A DNA stretch of 37,331 bases from Myxococcaceae bacterium. GTDB lineage: Bacteria; Myxococcota; Myxococcia; Myxococcales; Myxococcaceae. The position numbers were made by a program, and so were the translations under genes. Shown here one piece after another: positions 1 to 37,331 of this stretch; positions within the stretch are counted from its first letter, which is position 1, and each line of letters starts with the position of its first letter. Below the pieces are notes generated by a model. That model ran no database searches. It was not told the origin of the DNA and saw only the letters and a program-made list of their open reading frames with translations. The DNA lies in the NCBI GenBank assembly GCA_022842905.1, contig JALHOS010000022.1, positions 1 to 37,331 of the forward strand. The letters are read 5' to 3'.

Positions 1-248
1 CCTTCGTGCGCCAGGTGGCCCGCGCGCACGGAGGTGAGGTGACGATCCGCTCCGCGCCGGGCCAAGGGACGGCGGTGCGCGTCGGCGTCCCGGCGCGCGT
101 GGCGGGTCGCGGGGTGAGCTCGAAGAGACCGGCTGAGCTCGGGTGGCGCGTCGCCGGCCGGCAGGACGGGACCCAGCAGCGCCTGCAGCCAGACGCCCCG
201 GTCAGCGATCGAGCCACGCCCGAAACGCCGCGGCGCTCTCCTGACTGA
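1..248 (+). CDS. C-terminal fragment of a sensor histidine kinase
   Basis: The reading frame is open from the left window edge, so only the end of the gene is seen. The first 30 or so residues match the end of a HATPase_c domain: a hydrophobic stretch, an AHGG turn, then the G2-type motif APGQGTAVRVGVP. This is typical of the ATP-binding domain of histidine kinases. About 50 further residues follow, rich in Arg, Pro and Gly, with no recognisable domain, up to the TGA at 246-248. The last 47 bases overlap the 3' end of the convergent response regulator gene. The long tail is odd. In a neighbouring frame a TGA at 113-115 would end the protein right after the kinase domain, so a frameshift or sequencing error is possible. 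The sensor part is outside the window. Confidence 0.7.
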   Translation, partial: FVRQVARAHGGEVTIRSAPGQGTAVRVGVPARVAGRGVSSKRPAELGWRVAGRQDGTQQRLQPDAPVSDRATPETPRRSPD

Positions 249-939
249 CCAGCACCCGCTCCGACGGCTCTGGCCGGAGCTGCACCTCCAGCCGCCCGCG
301 GCCGCCGCTCCTGAAGCCGACCACCGCCGACACCTGCGCCAGGAAGCCACGACCGAGCCGAAAGAACCGCGCGCCGAGCTCACCTTCGAGCTGCCCGAGC
401 GTTCGGTCGACGACGTACTCCGCGCCGTCCGTCGTCACGCAGAGGGTCAGCTTGTCGTCAGCGCGAAAGAACGCCACGTCGCGCACCGCCAGCGCCTTCA
501 CGCCGCCCTTGTGTCGCACGAGCACACGCTCCCGCGGGGTCGGCCCGACGAGCGCCCGGGCCTCGGCCCACTTGGCGCCGAAGTGCTCGGCCAGCCGCTC
601 GACCTTCGAGAGCGCGCGCTCGAACGCTTGGAGGTCCACCGGCTTGAGCAGGTAGTCCACGCTCAGGTGCTCCAGCGCCTGCAACACGTAGCCGTCGTAC
701 GCGGTGATGAAGACGACGGGCGCCCGCACGGGCTGCGCTTCGAACAGGCTCAGCGCGTCGCCGTCGCTCAAGCGAATGTCTGCCAGCACCAGGTCCGGCG
801 TCGCCCGGTCGAAGTACGCGCGCGCCTCCGCCACCGTCTCGAGCTCGGCGTCGACGGTCCAGCTCGGCCGCAATTGAGCGAGCAGCCGGACCACCTGCCG
901 CCGCGCCGGGGCTTCGTCTTCGAGGAGCGCGATTCTCAC
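202..939 (-). CDS. LytTR-family response regulator
   Basis: This 245-residue protein has an N-terminal receiver domain (about residues 1-120) and a C-terminal LytTR DNA-binding domain (about 140-243). In the receiver, the acidic pair is E7/D8, the likely phosphorylated residue is D54 in LVLADIRLSDG, the conserved Thr lies in FITAYD, and the Lys in the YLLKPVD motif. The C-terminal part has the LytTR pattern, with RVLVRHKGGVKALAVRDVAFF near its start and RVLVSQESAAAF near its end. The start is GTG at 939, which overlaps the stop of the upstream kinase gene as GTGA, implying translational coupling. The kinase next to it is the LytS/YehU type, the usual partner of such regulators. It would bind promoter DNA as a phosphorylated dimer; targets cannot be read from the sequence. 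Confidence 0.93.
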   Translation of the reverse strand: MRIALLEDEAPARRQVVRLLAQLRPSWTVDAELETVAEARAYFDRATPDLVLADIRLSDGDALSLFEAQPVRAPVVFITAYDGYVLQALEHLSVDYLLKPVDLQAFERALSKVERLAEHFGAKWAEARALVGPTPRERVLVRHKGGVKALAVRDVAFFRADDKLTLCVTTDGAEYVVDRTLGQLEGELGARFFRLGRGFLAQVSAVVGFRSGGRGRLEVQLRPEPSERVLVSQESAAAFRAWLDR

Positions 940-1985
940 GGCACCCTCGCCTCCACCAAGGGCACGCGCACCGTGAACGCGCCGCCGGCGGCACGGACTT
1001 CGAGCGCGCCTGCGCCGCAGCGCTCGAGCCGCTCCGCCAGGTTCTTCAGCCCCGTCCCCGTCCCCGCGCTGTCAGCTTTCGGCCGGTGCGGGTGGCTGAC
1101 GATCACCGCGTCGGGCTCGACCCGAACGGTCACCTCGAGCGGCTCCTTCGTCGACAGCCGGTTGTGCGCCAGCGCGTTCTCGAGCAGCAGCTGCACGGCG
1201 GTCGGAGGAAGTACCTTCCCGCGCGCGGCCTCCACGACGCTCGGGAGCTCCACCTGCAGCGCGGCCCCGTAGCGCAGGATCAGCAGCTCGGCGTAGCGGC
1301 CGGCGAAGGTGAGCTCGTCTTCCAGCGTCACGACCTGTCGATCGGCGGTGTCGAGGAGGTAGCGGAGCATGGCCGCCAAGCTCTGGTTGAAGCGCAAGGC
1401 CCGCGGGACGTCCTCCGCCATGAGCGCCTGCAGCGTGTTGAGGCAGTTGAAGAGAAAGTGCGGGTCGACCTGGCGCCGCAGCGCGAGCAGCTCGCTCTCG
1501 ACTTGCGCGCGCTGAGCTTGCACGAGGCGCAGCGCGTCTGCCTGCCGCGCCTTGAGGAGCAGCACCGTCTCGTAGACGTGGGCGACGAACACCACGCAGA
1601 TGACGTTCATGAGGGTCACGGCTCGGACCGCGCTCCAATCGACGGCCTGCGCGAGCCCCAACCGAAACCAGGCGACCAGGACCACGGCCGTCACCGGGAC
1701 CGTGAAGAGCACCACCCCCGCGACGAGCCGGAGCACCCGGCGCCACGGCCGCTCGAGCCAGTCGAAGCGCGAGGCCGTGGTGAACAGGAGCGCCCGGTTC
1801 CCGTGCCAAAGCGCAGCGGCGAGGCTCACGAAGACGAGCTGGCCCGCCCACCACCTCGGGCTCGACCAGGGCAGCGAGCCGTAGAGGCCAAAGAGCAGTG
1901 GAATGCCGACGCCGAACGCGGGAATGCCCAGCGCGCGCGCGAGGCGGTCGTCGACCGACGGGCTGAGCTCGTGCGCAGGTGCCAC
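936..1985 (-). CDS. LytS/YehU-type sensor histidine kinase
   Basis: This integral membrane kinase probably phosphorylates the LytTR regulator encoded directly downstream. After the start come several hydrophobic segments (from ALGIPAFGVGIPLLFGLYG through LMNVICVVFVAHVYETVLLL), then a short coiled-coil-like linker. The His_kinase domain (PF06580 type) follows, with the H-box RRQVDPHFLFNCLNTLQAL, and then a HATPase region with LLLENALAHN and GTGTGLKNLAERL. The start is uncertain. The frame is open to a GTG at 2201 that has a GGAGGTG about 11 bases upstream, but the first 70 or so residues from there are Arg-rich and unlike the family. In-frame GTG codons at 2027, 2009 and 1985 fit the domain better; I chose 1985 because the protein-like part begins just after it. 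Its stop overlaps the regulator's start. Confidence 0.85.
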   Translation of the reverse strand: MAPAHELSPSVDDRLARALGIPAFGVGIPLLFGLYGSLPWSSPRWWAGQLVFVSLAAALWHGNRALLFTTASRFDWLERPWRRVLRLVAGVVLFTVPVTAVVLVAWFRLGLAQAVDWSAVRAVTLMNVICVVFVAHVYETVLLLKARQADALRLVQAQRAQVESELLALRRQVDPHFLFNCLNTLQALMAEDVPRALRFNQSLAAMLRYLLDTADRQVVTLEDELTFAGRYAELLILRYGAALQVELPSVVEAARGKVLPPTAVQLLLENALAHNRLSTKEPLEVTVRVEPDAVIVSHPHRPKADSAGTGTGLKNLAERLERCGAGALEVRAAGGAFTVRVPLVEARVP

Positions 1986-2149
1986 GGGACGCCGCGATGA
2001 CACAGGAGCACGGTCCGCGACAAGCACCCGGGCGCGGTCCGGCGTCGGCCTCGCGGAGCGGCGCCAAACAGCAGCCGGGGTGAGCACGCACCGGTCACCG
2101 CTCGAGGCCGCGGCCCCCCGCCCCTCTCGAGCGGGACGTCGCTGCCCAC

Positions 2150-2298
2150 GCCTCGCGTGCCTTTCGACGTCGTCGGGCGGGTCGACCCACAGGCTCAGCA
2201 CGGGCTCGAGCGCACCTCCACCGCCGGAGCACCTCGGTTGCGAAGAGGTCGGGGGCGTTGTTCGAGCGGCCGAGCACCTTCACTTGCTCGAAGGTCAT
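2150..2298 (-). pseudogene. Possible frameshifted gene remnant
   Basis: On the minus strand an ATG at 2298 opens a frame whose first 28 codons have the high third-position GC typical of real genes here and encode a protein-like start (MTFEQVKVLGRSNNAPDLF). After about position 2215 that frame becomes Arg-rich and loses the bias. The frame one base away then shows the bias and gives protein-like residues (GGGALEPVLSLWVDPPDDVE) down to about 2150. This is what a single indel in a short gene would give. I do not recognise the product. It could instead be chance in GC-rich DNA, or the second half could be the genuine N-terminus of the kinase starting at GTG 2201. Confidence 0.3.
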
Positions 2299-2316
2299 CG
2301 GCTCAGATCCGACACG

Positions 2317-2458
2317 ACCTCATCAGGCGCGCGAAAAGTGCCCTCATCAACCGGGTGAGCGCCGCCGTCGTTCGGAGTCGTCGATTCGGATCGACGTGCC
2401 ACCTCATCCGGCGCGCGAGCGCACTCGTCCACCCGGTGAGCGCCTTCATCGCGGAAGT
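2317..2458. repeat. Imperfect direct repeat, two copies of about 60 bp
   Basis: Copy one is 2317-2378 and copy two is 2401-2458. Both begin with ACCTCATC followed by GGCGCGCGA after one variable base, both have CGGTGAGCGCC or CGGGTGAGCGCC in the middle, and both end in GGAGT or GGAAGT. They align over their whole length with a few substitutions and two short gaps. The 22 bases between them are not repeated. No open frame explains the conservation. The copies lie just upstream of the DUF1761 gene and could be tandem regulatory sites or a short duplication. Confidence 0.55.
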
Positions 2459-2496
2459 ACCGACCAATGGCCTCACCCGCGCGCAGGCTGCCGCGC

Positions 2497-2898
2497 ATGG
2501 ACAGCACCTCGGTCAACTGGCTGGCAATTGTGGTGTGCGCGGGAACGACCTTCGTCCTCGGAGGGCTGTGGTACTCCCCGCTGCTCTTCGGAAAGGCGTG
2601 GCAGCGGCTGTGTGGCCTGTCGGACGACGCGCTGAGGCAACACGTCGCGCGGACCTTCACCGGAGCGGCCGTGTGCGCCCTCATCGCCGCCACGAACCTC
2701 GCCTTCTTCCTGGGACCGACCGCGAGCGTCGGGTTTGGCGCGGGCGCCGGCGCTGCGACTGGCATCGGCTGGGTCGGCACGGCGCTGGTGACCACCGGGC
2801 TGTTCGAACGGCGGCCGCTGGCGCTCCTCGCGATCGACGCCGGGTACCACGCCGTCACCTACACGCTCATGGGCCTCATCCTCGGCGCCTGGCACTGA
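2497..2898 (+). CDS. DUF1761 family membrane protein
   Basis: This 133-residue protein has four hydrophobic segments and the family's opening pattern: VNWLAIVVCAGTTFVLGGLW followed by YSPLLFGKAW. The remaining segments are around AVCALIAATNLAFFLG, GIGWVGTALVTTGLFE and DAGYHAVTYTLMGLILGAW. DUF1761 proteins are small inner-membrane proteins of unknown function. The start is ambiguous: ATG at 2497 gives the family-like MDSTSVNWL, while an ATG at 2467 adds ten residues and has a GGAAG about eight bases upstream. It is a single gene, convergent with pyruvate kinase with only 27 bases between them. Confidence 0.85.
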   Translation: MDSTSVNWLAIVVCAGTTFVLGGLWYSPLLFGKAWQRLCGLSDDALRQHVARTFTGAAVCALIAATNLAFFLGPTASVGFGAGAGAATGIGWVGTALVTTGLFERRPLALLAIDAGYHAVTYTLMGLILGAWH

Positions 2899-2925
2899 CA
2901 CCAGCTGGCCGGCGCGGGAGGCACC

Positions 2926-4356
2926 TCACATGGTGATGGTGTGCAGCCGCAGCGTGTTGATGTTGCCCGGCGTGCCCACCGGCGCGCCGAAGACGATCGC
3001 GATCGAATCGCCGCGCTTCGCGAGCCCGCGCGCGAGCAGCTCCTCTTCCACGCGGCGCACCATGGCCTCGCTGTCCTTCATGGGCTCGAGCACGCGCGGC
3101 ATCACGCCCCACAACAATGACAGCCGCCGCCGGACTTCCTGGTTCGGGCTGAACGCGATGATCGGCACCTGCGGGCGGTAGCGCGACACCAGCCGAGCCG
3201 TCGTCCCCGTCAGCGTGAACGCGACGATCAGCGCGCAGCCCGCTTCCCTCGCCGCGCGGCAGGCCACCCCGCTGGTGACGTCGTTGAAGGGCGCCGGGAG
3301 CTTCATCGCCTCGCCGGAGCCCACACGCGGAAAGCTCTGCCGCATGGCGGACTCGGCGGCCTCGACGATGCGGCTCATCATCTCCACCGACTCGATCGGG
3401 TAGCGCCCGCTGGCCGACTCACCCGACAGCATCACCGCGTCGGTGTTGTCGAAGATGGCGTTGGCCACGTCGGACGCCTCGGCGCGCGTCGGCCGCGGGT
3501 GCTCGATCATGCTGTTGAGCATTTGCGTCGCGACGATGACGGGCAGCCCCCGCGCGTTCGCCCGGCGAATGATGTCCTTCTGAATCGCCGGCACCTCCTC
3601 GGGCGGAATCTCCACGCCCAGGTCCCCGCGCGCGACCATGACGCCGTCCGTCTTGTCGAGGATCGCGTCGAGCCGGGCGATCGCCTCGGGCTTCTCGAGC
3701 TTGGCGATGATCGGCACCACCTTGCCGGCCGCTTCCATGGCCTGCCGACACAGGTCGATGTCCGCCGGCGTGCGCACGAAGCTCAGCGCCACCATGTCGA
3801 CTCCGGCCTTGAGCCCGAAGATGAGATCCTCACGGTCCTTGGGCGTGAGCGCCTCGGCGCGCAGCGCCACGCCGGGGAGGTTGATGCCCTTGTTGTTCTT
3901 CAGCGTGCCGCCGTGGACGATCTCCGTGCGGACCAGCTCCTTCTTGTCCGTCGCCAGCACCTTGAGCTCGAGCAGCCCGTCGTCGAGCAGGATCCGATCG
4001 CCCACGTTCACGTCCGAGGCGAGGTGGTCGTACGTCGTCGACACCAGCCCGTCCTTGCCGATGACGCTCTCGTCCATGGTGATGGACAGCTCCTGCCCTT
4101 CCACCAGCTCCATGGCGCCGCCGTGCAGCTTGCCCGTGCGGATCTTCGGGCCCTGCAGGTCGCCGAGAATCCCGACGGCCTTGCGCACCTTGAGCGAGGC
4201 CGCGCGCAGCCGCTCGATGACGCCCAGGTGATCTTCGTGGGTGCCGTGCGAGAAGTTGAGCCGCGCCACGTCCATGCCGGCGTCCAGCAGCTTCTCCAAC
4301 ATGTCCTGGCTCGTGCTCGCGGGGCCGAGGGTGCACACAATCTTCGCGCGTCGCAT
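2926..4356 (-). CDS. pyk: Pyruvate kinase
   Basis: The enzyme converts phosphoenolpyruvate and ADP to pyruvate and ATP, the last step of glycolysis, in the cytoplasm. The 476 residues match the usual bacterial length without an extra C-terminal domain. Visible signatures are RRAKIVCTLGPAS at the N-terminus, the substrate-binding LNFSHGTHEDH, GDLQGPKIRTG, the active-site Lys in PIIAKLEKPEA, the metal-binding MVARGDLGVEIP, and the conserved VATQMLNSMIEHPRPTRAE helix. The C-terminal alpha/beta domain follows, ending TLRLHTITM. The ATG at 4356 abuts the divergent ASCH-like gene. A TATACC box on the minus strand ends 10 bases before the ATG. Nothing suggests inactivation. Confidence 0.97.
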   Translation of the reverse strand: MRRAKIVCTLGPASTSQDMLEKLLDAGMDVARLNFSHGTHEDHLGVIERLRAASLKVRKAVGILGDLQGPKIRTGKLHGGAMELVEGQELSITMDESVIGKDGLVSTTYDHLASDVNVGDRILLDDGLLELKVLATDKKELVRTEIVHGGTLKNNKGINLPGVALRAEALTPKDREDLIFGLKAGVDMVALSFVRTPADIDLCRQAMEAAGKVVPIIAKLEKPEAIARLDAILDKTDGVMVARGDLGVEIPPEEVPAIQKDIIRRANARGLPVIVATQMLNSMIEHPRPTRAEASDVANAIFDNTDAVMLSGESASGRYPIESVEMMSRIVEAAESAMRQSFPRVGSGEAMKLPAPFNDVTSGVACRAAREAGCALIVAFTLTGTTARLVSRYRPQVPIIAFSPNQEVRRRLSLLWGVMPRVLEPMKDSEAMVRRVEEELLARGLAKRGDSIAIVFGAPVGTPGNINTLRLHTITM

Positions 4357-4381
4357 GGTGCCCGGCGGTATAGGCAGCGAC
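4357..4381. promoter_or_regulatory. Possible overlapping divergent -10 elements
   Basis: The 25 bases between the pyk ATG and the GTG chosen for the ASCH-like gene contain a TATA core in otherwise GC-rich sequence. Read on the plus strand it is TATAGG (4369-4374), ending 7 bases before the GTG. On the minus strand it is TATACC, ending 10 bases before the pyk ATG. If these are -10 boxes, both transcripts would start at or next to their start codons (leaderless). No -35 box is evident. This is an inference from position and composition only. Confidence 0.35.
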
Positions 4382-5038
4382 GTGCTCCTCTTCCAGAAGC
4401 GCTTTCACCAAGGCTTGGTCGACGGCAGCGTGACGCTCACCTTCCGCGCCTGGGCGACGCCGCGCGTCAAGGTCGGCGGGCGCTACCGCGTGCACCCCAT
4501 CGGCGTCGTTCAGGTGGACGACGTGCGCCCGGTGCGTCTGGGAGACGTGACGGAGGCCGACGCGCTGGCCGCGGGCTTCACGTCCCTCGCCGAGATGTGG
4601 GCGTACGTGCAGCCGGTGGTGGCGAAGAAGCTCAGCGCCCAGACGCCGCTGTTCCGAGTCGCGCTGCACCACGGCGGCGACGGCGACCGCGTCGAAGGGG
4701 CGCTGGACGACCGACTGACCGCCGACGACGTGGCGACGCTGCGGGTGAAGCTGGCATCGCTCGACGCGCGCGCCGACGAGCCGTGGACCTTCGAAGTCCT
4801 CCGCCTCATCGCCAAGCGCCCGCGCGTCGCGGCCTCACAGCTGGCCAAGCGCCTGGGCCGCCCGACGCTGCCCTTCAAGGTCGACGTCCGAAAGCTCAAG
4901 CGCCTGGGGCTGACCCAGTCCTTCGAGGTCGGCTACGAGCTGTCGCCCAAAGGCCGCGCGTTCCTCAGCCTGGCCAAGCGCCGCGTGAAGGCAAGAGCGA
5001 CGTCACGGAAGGCTCGCCCGCGTGCCGGCGGGAAGTGA
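4382..5038 (+). CDS. ASCH-like domain protein with winged-helix-like C-terminus
   Basis: This protein has 218 residues from a GTG at 4382. The N-terminal 65 or so residues (VLLFQKRFHQGLVDGSVTLT, then a basic RYRVHPIG strand and a DVTEADALAAGF helix) resemble the PUA-like ASCH fold, which binds RNA or nucleotides. A linker of about 70 residues follows. The C-terminal 80 or so residues look like a winged helix: a helix in FEVLRLIAKRP, the helix-turn-helix-like VAASQLAKRLGRP, then KVDVRKLKRLGLTQSFEVGYELSPKGRAFL and a very basic tail. No catalytic residues are obvious. The frame is open upstream to an ATG at 4355 that overlaps the pyk start, but homology begins at the GTG. The last 36 bases overlap the convergent SprT-like gene. 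The function is unknown; a regulatory nucleic-acid-binding role is an inference. Confidence 0.7.
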   Translation: MLLFQKRFHQGLVDGSVTLTFRAWATPRVKVGGRYRVHPIGVVQVDDVRPVRLGDVTEADALAAGFTSLAEMWAYVQPVVAKKLSAQTPLFRVALHHGGDGDRVEGALDDRLTADDVATLRVKLASLDARADEPWTFEVLRLIAKRPRVAASQLAKRLGRPTLPFKVDVRKLKRLGLTQSFEVGYELSPKGRAFLSLAKRRVKARATSRKARPRAGGK

Positions 5039-5887
5039 GCCGGCGAGCAGCTGCTTGAGGTGCTCCTTCTCCCAGCGCATGGCCGCGTCGTAGTGCGGGA
5101 ACGCCCGCTCGCGATCGCGGAAGGCCTTGGGGTGGTGCACGTGGCGCCCGGAATGTCGGTCCGACGGGAAGAGCTGGTGCAGCATCTCGTGGAAGACGAT
5201 GAACTCGACGAAGAAGCGCGGCACGTCGGGGGAGTCGAGCACCGGGTGCAGGCGAATCTCCCGCTGCTTGTGGTCGTACACGCCCAAGCGAATCGACTTC
5301 TTGCGCCGCTTGCCCGCGTTCCGGCCCCAGCCAATGCGCGCGCGAATGCCACCCTGAAACAGGCGGTCGTTGAGGTCGTCGAAGAGCTCCTGCAGGTCGA
5401 ACGAGCGGCCCCGCGGCTTGGGCACCTGGCCCCGCGTGGGCCGGCTGCGAATGTGCGCCTGGTTCCGCGCGATGAAGTCGTCGATCGCCGCGCCCGCGGC
5501 CTTGCGGCCGTGCCCCGCATAGTCCGCCAGCGCGACGACGACGTCCGGCGGGGCGGACAGGAACATGTGGTGGAGGCGCACGTGCAGCAGCGGCGGCGCG
5601 CGCCGAAAGCTGACCATGGTGGAACGGTTGTCGTGGAGCTTGAGGCTCACGCGGACCGTCGGCCCCAGGTGGTTGGCCAGCTGCTGCGCCAAGGCCTGAG
5701 CGCCGCGCAGGGCCACGTCTCGGGAGGGGGCGACGCTGGTGTCGGGCGCCGGGTCTTCGGACGCGACCTCATCGGGCACGACGTCGGGTGAAGCGTCGTC
5801 GGGTGAAACACTGGCCGGCGCGGCCGCGGCCCGGTCCGAGCGCTGCGGCTGACGAAACAGGTCGAGCTGGCGGGGCGCGAGCTGCAC
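5003..5887 (-). CDS. SprT-like zinc metallopeptidase domain protein
   Basis: This 294-residue protein from GTG 5887 carries the SprT-like pattern. The zinc-binding motif HEMLH lies at residues 233-237 within FVEFIVFHEMLHQLF, and a likely third His ligand is in the following HVHHPKAFRDRERAF. Upstream blocks LQELFDDLNDRLFQGGIRAR, IGWGRN and SIRLGVYDHKQREIRLHPVL match the domain. Residues 15-55 are low-complexity (Ala, Pro, Asp, Ser) and probably disordered. SprT-like enzymes include the DNA-protein crosslink protease SPRTN, but many bacterial members are uncharacterised. No signal peptide is seen, so it is probably cytoplasmic. The frame is open further upstream into the antisense of the Met-zincin gene; GTG 5887 is preferred because protein-like composition begins there and a GCAGGAC lies about 8 bases before it. 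Confidence 0.8.
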   Translation of the reverse strand: MQLAPRQLDLFRQPQRSDRAAAAPASVSPDDASPDVVPDEVASEDPAPDTSVAPSRDVALRGAQALAQQLANHLGPTVRVSLKLHDNRSTMVSFRRAPPLLHVRLHHMFLSAPPDVVVALADYAGHGRKAAGAAIDDFIARNQAHIRSRPTRGQVPKPRGRSFDLQELFDDLNDRLFQGGIRARIGWGRNAGKRRKKSIRLGVYDHKQREIRLHPVLDSPDVPRFFVEFIVFHEMLHQLFPSDRHSGRHVHHPKAFRDRERAFPHYDAAMRWEKEHLKQLLAGSLPAGTRASLP

Positions 5888-5934
5888 GGGCGAAGGTCCT
5901 GCTTCTACCTCAAGTCCGTCGCGCCAAACACGAC

Positions 5935-5966
5935 GCCCCCGAGCTCCGGTGTGGGAGCCCGAGGGC
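5935..5966 (-). terminator. Hairpin after the Met-zincin operon
   Basis: On the minus strand, 26 bases after the stop of the second Met-zincin gene, a 13-base arm (5966-5954) can pair fully with the arm at 5947-5935 around a 6-base loop. Eleven pairs are Watson-Crick and two are G-U. The G-U pairs work only in the minus-strand RNA, which fits a terminator of that operon. The following sequence has only three consecutive Ts, so intrinsic termination would be weak. Confidence 0.55.
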
Positions 5967-5991
5967 GCGGTACGGCAGTCGGACGAAGGTG

Positions 5992-8900
5992 TTACCGGCC
6001 GAAGATGTTGTAGAGGCCGCGCATCATCTCGAGCAGGCGAATCGTCTCGCGCAGCTCGGCTTCCCAGCCCTTGAACGTCTTGTTGTCGACTGAGGTGGTC
6101 GCGACGCGGTTGGCGCAGGAGCTGTCGGTGCAGCACTCGAGCCCACCACGGAAGTTCACGACCTGACCGGGCGACGGGCAGGCGTTGCCCATCTTCGCGC
6201 GAATGCTGTTGGCGCGCGCCACGGTGTACGGACCGGCCGGCGGGTTGGTGTCCCCCGTGATCTGCAGCGCCGAGTAGATGTAGCCGCCGCCGTACGGGTC
6301 CGCGAACTGCACCACGTCGAAGCCAGGCTCCGGCGTGACGGCGTCCCCCGACCCGAGCCGGAACACCTTGTTGAAGTTCGCGAACTCCATGTTGTAGTTC
6401 TCGGTGAAGAACGCCATCGACCAGACCTGAGCCTGGAAGCGGAGGCTCCACGACGGCGTCGAGAGCACCTTCTCCATGGCCAGCGGGCTGCCGCTGGAGT
6501 CGACCGGCGTGGGCGCCGGCGGCGGGTAGTTGAAGTCCGAGATGTAGTTCTGCGCCTGGACGAAGATCGGCTTCTCGATCATCGCCGTGCCGTCCGGGAG
6601 CTTGGCCAGCTTCGACGCGTAGTACGTGTCGTTGCGGGTCCAGAACGCGTTGAACAGCGGCGCGAGCTCGCGGTTGAACGTCATGTAGTAGGGGATCGAG
6701 TAGCGCAGCGCGTCGGAGCCGCGGTCGACACCGATGAAGTTCGTGTCGCTCGTCATCAGCGCGAACACCGCGGCGATGCCGTCCCAGAAGTGCCCCGTCT
6801 CGTTGATACGGCTGAAGCTGTCGTAGCCGAACGTGTCGTACACGGAGAACGTCGAGCGGCCCGGGCCACGCGGCACGTAGACGACGTCGGAGTACGCCAC
6901 CCCGCCGTCCTGCGGTGAGCGCAGGCTGGAGATCAACGTCGCCTCTTCCGCCGCCGGACGACGTCGGTTCTGCGCGTCACCCGTGGGCACGTACTCCCAG
7001 ATGCCGTCCGAGCGACGCCCGTGGTAGCCGACGTTCGGCACCGACAGCTGCTCCATCAGCAGGTTGACGGAGTCGACCACGGCCATCGTGAAGTAGTTCT
7101 GCCAGATGGGGTCGCCGAAGCCGTAGTACCTGTCGAGATCTTCCTGGCTGATGCGCGTGCCCAGGAACAGCTGGTACGCCCGGTTCAGGCTGTAGATGTT
7201 GAACAGCCAGTGGTGGTACACGTTGGGCACGTTGGCCAGGTAGCGGCCGAACTTGCTGTTCACGACGCCGATCGGCGAGTAGTTGATTCGGTCGCGGCGG
7301 AAGTTGGCGAAGATGTACGACTGGTTGAAGCGCTCCAGCCACTTCGTCGTCATTTCGTAGACGTCCGCGCCCTGGTCCTGGCGGTTGCACATCATGTTCG
7401 CGCCGACCTCGGAGTCCGAGCAGAAGTTGTACGGCACTTCCACCGGCATGCGACGGTTCAGGCCCTTCTCCGTGAAGATCGGCTCGGCCAGCTTCAGCAC
7501 CACCTTGGCCTTCGTGTACTCGTCTTCTTCGAAGTACCGCGCCGACAGGTTGTAGTCCTTCAGCGCGACGGCCAGCGCGTCGTAGTACTGCTGCATTTCG
7601 CTCCACTTGCGGAACGAGCGGTCCTTCATGCGGGCAATGCCCTGGTCGAGCGCCGCCGCGAAGTTCGGGTTCGGGTCCGCGAAGTGGAAGGGCAGCGTCG
7701 TGTAGTGGAACTTGTCCGTGTAGAACGCAGACACCGGCGTGTAGTGCTCGAGCGTCGCCATGGGCAGCTCGGTGTGAACGCCGCGCACCGTGAACACCTT
7801 GGCCGTGTTGTCGACCGGCACGGTGATGTTCGGGTTCTGGTAGTCGGTGCGGGTGTTGTTGAACACTTCCACCCAGCCCAGCTCCGGGCCACCGGCGTAC
7901 GCGAAGAGGATCGCCGCCTCGTCGTACTTGCCGATGCCCTTGTTCTGCGCGGTGACGCGAGCGCCGTAGTCCATGATCGACGAGTACGTGTACTCGTACA
8001 GGCCTTCGTCGATCTGCTTCTGGCTCTGCCTCGACGCGTCCATCATGTTCTGCGGGGTGACGGGCAGCACGCGCTGACCGCCGACGGTGACGCCGATGGT
8101 CTCCTTGCGCAGATCCCAGTAGCCGTCCTGGTAGTTGAGCGCGTCGGCCGAGGCGATGAAGTTGTGCCGCAGACCGAGCGTGTGGCCGATCTCGTGCTCG
8201 GTCACGCTGCGGTACGCCTCACGCCGGAGCTCGTCGTAGACCTCCGACTTCGCCAGGCGCTTGGCTTCGGCGTCGTTGCAGCTGTTGCGGTTCGAGCAGG
8301 TCGGCGCGCCCTGGGCCTTCAGCTTGGTGAACACCGAGTCGTAGAGCGCCTTCTTGCGCTTGGCGACGCCAATGTAGTCCTCGTCGCTGTACTCGAACTC
8401 GTACAGGCAGCCGACCTTCGCGTCGGAGCGCTGCTTGAACTTCTGCCGCGCCTTCTCGATCGGGTCGTCGCCAAACATGACGTTGAGCGCGACCTGCTTG
8501 TAGAAGTTGCTGTCGCTGTTGAGGCGCGCCAGGAACCCCTGGTGCGTGGTCATGGTCATGACCGCCTTGCGCACTTCGTCCAGGCCCACCAGCTCAGCCT
8601 CGAGCTCCGGATTCTGCTCGATGAGGCGCTTGACGACTTCCTTGCGGTTCTCCTTGGCGATCGGCGGGCGGCCGTTGGCGACCCAGCCGTTGATCAGCGT
8701 CTCGAGGCGGCCACGCGGGCGCGCGAACGAGGACATGGGCTGCTGCGGCGCCGACGTCAGCTGGCTGGACGAGCTGGCCGTCGCCGAGCGGCGCGGGTCC
8801 GTGGGGTTCAGGTTGGCGAAGACGTAGTTCTTCGCGTCGCGGCCGAGGACCAGGTCTTCGATCGTCACGTCGCCGTTGAGGTACTCCATGACCTGCAGCG

Positions 8901-10404
8901 AGCTGCCGGCCCACGTGTCCAGTCCAGGGCCGTAGATGTTGGCCGCGGCGCTGACGACCATGCCGTTCTCGGGGTCCACGAAGGACGGGCCGAGGCCGAG
9001 CAGGCCACCCGAGTTCTGCTCCACGTAGGGGATCATGTTGTACCGAATGTCGCCCATGCGCGCGTAGGTGCCAGGCTTGCCACACTCGGCGGGGTCGCCC
9101 GCCTGTACCGGGTTGCGGCAGACGAAGAACATCTGCGGGACTTCGTTGGTGCCGGCTGGCTTCTCGTACTCGTAACGAACCGGCGCCTCGATGCCGCGGG
9201 GCACCGCGATCGCGCGGCGGTACGCGTGATCCCACGAAGACTCGACGGTCTGGAACGGATCGCGGCCGGCCTTCTTCGCCTCGCGCATGGAGGTGATGGG
9301 CATGATCCACGACGGGGTCTGCGCGTCGAGGTAATACACGATCGGCTTGAGCGGCCGGTTCTCGACAGGCATCGACTTGAGCGTGGGCTCACCGAGCGCG
9401 TTGAGCACCGTGTTACCCTGGGCGTCCTTCACGATGTCCTTGGCCTTGCCCCAGATGTTGTGGCGCATGGCGAAGAGCTGCCGGCCGGACTCGGTGTAGT
9501 AGTAGTCCTTGGTGTAGCTGTACGCCTCGGCCCGGAAGTAGCCGAACTTGACCATGGCCTTCTCGGAGTAGGTCAGCGGCTCGTAGTCACGCATCACCTC
9601 GTCGTCGACGCGCAGCACCGACGTCCGGACCTTCACGTCCACGCTCTCGCAGTCGAACTGCGAATTGAAGAAGCAGTACGGCAGGTTGCCGTAGCCCGGG
9701 TAGTAGATGGAGGGTGGATCGGCGATCTTCTGCACGGTGAAGTCGAAGTAGCGAAGCCCCTTGTCGTCACGCTCGAAGACCATGGCCTGATCCATGGCGC
9801 GCTGGTCCTGGTCCGTCACGAAGTGCGTCTTCGTGTTCGGGCCAATGCACTGGTACTCCCAGGTCAGCGCGCTCACGTTGCAGCCAGACGCGTTCTGAAC
9901 GGCGCCCTGGTGCCAGTTGACGCGCATGAACTCACGCTCGTACCAGGGCCGGTCCATCGAATCCTCGACCAGGACGTTCATCTGCTCGCCCGTGGCGGGG
10001 TTGTAAAGCCGCTGCCGATCGAAGTGGCTCACGATCGGGTACGCAATGACAACGTTCCCCTTGTACTGCTTGCCGTCGATGCGCAGCACCTTGCCAATGC
10101 GTGACTTTGCGCGGTCGACACTCGGGTCCGCCCCCGGGTTGATCTCGTACGCGCGGTACGCGACGAGCAGATTCTCCTGAACCTCCCAGACGATCTTGTC
10201 TTCGATGCCCCAGAACCCAGGCGTCGCGACCGTCGGCGTCTTCGGCGCGTCGACGATCGTCTCCCTGATGTACCACTGGCCCTTCAGCAGGTCCGACTTC
10301 TTCATGTAGTTCGGCTGCGTCCGGTCGATCAGCTCAGGCTGGCCACAACCCGCGACGGCCAGCATCGCGGCAGCGGCCAAGACCCATTGGTTCAAGTGCT
10401 TCAT
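5992..10404 (-). CDS. Met-zincin family metalloprotease lipoprotein (second of two paralogs)
   Basis: A predicted secreted lipoprotein of 1470 residues. The N-terminus (MKHLNQW, a hydrophobic run, then AVAGCGQ) is a lipoprotein signal with the acylated Cys at about residue 20. After the leader comes a region shared with the upstream paralog (QPNYMKKSDLLKGQWYIRET). The catalytic motif HEIGHTLGLRHNF starts at H737 and gives the zinc ligands of an HExxHxxGxxH metzincin. The Met-turn is SSIMDYG near residue 808. This is the DUF4953 (PF16313) 'zinc-dependent metalloprotease' pattern. A Cys pair lies in FCSDSEVGANMMCNRQDQG, and two further Cys are near the C-terminus. ATG 10404 is chosen because GGAG lies 8 bases upstream and the signal peptide starts there; an ATG at 10440 would add 12 residues. 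It is last in an operon and followed by a hairpin. The substrate is unknown. Confidence 0.85.
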   Translation of the reverse strand: MKHLNQWVLAAAAMLAVAGCGQPELIDRTQPNYMKKSDLLKGQWYIRETIVDAPKTPTVATPGFWGIEDKIVWEVQENLLVAYRAYEINPGADPSVDRAKSRIGKVLRIDGKQYKGNVVIAYPIVSHFDRQRLYNPATGEQMNVLVEDSMDRPWYEREFMRVNWHQGAVQNASGCNVSALTWEYQCIGPNTKTHFVTDQDQRAMDQAMVFERDDKGLRYFDFTVQKIADPPSIYYPGYGNLPYCFFNSQFDCESVDVKVRTSVLRVDDEVMRDYEPLTYSEKAMVKFGYFRAEAYSYTKDYYYTESGRQLFAMRHNIWGKAKDIVKDAQGNTVLNALGEPTLKSMPVENRPLKPIVYYLDAQTPSWIMPITSMREAKKAGRDPFQTVESSWDHAYRRAIAVPRGIEAPVRYEYEKPAGTNEVPQMFFVCRNPVQAGDPAECGKPGTYARMGDIRYNMIPYVEQNSGGLLGLGPSFVDPENGMVVSAAANIYGPGLDTWAGSSLQVMEYLNGDVTIEDLVLGRDAKNYVFANLNPTDPRRSATASSSSQLTSAPQQPMSSFARPRGRLETLINGWVANGRPPIAKENRKEVVKRLIEQNPELEAELVGLDEVRKAVMTMTTHQGFLARLNSDSNFYKQVALNVMFGDDPIEKARQKFKQRSDAKVGCLYEFEYSDEDYIGVAKRKKALYDSVFTKLKAQGAPTCSNRNSCNDAEAKRLAKSEVYDELRREAYRSVTEHEIGHTLGLRHNFIASADALNYQDGYWDLRKETIGVTVGGQRVLPVTPQNMMDASRQSQKQIDEGLYEYTYSSIMDYGARVTAQNKGIGKYDEAAILFAYAGGPELGWVEVFNNTRTDYQNPNITVPVDNTAKVFTVRGVHTELPMATLEHYTPVSAFYTDKFHYTTLPFHFADPNPNFAAALDQGIARMKDRSFRKWSEMQQYYDALAVALKDYNLSARYFEEDEYTKAKVVLKLAEPIFTEKGLNRRMPVEVPYNFCSDSEVGANMMCNRQDQGADVYEMTTKWLERFNQSYIFANFRRDRINYSPIGVVNSKFGRYLANVPNVYHHWLFNIYSLNRAYQLFLGTRISQEDLDRYYGFGDPIWQNYFTMAVVDSVNLLMEQLSVPNVGYHGRRSDGIWEYVPTGDAQNRRRPAAEEATLISSLRSPQDGGVAYSDVVYVPRGPGRSTFSVYDTFGYDSFSRINETGHFWDGIAAVFALMTSDTNFIGVDRGSDALRYSIPYYMTFNRELAPLFNAFWTRNDTYYASKLAKLPDGTAMIEKPIFVQAQNYISDFNYPPPAPTPVDSSGSPLAMEKVLSTPSWSLRFQAQVWSMAFFTENYNMEFANFNKVFRLGSGDAVTPEPGFDVVQFADPYGGGYIYSALQITGDTNPPAGPYTVARANSIRAKMGNACPSPGQVVNFRGGLECCTDSSCANRVATTSVDNKTFKGWEAELRETIRLLEMMRGLYNIFGR

Positions 10405-10442
10405 GGTGGTGGCTCCGTTCATTTCGCGAAGGGTCGTCATGG

Positions 10443-13400
10443 TCAGAACGCCGACCCGAAGGCCATGTAGAAGTTACGCATCAGGTCCAGGTCGCGCACC
10501 GAGTCTTGGTACAGCTCGGTCCACATGCGGCGCCGCGTCTCGACGACGTTCGCGTTGGTCGCGTCGACGTCGCGCATGCAGCGGTACCCTTCCTGCTCGA
10601 GGTACCGAGGCAGCGGGCAGGTCGCCGGGTTGCGCACCATGGTCAGGTACGACTGGCCAATGGTGAGCATGCGCACCGCCGGAGTCGAGTCCACCGGGGC
10701 TCCGTCACGCTCGATCGCCACGTAGCGCGACCCGTTGACGATGTCTGGCATTTCCACGGCGTGGTAGCCGGGCGCCACGTTGAAGCCCTCCGACGAGCCC
10801 AGCTTGAAGATCTGATTGCTCTTCGAGTAGTCCAAGTCGTAGTTCACGCGGAACAGAGCCATGCCCAGCCACAGCGCGTAGATGCGGGCCGTCCAGGTGA
10901 TGGAGATGTTCACCGGCGCCAGGTTCTGCGACGTGCGGATGCAGTCCGGGCCGCCGGGGCACTGCGTGGGCGGCGCCTTCGGGTAGTCGAAGTTGGCGTA
11001 CAGGTCCGACCCGGAGATGAACCGCCGCTGCGCCAGCACCGGCCGCGACGTGATCGCCCCCGTGTTGTCCGTGGCCTTGTAGAGCTGCGGGCGAACCTTG
11101 TCTTCGTCGTCAGACCAGAGCGAGCCGAAGTTGGCTTGGAACTCGGGGCGGAACACCTGGTAGTAGGAAATGTTGTACCGGTTCCAGTCGGCGTCCTGGT
11201 CCGTGCCCTGAATGTCGATGCCGGGGATGACGGCCGCGAACATGGCGCCGAGCTGGTCGTTGTAGTGGCCGGCCTCCGACATGCGGCTGAAGAAGCCGTA
11301 GCCAGACTTGAAGTCGTAGCGGCTGTACATGCGCCGACCCATGCCGCGCGGCACCATCATGAACGCGCGTGCGCCACGGTTCTCGGTGAAGAACTCCTCG
11401 AGGCGCCGACGGCCCTGCTCGGTCAACTCGTCGAAGTCCTCACCGTCGGCGATCTGATCCCACTGCGGCCCGGTGGTGATGTTGCGCAGGTAGAACAGGC
11501 CGAACTCCGGCACCGCCATGACGTTGAGCTGGTTGTTGACGCCGTCCAGCACCGCCATGGTCCAGTAGTCCTGGATCAGCGGGTCGATCTTGAAGTTGTT
11601 CGAGATCTCCTGCGAGCGCTCCGCCTGCTTGTACTGGCGGAAGACCCAGTGCTTGTAGACGTTGGCCACCGTGTAGAACGAGCTGAACGTGCTGTTCACC
11701 GCCGTGTTGCCGCTGAACCAGGCGCGGTCCCGACGGAAGTGCGTGTCGTAGTAGTACGCCCAGTAGTCCTCGAGCTCCGTGCGGACCTTCTCGTAGTAGT
11801 CGGGGCCGCGGTCGAAGCGGTAGCACGACAGCACCGGGCCGTCGGCCGACTCGTCAGAGCAGAACATATACGGCACGCGCATGAGCTTGCCCTGCGTCAC
11901 CGCAGCCAGCCGCGCCGGGTCGTCGGGCAGCGTGGGGTCCGCTTCGAGCGCGTCGCGAATCTGCTGCTCCTGCGCCCGGACTTCGGTCCACTTCGCCAGG
12001 CGACGGTTCGAATCCTTCAGCCGCTCCACGCCGCTGTTGATGACCGCGGTGATGTCGCTGCCTTCGCCGAAGTGCAGGGGCACCGTCGTGTAGTGGAAGC
12101 GCTCGGTGTAGTTGTAGATGAGCGGGGTCGTCGCCGTGGCGTTCACCATGGGCAGGTCGACCGCGGCGCCGGTGATCGTCATCTGACGGCCGTCCGTGCC
12201 GTTGAACCGCTCGGTCGTGGCGCGCGCGTTGCGGAACACTTCGACATAGCCCGGGTTCGTGTCACCCGAGTACGCGAAGACGATCGCCGCTTCGTCGTAC
12301 TTGCCCAGGCCGGTCCAATCGCCGTTGCGCTTGCCGTGGTAGTCCATGATCGACGACGACTCGTAGTCGTGCATCTTGCCCAGGCGCTGACCTTCGGTGC
12401 CCTCGGCGGCGATCTTCAGGTCCGCCGGCGTGCGCGGGATCTTCCGTTCGTTGTTCTGCACCACGGTGATGGTGCTCTTCTTCAGCTGCCAGTACTCGTC
12501 GTCGTAGTTCACGGCGTCGAACGAGCCCGCGAAGTTGTGCCGCAGGTTCACCGTGTGACCGACCTCGTGGATCGTCGTGGCCAGCCACATCTGCTGGCGG
12601 AACTTGCGCGCGACGCGGTCGTAGATCGGCTGCTTCCAGCGCATGCACTCCTGGCGGTCCGTCGCGGGGATCTGCAGGCCCGCGTCGCTGATGGCGATCG
12701 TGCCGGCGTCGGTCAGCACGTACTCCGGCAGGTCGGTGATCTTCCGCTGGCACTTCGCCGGCGCACCCGCCTTGACCAGCTCCTCGTTGATGAAGTTCAC
12801 CTGCTCGTTCGCCAGACCAATCATGGTGCGGTCGGTGAACTCAGACATCATCACGCAGTGCTTGGACAGCTCGCTCAGGCGGAACTTCTGGTAGGCGGCG
12901 TTCTTGGTGAAGTCCGTCAGCACGGACCGCGACGCCTGCCGGCGGAACGTGGGGTCCGCCTCGGCGCGCGCACGCACGCCCGCGGGCAGCAGGTTCACCA
13001 GGTCGTGCTGCACTTCCGGGTTGTCGAGGATCTGCGCTTCGAGGTCCGGGAACTTCGCCAGGTGGTCCGCCGCCGCCTTGAGGTGGTTGCGGTTGCTGGC
13101 CGTGCTCGCGCTCGGCGAGAACGCCTTGGTCTGCACGAACTGCTGCATCAGCCCCTGCATGCGGGCCGTCGGCCGGTCCCAGGCGCCGACCGTCTCTTCC
13201 GGCACCTGCGGAACGCCCTGCAGCGACGACGTCAGCTCGCTCTCCTTGCGGGCCAGCGCGACGTTGTAGATGGGGTTGTTGGCGATGAAGGTCCGCATGT
13301 CGTCGCCGCTGATGTAGTTGGGGATCGTCTTGTCGCCGTTGAGCAGCATGACGTGGTCCACCAGCTGGCGGCCGATCATGTCGACGCCCCAGGTGTACGT

Positions 13401-14831
13401 GTTGGAGTTACCGGAGATGAGCATGCCGGTCTCCGGGTCCGCGGACGACGGGCCGTAGCCCAGCAGGCCGTTGGCCGTCGGCTCGGCGATGGTGTTGATG
13501 AAGCTGTAGCGCAGGTCGCCGAACTTCGGCGAGAAGCCAGGCGCGCCGCAGGCCGCGGGGTCACCCTGCTTCACCGGGTTGTTGCAGACGATGAACATGG
13601 AATCGACCTGGCGCCAATCCTTGTCACCACCCTGCGCCGCGGCGATCGCGCGACGGAACGCCTTGTCGTAGTTCGGCTGCAGCGTCTCCATGGTCGGTTC
13701 CCAGAACTCCTGGTAGCGGTCTTCGCCGCCCATGCGATCGGGGCGCGTGAAGTAGTACACGATCGGCTTGGGCTTACGCGCCGACATGGCGATCGGCTGC
13801 GCGTAGTTCGGCTCGCCCGCGGTGTCCTTCTGGTAGTACTCCTCCCAGACGCGGAAGCGGTTGGCGAGGAGGATGCGGGCCGACTCCAGCGGACCAAAGC
13901 GGCGGTCGTAGTTCAGACGCTCCACGCGGAAGTACCCGAACATGGACATCAGGTCGTTGCCGTAGAGCAGCGGCTCGTAGTCCCGCGTGTACTTCTCGTC
14001 GATCTTCGAGATCGAAATACGCATCTTGATCTGCGACGAGGCACAGTCGACGCCGTAGGTCAGCAGGCACAGCGGGACGTTGCCGAAGCCCTCCCAGTAG
14101 TACACGTCGGGGTTCGCCATGTACCGACCAGTCACGTCGAAGTACTTCAGCTTGCCCTTGTCGTCGTACTCGAAGGTCGGCCAGTCGTAGCTGTCTTCGC
14201 CCTTCTCGTTCGGCTGAATCCAGTTCGACGCCGACGAGCCTCCGCTCGGGTTCTGCACCGTGCCCCAGTTCAGGCCCGACGCCTTGTTCAGCTCGTTCAT
14301 GGACCAGTTCACGCGAATGTATTCGCGCTGGTTCCACGGGCGGTCAGACATGTTCTCGCTGACCACGTTGCTCTGCTCACCCGTGGCAGGGTTGTACTCG
14401 CGCTGAATGTCGAAGTGCGCGGTGATGGGGAAGGCCACGACCGGCGAGCCGAAGTACTTCTGGCCGCCCACGCAGCTGCCCTTCGCGTCGCAGTACGTCG
14501 CCGTCGTGCCCGACACCTTCGACGTGGAGTCGACGTTCGACTCGGCGCCCGGCGTAAACGAATACGCGCGGTACCCGACCAACATGCCCTGCTGGATTTC
14601 CCACACCAGCTTCTCCATGTTGCCCGTCTGGCCCGGGAACGTGAACATGGTGTTGTGCGGCGTGTGCGTGACGGTGTTCCGGAAGTACCACTGGCCGTCG
14701 AGCAGGTCCGACTTGCGCACCACGTTCGGCTGAACGCGGTTGACGTCACCGACGCTCTGCGCGCAGCCAGCCGCCAAGACGACCGCGGCGAGCGCGCCCA
14801 GCAGGCGGCTGTTGGTTTGGGGGTGGTGCAT
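10443..14831 (-). CDS. Met-zincin family metalloprotease lipoprotein (first of two paralogs)
   Basis: A predicted secreted lipoprotein of 1462 residues, paralogous to its downstream neighbour. The leader MHHPQTNSRLLGALAAVVL ends in LAAGC, so the acylated Cys is about residue 23. The shared N-terminal block reads QPNVVRKSDLLDGQWYFRNT. The zinc site is HEVGHTVNLRHNF from H755, where N replaces the G seen at the same place in the paralog, and the Met-turn is SSIMDYH. The later Cys-containing block is FCSDESADGPVLSCYRFDRG. The two proteins are similar in layout but diverged. GGAGG stands four bases before ATG 14831, which settles the start. The gene follows the beta-barrel gene by 67 bases and precedes the second paralog by 38 bases, consistent with one transcript. 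It probably acts at the outer membrane or cell surface; whether it degrades protein, and which, cannot be told. Confidence 0.85.
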   Translation of the reverse strand: MHHPQTNSRLLGALAAVVLAAGCAQSVGDVNRVQPNVVRKSDLLDGQWYFRNTVTHTPHNTMFTFPGQTGNMEKLVWEIQQGMLVGYRAYSFTPGAESNVDSTSKVSGTTATYCDAKGSCVGGQKYFGSPVVAFPITAHFDIQREYNPATGEQSNVVSENMSDRPWNQREYIRVNWSMNELNKASGLNWGTVQNPSGGSSASNWIQPNEKGEDSYDWPTFEYDDKGKLKYFDVTGRYMANPDVYYWEGFGNVPLCLLTYGVDCASSQIKMRISISKIDEKYTRDYEPLLYGNDLMSMFGYFRVERLNYDRRFGPLESARILLANRFRVWEEYYQKDTAGEPNYAQPIAMSARKPKPIVYYFTRPDRMGGEDRYQEFWEPTMETLQPNYDKAFRRAIAAAQGGDKDWRQVDSMFIVCNNPVKQGDPAACGAPGFSPKFGDLRYSFINTIAEPTANGLLGYGPSSADPETGMLISGNSNTYTWGVDMIGRQLVDHVMLLNGDKTIPNYISGDDMRTFIANNPIYNVALARKESELTSSLQGVPQVPEETVGAWDRPTARMQGLMQQFVQTKAFSPSASTASNRNHLKAAADHLAKFPDLEAQILDNPEVQHDLVNLLPAGVRARAEADPTFRRQASRSVLTDFTKNAAYQKFRLSELSKHCVMMSEFTDRTMIGLANEQVNFINEELVKAGAPAKCQRKITDLPEYVLTDAGTIAISDAGLQIPATDRQECMRWKQPIYDRVARKFRQQMWLATTIHEVGHTVNLRHNFAGSFDAVNYDDEYWQLKKSTITVVQNNERKIPRTPADLKIAAEGTEGQRLGKMHDYESSSIMDYHGKRNGDWTGLGKYDEAAIVFAYSGDTNPGYVEVFRNARATTERFNGTDGRQMTITGAAVDLPMVNATATTPLIYNYTERFHYTTVPLHFGEGSDITAVINSGVERLKDSNRRLAKWTEVRAQEQQIRDALEADPTLPDDPARLAAVTQGKLMRVPYMFCSDESADGPVLSCYRFDRGPDYYEKVRTELEDYWAYYYDTHFRRDRAWFSGNTAVNSTFSSFYTVANVYKHWVFRQYKQAERSQEISNNFKIDPLIQDYWTMAVLDGVNNQLNVMAVPEFGLFYLRNITTGPQWDQIADGEDFDELTEQGRRRLEEFFTENRGARAFMMVPRGMGRRMYSRYDFKSGYGFFSRMSEAGHYNDQLGAMFAAVIPGIDIQGTDQDADWNRYNISYYQVFRPEFQANFGSLWSDDEDKVRPQLYKATDNTGAITSRPVLAQRRFISGSDLYANFDYPKAPPTQCPGGPDCIRTSQNLAPVNISITWTARIYALWLGMALFRVNYDLDYSKSNQIFKLGSSEGFNVAPGYHAVEMPDIVNGSRYVAIERDGAPVDSTPAVRMLTIGQSYLTMVRNPATCPLPRYLEQEGYRCMRDVDATNANVVETRRRMWTELYQDSVRDLDLMRNFYMAFGSAF

Positions 14832-14898
14832 GATGCCTCCGGAAGGGAACTGCGATGAAGCGGTGTGAAGAGTTGTCGTCACGCGTCTGTCCTCGAAA

Positions 14899-16086
14899 TC
14901 AATACGCAGCAGTCAGCGTGAAGTACACACTGGTCGAGTTGTCAGCCCACGTTCCAAACGAGAGGAACGGGAACTTCGGCACCCACGCTCCATTCACGTT
15001 CATGAGCGGCGTGGTGAAGTTGGAGATGCCCAGGTCGATCGAGTAGTGGTCGTTGAACTGATAGGACCCACCGAAGAAGGCCGAGAACATGTCAAAGGAC
15101 CCGCCCCCGGTGCGTGCGACGGGCTGACCGGCAGAGTCGATGCCTTTGGGCGTAAAGTCGTCTGGACGCGACGGGTCGCCCTGCGCCGCATAGCGCCAGA
15201 AGCGCAGGTACGTGTAGCCGGCGTACAGCATGAACGCGTCGGTCACGCGCGCCTGCACCGAGCCGCCCACGGTGACGGTCCACTGGTTGTTGTTGCCGAT
15301 AATGGAAGCGAAGTTCTCGCCGGGGCGGGAGAGGAGCGTCGGGATCCCATCCACCGGCCGGGGGATCGCGTTCGACCGCGTCCCGATCACGGTCTGGGTG
15401 ACGAAGGTGTGCATGGCCGACGCTCGGACCTGGAGGTCGAAGCGGCTGACGCGCGTCGACATGGCCGCGCCCGCCGAGAGGCCGGCGATCATGCCGTTGT
15501 TGAGGCTCTGGTACGACGTGGGCAGGGTGAGGCCGATGTTGGGTGAGACGGCGAGGCCGGAGAAGGGCCCGAACGCCTTGGTTCGGAAGAACGCCGGCGC
15601 GACCAGCACCGCACGGGTGTCGAACGGCTGCACCCGCCGCGCGTTGTTATTGTCTGGCATCGTGTACTCGAACAGCAGCCGACCAATGAGGCTCGCGGCC
15701 AGCCGCCGGCCCCCGAGCCCAAACAGATACGTCGCCTGCACGCTCAAGTTCGCGGCAAGGTAGGAATACAGCGTCGGGTCGACGAAGGTCCCCGCCCCCA
15801 GCCAGTGGTCCAAGCTGGCGATCATCTGGAAGCCGGACTGGTTGGCCTGCTCTTCGGGCGTACGCGCTTGAACGGCGCTCGCGAGGCCGCCCTTCTTCTC
15901 GCCGGCCTTCGCCTTGTCGTCGGCCTTCGCGGTCGTCGTCCCGGCAGGCGCTGGCGTCGCGTTGGGTGCGGGGGCCGGCGTCGTCGTCTGAGCGACGGAA
16001 TCAACCTTCGCCGCCGGCGTTGAAGGCTGCGCCAGCGCCAGCGCCGGCACCAACACCGCCGTCATGCAGAATGAGACCGTCTTCAC
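14899..16086 (-). CDS. Outer-membrane beta-barrel protein
   Basis: This is a 395-residue exported protein. From GTG 16086 it begins VKTVSFCMTAVLVPALALAQ, a classic Sec signal peptide cleaved after ALAQ or just before. Next comes a low-complexity Pro/Ala/Thr linker (about residues 22-70). About 300 residues of alternating aromatic/hydrophobic and polar positions follow, with many short Gly/Asn turns, typical of transmembrane beta strands. The last residues VYFTLTAAY end in an aromatic residue, as recognised by the BAM complex. The family is not recognised. A perfect GGAGGT four bases before GTG 16086 decides the start. It is first in the apparent operon with two Met-zincin lipoproteins, so it may anchor, export or work with them at the outer membrane (inference). 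Confidence 0.8.
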   Translation of the reverse strand: MKTVSFCMTAVLVPALALAQPSTPAAKVDSVAQTTTPAPAPNATPAPAGTTTAKADDKAKAGEKKGGLASAVQARTPEEQANQSGFQMIASLDHWLGAGTFVDPTLYSYLAANLSVQATYLFGLGGRRLAASLIGRLLFEYTMPDNNNARRVQPFDTRAVLVAPAFFRTKAFGPFSGLAVSPNIGLTLPTSYQSLNNGMIAGLSAGAAMSTRVSRFDLQVRASAMHTFVTQTVIGTRSNAIPRPVDGIPTLLSRPGENFASIIGNNNQWTVTVGGSVQARVTDAFMLYAGYTYLRFWRYAAQGDPSRPDDFTPKGIDSAGQPVARTGGGSFDMFSAFFGGSYQFNDHYSIDLGISNFTTPLMNVNGAWVPKFPFLSFGTWADNSTSVYFTLTAAY

Positions 16087-16325
16087 GTGCACCTCCGACC
16101 GAAGCCGCGTGCCCTTGAGCAAGAAGCCTGCCCAGGCGCGCACCTCGCGAGAACCGCTCCAACATTTCGAAACAACTTGGCTTTTTCACCCTCTCGAGCC
16201 TTGAGAGCACCCCCGCGGCCGACCGTGGCGCCTGGCAGCGTTAGTGACCGCGCGCTCTGTGGCATCGAAAGCGACAGCAAATCGGCACTCCTCCGACACG
16301 GAAGGTGAGGGTGTGGAAAGGGGGC

Positions 16326-16351
16326 GGCCTGTAACACAGGGGCCACAGGCC
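16326..16351 (-). terminator. Hairpin after the NFACT gene
   Basis: GGCCTGT (16326-16332) and ACAGGCC (16345-16351) form a perfect 7-bp stem with a 12-base loop, three bases after the NFACT stop codon on the minus strand. A smaller alternative stem, CCTGT/ACAGG, overlaps it. No run of T follows, so termination efficiency is doubtful. The remaining bases down to 16087 should hold the promoter of the beta-barrel/Met-zincin operon, but I see no convincing promoter boxes there. Confidence 0.4.
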
Positions 16352-16353
16352 GA

Positions 16354-17751
16354 TCAACGCACGTCTGGCGCAGCGCCCTCGGCGCGAAGCAGCCGGGTCA
16401 GCCGGGCCGGCTCGACGCGCAAAACCAGAGTCTTTTCATGCGTGTACGTCACCGCACCGGGACCCGCACCCTTTGCCTTCCGGACGTGCTTGGCGAGCAC
16501 GTAGCTCACCTCGACCTTGGTCTCGCCCTTCGCGTCGGAGTGGTGGGCGGCCAGGTGGGCGGCGTCGAGCAGCACTTCCGTCGGGGCCGCTTGGCCTTTG
16601 GGCAGCGGGATCACCACGTGAGCCCCGGGCACCCCGCGCGCGTGGAGCCAGAGATGGTGCGGGGCGGCGGCGTGGAAGGTGAGCTCGTCGTTCGAAGCGG
16701 CGCCTCGGCCGACCCAAATCGGCTGCCCGTGTCGGCTGGGGTACACGCGGTAGGGCCGGCGTTCGGGTGGATCAGCCGGGCGAGCGGCGCGCGGGCCGAC
16801 GGCGGGCGATCCCTCAGCGTTGGCCGGCGCCTCGAGCTGCGCGTCGAGCGCCAGCAGCTCCTGTTCGAGCTGGGCGATGCGGGCGCCGGCCAGCTGAGCG
16901 CCGCGCAGGAGCCGGCGGTACTGGTGGAACTTGCGCGCGAGGTTCTCCTGCGGGCTCTTCGCCGGGTCGAGCGGGATGGTGCGCTGCTGCTCTCCCGCTT
17001 CGGTCCACTCGCTGACGCTCACACTCTTCGCGCCGCGCTGCACCCGGCTCAAGTTTTGCGCGAGCAGCTCCCCTTCCACGCGCAGCCGGTCGGCGTCGAG
17101 CGCGCGCGCGGCGTCGGCCTTCACCTTGTCGATGGTGCGCAGCAGCTGCTTCTTGCGACGCAACAGCGGGGCGGCCTGCTGCTCCCGCCACTGCCGCGCT
17201 TCCTTGTCCCCAAACAGCGCCTCGGCGCCGTGGAGCAGCCGCAGGTGCACGTGGTCCGACGCCAGCCTCGAGCCCTGCGGCCGCTCGTCGACGGCGGGCG
17301 GCGCAGTCCATTCCCCGCCGAAGCGCAGGCCCCGCGGCAGCGGCAGCGACGCGGTGAGGATTCGGCGGTTTGCGCCGATGAGGAAGACCGCTGGGGTGCC
17401 CGCTTCGAGCAGCAGCGTCAGCGTCCGGTCCTTCACGTCCCACCGAGTGGCCAGCGCCCGAAGCCCGGGCAGGACCTCGGCGCCGACCAACTTCGCGCCG
17501 GTCAGCTCTCGACGAAGCACCGCTTGCCAGGCCGGCGGGTTCGGCGGGTTGGGTGGGCGCTTGTCGACGACGCCCAGGCGCGCCAGCTCGGGGTCCGCGC
17601 ACACGTGGAGCGTGACGGTGCGGCCGGGCACGCGCACGTCCAAGAAGCACCGGCTGGCCGTGGGCGCGGCGACCTTCTGCACCACCCCGCCCGCCAGCTC
17701 ACGCGAGAGCTCTTGGGCGAGAGCGGTCAGCTCGACGGTGCGCAGCGACAT
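16354..17751 (-). CDS. NFACT family protein (RqcH/FbpA-like), short form
   Basis: This 465-residue protein resembles RqcH/Rqc2/NEMF, which in ribosome quality control bind stalled 50S-peptidyl-tRNA complexes and, in many bacteria, recruit tRNA-Ala to tail the nascent chain. Residues 1-200 match NFACT-N. About 210-330 are Arg/Gln/Leu-rich and helical (coiled coil). The C-terminal 110 residues are the NFACT-R domain, with YPSRHGQPIWVGRGAASNDE, HHLWLHARGVPGAHVVIP and ETKVEVSYVLAKHVRKAKGA. It is shorter than typical RqcH (about 570). At the site of the conserved Asp-Arg pair the sequence reads GLRAL (residues 96-100), so both residues appear replaced. The start ATG 17751 gives MSLRTVELTALAQEL, which fits the family. 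It follows the DNA ligase gene by 17 bases. Confidence 0.85.
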   Translation of the reverse strand: MSLRTVELTALAQELSRELAGGVVQKVAAPTASRCFLDVRVPGRTVTLHVCADPELARLGVVDKRPPNPPNPPAWQAVLRRELTGAKLVGAEVLPGLRALATRWDVKDRTLTLLLEAGTPAVFLIGANRRILTASLPLPRGLRFGGEWTAPPAVDERPQGSRLASDHVHLRLLHGAEALFGDKEARQWREQQAAPLLRRKKQLLRTIDKVKADAARALDADRLRVEGELLAQNLSRVQRGAKSVSVSEWTEAGEQQRTIPLDPAKSPQENLARKFHQYRRLLRGAQLAGARIAQLEQELLALDAQLEAPANAEGSPAVGPRAARPADPPERRPYRVYPSRHGQPIWVGRGAASNDELTFHAAAPHHLWLHARGVPGAHVVIPLPKGQAAPTEVLLDAAHLAAHHSDAKGETKVEVSYVLAKHVRKAKGAGPGAVTYTHEKTLVLRVEPARLTRLLRAEGAAPDVR

Positions 17752-17768
17752 GGCTCTTCTTGTTCCCT

Positions 17769-18815
17769 TCAGCGGGGCAGCGCGCGAATGGCGTCGAGGG
17801 AGAACGGGTTGGGCGGCAGCAGCTGGCCGTAGGTGCACGCGGTCGGCGGCTTGTCTTCCCGCCAGCGAATGAAGGTGGCGCCGTGGCGAAAGCGGTCACC
17901 CTGGAGGTAGTCGAAGTACACCTCGCAGACCAACGTGGGCGGCAGGCGGGTCCACGGCTGCTCCTTGCCGCTGCTCCACCGGCTGGGAGCGCCCGGCGTG
18001 CGGCCTTCACCGAAGGACGGCGCTTCGGCGGGGGCGACCTCGGCCAGGGGCGACAGCCGCTCGAAGAGGGCCTTCTTCTCCTTCGCGGTGAAGGACGACG
18101 TGTGGCCGACGTGGTGCAACACGCCCGCGTCGTCGTAGAGCCCCAGCAGCAGCGCGCCCACGGAGCCCTTGGTCTTCCCTTCGCGAAAGCCGCCGACGAC
18201 ACAGTCCGCGGTGCGGCGGTGCTTCACCTTGACCATGACGCGCTTGCCCGACGAGTACGGCAGCTCTTCCCGACGGGCCATGACGCCGTCGCAGCCGGCG
18301 CCTTCGAAGTCTTCGAACCACGCCTTGGCCACGGAAGGGTCGCTCGTCTGCGGGGTGACGAAGACGCGCTCGGACTCGCGCACGCACCGCAAGAGCTCTT
18401 CGCGTCGCAGCAACCCTGGACGCTCACGCCAGTCGTCGTCGCCCACGGCCAACAAATCGAACGCCACGAAGCTCGCGGGGATCTCCTGCGCGAGGCGGTT
18501 GACGCGGGACGCGGCGGGGTGAAGCCGCAGCTGGAGCCCGTCGAAGTCCAGGCCCTTCTCGCCCACGCGAATGATCTCCCCGTCGACGATGATCCGCTCA
18601 GGGAGCGCCTCTTTGAGCGCCTGAACGACCTCCGGAAAGTAGCGGGCGAGCGGCTGGCCGCTGCGGCTCTGCAGCTCGACGGACTCGCCGTCGCGGAAGA
18701 CGAGCGCGCGGAAGCCGTCCCACTTCGGCTCGTAGCGCCAGCCTGGGCCCTGCGGAATGTCGTCGGCGGCCTCGGCGAGCATGGGCTCGAGCGGTGGAGC
18801 GAAGGGCAGCGGCAT
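17769..18815 (-). CDS. ATP-dependent DNA ligase (LigC/LigD-ligase-like)
   Basis: This 348-residue enzyme seals nicks in DNA using ATP. The adenylation domain has motif I EPKWDGFRAL with the nucleotidyl Lys at residue 31, motif III-like FVAFDLLAV, motif IV GCDGVMARREELPY and motif V VMVKVKHRRTADCVVGGF. The OB-fold domain follows, with GALLLGLYDDAGVLHHVGH, and ends with RFRHGATFIRWREDKPP. There is no primase or nuclease domain, so it is a stand-alone ligase rather than a full LigD. ATG 18815 starts the family-like MPLPFAPPLEPMLAE. An upstream GTG at 18857 would add 14 unlikely residues. The gene is first in a two-gene unit with the NFACT gene. No Ku gene is nearby. A role in repair ligation is likely from the family. 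Confidence 0.92.
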   Translation of the reverse strand: MPLPFAPPLEPMLAEAADDIPQGPGWRYEPKWDGFRALVFRDGESVELQSRSGQPLARYFPEVVQALKEALPERIIVDGEIIRVGEKGLDFDGLQLRLHPAASRVNRLAQEIPASFVAFDLLAVGDDDWRERPGLLRREELLRCVRESERVFVTPQTSDPSVAKAWFEDFEGAGCDGVMARREELPYSSGKRVMVKVKHRRTADCVVGGFREGKTKGSVGALLLGLYDDAGVLHHVGHTSSFTAKEKKALFERLSPLAEVAPAEAPSFGEGRTPGAPSRWSSGKEQPWTRLPPTLVCEVYFDYLQGDRFRHGATFIRWREDKPPTACTYGQLLPPNPFSLDAIRALPR

Positions 18816-18922
18816 GGTGCGCGGCGTCCTACTCGACGCGACGGGGCTGGTGTACACCGCGCGCCCCGTGAGAGCGCTGAACGTCTTCCGTGACGAGAGC
18901 CGTCGACGACGAAGGAGCCGCC
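18816..18922. promoter_or_regulatory. Divergent intergenic region with palindromic TACACC boxes
   Basis: Between the divergent ligase and larB starts lies the perfect palindrome GGTGTACACC (18849-18858). It reads TACACC on both strands, 34 bases from the ligase ATG and about 65 from the larB GTG. It could be a shared -10 region or an operator half-site pair. No matching -35 boxes are apparent. Confidence 0.3.
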
Positions 18923-19609
18923 GTGAGTGACGTGAAGCTCGACTTTGGACGGCCGGACCGCATCGGCCTGGAGGAGGCGATCTTCTGCCAGGGCAAGACG
19001 GTGCAGCACCTGGCGACGATCCTCTCGCTGGCGACCAAGGAGCGCCGCTCGTTCCTGCTGACGCGCCTGTCCGCCGACCAGTACGCGGGCCTGCAACCGG
19101 AATGGGGCGCGGCGCTCGACTACGACACGCTGTCTCGGACCGCGGTGTTCGGGAAGACCGTCGCGCTCACCGGTCCCGCGCGGGTGGCGCTGGTGGCGGC
19201 GGGCACGTCGGACGCGCACGTGCTGCGGGAAGCGGAGCGGGCGCTCGCGTACGCGGGCGAGGCGACGACCTGCATTCTCGACGTGGGCGTCGCCGGGCTG
19301 TGGCGCCTGCAGGAGCGGCTCGAGGAGATCCGCCGGCACCCCGTCGTCATCGCGGTCGCGGGCATGGACGCCGCCATGCCGACGGTGCTCGGCGGGCTGC
19401 TCGGCAACGTCCTCATCGGCGTGCCCACGTCCACCGGCTACGGCGTGGCGACGGGCGGACAGGCTGCGCTCCACGCGATGTTGTCGAGCTGCGCGCCGGG
19501 CGTGCCGGTCATGAACATCGACAACGGGTACGGCGCGGCGTGCGCGGCGCTGCGGGTGCTGCGCGCGCTCGACACGGCGGCGAAGGCGGTCAGGCATGGC
19601 GGCGGCTGA
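18923..19609 (+). CDS. larB: Nickel pincer cofactor biosynthesis protein LarB
   Basis: LarB carboxylates and hydrolyses nicotinic acid adenine dinucleotide in the first step of building the nickel-pincer nucleotide cofactor used by lactate racemase and related enzymes. The 228 residues show the family pattern: LDFGRPDRIGLEEAIFCQGK near the N-terminus, AAGTSDAHVLREAERAL, LDVGVAGLWRL, VAGMDAAMPTVLGGLLGN, GVPTSTGYGV, LHAMLSSCAPGVPVMNIDNG. The C-terminal half resembles the PurE class of AIR carboxylases, which older annotations name. GTG 18923 is chosen because GGAG lies about 6 bases upstream; a GTG at 18890 adds 11 residues. No larA, larC or larE lies in the window. Its 3' end overlaps the next gene by 14 bases. 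Confidence 0.9.
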   Translation: MSDVKLDFGRPDRIGLEEAIFCQGKTVQHLATILSLATKERRSFLLTRLSADQYAGLQPEWGAALDYDTLSRTAVFGKTVALTGPARVALVAAGTSDAHVLREAERALAYAGEATTCILDVGVAGLWRLQERLEEIRRHPVVIAVAGMDAAMPTVLGGLLGNVLIGVPTSTGYGVATGGQAALHAMLSSCAPGVPVMNIDNGYGAACAALRVLRALDTAAKAVRHGGG

Positions 19610-20768
19610 GCCCAGCGCCCCGGCCAAGCCCCTGCTGGAGCGCGTGGGCGTGCAGTATTTCCACCGGCGCTCGCAGCGGCTGGCCGGCCCCGCGCCGAGC
19701 GACGCGGTGCACGTCATCAACCCCGAAGAGCGCGCCGGCATGCGCCGGGTCGAACGGGGCGCGGTGCTGCGAGCCGCGGCCGCCGGTGCCGTGTCAGCGT
19801 GTGCGTCGGCGGTGGCCGAAGTGTGGGCGTCTCCGCTGGTGCCCGACGGCGCACCGTTCTTCAGCGCGGCCTCGCTGGAGTTCTGGCTGATCGTGGGTGG
19901 CGTGACGTTGATCGCGTCGGTCCTGGAGATCCTCTTCATCTACTGGGACACGCTGCGCTCGGTGCACGAGCTGGCGCGGGTGGCGGGCCTGAGCCTGTTC
20001 GGTCAGACGGAGCGCGAGGAGCAAGCGCAGCTCGCCGAAGCGCTGGCCCGCGCCGCGCTCGAGCTGCCCAACCCGGTGGACGGGCCGTTCGGCATCAACT
20101 CCCGCAAGGACGCGTCGCGGACCATGCTGGTGGTCGCCTCGCTCGTCTACAAGGCGAAGATCGGGCTGACGTCCTTCGTCATCAAGCTGCTGCTGCGCAG
20201 GCTGCTCAGCCGGGTCGTGGTGCGCGGCGTGGCCAACGCGCTGCTCCCCTTCGTCGCAGTCCCGGTGACGGCGGTGTGGAACGGCGTCATCACCTGGTGG
20301 GTGCTCCAGGAAGCGCGGGTGCGGGCGATGGGGCCCAGCGCGCTGGACGAGCTGGTCGAGCGGGTCTTCGCCCAAGCCGGAGCGCTGTCGGACGCGGGCC
20401 GGCTCGCGGCGCTGCGCGCGGTGGCCTCGTCGATCGTGCGCACGCAGGACCTGCACCCCAACCTCGTGGCGCTGCTGACGCGGGTGGCCAGCCGCGTGGG
20501 CGACGTGGGCAAGGCGGAGCTCGACGACGTCGGAGAGTTCTTGCGCTCGCTCAAAGCCCTCAGCGCGCCGGAGCTGAGCCTGACGCTGCAGTTGCTCGCG
20601 GTGGCCTGCATCGTCGACGGGCGGTTCTCGAAGCGGGAACGCAAGCTGTTCTCCGACGCGCTCGAGGCGGCGGGGCGGCCGGTGGCGCTGGGCAAAGTGG
20701 ACGAGCTGCGGCGCGCGTTCGTGCACGGCGACGGCGTGGCGGTCGAAGCGGTGCGCGCAGTGGCCTGA
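19596..20768 (+). CDS. Membrane protein with TerB-like C-terminus (LBF_2804-like)
   Basis: This 390-residue protein overlaps the end of larB by 14 bases in another frame, so the two are probably cotranslated. Residues 1-60 are soluble (KPLLERVGVQYFHRRSQRL). Hydrophobic segments follow around SLEFWLIVGGVTLIASVLEI, LTSFVIKLLLRRLLSRVVV and NALLPFVAVPVTAVWNGVITWWV. The C-terminal third is helical, and its LAVACIVDGRFSKRERKLF resembles the acidic helix signature of TerB/DjlA-type domains. The overall layout fits what databases call the LBF_2804 family; I am moderately sure of that name and know of no assigned function. The larB overlap suggests, but does not prove, a functional link. Confidence 0.65.
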   Translation: MAAAEPSAPAKPLLERVGVQYFHRRSQRLAGPAPSDAVHVINPEERAGMRRVERGAVLRAAAAGAVSACASAVAEVWASPLVPDGAPFFSAASLEFWLIVGGVTLIASVLEILFIYWDTLRSVHELARVAGLSLFGQTEREEQAQLAEALARAALELPNPVDGPFGINSRKDASRTMLVVASLVYKAKIGLTSFVIKLLLRRLLSRVVVRGVANALLPFVAVPVTAVWNGVITWWVLQEARVRAMGPSALDELVERVFAQAGALSDAGRLAALRAVASSIVRTQDLHPNLVALLTRVASRVGDVGKAELDDVGEFLRSLKALSAPELSLTLQLLAVACIVDGRFSKRERKLFSDALEAAGRPVALGKVDELRRAFVHGDGVAVEAVRAVA

Positions 20769-20821
20769 CGGCTGGCGGGAAGCGAGCGCGCTGCGGGGCC
20801 GGCTGCTAAACGAGCCTCGCC

Positions 20822-22573
20822 ATGGCCATCACCTCCACGTCCCCCAGCTTCATGTCGCAGCTGTGCTTCGGCACCATCGAAGAGGACCTGCTCTTGCCCT
20901 ACCCGTCCATGGGCGAGGCCGAGCAGGAGACGATGCGCGGCGTCATCTCGTCGCTCGAGTCGTTGCTCAAGCCCAAGGAGAAGGACTTCCGGGAATGGGA
21001 CGCGAAGGGCGAGCTGCCCCCGGCGTTCATCGAGGAGCTCAAGGGCATGGGGCTCTTCTCGCTGGTCATTCCCGAAGCGTTCGGCGGCATGGGGCTGTCG
21101 GCCACGGCGTACTCGCGCACGCTGCAGGAGATCGCCAAGTACGACGCGTCGGTCGCGGTGACCGTCGGGGCGCACTCCAGCATTGGCATGCGCGGCCTGC
21201 TCCTGTTCGGGACCGACGAGCAGAAACAGCGCTGGCTGCCCAAGCTCGCGACCGGCGAGATGATCGCCGCGTTCTGTCTGACGGAGCCCGGCGCCGGCAG
21301 CGACGCGGCCAGCATCAAGTCCACGGCGGTCAGGGACGGGAACGACTGGCTGCTGACGGGCAACAAGCTGTGGATCACCAACGGCGGCATCGCCGACTTC
21401 TTCACGGTGTTCGCGAAGACCGGCGGCCAGGCAGACCGCGGCAACATCACCGCGTTCGTCGTCACCAAGGACCTGCCCGGCGTCAGCATTGGCCCCCACG
21501 AAGACAAGATGGGCATTCGCGCGTCGTCGACGACGACGGTGCACTTCGACAACGTGCGCGTGCCCGCCGCCAACGTGCTGGGTGAGGTCGGCAAGGGCTT
21601 CAAGGTGGCGATGAAGATCCTCAACTCCGGCCGCGGTGGGCTGGGCGGTGGCGCCGTCGGAGGCATGAAGAAGATCATCGCGCTGGCCACCAAGCAGGCG
21701 AAGGAGCGCGTCCAGTTCGGCAAGCCGATCGCCGACTTCGGGCTCATCAAGCAGAAGCTCGGGCACATGGTGGTCGACTGCTACGCGACCGAGTCGGCGG
21801 TGAACGTGCTCAACCACTTCGTCGACGCCGGCCACCAGGACTACGCGGTCGAAGCCGCCATCACCAAGGTGTTCGGCAGCGAAGCGCTCTGGCGCACGGT
21901 GGACGAAGGCCTGCAGATCGCCGCGGGCAACGGCTTCATGCGCGAGTTCCCGTACGAGCGGACGCTGCGCGACGCGCGGATCAACCGCATCTACGAAGGC
22001 ACGAACGACATTCTGCGACTCTTCATCGCCCTGACGGCCATGAACGAGGTCGGCAGCCAGCTCAAGGAGTTGGGCGACTCGCTCAAGGGGCTGTTCGACA
22101 ACCCCATCAAGGGCTTTGGCGTGCTGTCCGACTACGCGCGCCGCCGCGCGTCGCTGGTCACCACGTACGTCAAGCGAGACAAGGCGACGTTCACCAAGCT
22201 GCACCCGGCCTTGTCCAAGCAGCAGGTGGTCTTCGAAGAGCTGACGCGAGATCTGGCGACGGCGGTGGACCGCGTGCTGCGCAAGCACGGCAAGAACATC
22301 ATCGGTAAGCAGTTCGCCAGCCGGCGGTTGGCCGACATCATGATCGAGCTGTTCGTGCTGGCCTGCACGCTGTCCCGCGTCTCGACGGCGGTGGCGAACA
22401 AGGGCGCGGCGCAGGTGACGAAGGAGCTGGAGATCGCCGAAGTGCTGACCGGGCGGGTCCGACGCCGCGTGCGCAGGCACATGTCGATGATCGACGACAA
22501 CGACGACGAGCTGATCAAGTCGCTGGCAGACCACGCGCTCGACGCCGAGCGCTACAGCTGGGACAACGTCTAG
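20822..22573 (+). CDS. Acyl-CoA dehydrogenase, long (VLCAD-like) form
   Basis: This FAD enzyme introduces the alpha-beta double bond into acyl-CoA, the first step of beta-oxidation. It has 583 residues, about 200 more than a classical acyl-CoA dehydrogenase. The extra C-terminal helical part (from about 400, KELGDSLKGLFDNPIKGF onward) resembles VLCAD/ACAD9-type enzymes. Domains in order are the helical N-domain, the middle beta domain with AAFCLTEPGAGSDAASIKST and KLWITNGGIADFF, then the C-domain with RVQFGKPIADFGLIKQKL. The catalytic base is Glu392 in INRIYEGTNDILRLF. The electron acceptor would be ETF. It stands as a single gene after the LarB pair. A TAAACG box ends 9 bases before ATG 20822 and no ribosome binding site is obvious. 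Confidence 0.93.
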   Translation: MAITSTSPSFMSQLCFGTIEEDLLLPYPSMGEAEQETMRGVISSLESLLKPKEKDFREWDAKGELPPAFIEELKGMGLFSLVIPEAFGGMGLSATAYSRTLQEIAKYDASVAVTVGAHSSIGMRGLLLFGTDEQKQRWLPKLATGEMIAAFCLTEPGAGSDAASIKSTAVRDGNDWLLTGNKLWITNGGIADFFTVFAKTGGQADRGNITAFVVTKDLPGVSIGPHEDKMGIRASSTTTVHFDNVRVPAANVLGEVGKGFKVAMKILNSGRGGLGGGAVGGMKKIIALATKQAKERVQFGKPIADFGLIKQKLGHMVVDCYATESAVNVLNHFVDAGHQDYAVEAAITKVFGSEALWRTVDEGLQIAAGNGFMREFPYERTLRDARINRIYEGTNDILRLFIALTAMNEVGSQLKELGDSLKGLFDNPIKGFGVLSDYARRRASLVTTYVKRDKATFTKLHPALSKQQVVFEELTRDLATAVDRVLRKHGKNIIGKQFASRRLADIMIELFVLACTLSRVSTAVANKGAAQVTKELEIAEVLTGRVRRRVRRHMSMIDDNDDELIKSLADHALDAERYSWDNV

Positions 22574-22579
22574 AACTTC

Positions 22580-22594
22580 GGGGCGTCGCTCCCC
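22580..22594. terminator. Small hairpin between convergent genes
   Basis: GGGG (22580-22583) and CCCC (22591-22594) flank seven bases, in the 21-base gap between the acyl-CoA dehydrogenase stop and the stop of the convergent gene. The stem is short and no T-run follows, so bidirectional termination is only possible. Confidence 0.25.
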
Positions 22595-23137
22595 TCAGTC
22601 CGAGGCCGTCCTCGCCGGTGCCGACGACACCTCGTAGCCGACGATCGCGCCGGCCAACGTGGCGACGCCGAGGATCGGCAGTGCTTCGAACCCACCGGCG
22701 AGCGCCACCGTCGCCGCGCCGAGCAGGGCGCCGAGCAGCTCTCCCAGCAACATCGGGAACACGCCGCCGGTGCCTCGGAACGCCGCCCCGCTCGCGAGCA
22801 CGCCAAAAGGCAGCCCCAGGCTCCACCCCACCGCACCGCCGAGCCACACGCCCCGCTGCACTCGCTGCGCGCCGGGCTCCAGCGTCTCGCCCACCAGCCC
22901 GCCCACCAACGCGCCGCCCGCGCCGGCCAGCGTCCCGAACAACACCGAGAAGAGCACCCGCTTGCCACGAGACGACGCGACGAGCGGGCCTTCGTCGTCG
23001 TCGGGCCCGGCCTGGAGCGGCGGGTTGGCGATGACGCCCGGGTCGAGCAGCCCGTCCTGCCGCACCCGCGGACCGTCGGGCCACCCGCCGTCGACCTGCC
23101 CGATCGACAGCACAACCGCCGCCCACAAGACCGTCAT
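22595..23137 (-). CDS. Glycine-rich membrane protein of unknown function
   Basis: This 180-residue protein starts at ATG 23137 (GGAGG eight bases upstream). Its start MTVLWAAVVLSIGQVDGG looks like a signal peptide. Residues 20-50 are an acidic, Pro/Asp-rich stretch. The rest is four hydrophobic, Gly/Ala-rich segments, for example FSVLFGTLAGAGGALVGGLV, WLGGAVGWSLGLPFGVLA, MLLGELLGALLGAATVALAG and LGVATLAGAIVGYEVS. GxxxG-rich packing is obvious. I do not recognise a family. It is transcribed away from the adjacent CpxP-like operon and shares about 155 bases of upstream region with it. Confidence 0.65.
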   Translation of the reverse strand: MTVLWAAVVLSIGQVDGGWPDGPRVRQDGLLDPGVIANPPLQAGPDDDEGPLVASSRGKRVLFSVLFGTLAGAGGALVGGLVGETLEPGAQRVQRGVWLGGAVGWSLGLPFGVLASGAAFRGTGGVFPMLLGELLGALLGAATVALAGGFEALPILGVATLAGAIVGYEVSSAPARTASD

Positions 23138-23292
23138 TGACTCAACCTCCCTCACTTCCGGGCCTTTTCGCCTCAACGCGGCGGCCTTTGCGCTTCTTCA
23201 CGCCGGCCGGTGCGGTGTCTTCACAATCACTTCCTACCTTCTGTTCACGCGACGGGCGCCAATCTCGGTGCTCGCACGACGTGGAGGACGAC

Positions 23293-23784
23293 ATGTTTGG
23301 ATTCTTCATTGGCGCGCTGTCTCTGGTGGGCCTCATCAAGGTGCTGAAGTGGGGCCGCTCCGCTCGGTGGCAGGGCGGTGCGGGCGGTCCGCGCCGTTGG
23401 ATGTTGCGCAGGCTCTTCCAGGCGCTCGACACGACGCCCGGCCAAGAGAAGGTGCTGTCCGACGCCTTCGACGCGCTGCGGGCCAAGGGCTTCGCCGTGC
23501 GTGACGCCTTCGAGAAGGCCCGCCGAGACATGGCGCAGGCCATGCGCGCGGAGCACTTCGACGGCGAAGCGTACGCCGCCGCCAAGGACGCGCAGCGCAG
23601 CGCGGTCGATGCGCTCGAAGCGCAGCTCAAGGAGAGCATGCAGGCCGTGCACGAAGCGCTGCAGCCCGAGCAGCGCAAACGGCTGGCGGACTTCATGGAG
23701 TACGGCCCGCGCGGCTTTGGCCACGGCCACGGCTTCCACGGCATGCACCACGGCTGCCACCGCCCGGCGGCCGTCAACCTCTGA
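23293..23784 (+). CDS. CpxP/ZraP-like periplasmic stress or metal-sensing protein
   Basis: This 163-residue protein has an N-terminal hydrophobic segment (MFGFFIGALSLVGLIKVLKW), then a basic region and a long helical stretch: TTPGQEKVLSDAFDALRAKG, DAFEKARRDMAQAMRAEHFD, AQLKESMQAVHEALQPEQRK. This resembles the LTxxQ/CpxP and heavy-metal-resistance (ZraP) helical-hairpin proteins, in which the 'LxPEQRxxL' pattern recurs. The C-terminus is very His-rich (GHGHGFHGMHHGCHRP) and likely binds metal. GGAGG before ATG 23293 decides the start; the longer upstream frame is not protein-like. It heads a plus-strand group with an Ala/Pro-rich protein, a regulator and a kinase, the arrangement expected if it inhibits or tunes the kinase. 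Confidence 0.75.
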   Translation: MFGFFIGALSLVGLIKVLKWGRSARWQGGAGGPRRWMLRRLFQALDTTPGQEKVLSDAFDALRAKGFAVRDAFEKARRDMAQAMRAEHFDGEAYAAAKDAQRSAVDALEAQLKESMQAVHEALQPEQRKRLADFMEYGPRGFGHGHGFHGMHHGCHRPAAVNL

Positions 23785-23826
23785 AAACCCACCTTCCCTT
23801 CACCCACAGAAAAGAGAGAACACTCC

Positions 23827-24186
23827 ATGCACCGCTTCGCGATTGTCCTGTTGAGCTTGGGCGTCATCTTCGGCTTCGGATCCGGCTTCGCCAGCCTGGC
23901 CCGCTGGAAGCACCACGGCGGGTGTGACCGCTGGCCCGACCGCCACGCGGCGTACGAATCGCGCTGGCGCCACGGCGAAGCTCCGCCGGTTCCTTCGGCT
24001 CCAGCAGCTGCGGCCCCAGCGCCCGCCCCGGCCGCGGCCCCAGCGCCTGTCGTCTACGTCGTCATGCCGCAGGCCCAGGCTGCCGCGCCCGCGCCGATCA
24101 TCGTGCAGGCGGCAGCGCCGGCGGCGGCCCCCACGGTCGTGACCATTCCTGCCGCGGCGGCCGCGCCCGCCCCGGCGGCGCCGTGA
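23827..24186 (+). CDS. Small Ala/Pro-rich membrane-anchored or secreted protein
   Basis: This 119-residue protein begins MHRFAIVLLSLGVIFGFGSG, a signal peptide or anchor. A short segment with several His, Arg and Trp and one Cys follows (ARWKHHGGCDRWPDRHAAYE). The rest, from about residue 50, is low-complexity Ala/Pro repeats (APAPAPAAAPAP) with Val/Ile patches. I do not recognise it. Its place between the CpxP-like gene (42 bases upstream) and the regulator gene suggests an envelope role. GAGAG lies about 8 bases before the ATG. Confidence 0.65.
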   Translation: MHRFAIVLLSLGVIFGFGSGFASLARWKHHGGCDRWPDRHAAYESRWRHGEAPPVPSAPAAAAPAPAPAAAPAPVVYVVMPQAQAAAPAPIIVQAAAPAAAPTVVTIPAAAAAPAPAAP

Positions 24187-24230
24187 GGCGAAAACCGGCC
24201 TGACCTTCTGTGCCGGGTACAGTCATGACC

Positions 24231-24905
24231 ATGGCCTTCCGAGTGCTGCTCATCGACGACGACGCGCGCCTGCCCGAGCTGTTGTCGTCGTACCTGGCGC
24301 AGAACGGCGTGACGTTGTCCTGCGCCGCGGACGGCCCGAAGGGCCTGGTCATGCTCGAGCAGGGCGCCTTCGACGCGGTCCTGCTCGACGTGATGATGCC
24401 GGGCATGGACGGGCTCGAGGTCTGCAAGCGCATTCGCGCGAAGTCGAACCTGCCGGTCATCATGTTGACCGCGCGCGGAGACGAGACGGATCGCGTGGTG
24501 GGGCTCGAGCTGGGCGCCGACGACTACGTGGCCAAGCCGTTCAGTCCCCGAGAGCTGCTCGCGCGGCTCAAGGCAGTGCTCCGACGTGCGCGGCCGGAGG
24601 TCGTCAGCGAGCAGCTGGCCGTCAGCGGCATCAGCGTGGACGTGCCGGCGCGCGTGGCGTCGGTGAACCAGCAGGCGGTGGAGCTCACCGGCATCGAGTT
24701 CGACATTCTCGTGGCGCTCATGCGGCGGGCCGGCCGCGTCGTGCCGCGGGACGCGCTGCTGTCGGAAGCAGGGCGCAGCGACGTGGTGGTGGGCGAGCGC
24801 ACGGTGGACGTGCACATCAGCCACCTGCGGCAGAAGCTGGGCGACGACCCGCCCAAGCTCATCAAGACGGTGCGCGGCGTGGGCTACGTGCTGGCCAAGG
24901 AGTGA
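24231..24905 (+). CDS. OmpR-family response regulator (CpxR-like)
   Basis: This regulator has 224 residues from ATG 24231. The receiver domain (1-115) has the acidic cluster LLIDDDARL, the phosphorylated Asp (about 53) in AVLLDVMMPGMDG, the Thr in MLTARGDETD and the Lys in YVAKPFSPRELLARLKAVLR. The C-terminal winged helix is of OmpR/PhoB type: VELTGIEFDILVALMRRAGR, GERTVDVHISHLRQKLGDDP and KTVRGVGYVLAKE. It pairs with the kinase encoded 3 bases downstream. In-frame starts at 24210 (GTG) and 24225 (ATG) are also possible. I chose 24231 because a TACAGT box ends seven bases before it and no ribosome binding site is visible, which would fit a leaderless secondary transcript. It probably controls the operon that includes the CpxP-like protein (inference from the Cpx arrangement). 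Confidence 0.93.
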   Translation: MAFRVLLIDDDARLPELLSSYLAQNGVTLSCAADGPKGLVMLEQGAFDAVLLDVMMPGMDGLEVCKRIRAKSNLPVIMLTARGDETDRVVGLELGADDYVAKPFSPRELLARLKAVLRRARPEVVSEQLAVSGISVDVPARVASVNQQAVELTGIEFDILVALMRRAGRVVPRDALLSEAGRSDVVVGERTVDVHISHLRQKLGDDPPKLIKTVRGVGYVLAKE

Positions 24906-24908
24906 CGG

Positions 24909-26207
24909 ATGCGGCACGGCGCGCATCACCACTTTCGAGCGCACCACCGGCCGCTGGGGCCCATGGGCCGCTTCGTGCGGTCTTCGCTGCGGCGGCGGCT
25001 GTTCTTCTGGCTGTTCGGCTCGCTGCTGGCGACGGCGCTCGTCATGAGCGCGGTCGGAGCGGTCGCCATGCGTGTCGACGGAGAGCCCATGCAGCGGCAA
25101 TGGGCCGGCTGGTCGAGGTGGTTCGGTCAGCAGTTCGCTTCACATTGGGACGACGCGGCGCAGCGGCGCGACTTCATGCGCTCGTCCGCCGAACAGCTCG
25201 GCGTCGATCTGCGGTTGGTGGACGGCCACGGCGCGGTGCTCGATCAGGTCGGCGAAGGCTGCCGGCGGCCCACGCTCGTCGCCGTGACCCGCGGCGACGT
25301 GCCCCTCGGCACCATCGAGCTGTGCTGGCGTCACGCACCGGGGCCCGGGTGGCGGCTGGTGCTCGCGGTCGCCGTGCTGCTGCTGATTCTCTGGACCGTC
25401 GCGGGGAAGGTGGCGCGCCGCCTCGCGCTGCCGCTCGATCGGCTGGCGGACACCGTCGGCCGCATCGGCAAGGGTGAGCTGTCCGCGCGCACCGACTTGG
25501 GCTGCGCCGAGCCCGGAGAGATTGGCCTGGTGTCCGACGCGGTCAACGACATGGCCGGCCGCATCGAGAAGCAGCTGAAGGACCAGCGCGAGCTGCTCGC
25601 GACCGTCTCGCACGAGCTGCGTACCCCGCTGTCCCGCATCCGCATCATCACCGAGATCGCCCGCGACACCGGCGCGACGCCGAAGACGTACGACGAGCTG
25701 GATCGTGAGGTGGCGGAGATGGACGGGCTCGTCGGCCAGCTGCTCGCGTCGAGCCGGGTGGACTTCGGCGTGCTGTCCGCCCGCGCGCTGAGCGTGTCCG
25801 ACGTCGCGCTGCAGGCGCTCGAGCGGTCCGGTCTGCCGCCGACCCACCTCGTGGTCGAAGGTGAAGGGCCGACGCTCACCGCCGACGCGACGCTGGTGCA
25901 GCGCGCGCTGATGAACCTGCTCGACAACGCGGCCAAGCACGGGAACGGCGCCGAGCAGCTGAAGGTGACGTTGTCGACCGACCGCGCCCGCTTCGAGGTG
26001 CTCGACACCGGGCCCGGCCTGAGCGCGCCCGAAGCGCAGCTGTTCACCCAGTTCAAGAAGAGCACCGGCGACGGGCTGGGGCTTGGCCTGGCGCTCGTGC
26101 GGCGCATCGCCCAGGCGCACGGCGGCGACGCCTTCGCGCAGACGCGGCCGACGCGCGGAGCGTGTGTGGGCTTCTGGATTCCCCGGGCGCCGACAGCGCC
26201 AGCGTGA
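24909..26207 (+). CDS. Sensor histidine kinase (CpxA-like)
   Basis: This 432-residue membrane kinase partners with the regulator three bases upstream. The cytoplasmic N-terminus is His-rich (MRHGAHHHFRAHHRP). TM1 is about residues 31-53, a periplasmic sensor domain of about 95 residues follows, and TM2 is about 149-164. Then come a HAMP linker, the dimerisation helix with SHELRTPLSR (phosphorylated H235), and a HATPase domain with LMNLLDNAAKHG, LDTGPGLSAPEAQLF and GDGLGLGLALVRRIAQAHGG. The family layout is EnvZ/CpxA-like. Its sensor domain is unlike any I can name. Together with the CpxP-like protein it would sense envelope or metal stress. Confidence 0.93.
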   Translation: MRHGAHHHFRAHHRPLGPMGRFVRSSLRRRLFFWLFGSLLATALVMSAVGAVAMRVDGEPMQRQWAGWSRWFGQQFASHWDDAAQRRDFMRSSAEQLGVDLRLVDGHGAVLDQVGEGCRRPTLVAVTRGDVPLGTIELCWRHAPGPGWRLVLAVAVLLLILWTVAGKVARRLALPLDRLADTVGRIGKGELSARTDLGCAEPGEIGLVSDAVNDMAGRIEKQLKDQRELLATVSHELRTPLSRIRIITEIARDTGATPKTYDELDREVAEMDGLVGQLLASSRVDFGVLSARALSVSDVALQALERSGLPPTHLVVEGEGPTLTADATLVQRALMNLLDNAAKHGNGAEQLKVTLSTDRARFEVLDTGPGLSAPEAQLFTQFKKSTGDGLGLGLALVRRIAQAHGGDAFAQTRPTRGACVGFWIPRAPTAPA

Positions 26208-26288
26208 GCGGAGCGGCGAGCCTGCTCGGCGAGGCGAACCGGGCCCGCCCACAGTGAATCCACCCGGCCCCAGCCCCGTCTGAAGGGC

Positions 26289-26717
26289 ATGAACTGGAAA
26301 CGCACCCTCGCCGCCCTCACCGTCGTCGCTGGCCCCGCCTTCGCGGACCCGCCGTGTGACGACGAGCACGCCGCGCACCCCGTCGGCTACGCGCCCGCGC
26401 CTCCAGCCCAGTACGCGCCGGCGCCCCAGTACGCGCCGCCGGTGCCTCCGCCGATCGCCAACGGAGGCCAGGTGGTGGTGGCTCCGCAGCGGCCGGGTCG
26501 CTGGGAGCTGCGCAACACCCAGCAGTGGGTGCCCGGGGCGACGGAGACGGTCTGGGTCGAAGGGCGCTGCCGCGGGCCAGCCTGGAAGGCGCGCTGCACG
26601 CCCGGCCAGTACGTCACGCGCACCGCGCCGGGCCGCTACGTCACCGTGCAGCAGTGGGTCTGGGTCGACGCGCCACGGCACCAGGAGCGCTGGGCTCGCC
26701 GCGGCCACCGCTTCTGA
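26289..26717 (+). CDS. Secreted Pro/Tyr-rich protein of unknown function
   Basis: This 142-residue protein has a signal peptide (MNWKRTLAALTVVAGPAFAD, with cleavage expected near AFA-D). A Pro/Ala/Tyr-rich segment follows (YAPAPPAQYAPAPQYAPP) and then a compact Trp-rich domain: GRWELRNTQQWVPGATETVW, CRGPAWKARCTPGQYVTR, YVTVQQWVWVDAPRHQERW. The two Cys may form a disulfide. Similar short secreted proteins with Tyr/Trp repeats are common next to envelope-stress genes, but I know no function. It lies 81 bases after the kinase and could be part of the same transcript. It is convergent with gnd, with only 10 bases between them. Confidence 0.7.
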   Translation: MNWKRTLAALTVVAGPAFADPPCDDEHAAHPVGYAPAPPAQYAPAPQYAPPVPPPIANGGQVVVAPQRPGRWELRNTQQWVPGATETVWVEGRCRGPAWKARCTPGQYVTRTAPGRYVTVQQWVWVDAPRHQERWARRGHRF

Positions 26718-26727
26718 ACACCGGGCC

Positions 26728-28137
26728 TCACGCCCGCCAGTCGTCGTGCACGGCCTTCCCCGGGCCGTCCACGCGCTCGAAGGTGTGGCTGCCGAAGCAG
26801 TCCCGCTGCGCCTGAATCAACGCAGCGGTCCCGCGGGCGGTGGTGAGCGAGTCGTACCAGGCGAGCGACGTGGCCAGGCCCGGCACGGCCAAGCCCGCCC
26901 TCGCGGCCGCCGCCACCACCCGCCGAAACGCAGGTGCCTTCACCTTGAGCTCGTCGACGAAGCTCGGTGCGAGGGCCAACAAGGCCGGCGCGGGGACCTG
27001 CGAGAGCGCCTGCTGAATGCGCCCCAAGAAGCCCGCGCGAATGATGCAGCCCGCCGTCCAGATGCGAGCCACCTCGGCCAGGTTCGTCCCGTAGCCGAAC
27101 GCCTGGCTGGCGGCGCCGAGCAGCGCGAAGCCCTGCGTGTAGCTGGCGATCTTCGCCGCGTAGAGCGCGTCGGCCACGTCCTGTACCGAGACGCCTTCCA
27201 CCTTCGTGCGCACCGGCGCGTGCGCGGCTTCGGCCTGCACCCGCAGCCCCTTGGCCGAAGAGAGGAGCCGAGCGTCGACCGCCGCGGTGATGGTGGGGAT
27301 CGGCACGCCCAGCTCGGCCGCGGCGACGACGGTCCACTTGCCCGTCCCCTTCTGCCCGGCCTGGTCCTGCACCGCGTCGAGCAGCAGCTCCCCCGGCCGC
27401 TGCGGGTCCTTCACCCGGAAGATGCGCGCGGTGATCTCGATGAGGAACGACTCGAGCGGCCCCGCGTTCCACTGGGCGAAGGTGTCGGCGAGCTGACTGG
27501 GGCCCAGGCCCAAGCCGTTGCGCAGCACCGCCGCCGCCTCGGCGATCAGCTGCATGTCGCCGTACTCGATGCCGTTGTGCACCATCTTCACGAAGTGGCC
27601 GGCCGAGCCGAGCCCACAGTGCGTCACGCAGCTGCCGCTCGCCGAGCGCGCCGCGATCCGCTCGAGCACCGGCTGCAGGCGGGTCCACGAGTCGACGTCG
27701 CCGCCGGGCATGATCGACGGGCCCAAGAGCGCGCCTTCGGAGCCGCCAGACACGCCCATGCCGACGAAGCGCCAGGGCCGCCCTTTCGACCTCGCCACCC
27801 GCCGGTCGGTGTCCGAATACAGGCTGTTCCCGGCGTCGACGACGATGTCACCTTCCTCCAGCAGGCCGTCGAGCGCGTCGAGCACGTCGTCCACCGGCTT
27901 GCCGGCGTTCACGAGCACCACCAGCCGGCGCGGGCGCTCGAGGCGCGCGACCAGCTCCTTCAAGGTGGGCACCACGTCCAGCTTCGCGTCGGGGTGCGCG
28001 CTCGCCAGCGCCTTGGCGTGGTCGAAGTGCAGCGTGTAGCCGCCGACGGAGAAGCCCTTGCTCGCGAAGTTGCGCGCGAGGTTGCCACCCATGACACCCA
28101 GGCCAACGACGGCCACGTCGTTCAGCGCGTTGCTCAT
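26728..28137 (-). CDS. gnd: 6-phosphogluconate dehydrogenase (decarboxylating)
   Basis: The enzyme oxidises 6-phosphogluconate to ribulose 5-phosphate and CO2 with NADP, the last oxidative step of the pentose phosphate pathway. The 469 residues start with the Rossmann motif VAVVGLGVMGGNLARNFASK. NAGKPVDDVLDAL and DIVVDAGNSLYSDTDRR follow, then GMGVSGGSEGALLGPSIMPG, the catalytic Lys in GHFVKMVHNGIEYGDMQLIA, and the C-terminal all-helical domain. The ATG at 28137 has a perfect AGGAGGT six bases upstream, located inside the end of pgl. The start overlaps the pgl stop as ATGA. It is last in the zwf-pgl-gnd unit. Confidence 0.97.
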   Translation of the reverse strand: MSNALNDVAVVGLGVMGGNLARNFASKGFSVGGYTLHFDHAKALASAHPDAKLDVVPTLKELVARLERPRRLVVLVNAGKPVDDVLDALDGLLEEGDIVVDAGNSLYSDTDRRVARSKGRPWRFVGMGVSGGSEGALLGPSIMPGGDVDSWTRLQPVLERIAARSASGSCVTHCGLGSAGHFVKMVHNGIEYGDMQLIAEAAAVLRNGLGLGPSQLADTFAQWNAGPLESFLIEITARIFRVKDPQRPGELLLDAVQDQAGQKGTGKWTVVAAAELGVPIPTITAAVDARLLSSAKGLRVQAEAAHAPVRTKVEGVSVQDVADALYAAKIASYTQGFALLGAASQAFGYGTNLAEVARIWTAGCIIRAGFLGRIQQALSQVPAPALLALAPSFVDELKVKAPAFRRVVAAAARAGLAVPGLATSLAWYDSLTTARGTAALIQAQRDCFGSHTFERVDGPGKAVHDDWRA

Positions 28138-28814
28138 TGCCGTACCTCCTGATCCGTCACCACGAAGATCCGTCCCAGCTGCGCGGCGGGCAGCTCCGGC
28201 TCGCGGCGCCACAGCCGCTCCAGCGCCGGTCGCTTGTTCGGGCCCCAGGCCACCAGCACCCGGTGCTTCGCGGCGGCCAACAGCGCGCGCGACAGCGTCA
28301 CCCGCGTCGCTGGAGGTTTGGGCGAGTCCGTCAGCCAGGTGACCGGCACCGTCCGCTCGAGCACGTGGTGCTTGGGGAAGAGCGACGCCACGTGCCCGTC
28401 TTCGCCCATGCCCAACAGCACCACGTCGAGCCCGCCGTCGAAGAAGTCGGTGAGCGCCTGTGTCACCCGCCCCTCGGCCTCCGACAGCTCTTCGCCGTCC
28501 AGGAACAAGGGGAGCTCGAGGCCCGGCGGGTCCGCCAACGTCAGCGCGCCCTCGCGGTACGCCTGCCCGCGGTTCGACGCCAGGTTGTCGAAGGGCACGG
28601 CGCGCTCGTCACACCAGATCAACCGCGTGTGCCGCCACACGTGCTTGGGCAGCCGCAGCCGCGTGTCGCGCAGCGTCGCCAGCGCCGAACCACCGGACAC
28701 GGCGAAGCGCGCGTCGCGCTCGGCGTCCACCTGCGCGAGCAAGTCGGACACCAGCTCGGCGCCCTGCTCCACCGGGTTGTCCACCACCAGCCACTGCGTC
28801 GTCTCGTCAGCCAC
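28134..28814 (-). CDS. pgl: 6-phosphogluconolactonase
   Basis: The enzyme hydrolyses 6-phosphogluconolactone to 6-phosphogluconate, the second oxidative step of the pentose phosphate pathway. The 226-residue protein (DevB/SOL type) has the family blocks [35 protein letters not shown] and [23 protein letters not shown] 28814 is chosen because AAGGAG lies nine bases upstream and the start then overlaps the zwf stop by 8 bases. An ATG at 28838 would add 8 residues. Overlaps with zwf and gnd on both sides indicate translational coupling. Confidence 0.93.
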
Positions 28815-30324
28815 GGGTCCACGCTCCTTGGCAGCCATGGAAGAGCCGCTGGGCGTCGGCCGGGCCCCAGCTGCCCGCGGGGTAACGCTCGAGCGGTGAC
28901 GCGCCGCGCGCCCACGCTTGGTGCAGCACGTCGGCAAACCGCCAGCTCGCTTCGATCTCGTCGCCGCGCAGGAACAGCGTCGCGTCGCCGATCAGCGCGT
29001 CGAGCAGCAGCCGCTCGTAGGCCGGGGCGGTGTTGGTCCCGAACGTCGACTGGTAGTCGAACGCCATCTGGGCGGGGTGCATGACCATGGCCGCGCCGGG
29101 CTGCTTGACGCCGAAGGACAGCCGCACCGCTTCCTTGGGCTGAATGGACAGCGTCAGCACGTTGGGGCGCACCTGGGCCAGCTCGCCCGAGCGCAGCAGC
29201 CGGCGGAACTGGTCGTCGGCGAGCCCGTCGGGCCGGTTGAACAGCTGCACCGGCGGCGTCTTGAACTGCACCTGCACCTCGGTGAAGCGCTTCTTCAGGC
29301 GCTTCCCGTGACGCAGCAAGATCGGCACGCCCGCCCAGCGCCACGTGTCCAGCTCGCAGCGCACGGCGACGTAGGTCTCGGTGTCCGAGCCCGGCCGCAC
29401 CCCTTCTTCGTCGAGGTAGGCCGGCACGGCCTGCCCGCGCACCTCTCCGGCGTCGTACTGCGCGCGGACGCAGTGCGCGCCCATGTGTTCGAAGTCCGGT
29501 GCCCGCAGCGCTTCGAGCACGGCCACCTTCTGCGCGCGCACGGACTTCGCGTCGAGCGAGTTGGGCGTCTCCATGGCCACCAGCGAGAGCACCTGGAGCA
29601 TGTGGTTCTGCAGCATGTCCCGCAGCGCGCCGGTGCCGTCGTAGTAGGCGGCCCGCCCGCGCTCCATGCCGAGCTCCTCGGCGACGGTGATCTGCACCAG
29701 CTCGACGTGCTCACGGTTCCACAGCGGCTCGAAGATCGCGTTGTGAAAGCGAAACCCGAGGATGTTCTGGACCGTCTCTTTCCCCAGGTAGTGATCGATT
29801 CGGTAGATCTGAAACTCTTTGAGGTTCGAGTGCAGGTGCCGGTTGAGCAGCTGCGCGGTCTTCAGGTCGTGCCCGAACGGCTTCTCGACGACGATCCGCC
29901 GCCACGCGTCGCATTCCCCTTCAGCCATGTGCAGCAGCCCGGCGCGGGTGAGCTGCGTCACCGCGTCGGCGAACAGCTCGGGCTTGAGCGACAGGTAGAA
30001 CAGCCGACCCGCGGCGCGCCCACCAGGCAGCGCGTCGAGCGCGGCGCTCAGCGCCTGCACGTCGGCGGCTTGGAGCACGTCGCCGGGCACGTAGCGCACC
30101 CGCGGCGCGAGCGCGTCGAACGCGGGCTTGAGCTCGTCGGGCATGGCCTTGCGCACCTCGGCCCGAAAGGACTCGTCGGTGTGCTTCTGCCGCGACACCC
30201 CGACGACGTGGAAGCCGCCCGCGGGCTGGCCTTTTGCGGCGAGGCTCGACAACGCCGGCATCAACTTGCGCAGGTTCAGGTCACCTGACGCACCAAAGAT
30301 CACGATCTGCGCTGGAAACGACAT
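28807..30324 (-). CDS. zwf: Glucose-6-phosphate 1-dehydrogenase
   Basis: The enzyme oxidises glucose 6-phosphate to the lactone with NAD(P), committing carbon to the oxidative pentose phosphate pathway. It has 505 residues, normal for the family. The coenzyme-binding loop is [19 protein letters not shown], where N and L replace the more common T/A and K/R. The active-site block is [40 protein letters not shown] and [19 protein letters not shown] also match. GGGAGG six bases before ATG 30324 supports the start. It heads the coupled unit with pgl and gnd; the small gene at 30366-30620 lies 41 bases upstream on the same strand. Confidence 0.97.
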
Positions 30325-30365
30325 GGACGCCCTCCCAACCGAAACGTGTGTGCCGCTCGTCGCCG

Positions 30366-30620
30366 TCAAGCCTTGATCGCGGGCTGCGCCTTGGGACGCA
30401 ACCCCACTGATTCGGGCCCGTCCGTCTCGAGGCCGAGCGCCATCTCGAGCAGATCGATGAGCGCCGCCTTCGAATCGGCGTCGTCCGCGGCGAGCACGAC
30501 GACCTCCACCGGCAGTCGTTCTTCGGGCGGCACGCCTTCGCTGTCCACGGGCTTGCCGCTCGCGTCGAGCTCTTCGACGAGCAGGTCGCCGTCTCGGTGA
30601 ATCGTGTAGCGCCGGTGCAT
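30366..30620 (-). CDS. Small acidic protein of unknown function upstream of zwf
   Basis: This 84-residue protein has a beta-hairpin-like start ([20 protein letters not shown]), then an acidic Pro/Glu stretch, an [20 protein letters not shown] region and a Pro-rich end. There is no signal peptide, membrane segment or recognised motif. Third-position GC bias looks coding. It is 41 bases upstream of zwf on the same strand and may be cotranscribed with the pentose phosphate genes. ATG 30620 lacks a clear ribosome binding site. Confidence 0.6.
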
Positions 30621-30644
30621 GGCCCGAGCTTACACTCCTGACCC
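30621..30644. promoter_or_regulatory. Possible overlapping divergent -10 elements
   Basis: Only 24 bases separate two divergent start codons. AGCTTACACT (30627-30636) reads TACACT on the plus strand (30631-30636), eight bases before the GTG of the FHA gene, and TAAGCT on the minus strand (30632-30627), six bases before the ATG of the small gene. If used as -10 boxes, both mRNAs would be leaderless or nearly so. There is no room for a ribosome binding site plus a leader on either side. No -35 box is apparent. Confidence 0.4.
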
Positions 30645-31151
30645 GTGCCGCTCGGCCTTTCCGCGTTGGCCCGTCGCTTCCTGACGGAGCCAGCCGCCTT
30701 CAAGCGCAGCGTGGTTTCACCAGCGCTGGTCTGGGCGGCGCCGAACATGGCCAACGAAGGTGAGAAGTGGGACGTCACCGACGTGGGCACGGTGCTGACG
30801 CGCCCCACGACGGAAGACCCGCTGGTGCTCAACGTTGAAAAGGTGCCGGGTCGGGCCAACCCGTTCGCCATGGGCGTCACCGTCGGCCGCGTGGAGACGA
30901 ACGACATCATCGTCGACGACGCTTCGGTCAGCCGCTTCCACGCGTGGCTGCAGCACGACGACCGCCACGACCACTGTTACCTCTTCGACGCCGAGAGCAA
31001 GAACGGCACCTGGCTCGACGCCGTGCGCCTGACGCCGAGCCAGAAGGTGAAGCTCAACGACGGCAGCATCATTCGCTTCGGCGACGCGGAGATGAAGTTC
31101 CTCCTGCCCACCTCACTCGCGCGCTACGTGGAGTTGGTGTCGACGCGGTGA
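30645..31151 (+). CDS. FHA domain protein
   Basis: This 168-residue protein starts at GTG 30645. The N-terminal 70 or so residues have no recognised fold. Residues 80-160 form a forkhead-associated domain that binds phosphothreonine peptides: [20 protein letters not shown] (with the conserved Gly-Arg), [10 protein letters not shown] (Ser, Arg and His), then [20 protein letters not shown] (with the Asn-Gly), and [20 protein letters not shown] proteins usually serve Ser/Thr kinase signalling, which is abundant in myxobacteria; no kinase lies nearby. It is followed nine bases later by the formamidopyrimidine-DNA glycosylase gene, so the two may be cotranscribed. Confidence 0.9.
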
Positions 31152-31160
31152 AAACGCCCC

Positions 31161-32057
31161 ATGCCTGAGCTGCCGGAAGTCGAAGTGGCCCGCCGCGCGT
31201 TGGTGCGCTGGCTGGGAGGACGCAAGGTGATCGCGGCTCACGCGGACGCCAAGGCCCGCACGTTTCGTGGGAGCCGCGTGAAGGACTTCGAGGCCATTCG
31301 CGGCGGACTGGTGAACGCCGAGCGGCGCGGCAAGTACCTGCTGCTCACCTTCGAAGGCGGGCGCGGCTGCGTGGTGCACCTGGGCATGACCGGCAAGCTC
31401 GTCCGGCGCGGCGCGACCGTCGACGAGCCGTACTCCAAGGCGCGGCTGCTGCTGGACGACCGCAGCGTCATTCACTTTCGAGATCCACGGCGGTTCGGCC
31501 GAATCGAGCCGATGCCGGCGGGCGCGCTGCTCCAAGCCAAGGCCGTGCAAGCGCTCGGGCCCGACTGGCTGGTCGACGCGCCGAGCGTGGCGCAGATCAA
31601 ACAGTGGCTGGGCAAGAGCAAGCGGCCCATCAAGGTCGTCCTCATGGACCAGGGCCTGCTCGCGGGCTTGGGCAACATTCACGCGGCCGAAGCGCTGTTC
31701 CGCGCGCGGCTTCACCCGGGCAAGTCGGCGGCCGAGCTGTCCGACGACGAATGGAGCCGGCTCCACGACGGGGTCTGCGCGGCGCTGCGCTACGCGCTCG
31801 AGCACGAAGACGGCGACGAGATTCGCTACGTCGAAGAGCCCGGCGCCGACAACCCGTTCCTCATCTATGGGCGCGCGGGTGAGCCGTGCCCGACGTGCCG
31901 GACGACGGTGGAGACGTTGGACCAAGGCGGGCGCACCACCCACTTCTGTCCCAAGTGCCAGGCGCCGCGGGCCGGCGCAGCGCCCAAGACCGCGGCCAAG
32001 TCCGCGCCTAAGCGCCAGCCGAGCCGCAAGCCGAAGCGCAGGAGCAAGGCGACATGA
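31161..32057 (+). CDS. mutM: Formamidopyrimidine-DNA glycosylase
   Basis: This bifunctional glycosylase/AP lyase excises 8-oxoguanine and formamidopyrimidines. The 298 residues begin MPELPEVE, where the Pro2 amino group (after Met removal) is the nucleophile and Glu3 is catalytic. LGMTGKL, FRDPRRFGRI, the helix-two-turn-helix Asn in GLGNIHAAEALFRARLHP and the zinc finger CPTCRTT...FCPKCQ are all present. After the finger comes an unusual 35-residue tail rich in Lys, Arg and Ala (KSAPKRQPSRKPKRRSKAT), which may add non-specific DNA binding. Its stop overlaps the next start as ATGA. Confidence 0.95.
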   Translation: MPELPEVEVARRALVRWLGGRKVIAAHADAKARTFRGSRVKDFEAIRGGLVNAERRGKYLLLTFEGGRGCVVHLGMTGKLVRRGATVDEPYSKARLLLDDRSVIHFRDPRRFGRIEPMPAGALLQAKAVQALGPDWLVDAPSVAQIKQWLGKSKRPIKVVLMDQGLLAGLGNIHAAEALFRARLHPGKSAAELSDDEWSRLHDGVCAALRYALEHEDGDEIRYVEEPGADNPFLIYGRAGEPCPTCRTTVETLDQGGRTTHFCPKCQAPRAGAAPKTAAKSAPKRQPSRKPKRRSKAT

Positions 32058-32461
32058 GCACCAAGGGCCTCGACCACGTAGCGATCGCCGTGAAGGACCT
32101 GGACCAAGCCGTGAAGTACTACGTGGACGTGCTTGGCTTTGCGCCGCCGGAGCTCGAGGTGGTCGAAGACCAGAAGGTGCGCACGGCGATCTTCGGCCAC
32201 GGCACCGGCCGCATCGAGCTCATCTGCCCGACCGAACCCGACACGAGCGTGGCCAAGTTCCTCGAGAAGCGCGGCGAAGGGCTGCACCACATCTGCGTGG
32301 AGGTCGCCGACATCGAGGCCACGCTGGCCGAGCTCAAGGCCAAGGGCGCGCAGCTCATCGACCAGACGCCCCGCATCGGCGCCGGCGGCGCGCGCATTGC
32401 CTTCGTGCACCCCAAGGGCGCGCTCGGCGTGTTGACCGAGCTGCGCCAGGGAAAGCCGTAA
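32054..32461 (+). CDS. mce: Methylmalonyl-CoA epimerase
   Basis: The enzyme interconverts (S)- and (R)-methylmalonyl-CoA, linking propionyl-CoA to succinyl-CoA. The 135 residues are a single vicinal-oxygen-chelate protein. Metal ligands are recognisable: His8 in GLDHVAIAVKDLD, His in GEGLHHICVEVADIE and the terminal Glu in GVLTELRQG. The family's KYYVDVLGF and FVHPKGALGVL also match. Its ATG overlaps the mutM stop (ATGA), so it is translationally coupled with a DNA-repair gene, an unexpected pairing in metabolic terms. It ends before an 88-base gap without a recognised signal. Confidence 0.93.
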   Translation: MSTKGLDHVAIAVKDLDQAVKYYVDVLGFAPPELEVVEDQKVRTAIFGHGTGRIELICPTEPDTSVAKFLEKRGEGLHHICVEVADIEATLAELKAKGAQLIDQTPRIGAGGARIAFVHPKGALGVLTELRQGKP

Positions 32462-32549
32462 GCACCTCACCGGCGTTCGAAACAGCCGCTCCTTCGCGCG
32501 ACAGTCCCGGTGGCGCCGCGGCGGAGGAGCCGCTACCTCAAACGGCGCC

Positions 32550-34037
32550 GTGTCCGTTCCCACTTCGCGCCTTCGGCCGCTCAACACTCAGCCGCTCCAC
32601 CCGAGCCGCCAGCTCGTCCTGTATTGGATGACGGCGTACCGGCGCAGCACGTTCAACTTCGCGCTGGACCGCGCGGTGGAGCACGCCGAGCAGCTGGGCA
32701 AGCCGCTGGTCGTGCTCGAAGCGCTGCGCGCGGGCTACCCGTTCGCGAGCGATCGCCTCCACACCTTCGTCCTGCAAGGCCTGGCGGACAATGCCGAGGC
32801 CTTCGAGCGAGCGCCGGTCAGCTACTGGCCGTACGTCGAGCCCGCGCCCGGCCAGGGAAAGGGCCTGGTGGAAGCGTTGGCGCAGCACGCGTGCGTCGTC
32901 GTCACCGACGATTGGCCCAGCTTCTTCGTGCCGCGCATGCAGGCGGCGCTGGCGGCCCGCGTCGACGTGCGGGTGGAGGCGGTGGATTCGAACGGGCTGT
33001 ACCCCATGCGCGCCACCAGCCGCGTCTTCACGACGGCGCACTCCTTCCGCATTCACCTCCAGAAGGAGCTCCCGCCCCACCTGGGGCAGCTGCCGAGTGC
33101 GCGTCCGCTCGACGGGCTGGCGCTCCCTCGGCTGCCACTCGAGAAGCTCCTCGCCAAGCGCTGGCCGCGGGCGACGGCGGCGCTCCTGGCCGCGCAGCCA
33201 GACGCCCTCGCCGCGCTGCCGATCGACCACACCGTGCCCGCGGTCGCCATGCGCGGCGGTCCGAAGAGTGCGCAGGCGAGGCTCGATCACTTCGTGGAGC
33301 ACTTGCTCCCGCGCTACGCCACCGGGCGCAACGAGCCGTCGGTGGACGGAACGAGCGCGCTGTCGGCCCACCTTCACTTCGGGCACACCAGCGTGCACGA
33401 AGTCTTCGCGGCCGTGTCGGCGCAGGAACGGTGGACGCCGGCGTCGCTGGGCCGGCCCAACGGAGGCGCCAAGGCGGGCTGGTGGGGCTTGTCGGCCGAC
33501 GCGGAGGCGTACATGGATCAGCTCGTCACCTGGCGCGAGCTGGCGTTCAACGCGGCGGCCAACGACCCCGCGGGCGCGGGCGAGCTGTCGTCACTGCCGG
33601 ACTGGGCCCAGCAGACGCACCGCAAGCACGCGAACGATCCACGACCGTCCCTGTACTCGCTGGAGACGCTCGAGCGCGCGCAGACCCACGACGAGGTCTG
33701 GAACGCCGCGCAGACGCAGCTGGTGCGCGACGGGTGGTTCCACAACTACCTGCGCATGGTGTGGGGGAAGAAGATCTTCGAATGGTCCCCTTCGGCGGCC
33801 GAAGCGCTGCGCCGCATGAAACACCTCATGGGCAAGTACGCGCTCGACGGGAGAGACCCCGTCAGCGACCAGGGCTACCTCTGGGTGCTGGGCCGCTACG
33901 ACCGCGCCTGGGGCCCGGAGCGGCCGATCTTCGGCACCGTCCGCTACATGAGCAGCCAGAACACGGCGAAGAAGCTGGACCTGAAGGGCTACCTCGCGCG
34001 CTACGCCCCGCGGCAGCAGGGCTCCCTCGACCTCTGA
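32550..34037 (+). CDS. Class II deoxyribodipyrimidine photolyase
   Basis: This FAD enzyme uses light to split cyclobutane pyrimidine dimers. The 495-residue protein has the photolyase N-domain (LVLYWMTAYRRSTFNFALDR, LGKPLVVLEALRAGYP) and a class II-type FAD domain: PSVDGTSALSAHLHFGHTSV, then the ending RDGWFHNYLRMVWGKKIFEW and WVLGRYDRAWGPERPIFGTV plus RYMSSQNTAKKLDLKGYL. The NYxRMxWGKKI signature is the class II hallmark. The start is a GTG at 32550; the true start could be slightly downstream, and a GGAGGAG lies about 20 bases upstream. Confidence 0.9.
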   Translation: MSVPTSRLRPLNTQPLHPSRQLVLYWMTAYRRSTFNFALDRAVEHAEQLGKPLVVLEALRAGYPFASDRLHTFVLQGLADNAEAFERAPVSYWPYVEPAPGQGKGLVEALAQHACVVVTDDWPSFFVPRMQAALAARVDVRVEAVDSNGLYPMRATSRVFTTAHSFRIHLQKELPPHLGQLPSARPLDGLALPRLPLEKLLAKRWPRATAALLAAQPDALAALPIDHTVPAVAMRGGPKSAQARLDHFVEHLLPRYATGRNEPSVDGTSALSAHLHFGHTSVHEVFAAVSAQERWTPASLGRPNGGAKAGWWGLSADAEAYMDQLVTWRELAFNAAANDPAGAGELSSLPDWAQQTHRKHANDPRPSLYSLETLERAQTHDEVWNAAQTQLVRDGWFHNYLRMVWGKKIFEWSPSAAEALRRMKHLMGKYALDGRDPVSDQGYLWVLGRYDRAWGPERPIFGTVRYMSSQNTAKKLDLKGYLARYAPRQQGSLDL

Positions 34038-34104
34038 AGGCCCGCGGCTGGCGAAGGCCTGCTACACGCTCAGGCTCCCTTCTTCGAGGTGAGGTTCGAC
34101 GGAC

Positions 34105-34560
34105 ATGCGTGCGCTGCTCCAGCGAGTGAGCGAGGCCTCAGTGACGGTAGACGGCCAGGTGACGGGGCAGATCGGCCCGGGGTTGTTGGTGCTGCTCGGC
34201 GTCGGCAAGGCGGACGGCCCGGCGGACCTCGACTGGCTCGTGGACAAGGTCGCGGGGCTGCGGATCTTCGAAGACGCGCAGGGGAAGATGAACCTCTCGG
34301 TCCTCGACACCAGCAAGGCCCTGCTCTGCGTGAGCCAGTTCACGCTCTACGCGGACACGGCCAAGGGCAAGCGGCCCAGCTTCGTCGACGCCATGCCTCC
34401 GGACGAGGCCAAGCGGCTCTACGGCGAGTTCTGCGCCAAGAGCCGCGCCCTGGGGCTCACCGTCGCCGAAGGCGTGTTCGCCGCCGACATGAAGGTCGCG
34501 CTCGTCAACGACGGGCCCGTCACCATCTGGCTCGACAGCAAGGCGAAGCTCGGCGGCTGA
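34105..34560 (+). CDS. dtd: D-aminoacyl-tRNA deacylase
   Basis: Dtd hydrolyses D-aminoacyl-tRNAs (and Gly-tRNA-Ala), protecting translation from wrong amino acids. The 151-residue protein has the family start [18 protein letters not shown], the catalytic SQFTLYAD motif and [12 protein letters not shown] near the end. It is preceded by a TACACG box (34063-34068) and a GAGGT-containing leader, and it is convergent with the rhodanese gene with only 15 bases between them. Nothing is unusual in the sequence. Confidence 0.95.
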
Positions 34561-34575
34561 CGCGCGGGCCGGCCG

Positions 34576-34929
34576 TCACTGCCACGCCTTCATGGGCCCC
34601 AGGTCGTGCACCTTGGCGAAGCCCTTGGCCTTGAGCACACCCGCGGCCCGTGCGCTGCGCGCGCCGCTGCGGCAGTAGACGACGACGTCCTGCTGTTCCT
34701 TGCCGGCCAGCAGCGCCAGCTTCGCGTCGAACTCGTCGACGGGCAGGTTGAGCGCCCCGTCCAGGTGCCCGGCTTCGAACTCCTCGGGTGTGCGCACGTC
34801 GACCAGCGTCGCGCCGCCGGCCACCAGGGCCCGCGCTTGTTCTCCGGTGACGGTGGCGGCCTTCGAAGCGCAGCCGACGACGAGGGCGAGGGCGAAGGAC
34901 GAGCAGAGAAGGAGCTGGCGGCGAGTCAT
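34576..34929 (-). CDS. Rhodanese-domain lipoprotein
   Basis: This 117-residue protein has a signal ending in ALVVGC, so it is a likely lipoprotein with the acylated Cys at about residue 20. The rhodanese domain follows: ATLVDVRTPEEFEAGHLDGA, the active-site Cys in VVVYCRSGARSARAAGVL, then HDLGPMKAWQ. This resembles PspE/GlpE-type single-domain sulfurtransferases that pass sulfur from thiosulfate or persulfides. The physiological acceptor is unknown. ATG 34929 is the natural start. Confidence 0.9.
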   Translation of the reverse strand: MTRRQLLLCSSFALALVVGCASKAATVTGEQARALVAGGATLVDVRTPEEFEAGHLDGALNLPVDEFDAKLALLAGKEQQDVVVYCRSGARSARAAGVLKAKGFAKVHDLGPMKAWQ

Positions 34930-34939
34930 GGTGAGCGCT

Positions 34940-35122
34940 GCTCTACCACGGCCGCTAGAGCGCCGATCGGGTTAGCGGACCGAGTGAAGCCGAACAGTTG
35001 CGAGCATGGCGAGGCACGACGACGCGGAGCCTACCGAGGTAGGCGACCGAGGAGGAACGAAGCCAGGCGACGCAAATGGGCGACTTCACGACGGGAGGTA
35101 ACCTGTTCGGCGCTCTAGGCGG
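34940..35122. other. Structured intergenic element with nested inverted repeats
   Basis: This gene-free stretch lies between the rhodanese and hybrid-kinase genes. TAGAGCGCCGA (34956-34966) is a perfect inverted match to TCGGCGCTCTA (35107-35117). It is extended by CCGC (34952-34955) against GCGG (35119-35122) with one bulged base. A second arm, GCCGAACAG (34989-34997), can pair with CTGTTCGGC (35103-35111), so the right end has two alternative partners. A third hairpin is GCCTAC-CGAG-GTAGGC (35029-35044). A small one, GCTCTA...TAGAGC (34940-34961), competes with the left arm. The right arms run into the stop codon of the kinase gene (35115-35117). There is no convincing T-run or ORF. It could be a dispersed intergenic repeat, an RNA element or an mRNA-end structure. 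Confidence 0.55.
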
Positions 35123-36806
35123 CTTGCCGTGGGCCGGTGAAGTGCGTCACCAGCAGCTGGCGTACGGCGTCGGCGCGCAGGGGCTTGGGCAAGCTGCCGT
35201 TCATGCCGGCGGACACGCAGGCCCGGCGCGCGTCGTCGGCCACCGTCGCCGACAGCCCGACGACCAAGCCTTGGTACCCAGCGGCGCGCAGCGCCTTCGT
35301 CGTCTCGAAGCCGTCCTTGCCGGGCATGCTCAGGTCCATGAGCACCATGTCGAAGCCGGCGGGGCGCACGAGCGACAGCGCCGCCTCTCCGCTGGGCGCT
35401 TCGCTGACCTGACAGCCCCGCGCCTCGAAGAGCCGCCGCGCCACCAGCCGGTTGACGGCGTTGTCGTCGACTACCAGCACGCGCAGCCCCGTCGGCGTGT
35501 CGGCGTCCTTCAGGCACGGGCGCTGGGTGGGGACGGCCGCGCTCACCAGCGGGAGAACCGCGCGGAAGGTGCTGCCTTGGCCGCGCTCACTCTGGAGCGT
35601 CAGGTGCCCACCCATGGTGGCGCACAAGACCGCCGACACTGCCAAGCCCAACCCGGCGCCTTGGTTGGCCTGCGTGCGCTCGTCGTCGGCGTGGGAGAAC
35701 GGCTGGAACAGCTTGGCCTGGGCTTCTGCGCTGATGCCAGGGCCGGTATCGGCCACGACGATCTCGAGCAACTCCCCAGCGCGCCCGAAGCGAACCTGCA
35801 CGCGCCCTGCGTCGGTGAACTTGAGCGCGTTGGCGATGAGGTTGTTCGCGACCTGCCGCAGCCGAACGCCGTCGACCGCGACCGCCACCGGGAGAGCCGA
35901 GTCCACGCTGACGCTCAGCTCGAGCCCCTTGCGCTGCGCCGTCGGACTCCAGAGGCCACGCAGCTCCTGCGCCAGCGCTTCGAGCACCAGCGGCGTCGGG
36001 TGCAGCTCCATGCGCCCGGCGTCGGCCTTCGAAAGATCGAGCAGATCGTTGAGCAGCCCCACCAGCACCGAGCCCGAGCTGCGAATGGCCTCGACCATTT
36101 CCCGCTGCCGGTCGCTCAGCGGCTCGTCGATCAACGCGTCGGCCAGGCCCAGCACGCCGTTCATGGGCGTCCGCAGATCGTGCCCCACGTTGGCGAAGAA
36201 GCGGCGCTGGCCCGCTTCGGCCTCGCGCATGCGCACGAGCGTGGCTTCTTTCTCGCGCCAGAAGACGAGCACCACGGTGACGCAGCCGCAGAGCACGAAG
36301 AGCAGGTTCATGCCCTGGGTCAGCGCTGGCGTCGGGTCCACCTCACCGAGCGTCACCCCGAGTGAACCCGCGAAGACGCCCACCAGCCCCGCGAGCGCGC
36401 ACACGAACACCCAGACCCACGTCGCCTTCGCGCCCAGCACCGTCGCCGCGGCGAGTGGCAGCAGCAACAGAAACATGAGCGTCGAGAAGTCGAAGGGCGA
36501 CGGCGCCAGCGAGCCGACGACGATCGACGCGGCGAAGGCGAGCAGGAGCCCGTGGACCGCGAACACCCGACGGCGCACGCCGCGCCCGACGAGCAACGCG
36601 AGCAGCGACAAGCCCGCATTGACCGCGTTCAGCCCGAACGCCCAGCGCAGACCGCTGGCCCACGCCAGGGCGACCGACGCGAGGCTGAAGCCCAGCGCGG
36701 CGAGCGAGACCGAGAAGAAGACCAGCGTCCGCGCGCGCTCGTCTTCCGTCAGGCCCTCAGGGACCCAGCGCTCGAAGAGGTGCGGACGAGGACGGCTGCG
36801 GAGCAC
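35115..36806 (-). CDS. Hybrid histidine kinase with receiver domain
   Basis: This 563-residue membrane protein has about six hydrophobic segments between residues 28 and 182, without an obvious periplasmic sensor domain. The dimerisation helix carries FFANVGHDLRTPMNGVLG (phosphorylated H209). The ATP-binding domain has QVANNLIANALKFTDAGRV, VVADTGPGISAEAQAKLF and GAGLGLAVSAVLCATMGGH. After a short linker comes a receiver domain (about residues 440-555): the acidic pair in VLVVDDNAVNRLVARRLFEA, the phosphorylated D491 in MVLMDLSMPGKDGFETTKAL and a Lys in GSLPKPLRADAV. No output domain follows, so it probably passes phosphate to a separate phosphotransfer protein, or the receiver modulates the kinase. 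The start is GTG 36806; GAGG is close upstream. Confidence 0.9.
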   Translation of the reverse strand: MLRSRPRPHLFERWVPEGLTEDERARTLVFFSVSLAALGFSLASVALAWASGLRWAFGLNAVNAGLSLLALLVGRGVRRRVFAVHGLLLAFAASIVVGSLAPSPFDFSTLMFLLLLPLAAATVLGAKATWVWVFVCALAGLVGVFAGSLGVTLGEVDPTPALTQGMNLLFVLCGCVTVVLVFWREKEATLVRMREAEAGQRRFFANVGHDLRTPMNGVLGLADALIDEPLSDRQREMVEAIRSSGSVLVGLLNDLLDLSKADAGRMELHPTPLVLEALAQELRGLWSPTAQRKGLELSVSVDSALPVAVAVDGVRLRQVANNLIANALKFTDAGRVQVRFGRAGELLEIVVADTGPGISAEAQAKLFQPFSHADDERTQANQGAGLGLAVSAVLCATMGGHLTLQSERGQGSTFRAVLPLVSAAVPTQRPCLKDADTPTGLRVLVVDDNAVNRLVARRLFEARGCQVSEAPSGEAALSLVRPAGFDMVLMDLSMPGKDGFETTKALRAAGYQGLVVGLSATVADDARRACVSAGMNGSLPKPLRADAVRQLLVTHFTGPRQAA

Positions 36807-36894
36807 GCCTCAACAGGTAACCGGGGGCTCAGCCCGTGCGCACGCGATCGCCGTCGGCTGGGTCCGGCACGCCCCGCCCCAGCGCTCACCCGGG

Positions 36895-37331
36895 TCACGG
36901 GCACCCTCCGTCCCCAGGCGCCACGCGCACGACACGACCGTCGTCGAACGCGACGAAGAGCGTGTTCCCGTTCTCGAAGAAGCGCCCGCTGCCGACGTTG
37001 GCGGGGACGCCGCCGTCCGACAGCAGCGGAGCGATGGGCTCCCAGCGCGCCTTCACGTCGAGCCCCGCGTCGGCCGCGCCGGTCAGTCGCTCGACGCCGC
37101 GCGTGGTGATCGCGAGCGTGTCTCGGCAGCTCGTCGAAACGTCGACGACGCGGGCGCCGTCCGGGAGCGCGTCGCTCAACACCACTCGGTTGGGCACCGA
37201 CAAGACGCGCCCGCTCGACAGGACCAGGCGGGTGTGCGCGCCCAGGCTCAGCGCACGGACCGGCGAGCCCAAGTCCGCGGGGAGGGCCAAGGGGCCCAGC
37301 TGCCACTGGTCCGCGGCGATCGGCGCGGCGT
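36895..37331 (-). CDS. C-terminal part of a probable RCC1/BNR-like repeat protein
   Basis: The frame is open to the right window edge, so the start is outside. The 140 or so visible residues have repeated short beta-strand patterns: HTRLVLSSGRVLSVPNRVVL, GARVVDVSTSCRDTLAITTR, GNTLFVAFDDGRVVRVAPGD. Small residues and Asp/Gly turns separate them, as in beta-propeller blades of RCC1-like or regulator-of-condensation repeats common in myxobacterial secreted proteins. Two Cys (in TSCRD and the C-terminal GGCP) might pair. No export signal can be judged. The family assignment is tentative. Confidence 0.5.
   Translation of the reverse strand, partial: AAPIAADQWQLGPLALPADLGSPVRALSLGAHTRLVLSSGRVLSVPNRVVLSDALPDGARVVDVSTSCRDTLAITTRGVERLTGAADAGLDVKARWEPIAPLLSDGGVPANVGSGRFFENGNTLFVAFDDGRVVRVAPGDGGCP

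Follow-up and report, generated by a model that had tools for sequence, protein, structure and literature searches.

The window, that is, the whole stretch of DNA analysed here, is a contig of 37,331 bases from a Myxococcaceae genome of 7.85 Mb and 98.9% completeness. Three genes follow one another on its minus strand. OMP (14899..16086) encodes a 395-aa protein predicted to be a secreted 12-strand beta-barrel, with a signal peptide, a Pro/Ala-rich linker, a conserved helix and the barrel itself. ZA (10443..14831) and ZB (5992..10404) encode the first and second protease, lipoprotein Met-zincins of 1462 and 1470 aa, respectively. Gaps of 67 bases (OMP/ZA) and 38 bases (ZA/ZB) separate the genes, and a GGAG-type ribosome site is seen in the sequence before each start. 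These coordinates agree with an earlier note on this DNA, which had described a barrel and two large lipoproteins at the same spacings; the terminal aromatic residue that it ascribed to the barrel is also present, as OMP ends in ...TLTAAY.

The three-gene cassette is bordered on the same strand by two genes which mark a conserved insertion site and lie outside the unit. Upstream is the NFACT gene (16354..17838, minus strand; PF05833, 117 bits), recognised also by synteny, and downstream is the SprT-like gene (5003..5913, minus strand), whose PF10263 score of 23.5 bits is just below the cut-off of 25.6. The SprT-like gene lies directly 3′ of the cassette, carries its own HExxH (FHEMLHQLF) and is found at the site with or without the cassette. 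It was ruled out as a fourth operon member, as it adjoins the NFACT gene in all eight cassette-free genomes tested. A long stable hairpin (5908..5990, minus strand) starts at the ZB stop codon, at the end of the unit, where the earlier note had put it. Its folding energy is −54.5 kcal/mol with a z-score of −5.2, which was equalled by none of 200 shuffles. This hairpin has no T run and is therefore not a canonical intrinsic terminator. Scans for OMP, ZA and ZB found neither a T-run terminator-like site nor a sigma-70 promoter. Long open reading frames antisense to ZA (10506-14858, plus strand, 1450 codons) and ZB (7021-10104, plus strand, 1027 codons) were rejected as genes, since the third-position G+C of 0.93 in the ZA and ZB sense frames favours the sense strand and makes the antisense frames by-products of G+C-rich codon use. 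Elsewhere in the window (202-2201, minus strand) lies a two-component pair whose members resemble a response regulator of the LytTR type and a histidine kinase like LytS; no link to the cassette was seen.

The active sites of both proteases were located by alignment with relatives. An HExxHxxGxxH zinc site had been claimed for each. This is exact for ZB (HEIGHTLGLRHNF, 8158..8196, minus strand; HEIGHTLGLRH), whereas ZA carries an HExxHxxNxxH variant (HEVGHTVNLRHNF, 12531..12569, minus strand; HEVGHTVNLRH) in which the glycine is replaced by asparagine. Nevertheless, the zinc ligands and the glutamate of ZA are intact. The same replacement was observed in 10 of 34 first tandem copies, and the deeper-branching first copies retain glycine. 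The predicted SIMDY Met-turn was confirmed as SSIMDY in both ZA (12339..12356, minus strand) and ZB (7966..7983, minus strand). Across relatives, HExxHxxxxxH is retained in 116 of 117 zincin copies, and a Met-turn of the form M-D/E-Y/F was found in 114 of 116. The ligands are kept in all 34 first and all 34 second tandem copies, so that neither position is a pseudoprotease, and this candidate was rejected for all 68. The sole zincin of the 117 without HExxH (L129, 5129-9247, minus strand) also has no OMP found beside it.

Over their length ZA and ZB share 32% identity, and the source genome has no third zincin gene of this kind. The earlier note's view of them as diverged paralogs holds well, and both have been retained with intact zinc ligands. 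The PF16313 profile, which the same note had put forward, scored 41.9 bits for ZB, above the cut-off of 24.2, and 24.2 bits for ZA, equal to it; all 28 relatives scanned were matched at E 1 or better. The N-terminal profile DUF5117 (PF17148) matched two of the 28 relatives (best E 4e-4) and neither ZA nor ZB. A structure model of ZA residues 24-1210 had a mean pLDDT of 46, and a Foldseek search with it gave nothing useful.

Both proteases would be lipidated near the N-terminus. The lipobox of ZA is LAAGC (14763..14777, minus strand), with lipidated Cys23 invariant in 28 relatives, and that of ZB is VAGC (10345..10356, minus strand), with lipidated Cys20 in the same invariant column. In Myxococcus xanthus lipoproteins, lysine at +2 marks the inner membrane and alanine at +7 the matrix (PMC3222651). 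Neither is present in ZA (C-A-Q-S-V-G-D from the lipobox cysteine) or ZB (C-G-Q-P-E-L-I), and among 102 zincin lipoboxes lysine at +2 occurs in none and alanine at +7 in three. By the M. xanthus rules, therefore, ZA and ZB are predicted from their N-terminal sorting residues to be retained at the outer membrane. The positions invariant in the 28 relatives include the lipobox cysteine, the zinc ligands, the Met-turn, C263 and C428, and three cysteine pairs are conserved in the zincins (255/263, 416/428 and 991/1003 in ZA numbering).

The barrel fold of OMP is a prediction from an AlphaFold2 model of middling confidence (pLDDT 60.6), in which a disordered linker of Pro and Ala and then a conserved helix precede the 12 strands. 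This helical segment, residues 66-83 (LASAVQARTPEEQANQSG, 15838..15891, minus strand), lies just before the first strand, is near-identical in nine orthologs and is modelled as two helices (67-73 and 77-81). The closest solved folds are a COG4313 channel (Z 19.4 over 237 residues, 8% identity) and FapF (Z 19.1). A search of the OMP sequence against the PDB gave no match to the COG4313 or FapF structures, and a Pfam scan of 20 OMP relatives gave no convincing match to a named channel family. FapF, from the functional amyloid operon of Pseudomonas that also encodes the protease FapD, is a 12-strand barrel with an N-terminal linker and a helical plug (PMC5557850). By analogy with FapF, residues 66-83 might serve as a plug. 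The barrel of one tandem locus (L115, 256-1842, plus strand) starts with a LysM domain (E 3.9e-10), which points to anchoring in peptidoglycan; the N-terminus of OMP is therefore probably periplasmic.

Among family relatives (records titled Myxococcaceae, Archangium or Myxococcus), the order NFACT, OMP, ZA, ZB, a gene of about 300 aa and pyruvate kinase recurs, and the 300-aa gene was identified as SprT-like by tblastn in L042, L043, L048, L049 and L061. A survey of gene order in relatives had been suggested, and the three genes are indeed conserved together; the outcome that the earlier note had named as a refutation, their separation in relatives, did not arise. In more distant relatives there is a single zincin of 1270-1830 aa. 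The gene upstream of it is beyond the reach of BLAST; comparison of profiles places it in the OMP family, with a probability of 98.9-99.5%. Two checks addressed the circularity of this detection. Among 39 loci held out of the profile, OMP adjoins the zincin in 29, with no match elsewhere in any locus, and in a control, unrelated genes from 18 loci reached at most 47% probability, against at least 98% for the OMPs. Overall, OMP lies directly upstream in 57 of the 75 zincin clusters with contig room, including 25 of 29 tandem clusters.

The arrangement is not rigid. OMP is downstream, divergent or inverted in L116, L128, L144 and L052. In one genus the proteases are in place in two genomes, with OMP inverted beside ZA in one (L052, 6790-7932, minus strand) and on another contig in the second (L053, upstream of 7724; OMP at G054:C41:14798-15922). 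A strict operon structure is thus not essential. Further genes accompany some of these loci. In the other tandem lineage a small cysteine-rich protein with a CRRGCDACC-like motif follows the proteases (L113, 3400-4508; L114, 214-1406; L141, 11537-12169; L116, 15045-15665), and L113 and L114 also have a protein of 160-180 aa with a hydrophobic stretch; both are possible extra members of that lineage's version. In one family, at three loci (L062, 16171-17760; L063, 6536-8134; L064, 10984-12546) a conserved, cytosolic-looking protein of 520-530 aa, which we take to be a putative GH57-like enzyme, replaces OMP beside a long zincin of 1675-1830 aa.

The association between barrel and protease extends over the phylum, with many uncultured myxobacteria among its carriers. 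In 156 Myxococcota genomes with completeness of at least 90%, the zincin profile had a strong match in 55 and the OMP profile in 54; other matches to the zincin profile were short and, as shown for ten genomes, fell on the active-site helix of other metalloproteases. OMP was found in 54 of the 55 zincin genomes and in none of the other 101, so that no genome has OMP alone. The one exception is G031, where the zincin contig is broken inside ZA (L060). Three genomes (G009, G021 and G035) each carry three zincin loci and as many OMPs, one to a locus, and in three others (G054, G065 and G070) some zincin loci have no adjacent OMP and OMP is found elsewhere in the genome. Barrel and protease distances are correlated (r 0.72), whereas swapping barrels within genomes gave a mean of 0.37, with none of 5000 swaps as high. 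As block duplication would also yield such a correlation, the swap result establishes cognate pairing by descent rather than contact. Taken together, adjacency and co-occurrence across the phylum uphold the pairing of OMP with proteases that the earlier note had proposed from one locus. Plasmid spread of the zincins was also considered and rejected; it was represented by one weak match, to an M66 protease.

Within the family, first and second proteases fall into two groups that are sister to each other and mirror each other's branching; the proteases of other Myxococcota make up a further pair of this sort. AU tests on 22 rows reject a single clade of all first copies (p 1.35e-5) and of all second copies (p 3.1e-6). 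On this phylogenetic evidence (AU p about 1e-5 or less) the second protease would have arisen at least twice, early gene conversion being the alternative. In that alternative, which concerns the evolutionary point alone, one ancient duplication was followed by gene conversion within lineages that mimics two doublings. The same order and sizes do recur in both tandem groups, and tandem copies are known to undergo conversion. We nevertheless hold it improbable in view of both AU results and of a single-copy locus from another order (L135), in which the NFACT gene, OMP, one zincin and the SprT-like gene follow one another and the zincin branches just outside the family's pair. A locus from another family of the same order (L066) has the same arrangement.

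The cassette is missing from one part of the family. In eight of eight large-genome members tested, the NFACT gene lies beside those for the SprT-like protein and pyruvate kinase, and the site of the cassette is empty. In a tree of these three flanking proteins the eight genomes form one nested clade (support 100/99) with carriers around it, and monophyly of the carriers received a marginal p of 0.042. Read most simply, an OMP-zincin pair was ancestral at this site, the zincin doubled in the family, and the large-genome clade lost the cassette once. From genome size we infer that the classical predatory and fruiting genera of the laboratory belong to this clade. Predation had been among the roles suggested for the cassette; a core predatory role is unsupported because the site is empty in the large-genome branch.

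The picture that emerges is of OMP, ZA and ZB as a cognate outer-membrane proteolysis unit whose barrel serves only its own proteases, and we consider this probable. ZA and ZB would be two catalytically competent zinc endopeptidases held at the outer membrane by an N-terminal lipid tether. OMP would be their dedicated partner, a predicted 12-strand barrel which most likely mounts them on the outer membrane or displays them through it and possibly offers a peptide route as well. Such a unit is in keeping with strict pairing and a single barrel at each locus, with the lipid anchor and with the intact active sites, and mounting or display is favoured because a general peptide pore would need no private copy per protease. 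The genomic side of this argument comes from sequence comparison: co-occurrence, adjacency, one barrel per locus and co-divergence for the pairing; conserved zinc ligands, lipobox and cysteine pairs for the proteases; and separate doublings, the single-protease outgroup locus and the empty site in one clade for the history. The proteins presumably form a physical complex exposed at the cell surface, and the substrates would be extracellular or envelope proteins. More tentatively, and with somewhat less than even confidence, we extend this to a hitherto undescribed, phylum-wide outer-membrane machine. In it a private 12-strand barrel would mount or display giant active metalloproteases, one or two to a barrel; some genomes would run several such pairs in parallel, the second protease would have been invented twice independently, and the branch of the laboratory myxobacteria would have lost the machine.

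The same parts could instead digest and import. The proteases would cut extracellular proteins and the barrel would be a passive peptide channel to the periplasm, following a SusCD-like logic without a TonB-coupled transporter. In its favour, the closest fold, a COG4313 channel, comes from a family with a suggested role in taking up hydrophobic molecules (PMC4493636), and each barrel has two proteases with apparently intact active sites. We still find it unlikely on balance, since a general pore needs neither its own copy per protease locus nor co-divergence, and the conserved pre-barrel helix suggests gating rather than an open pore. Export in the manner of the Fap system would make the barrel a gated route for an unfolded polypeptide, with this polypeptide or the channel itself processed by the lipoprotein proteases. 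Such a reading would draw on FapF as the second-best fold (Z 19.1), on its similar arrangement of a linker, a helical plug and 12 strands, and on FapD, a required protease encoded in the same operon as FapF (PMC5557850). It is distinctly improbable, as no conserved third gene that might be the substrate was seen between the NFACT and SprT-like genes, the 1460-aa zincins have no relation to FapD, a small cysteine protease, and no sequence relation to FapF was found. Mere neighbourhood, with barrel and proteases inherited as a linked block and acting independently, would by itself give co-divergence and co-occurrence, yet it is very improbable indeed given that G054, G065 and G070 keep OMP elsewhere when it is not adjacent and that none of the 156 genomes keeps OMP alone.

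Returning to the preferred reading of a cognate outer-membrane unit, neither the class of the protease nor the shape of the barrel is new. In open-access papers we found no description of the pairing, the phylum-wide co-occurrence, the separate doublings or the clean loss. No open-access paper was found that names DUF4953 or DUF5117 or that joins Myxococcota with a zinc-dependent metalloprotease, and the Met-zincin papers there concern other proteins. Near-perfect co-occurrence across the phylum turns joint function into a directly testable claim. The separate doublings behind one barrel allow a comparison of one- and two-protease versions, which could ask whether the machine acts as a dimer. 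That the large-genome branch has apparently lost the unit would explain how it escaped notice.

Among known families, the zincins share with PF16313 (DUF4953) the HExxH...H zinc helix, followed by HNF and the MDY Met-turn. The match covers only some 20-35 of the 316 profile positions, those near the active site, and the zincins here are lipoproteins of 1270-1830 aa, paired with a barrel, with N-terminal and long C-terminal regions that have no Pfam name and, in ZA, asparagine for glycine in the motif. Their relation to DUF5117 (PF17148) is weak. The COG4313 channels (PMC4493636) are the best structural match to OMP (Z 19.4), but identity is 8%, OMP is tied to proteases and its 20 relatives are without a named Pfam channel match. 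FapF and FapD resemble the cassette in the 12-strand barrel fold, the N-terminal linker with a pre-barrel helix and the protease encoded alongside. They differ in that FapD is a small C39 protease and the proteases here are giant lipoprotein zincins, with no sequence relation found; no amyloid genes were recognised in the window. No TonB-receptor, plug, SusD or Slam domain was matched by Pfam at E 1 in OMP, ZA, ZB, 20 OMP relatives or 28 zincin relatives. In SusC/SusD and in Slam with its surface lipoproteins, a barrel has its own lipoprotein partner and the pair is repeated per locus. The cassette follows the same pairing logic at each locus, but its barrel has 12 strands and the partner is a giant protease with an intact active site. 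It would thus be a new addition to the few known outer-membrane systems of barrel and lipoprotein, one whose partner is a giant protease.
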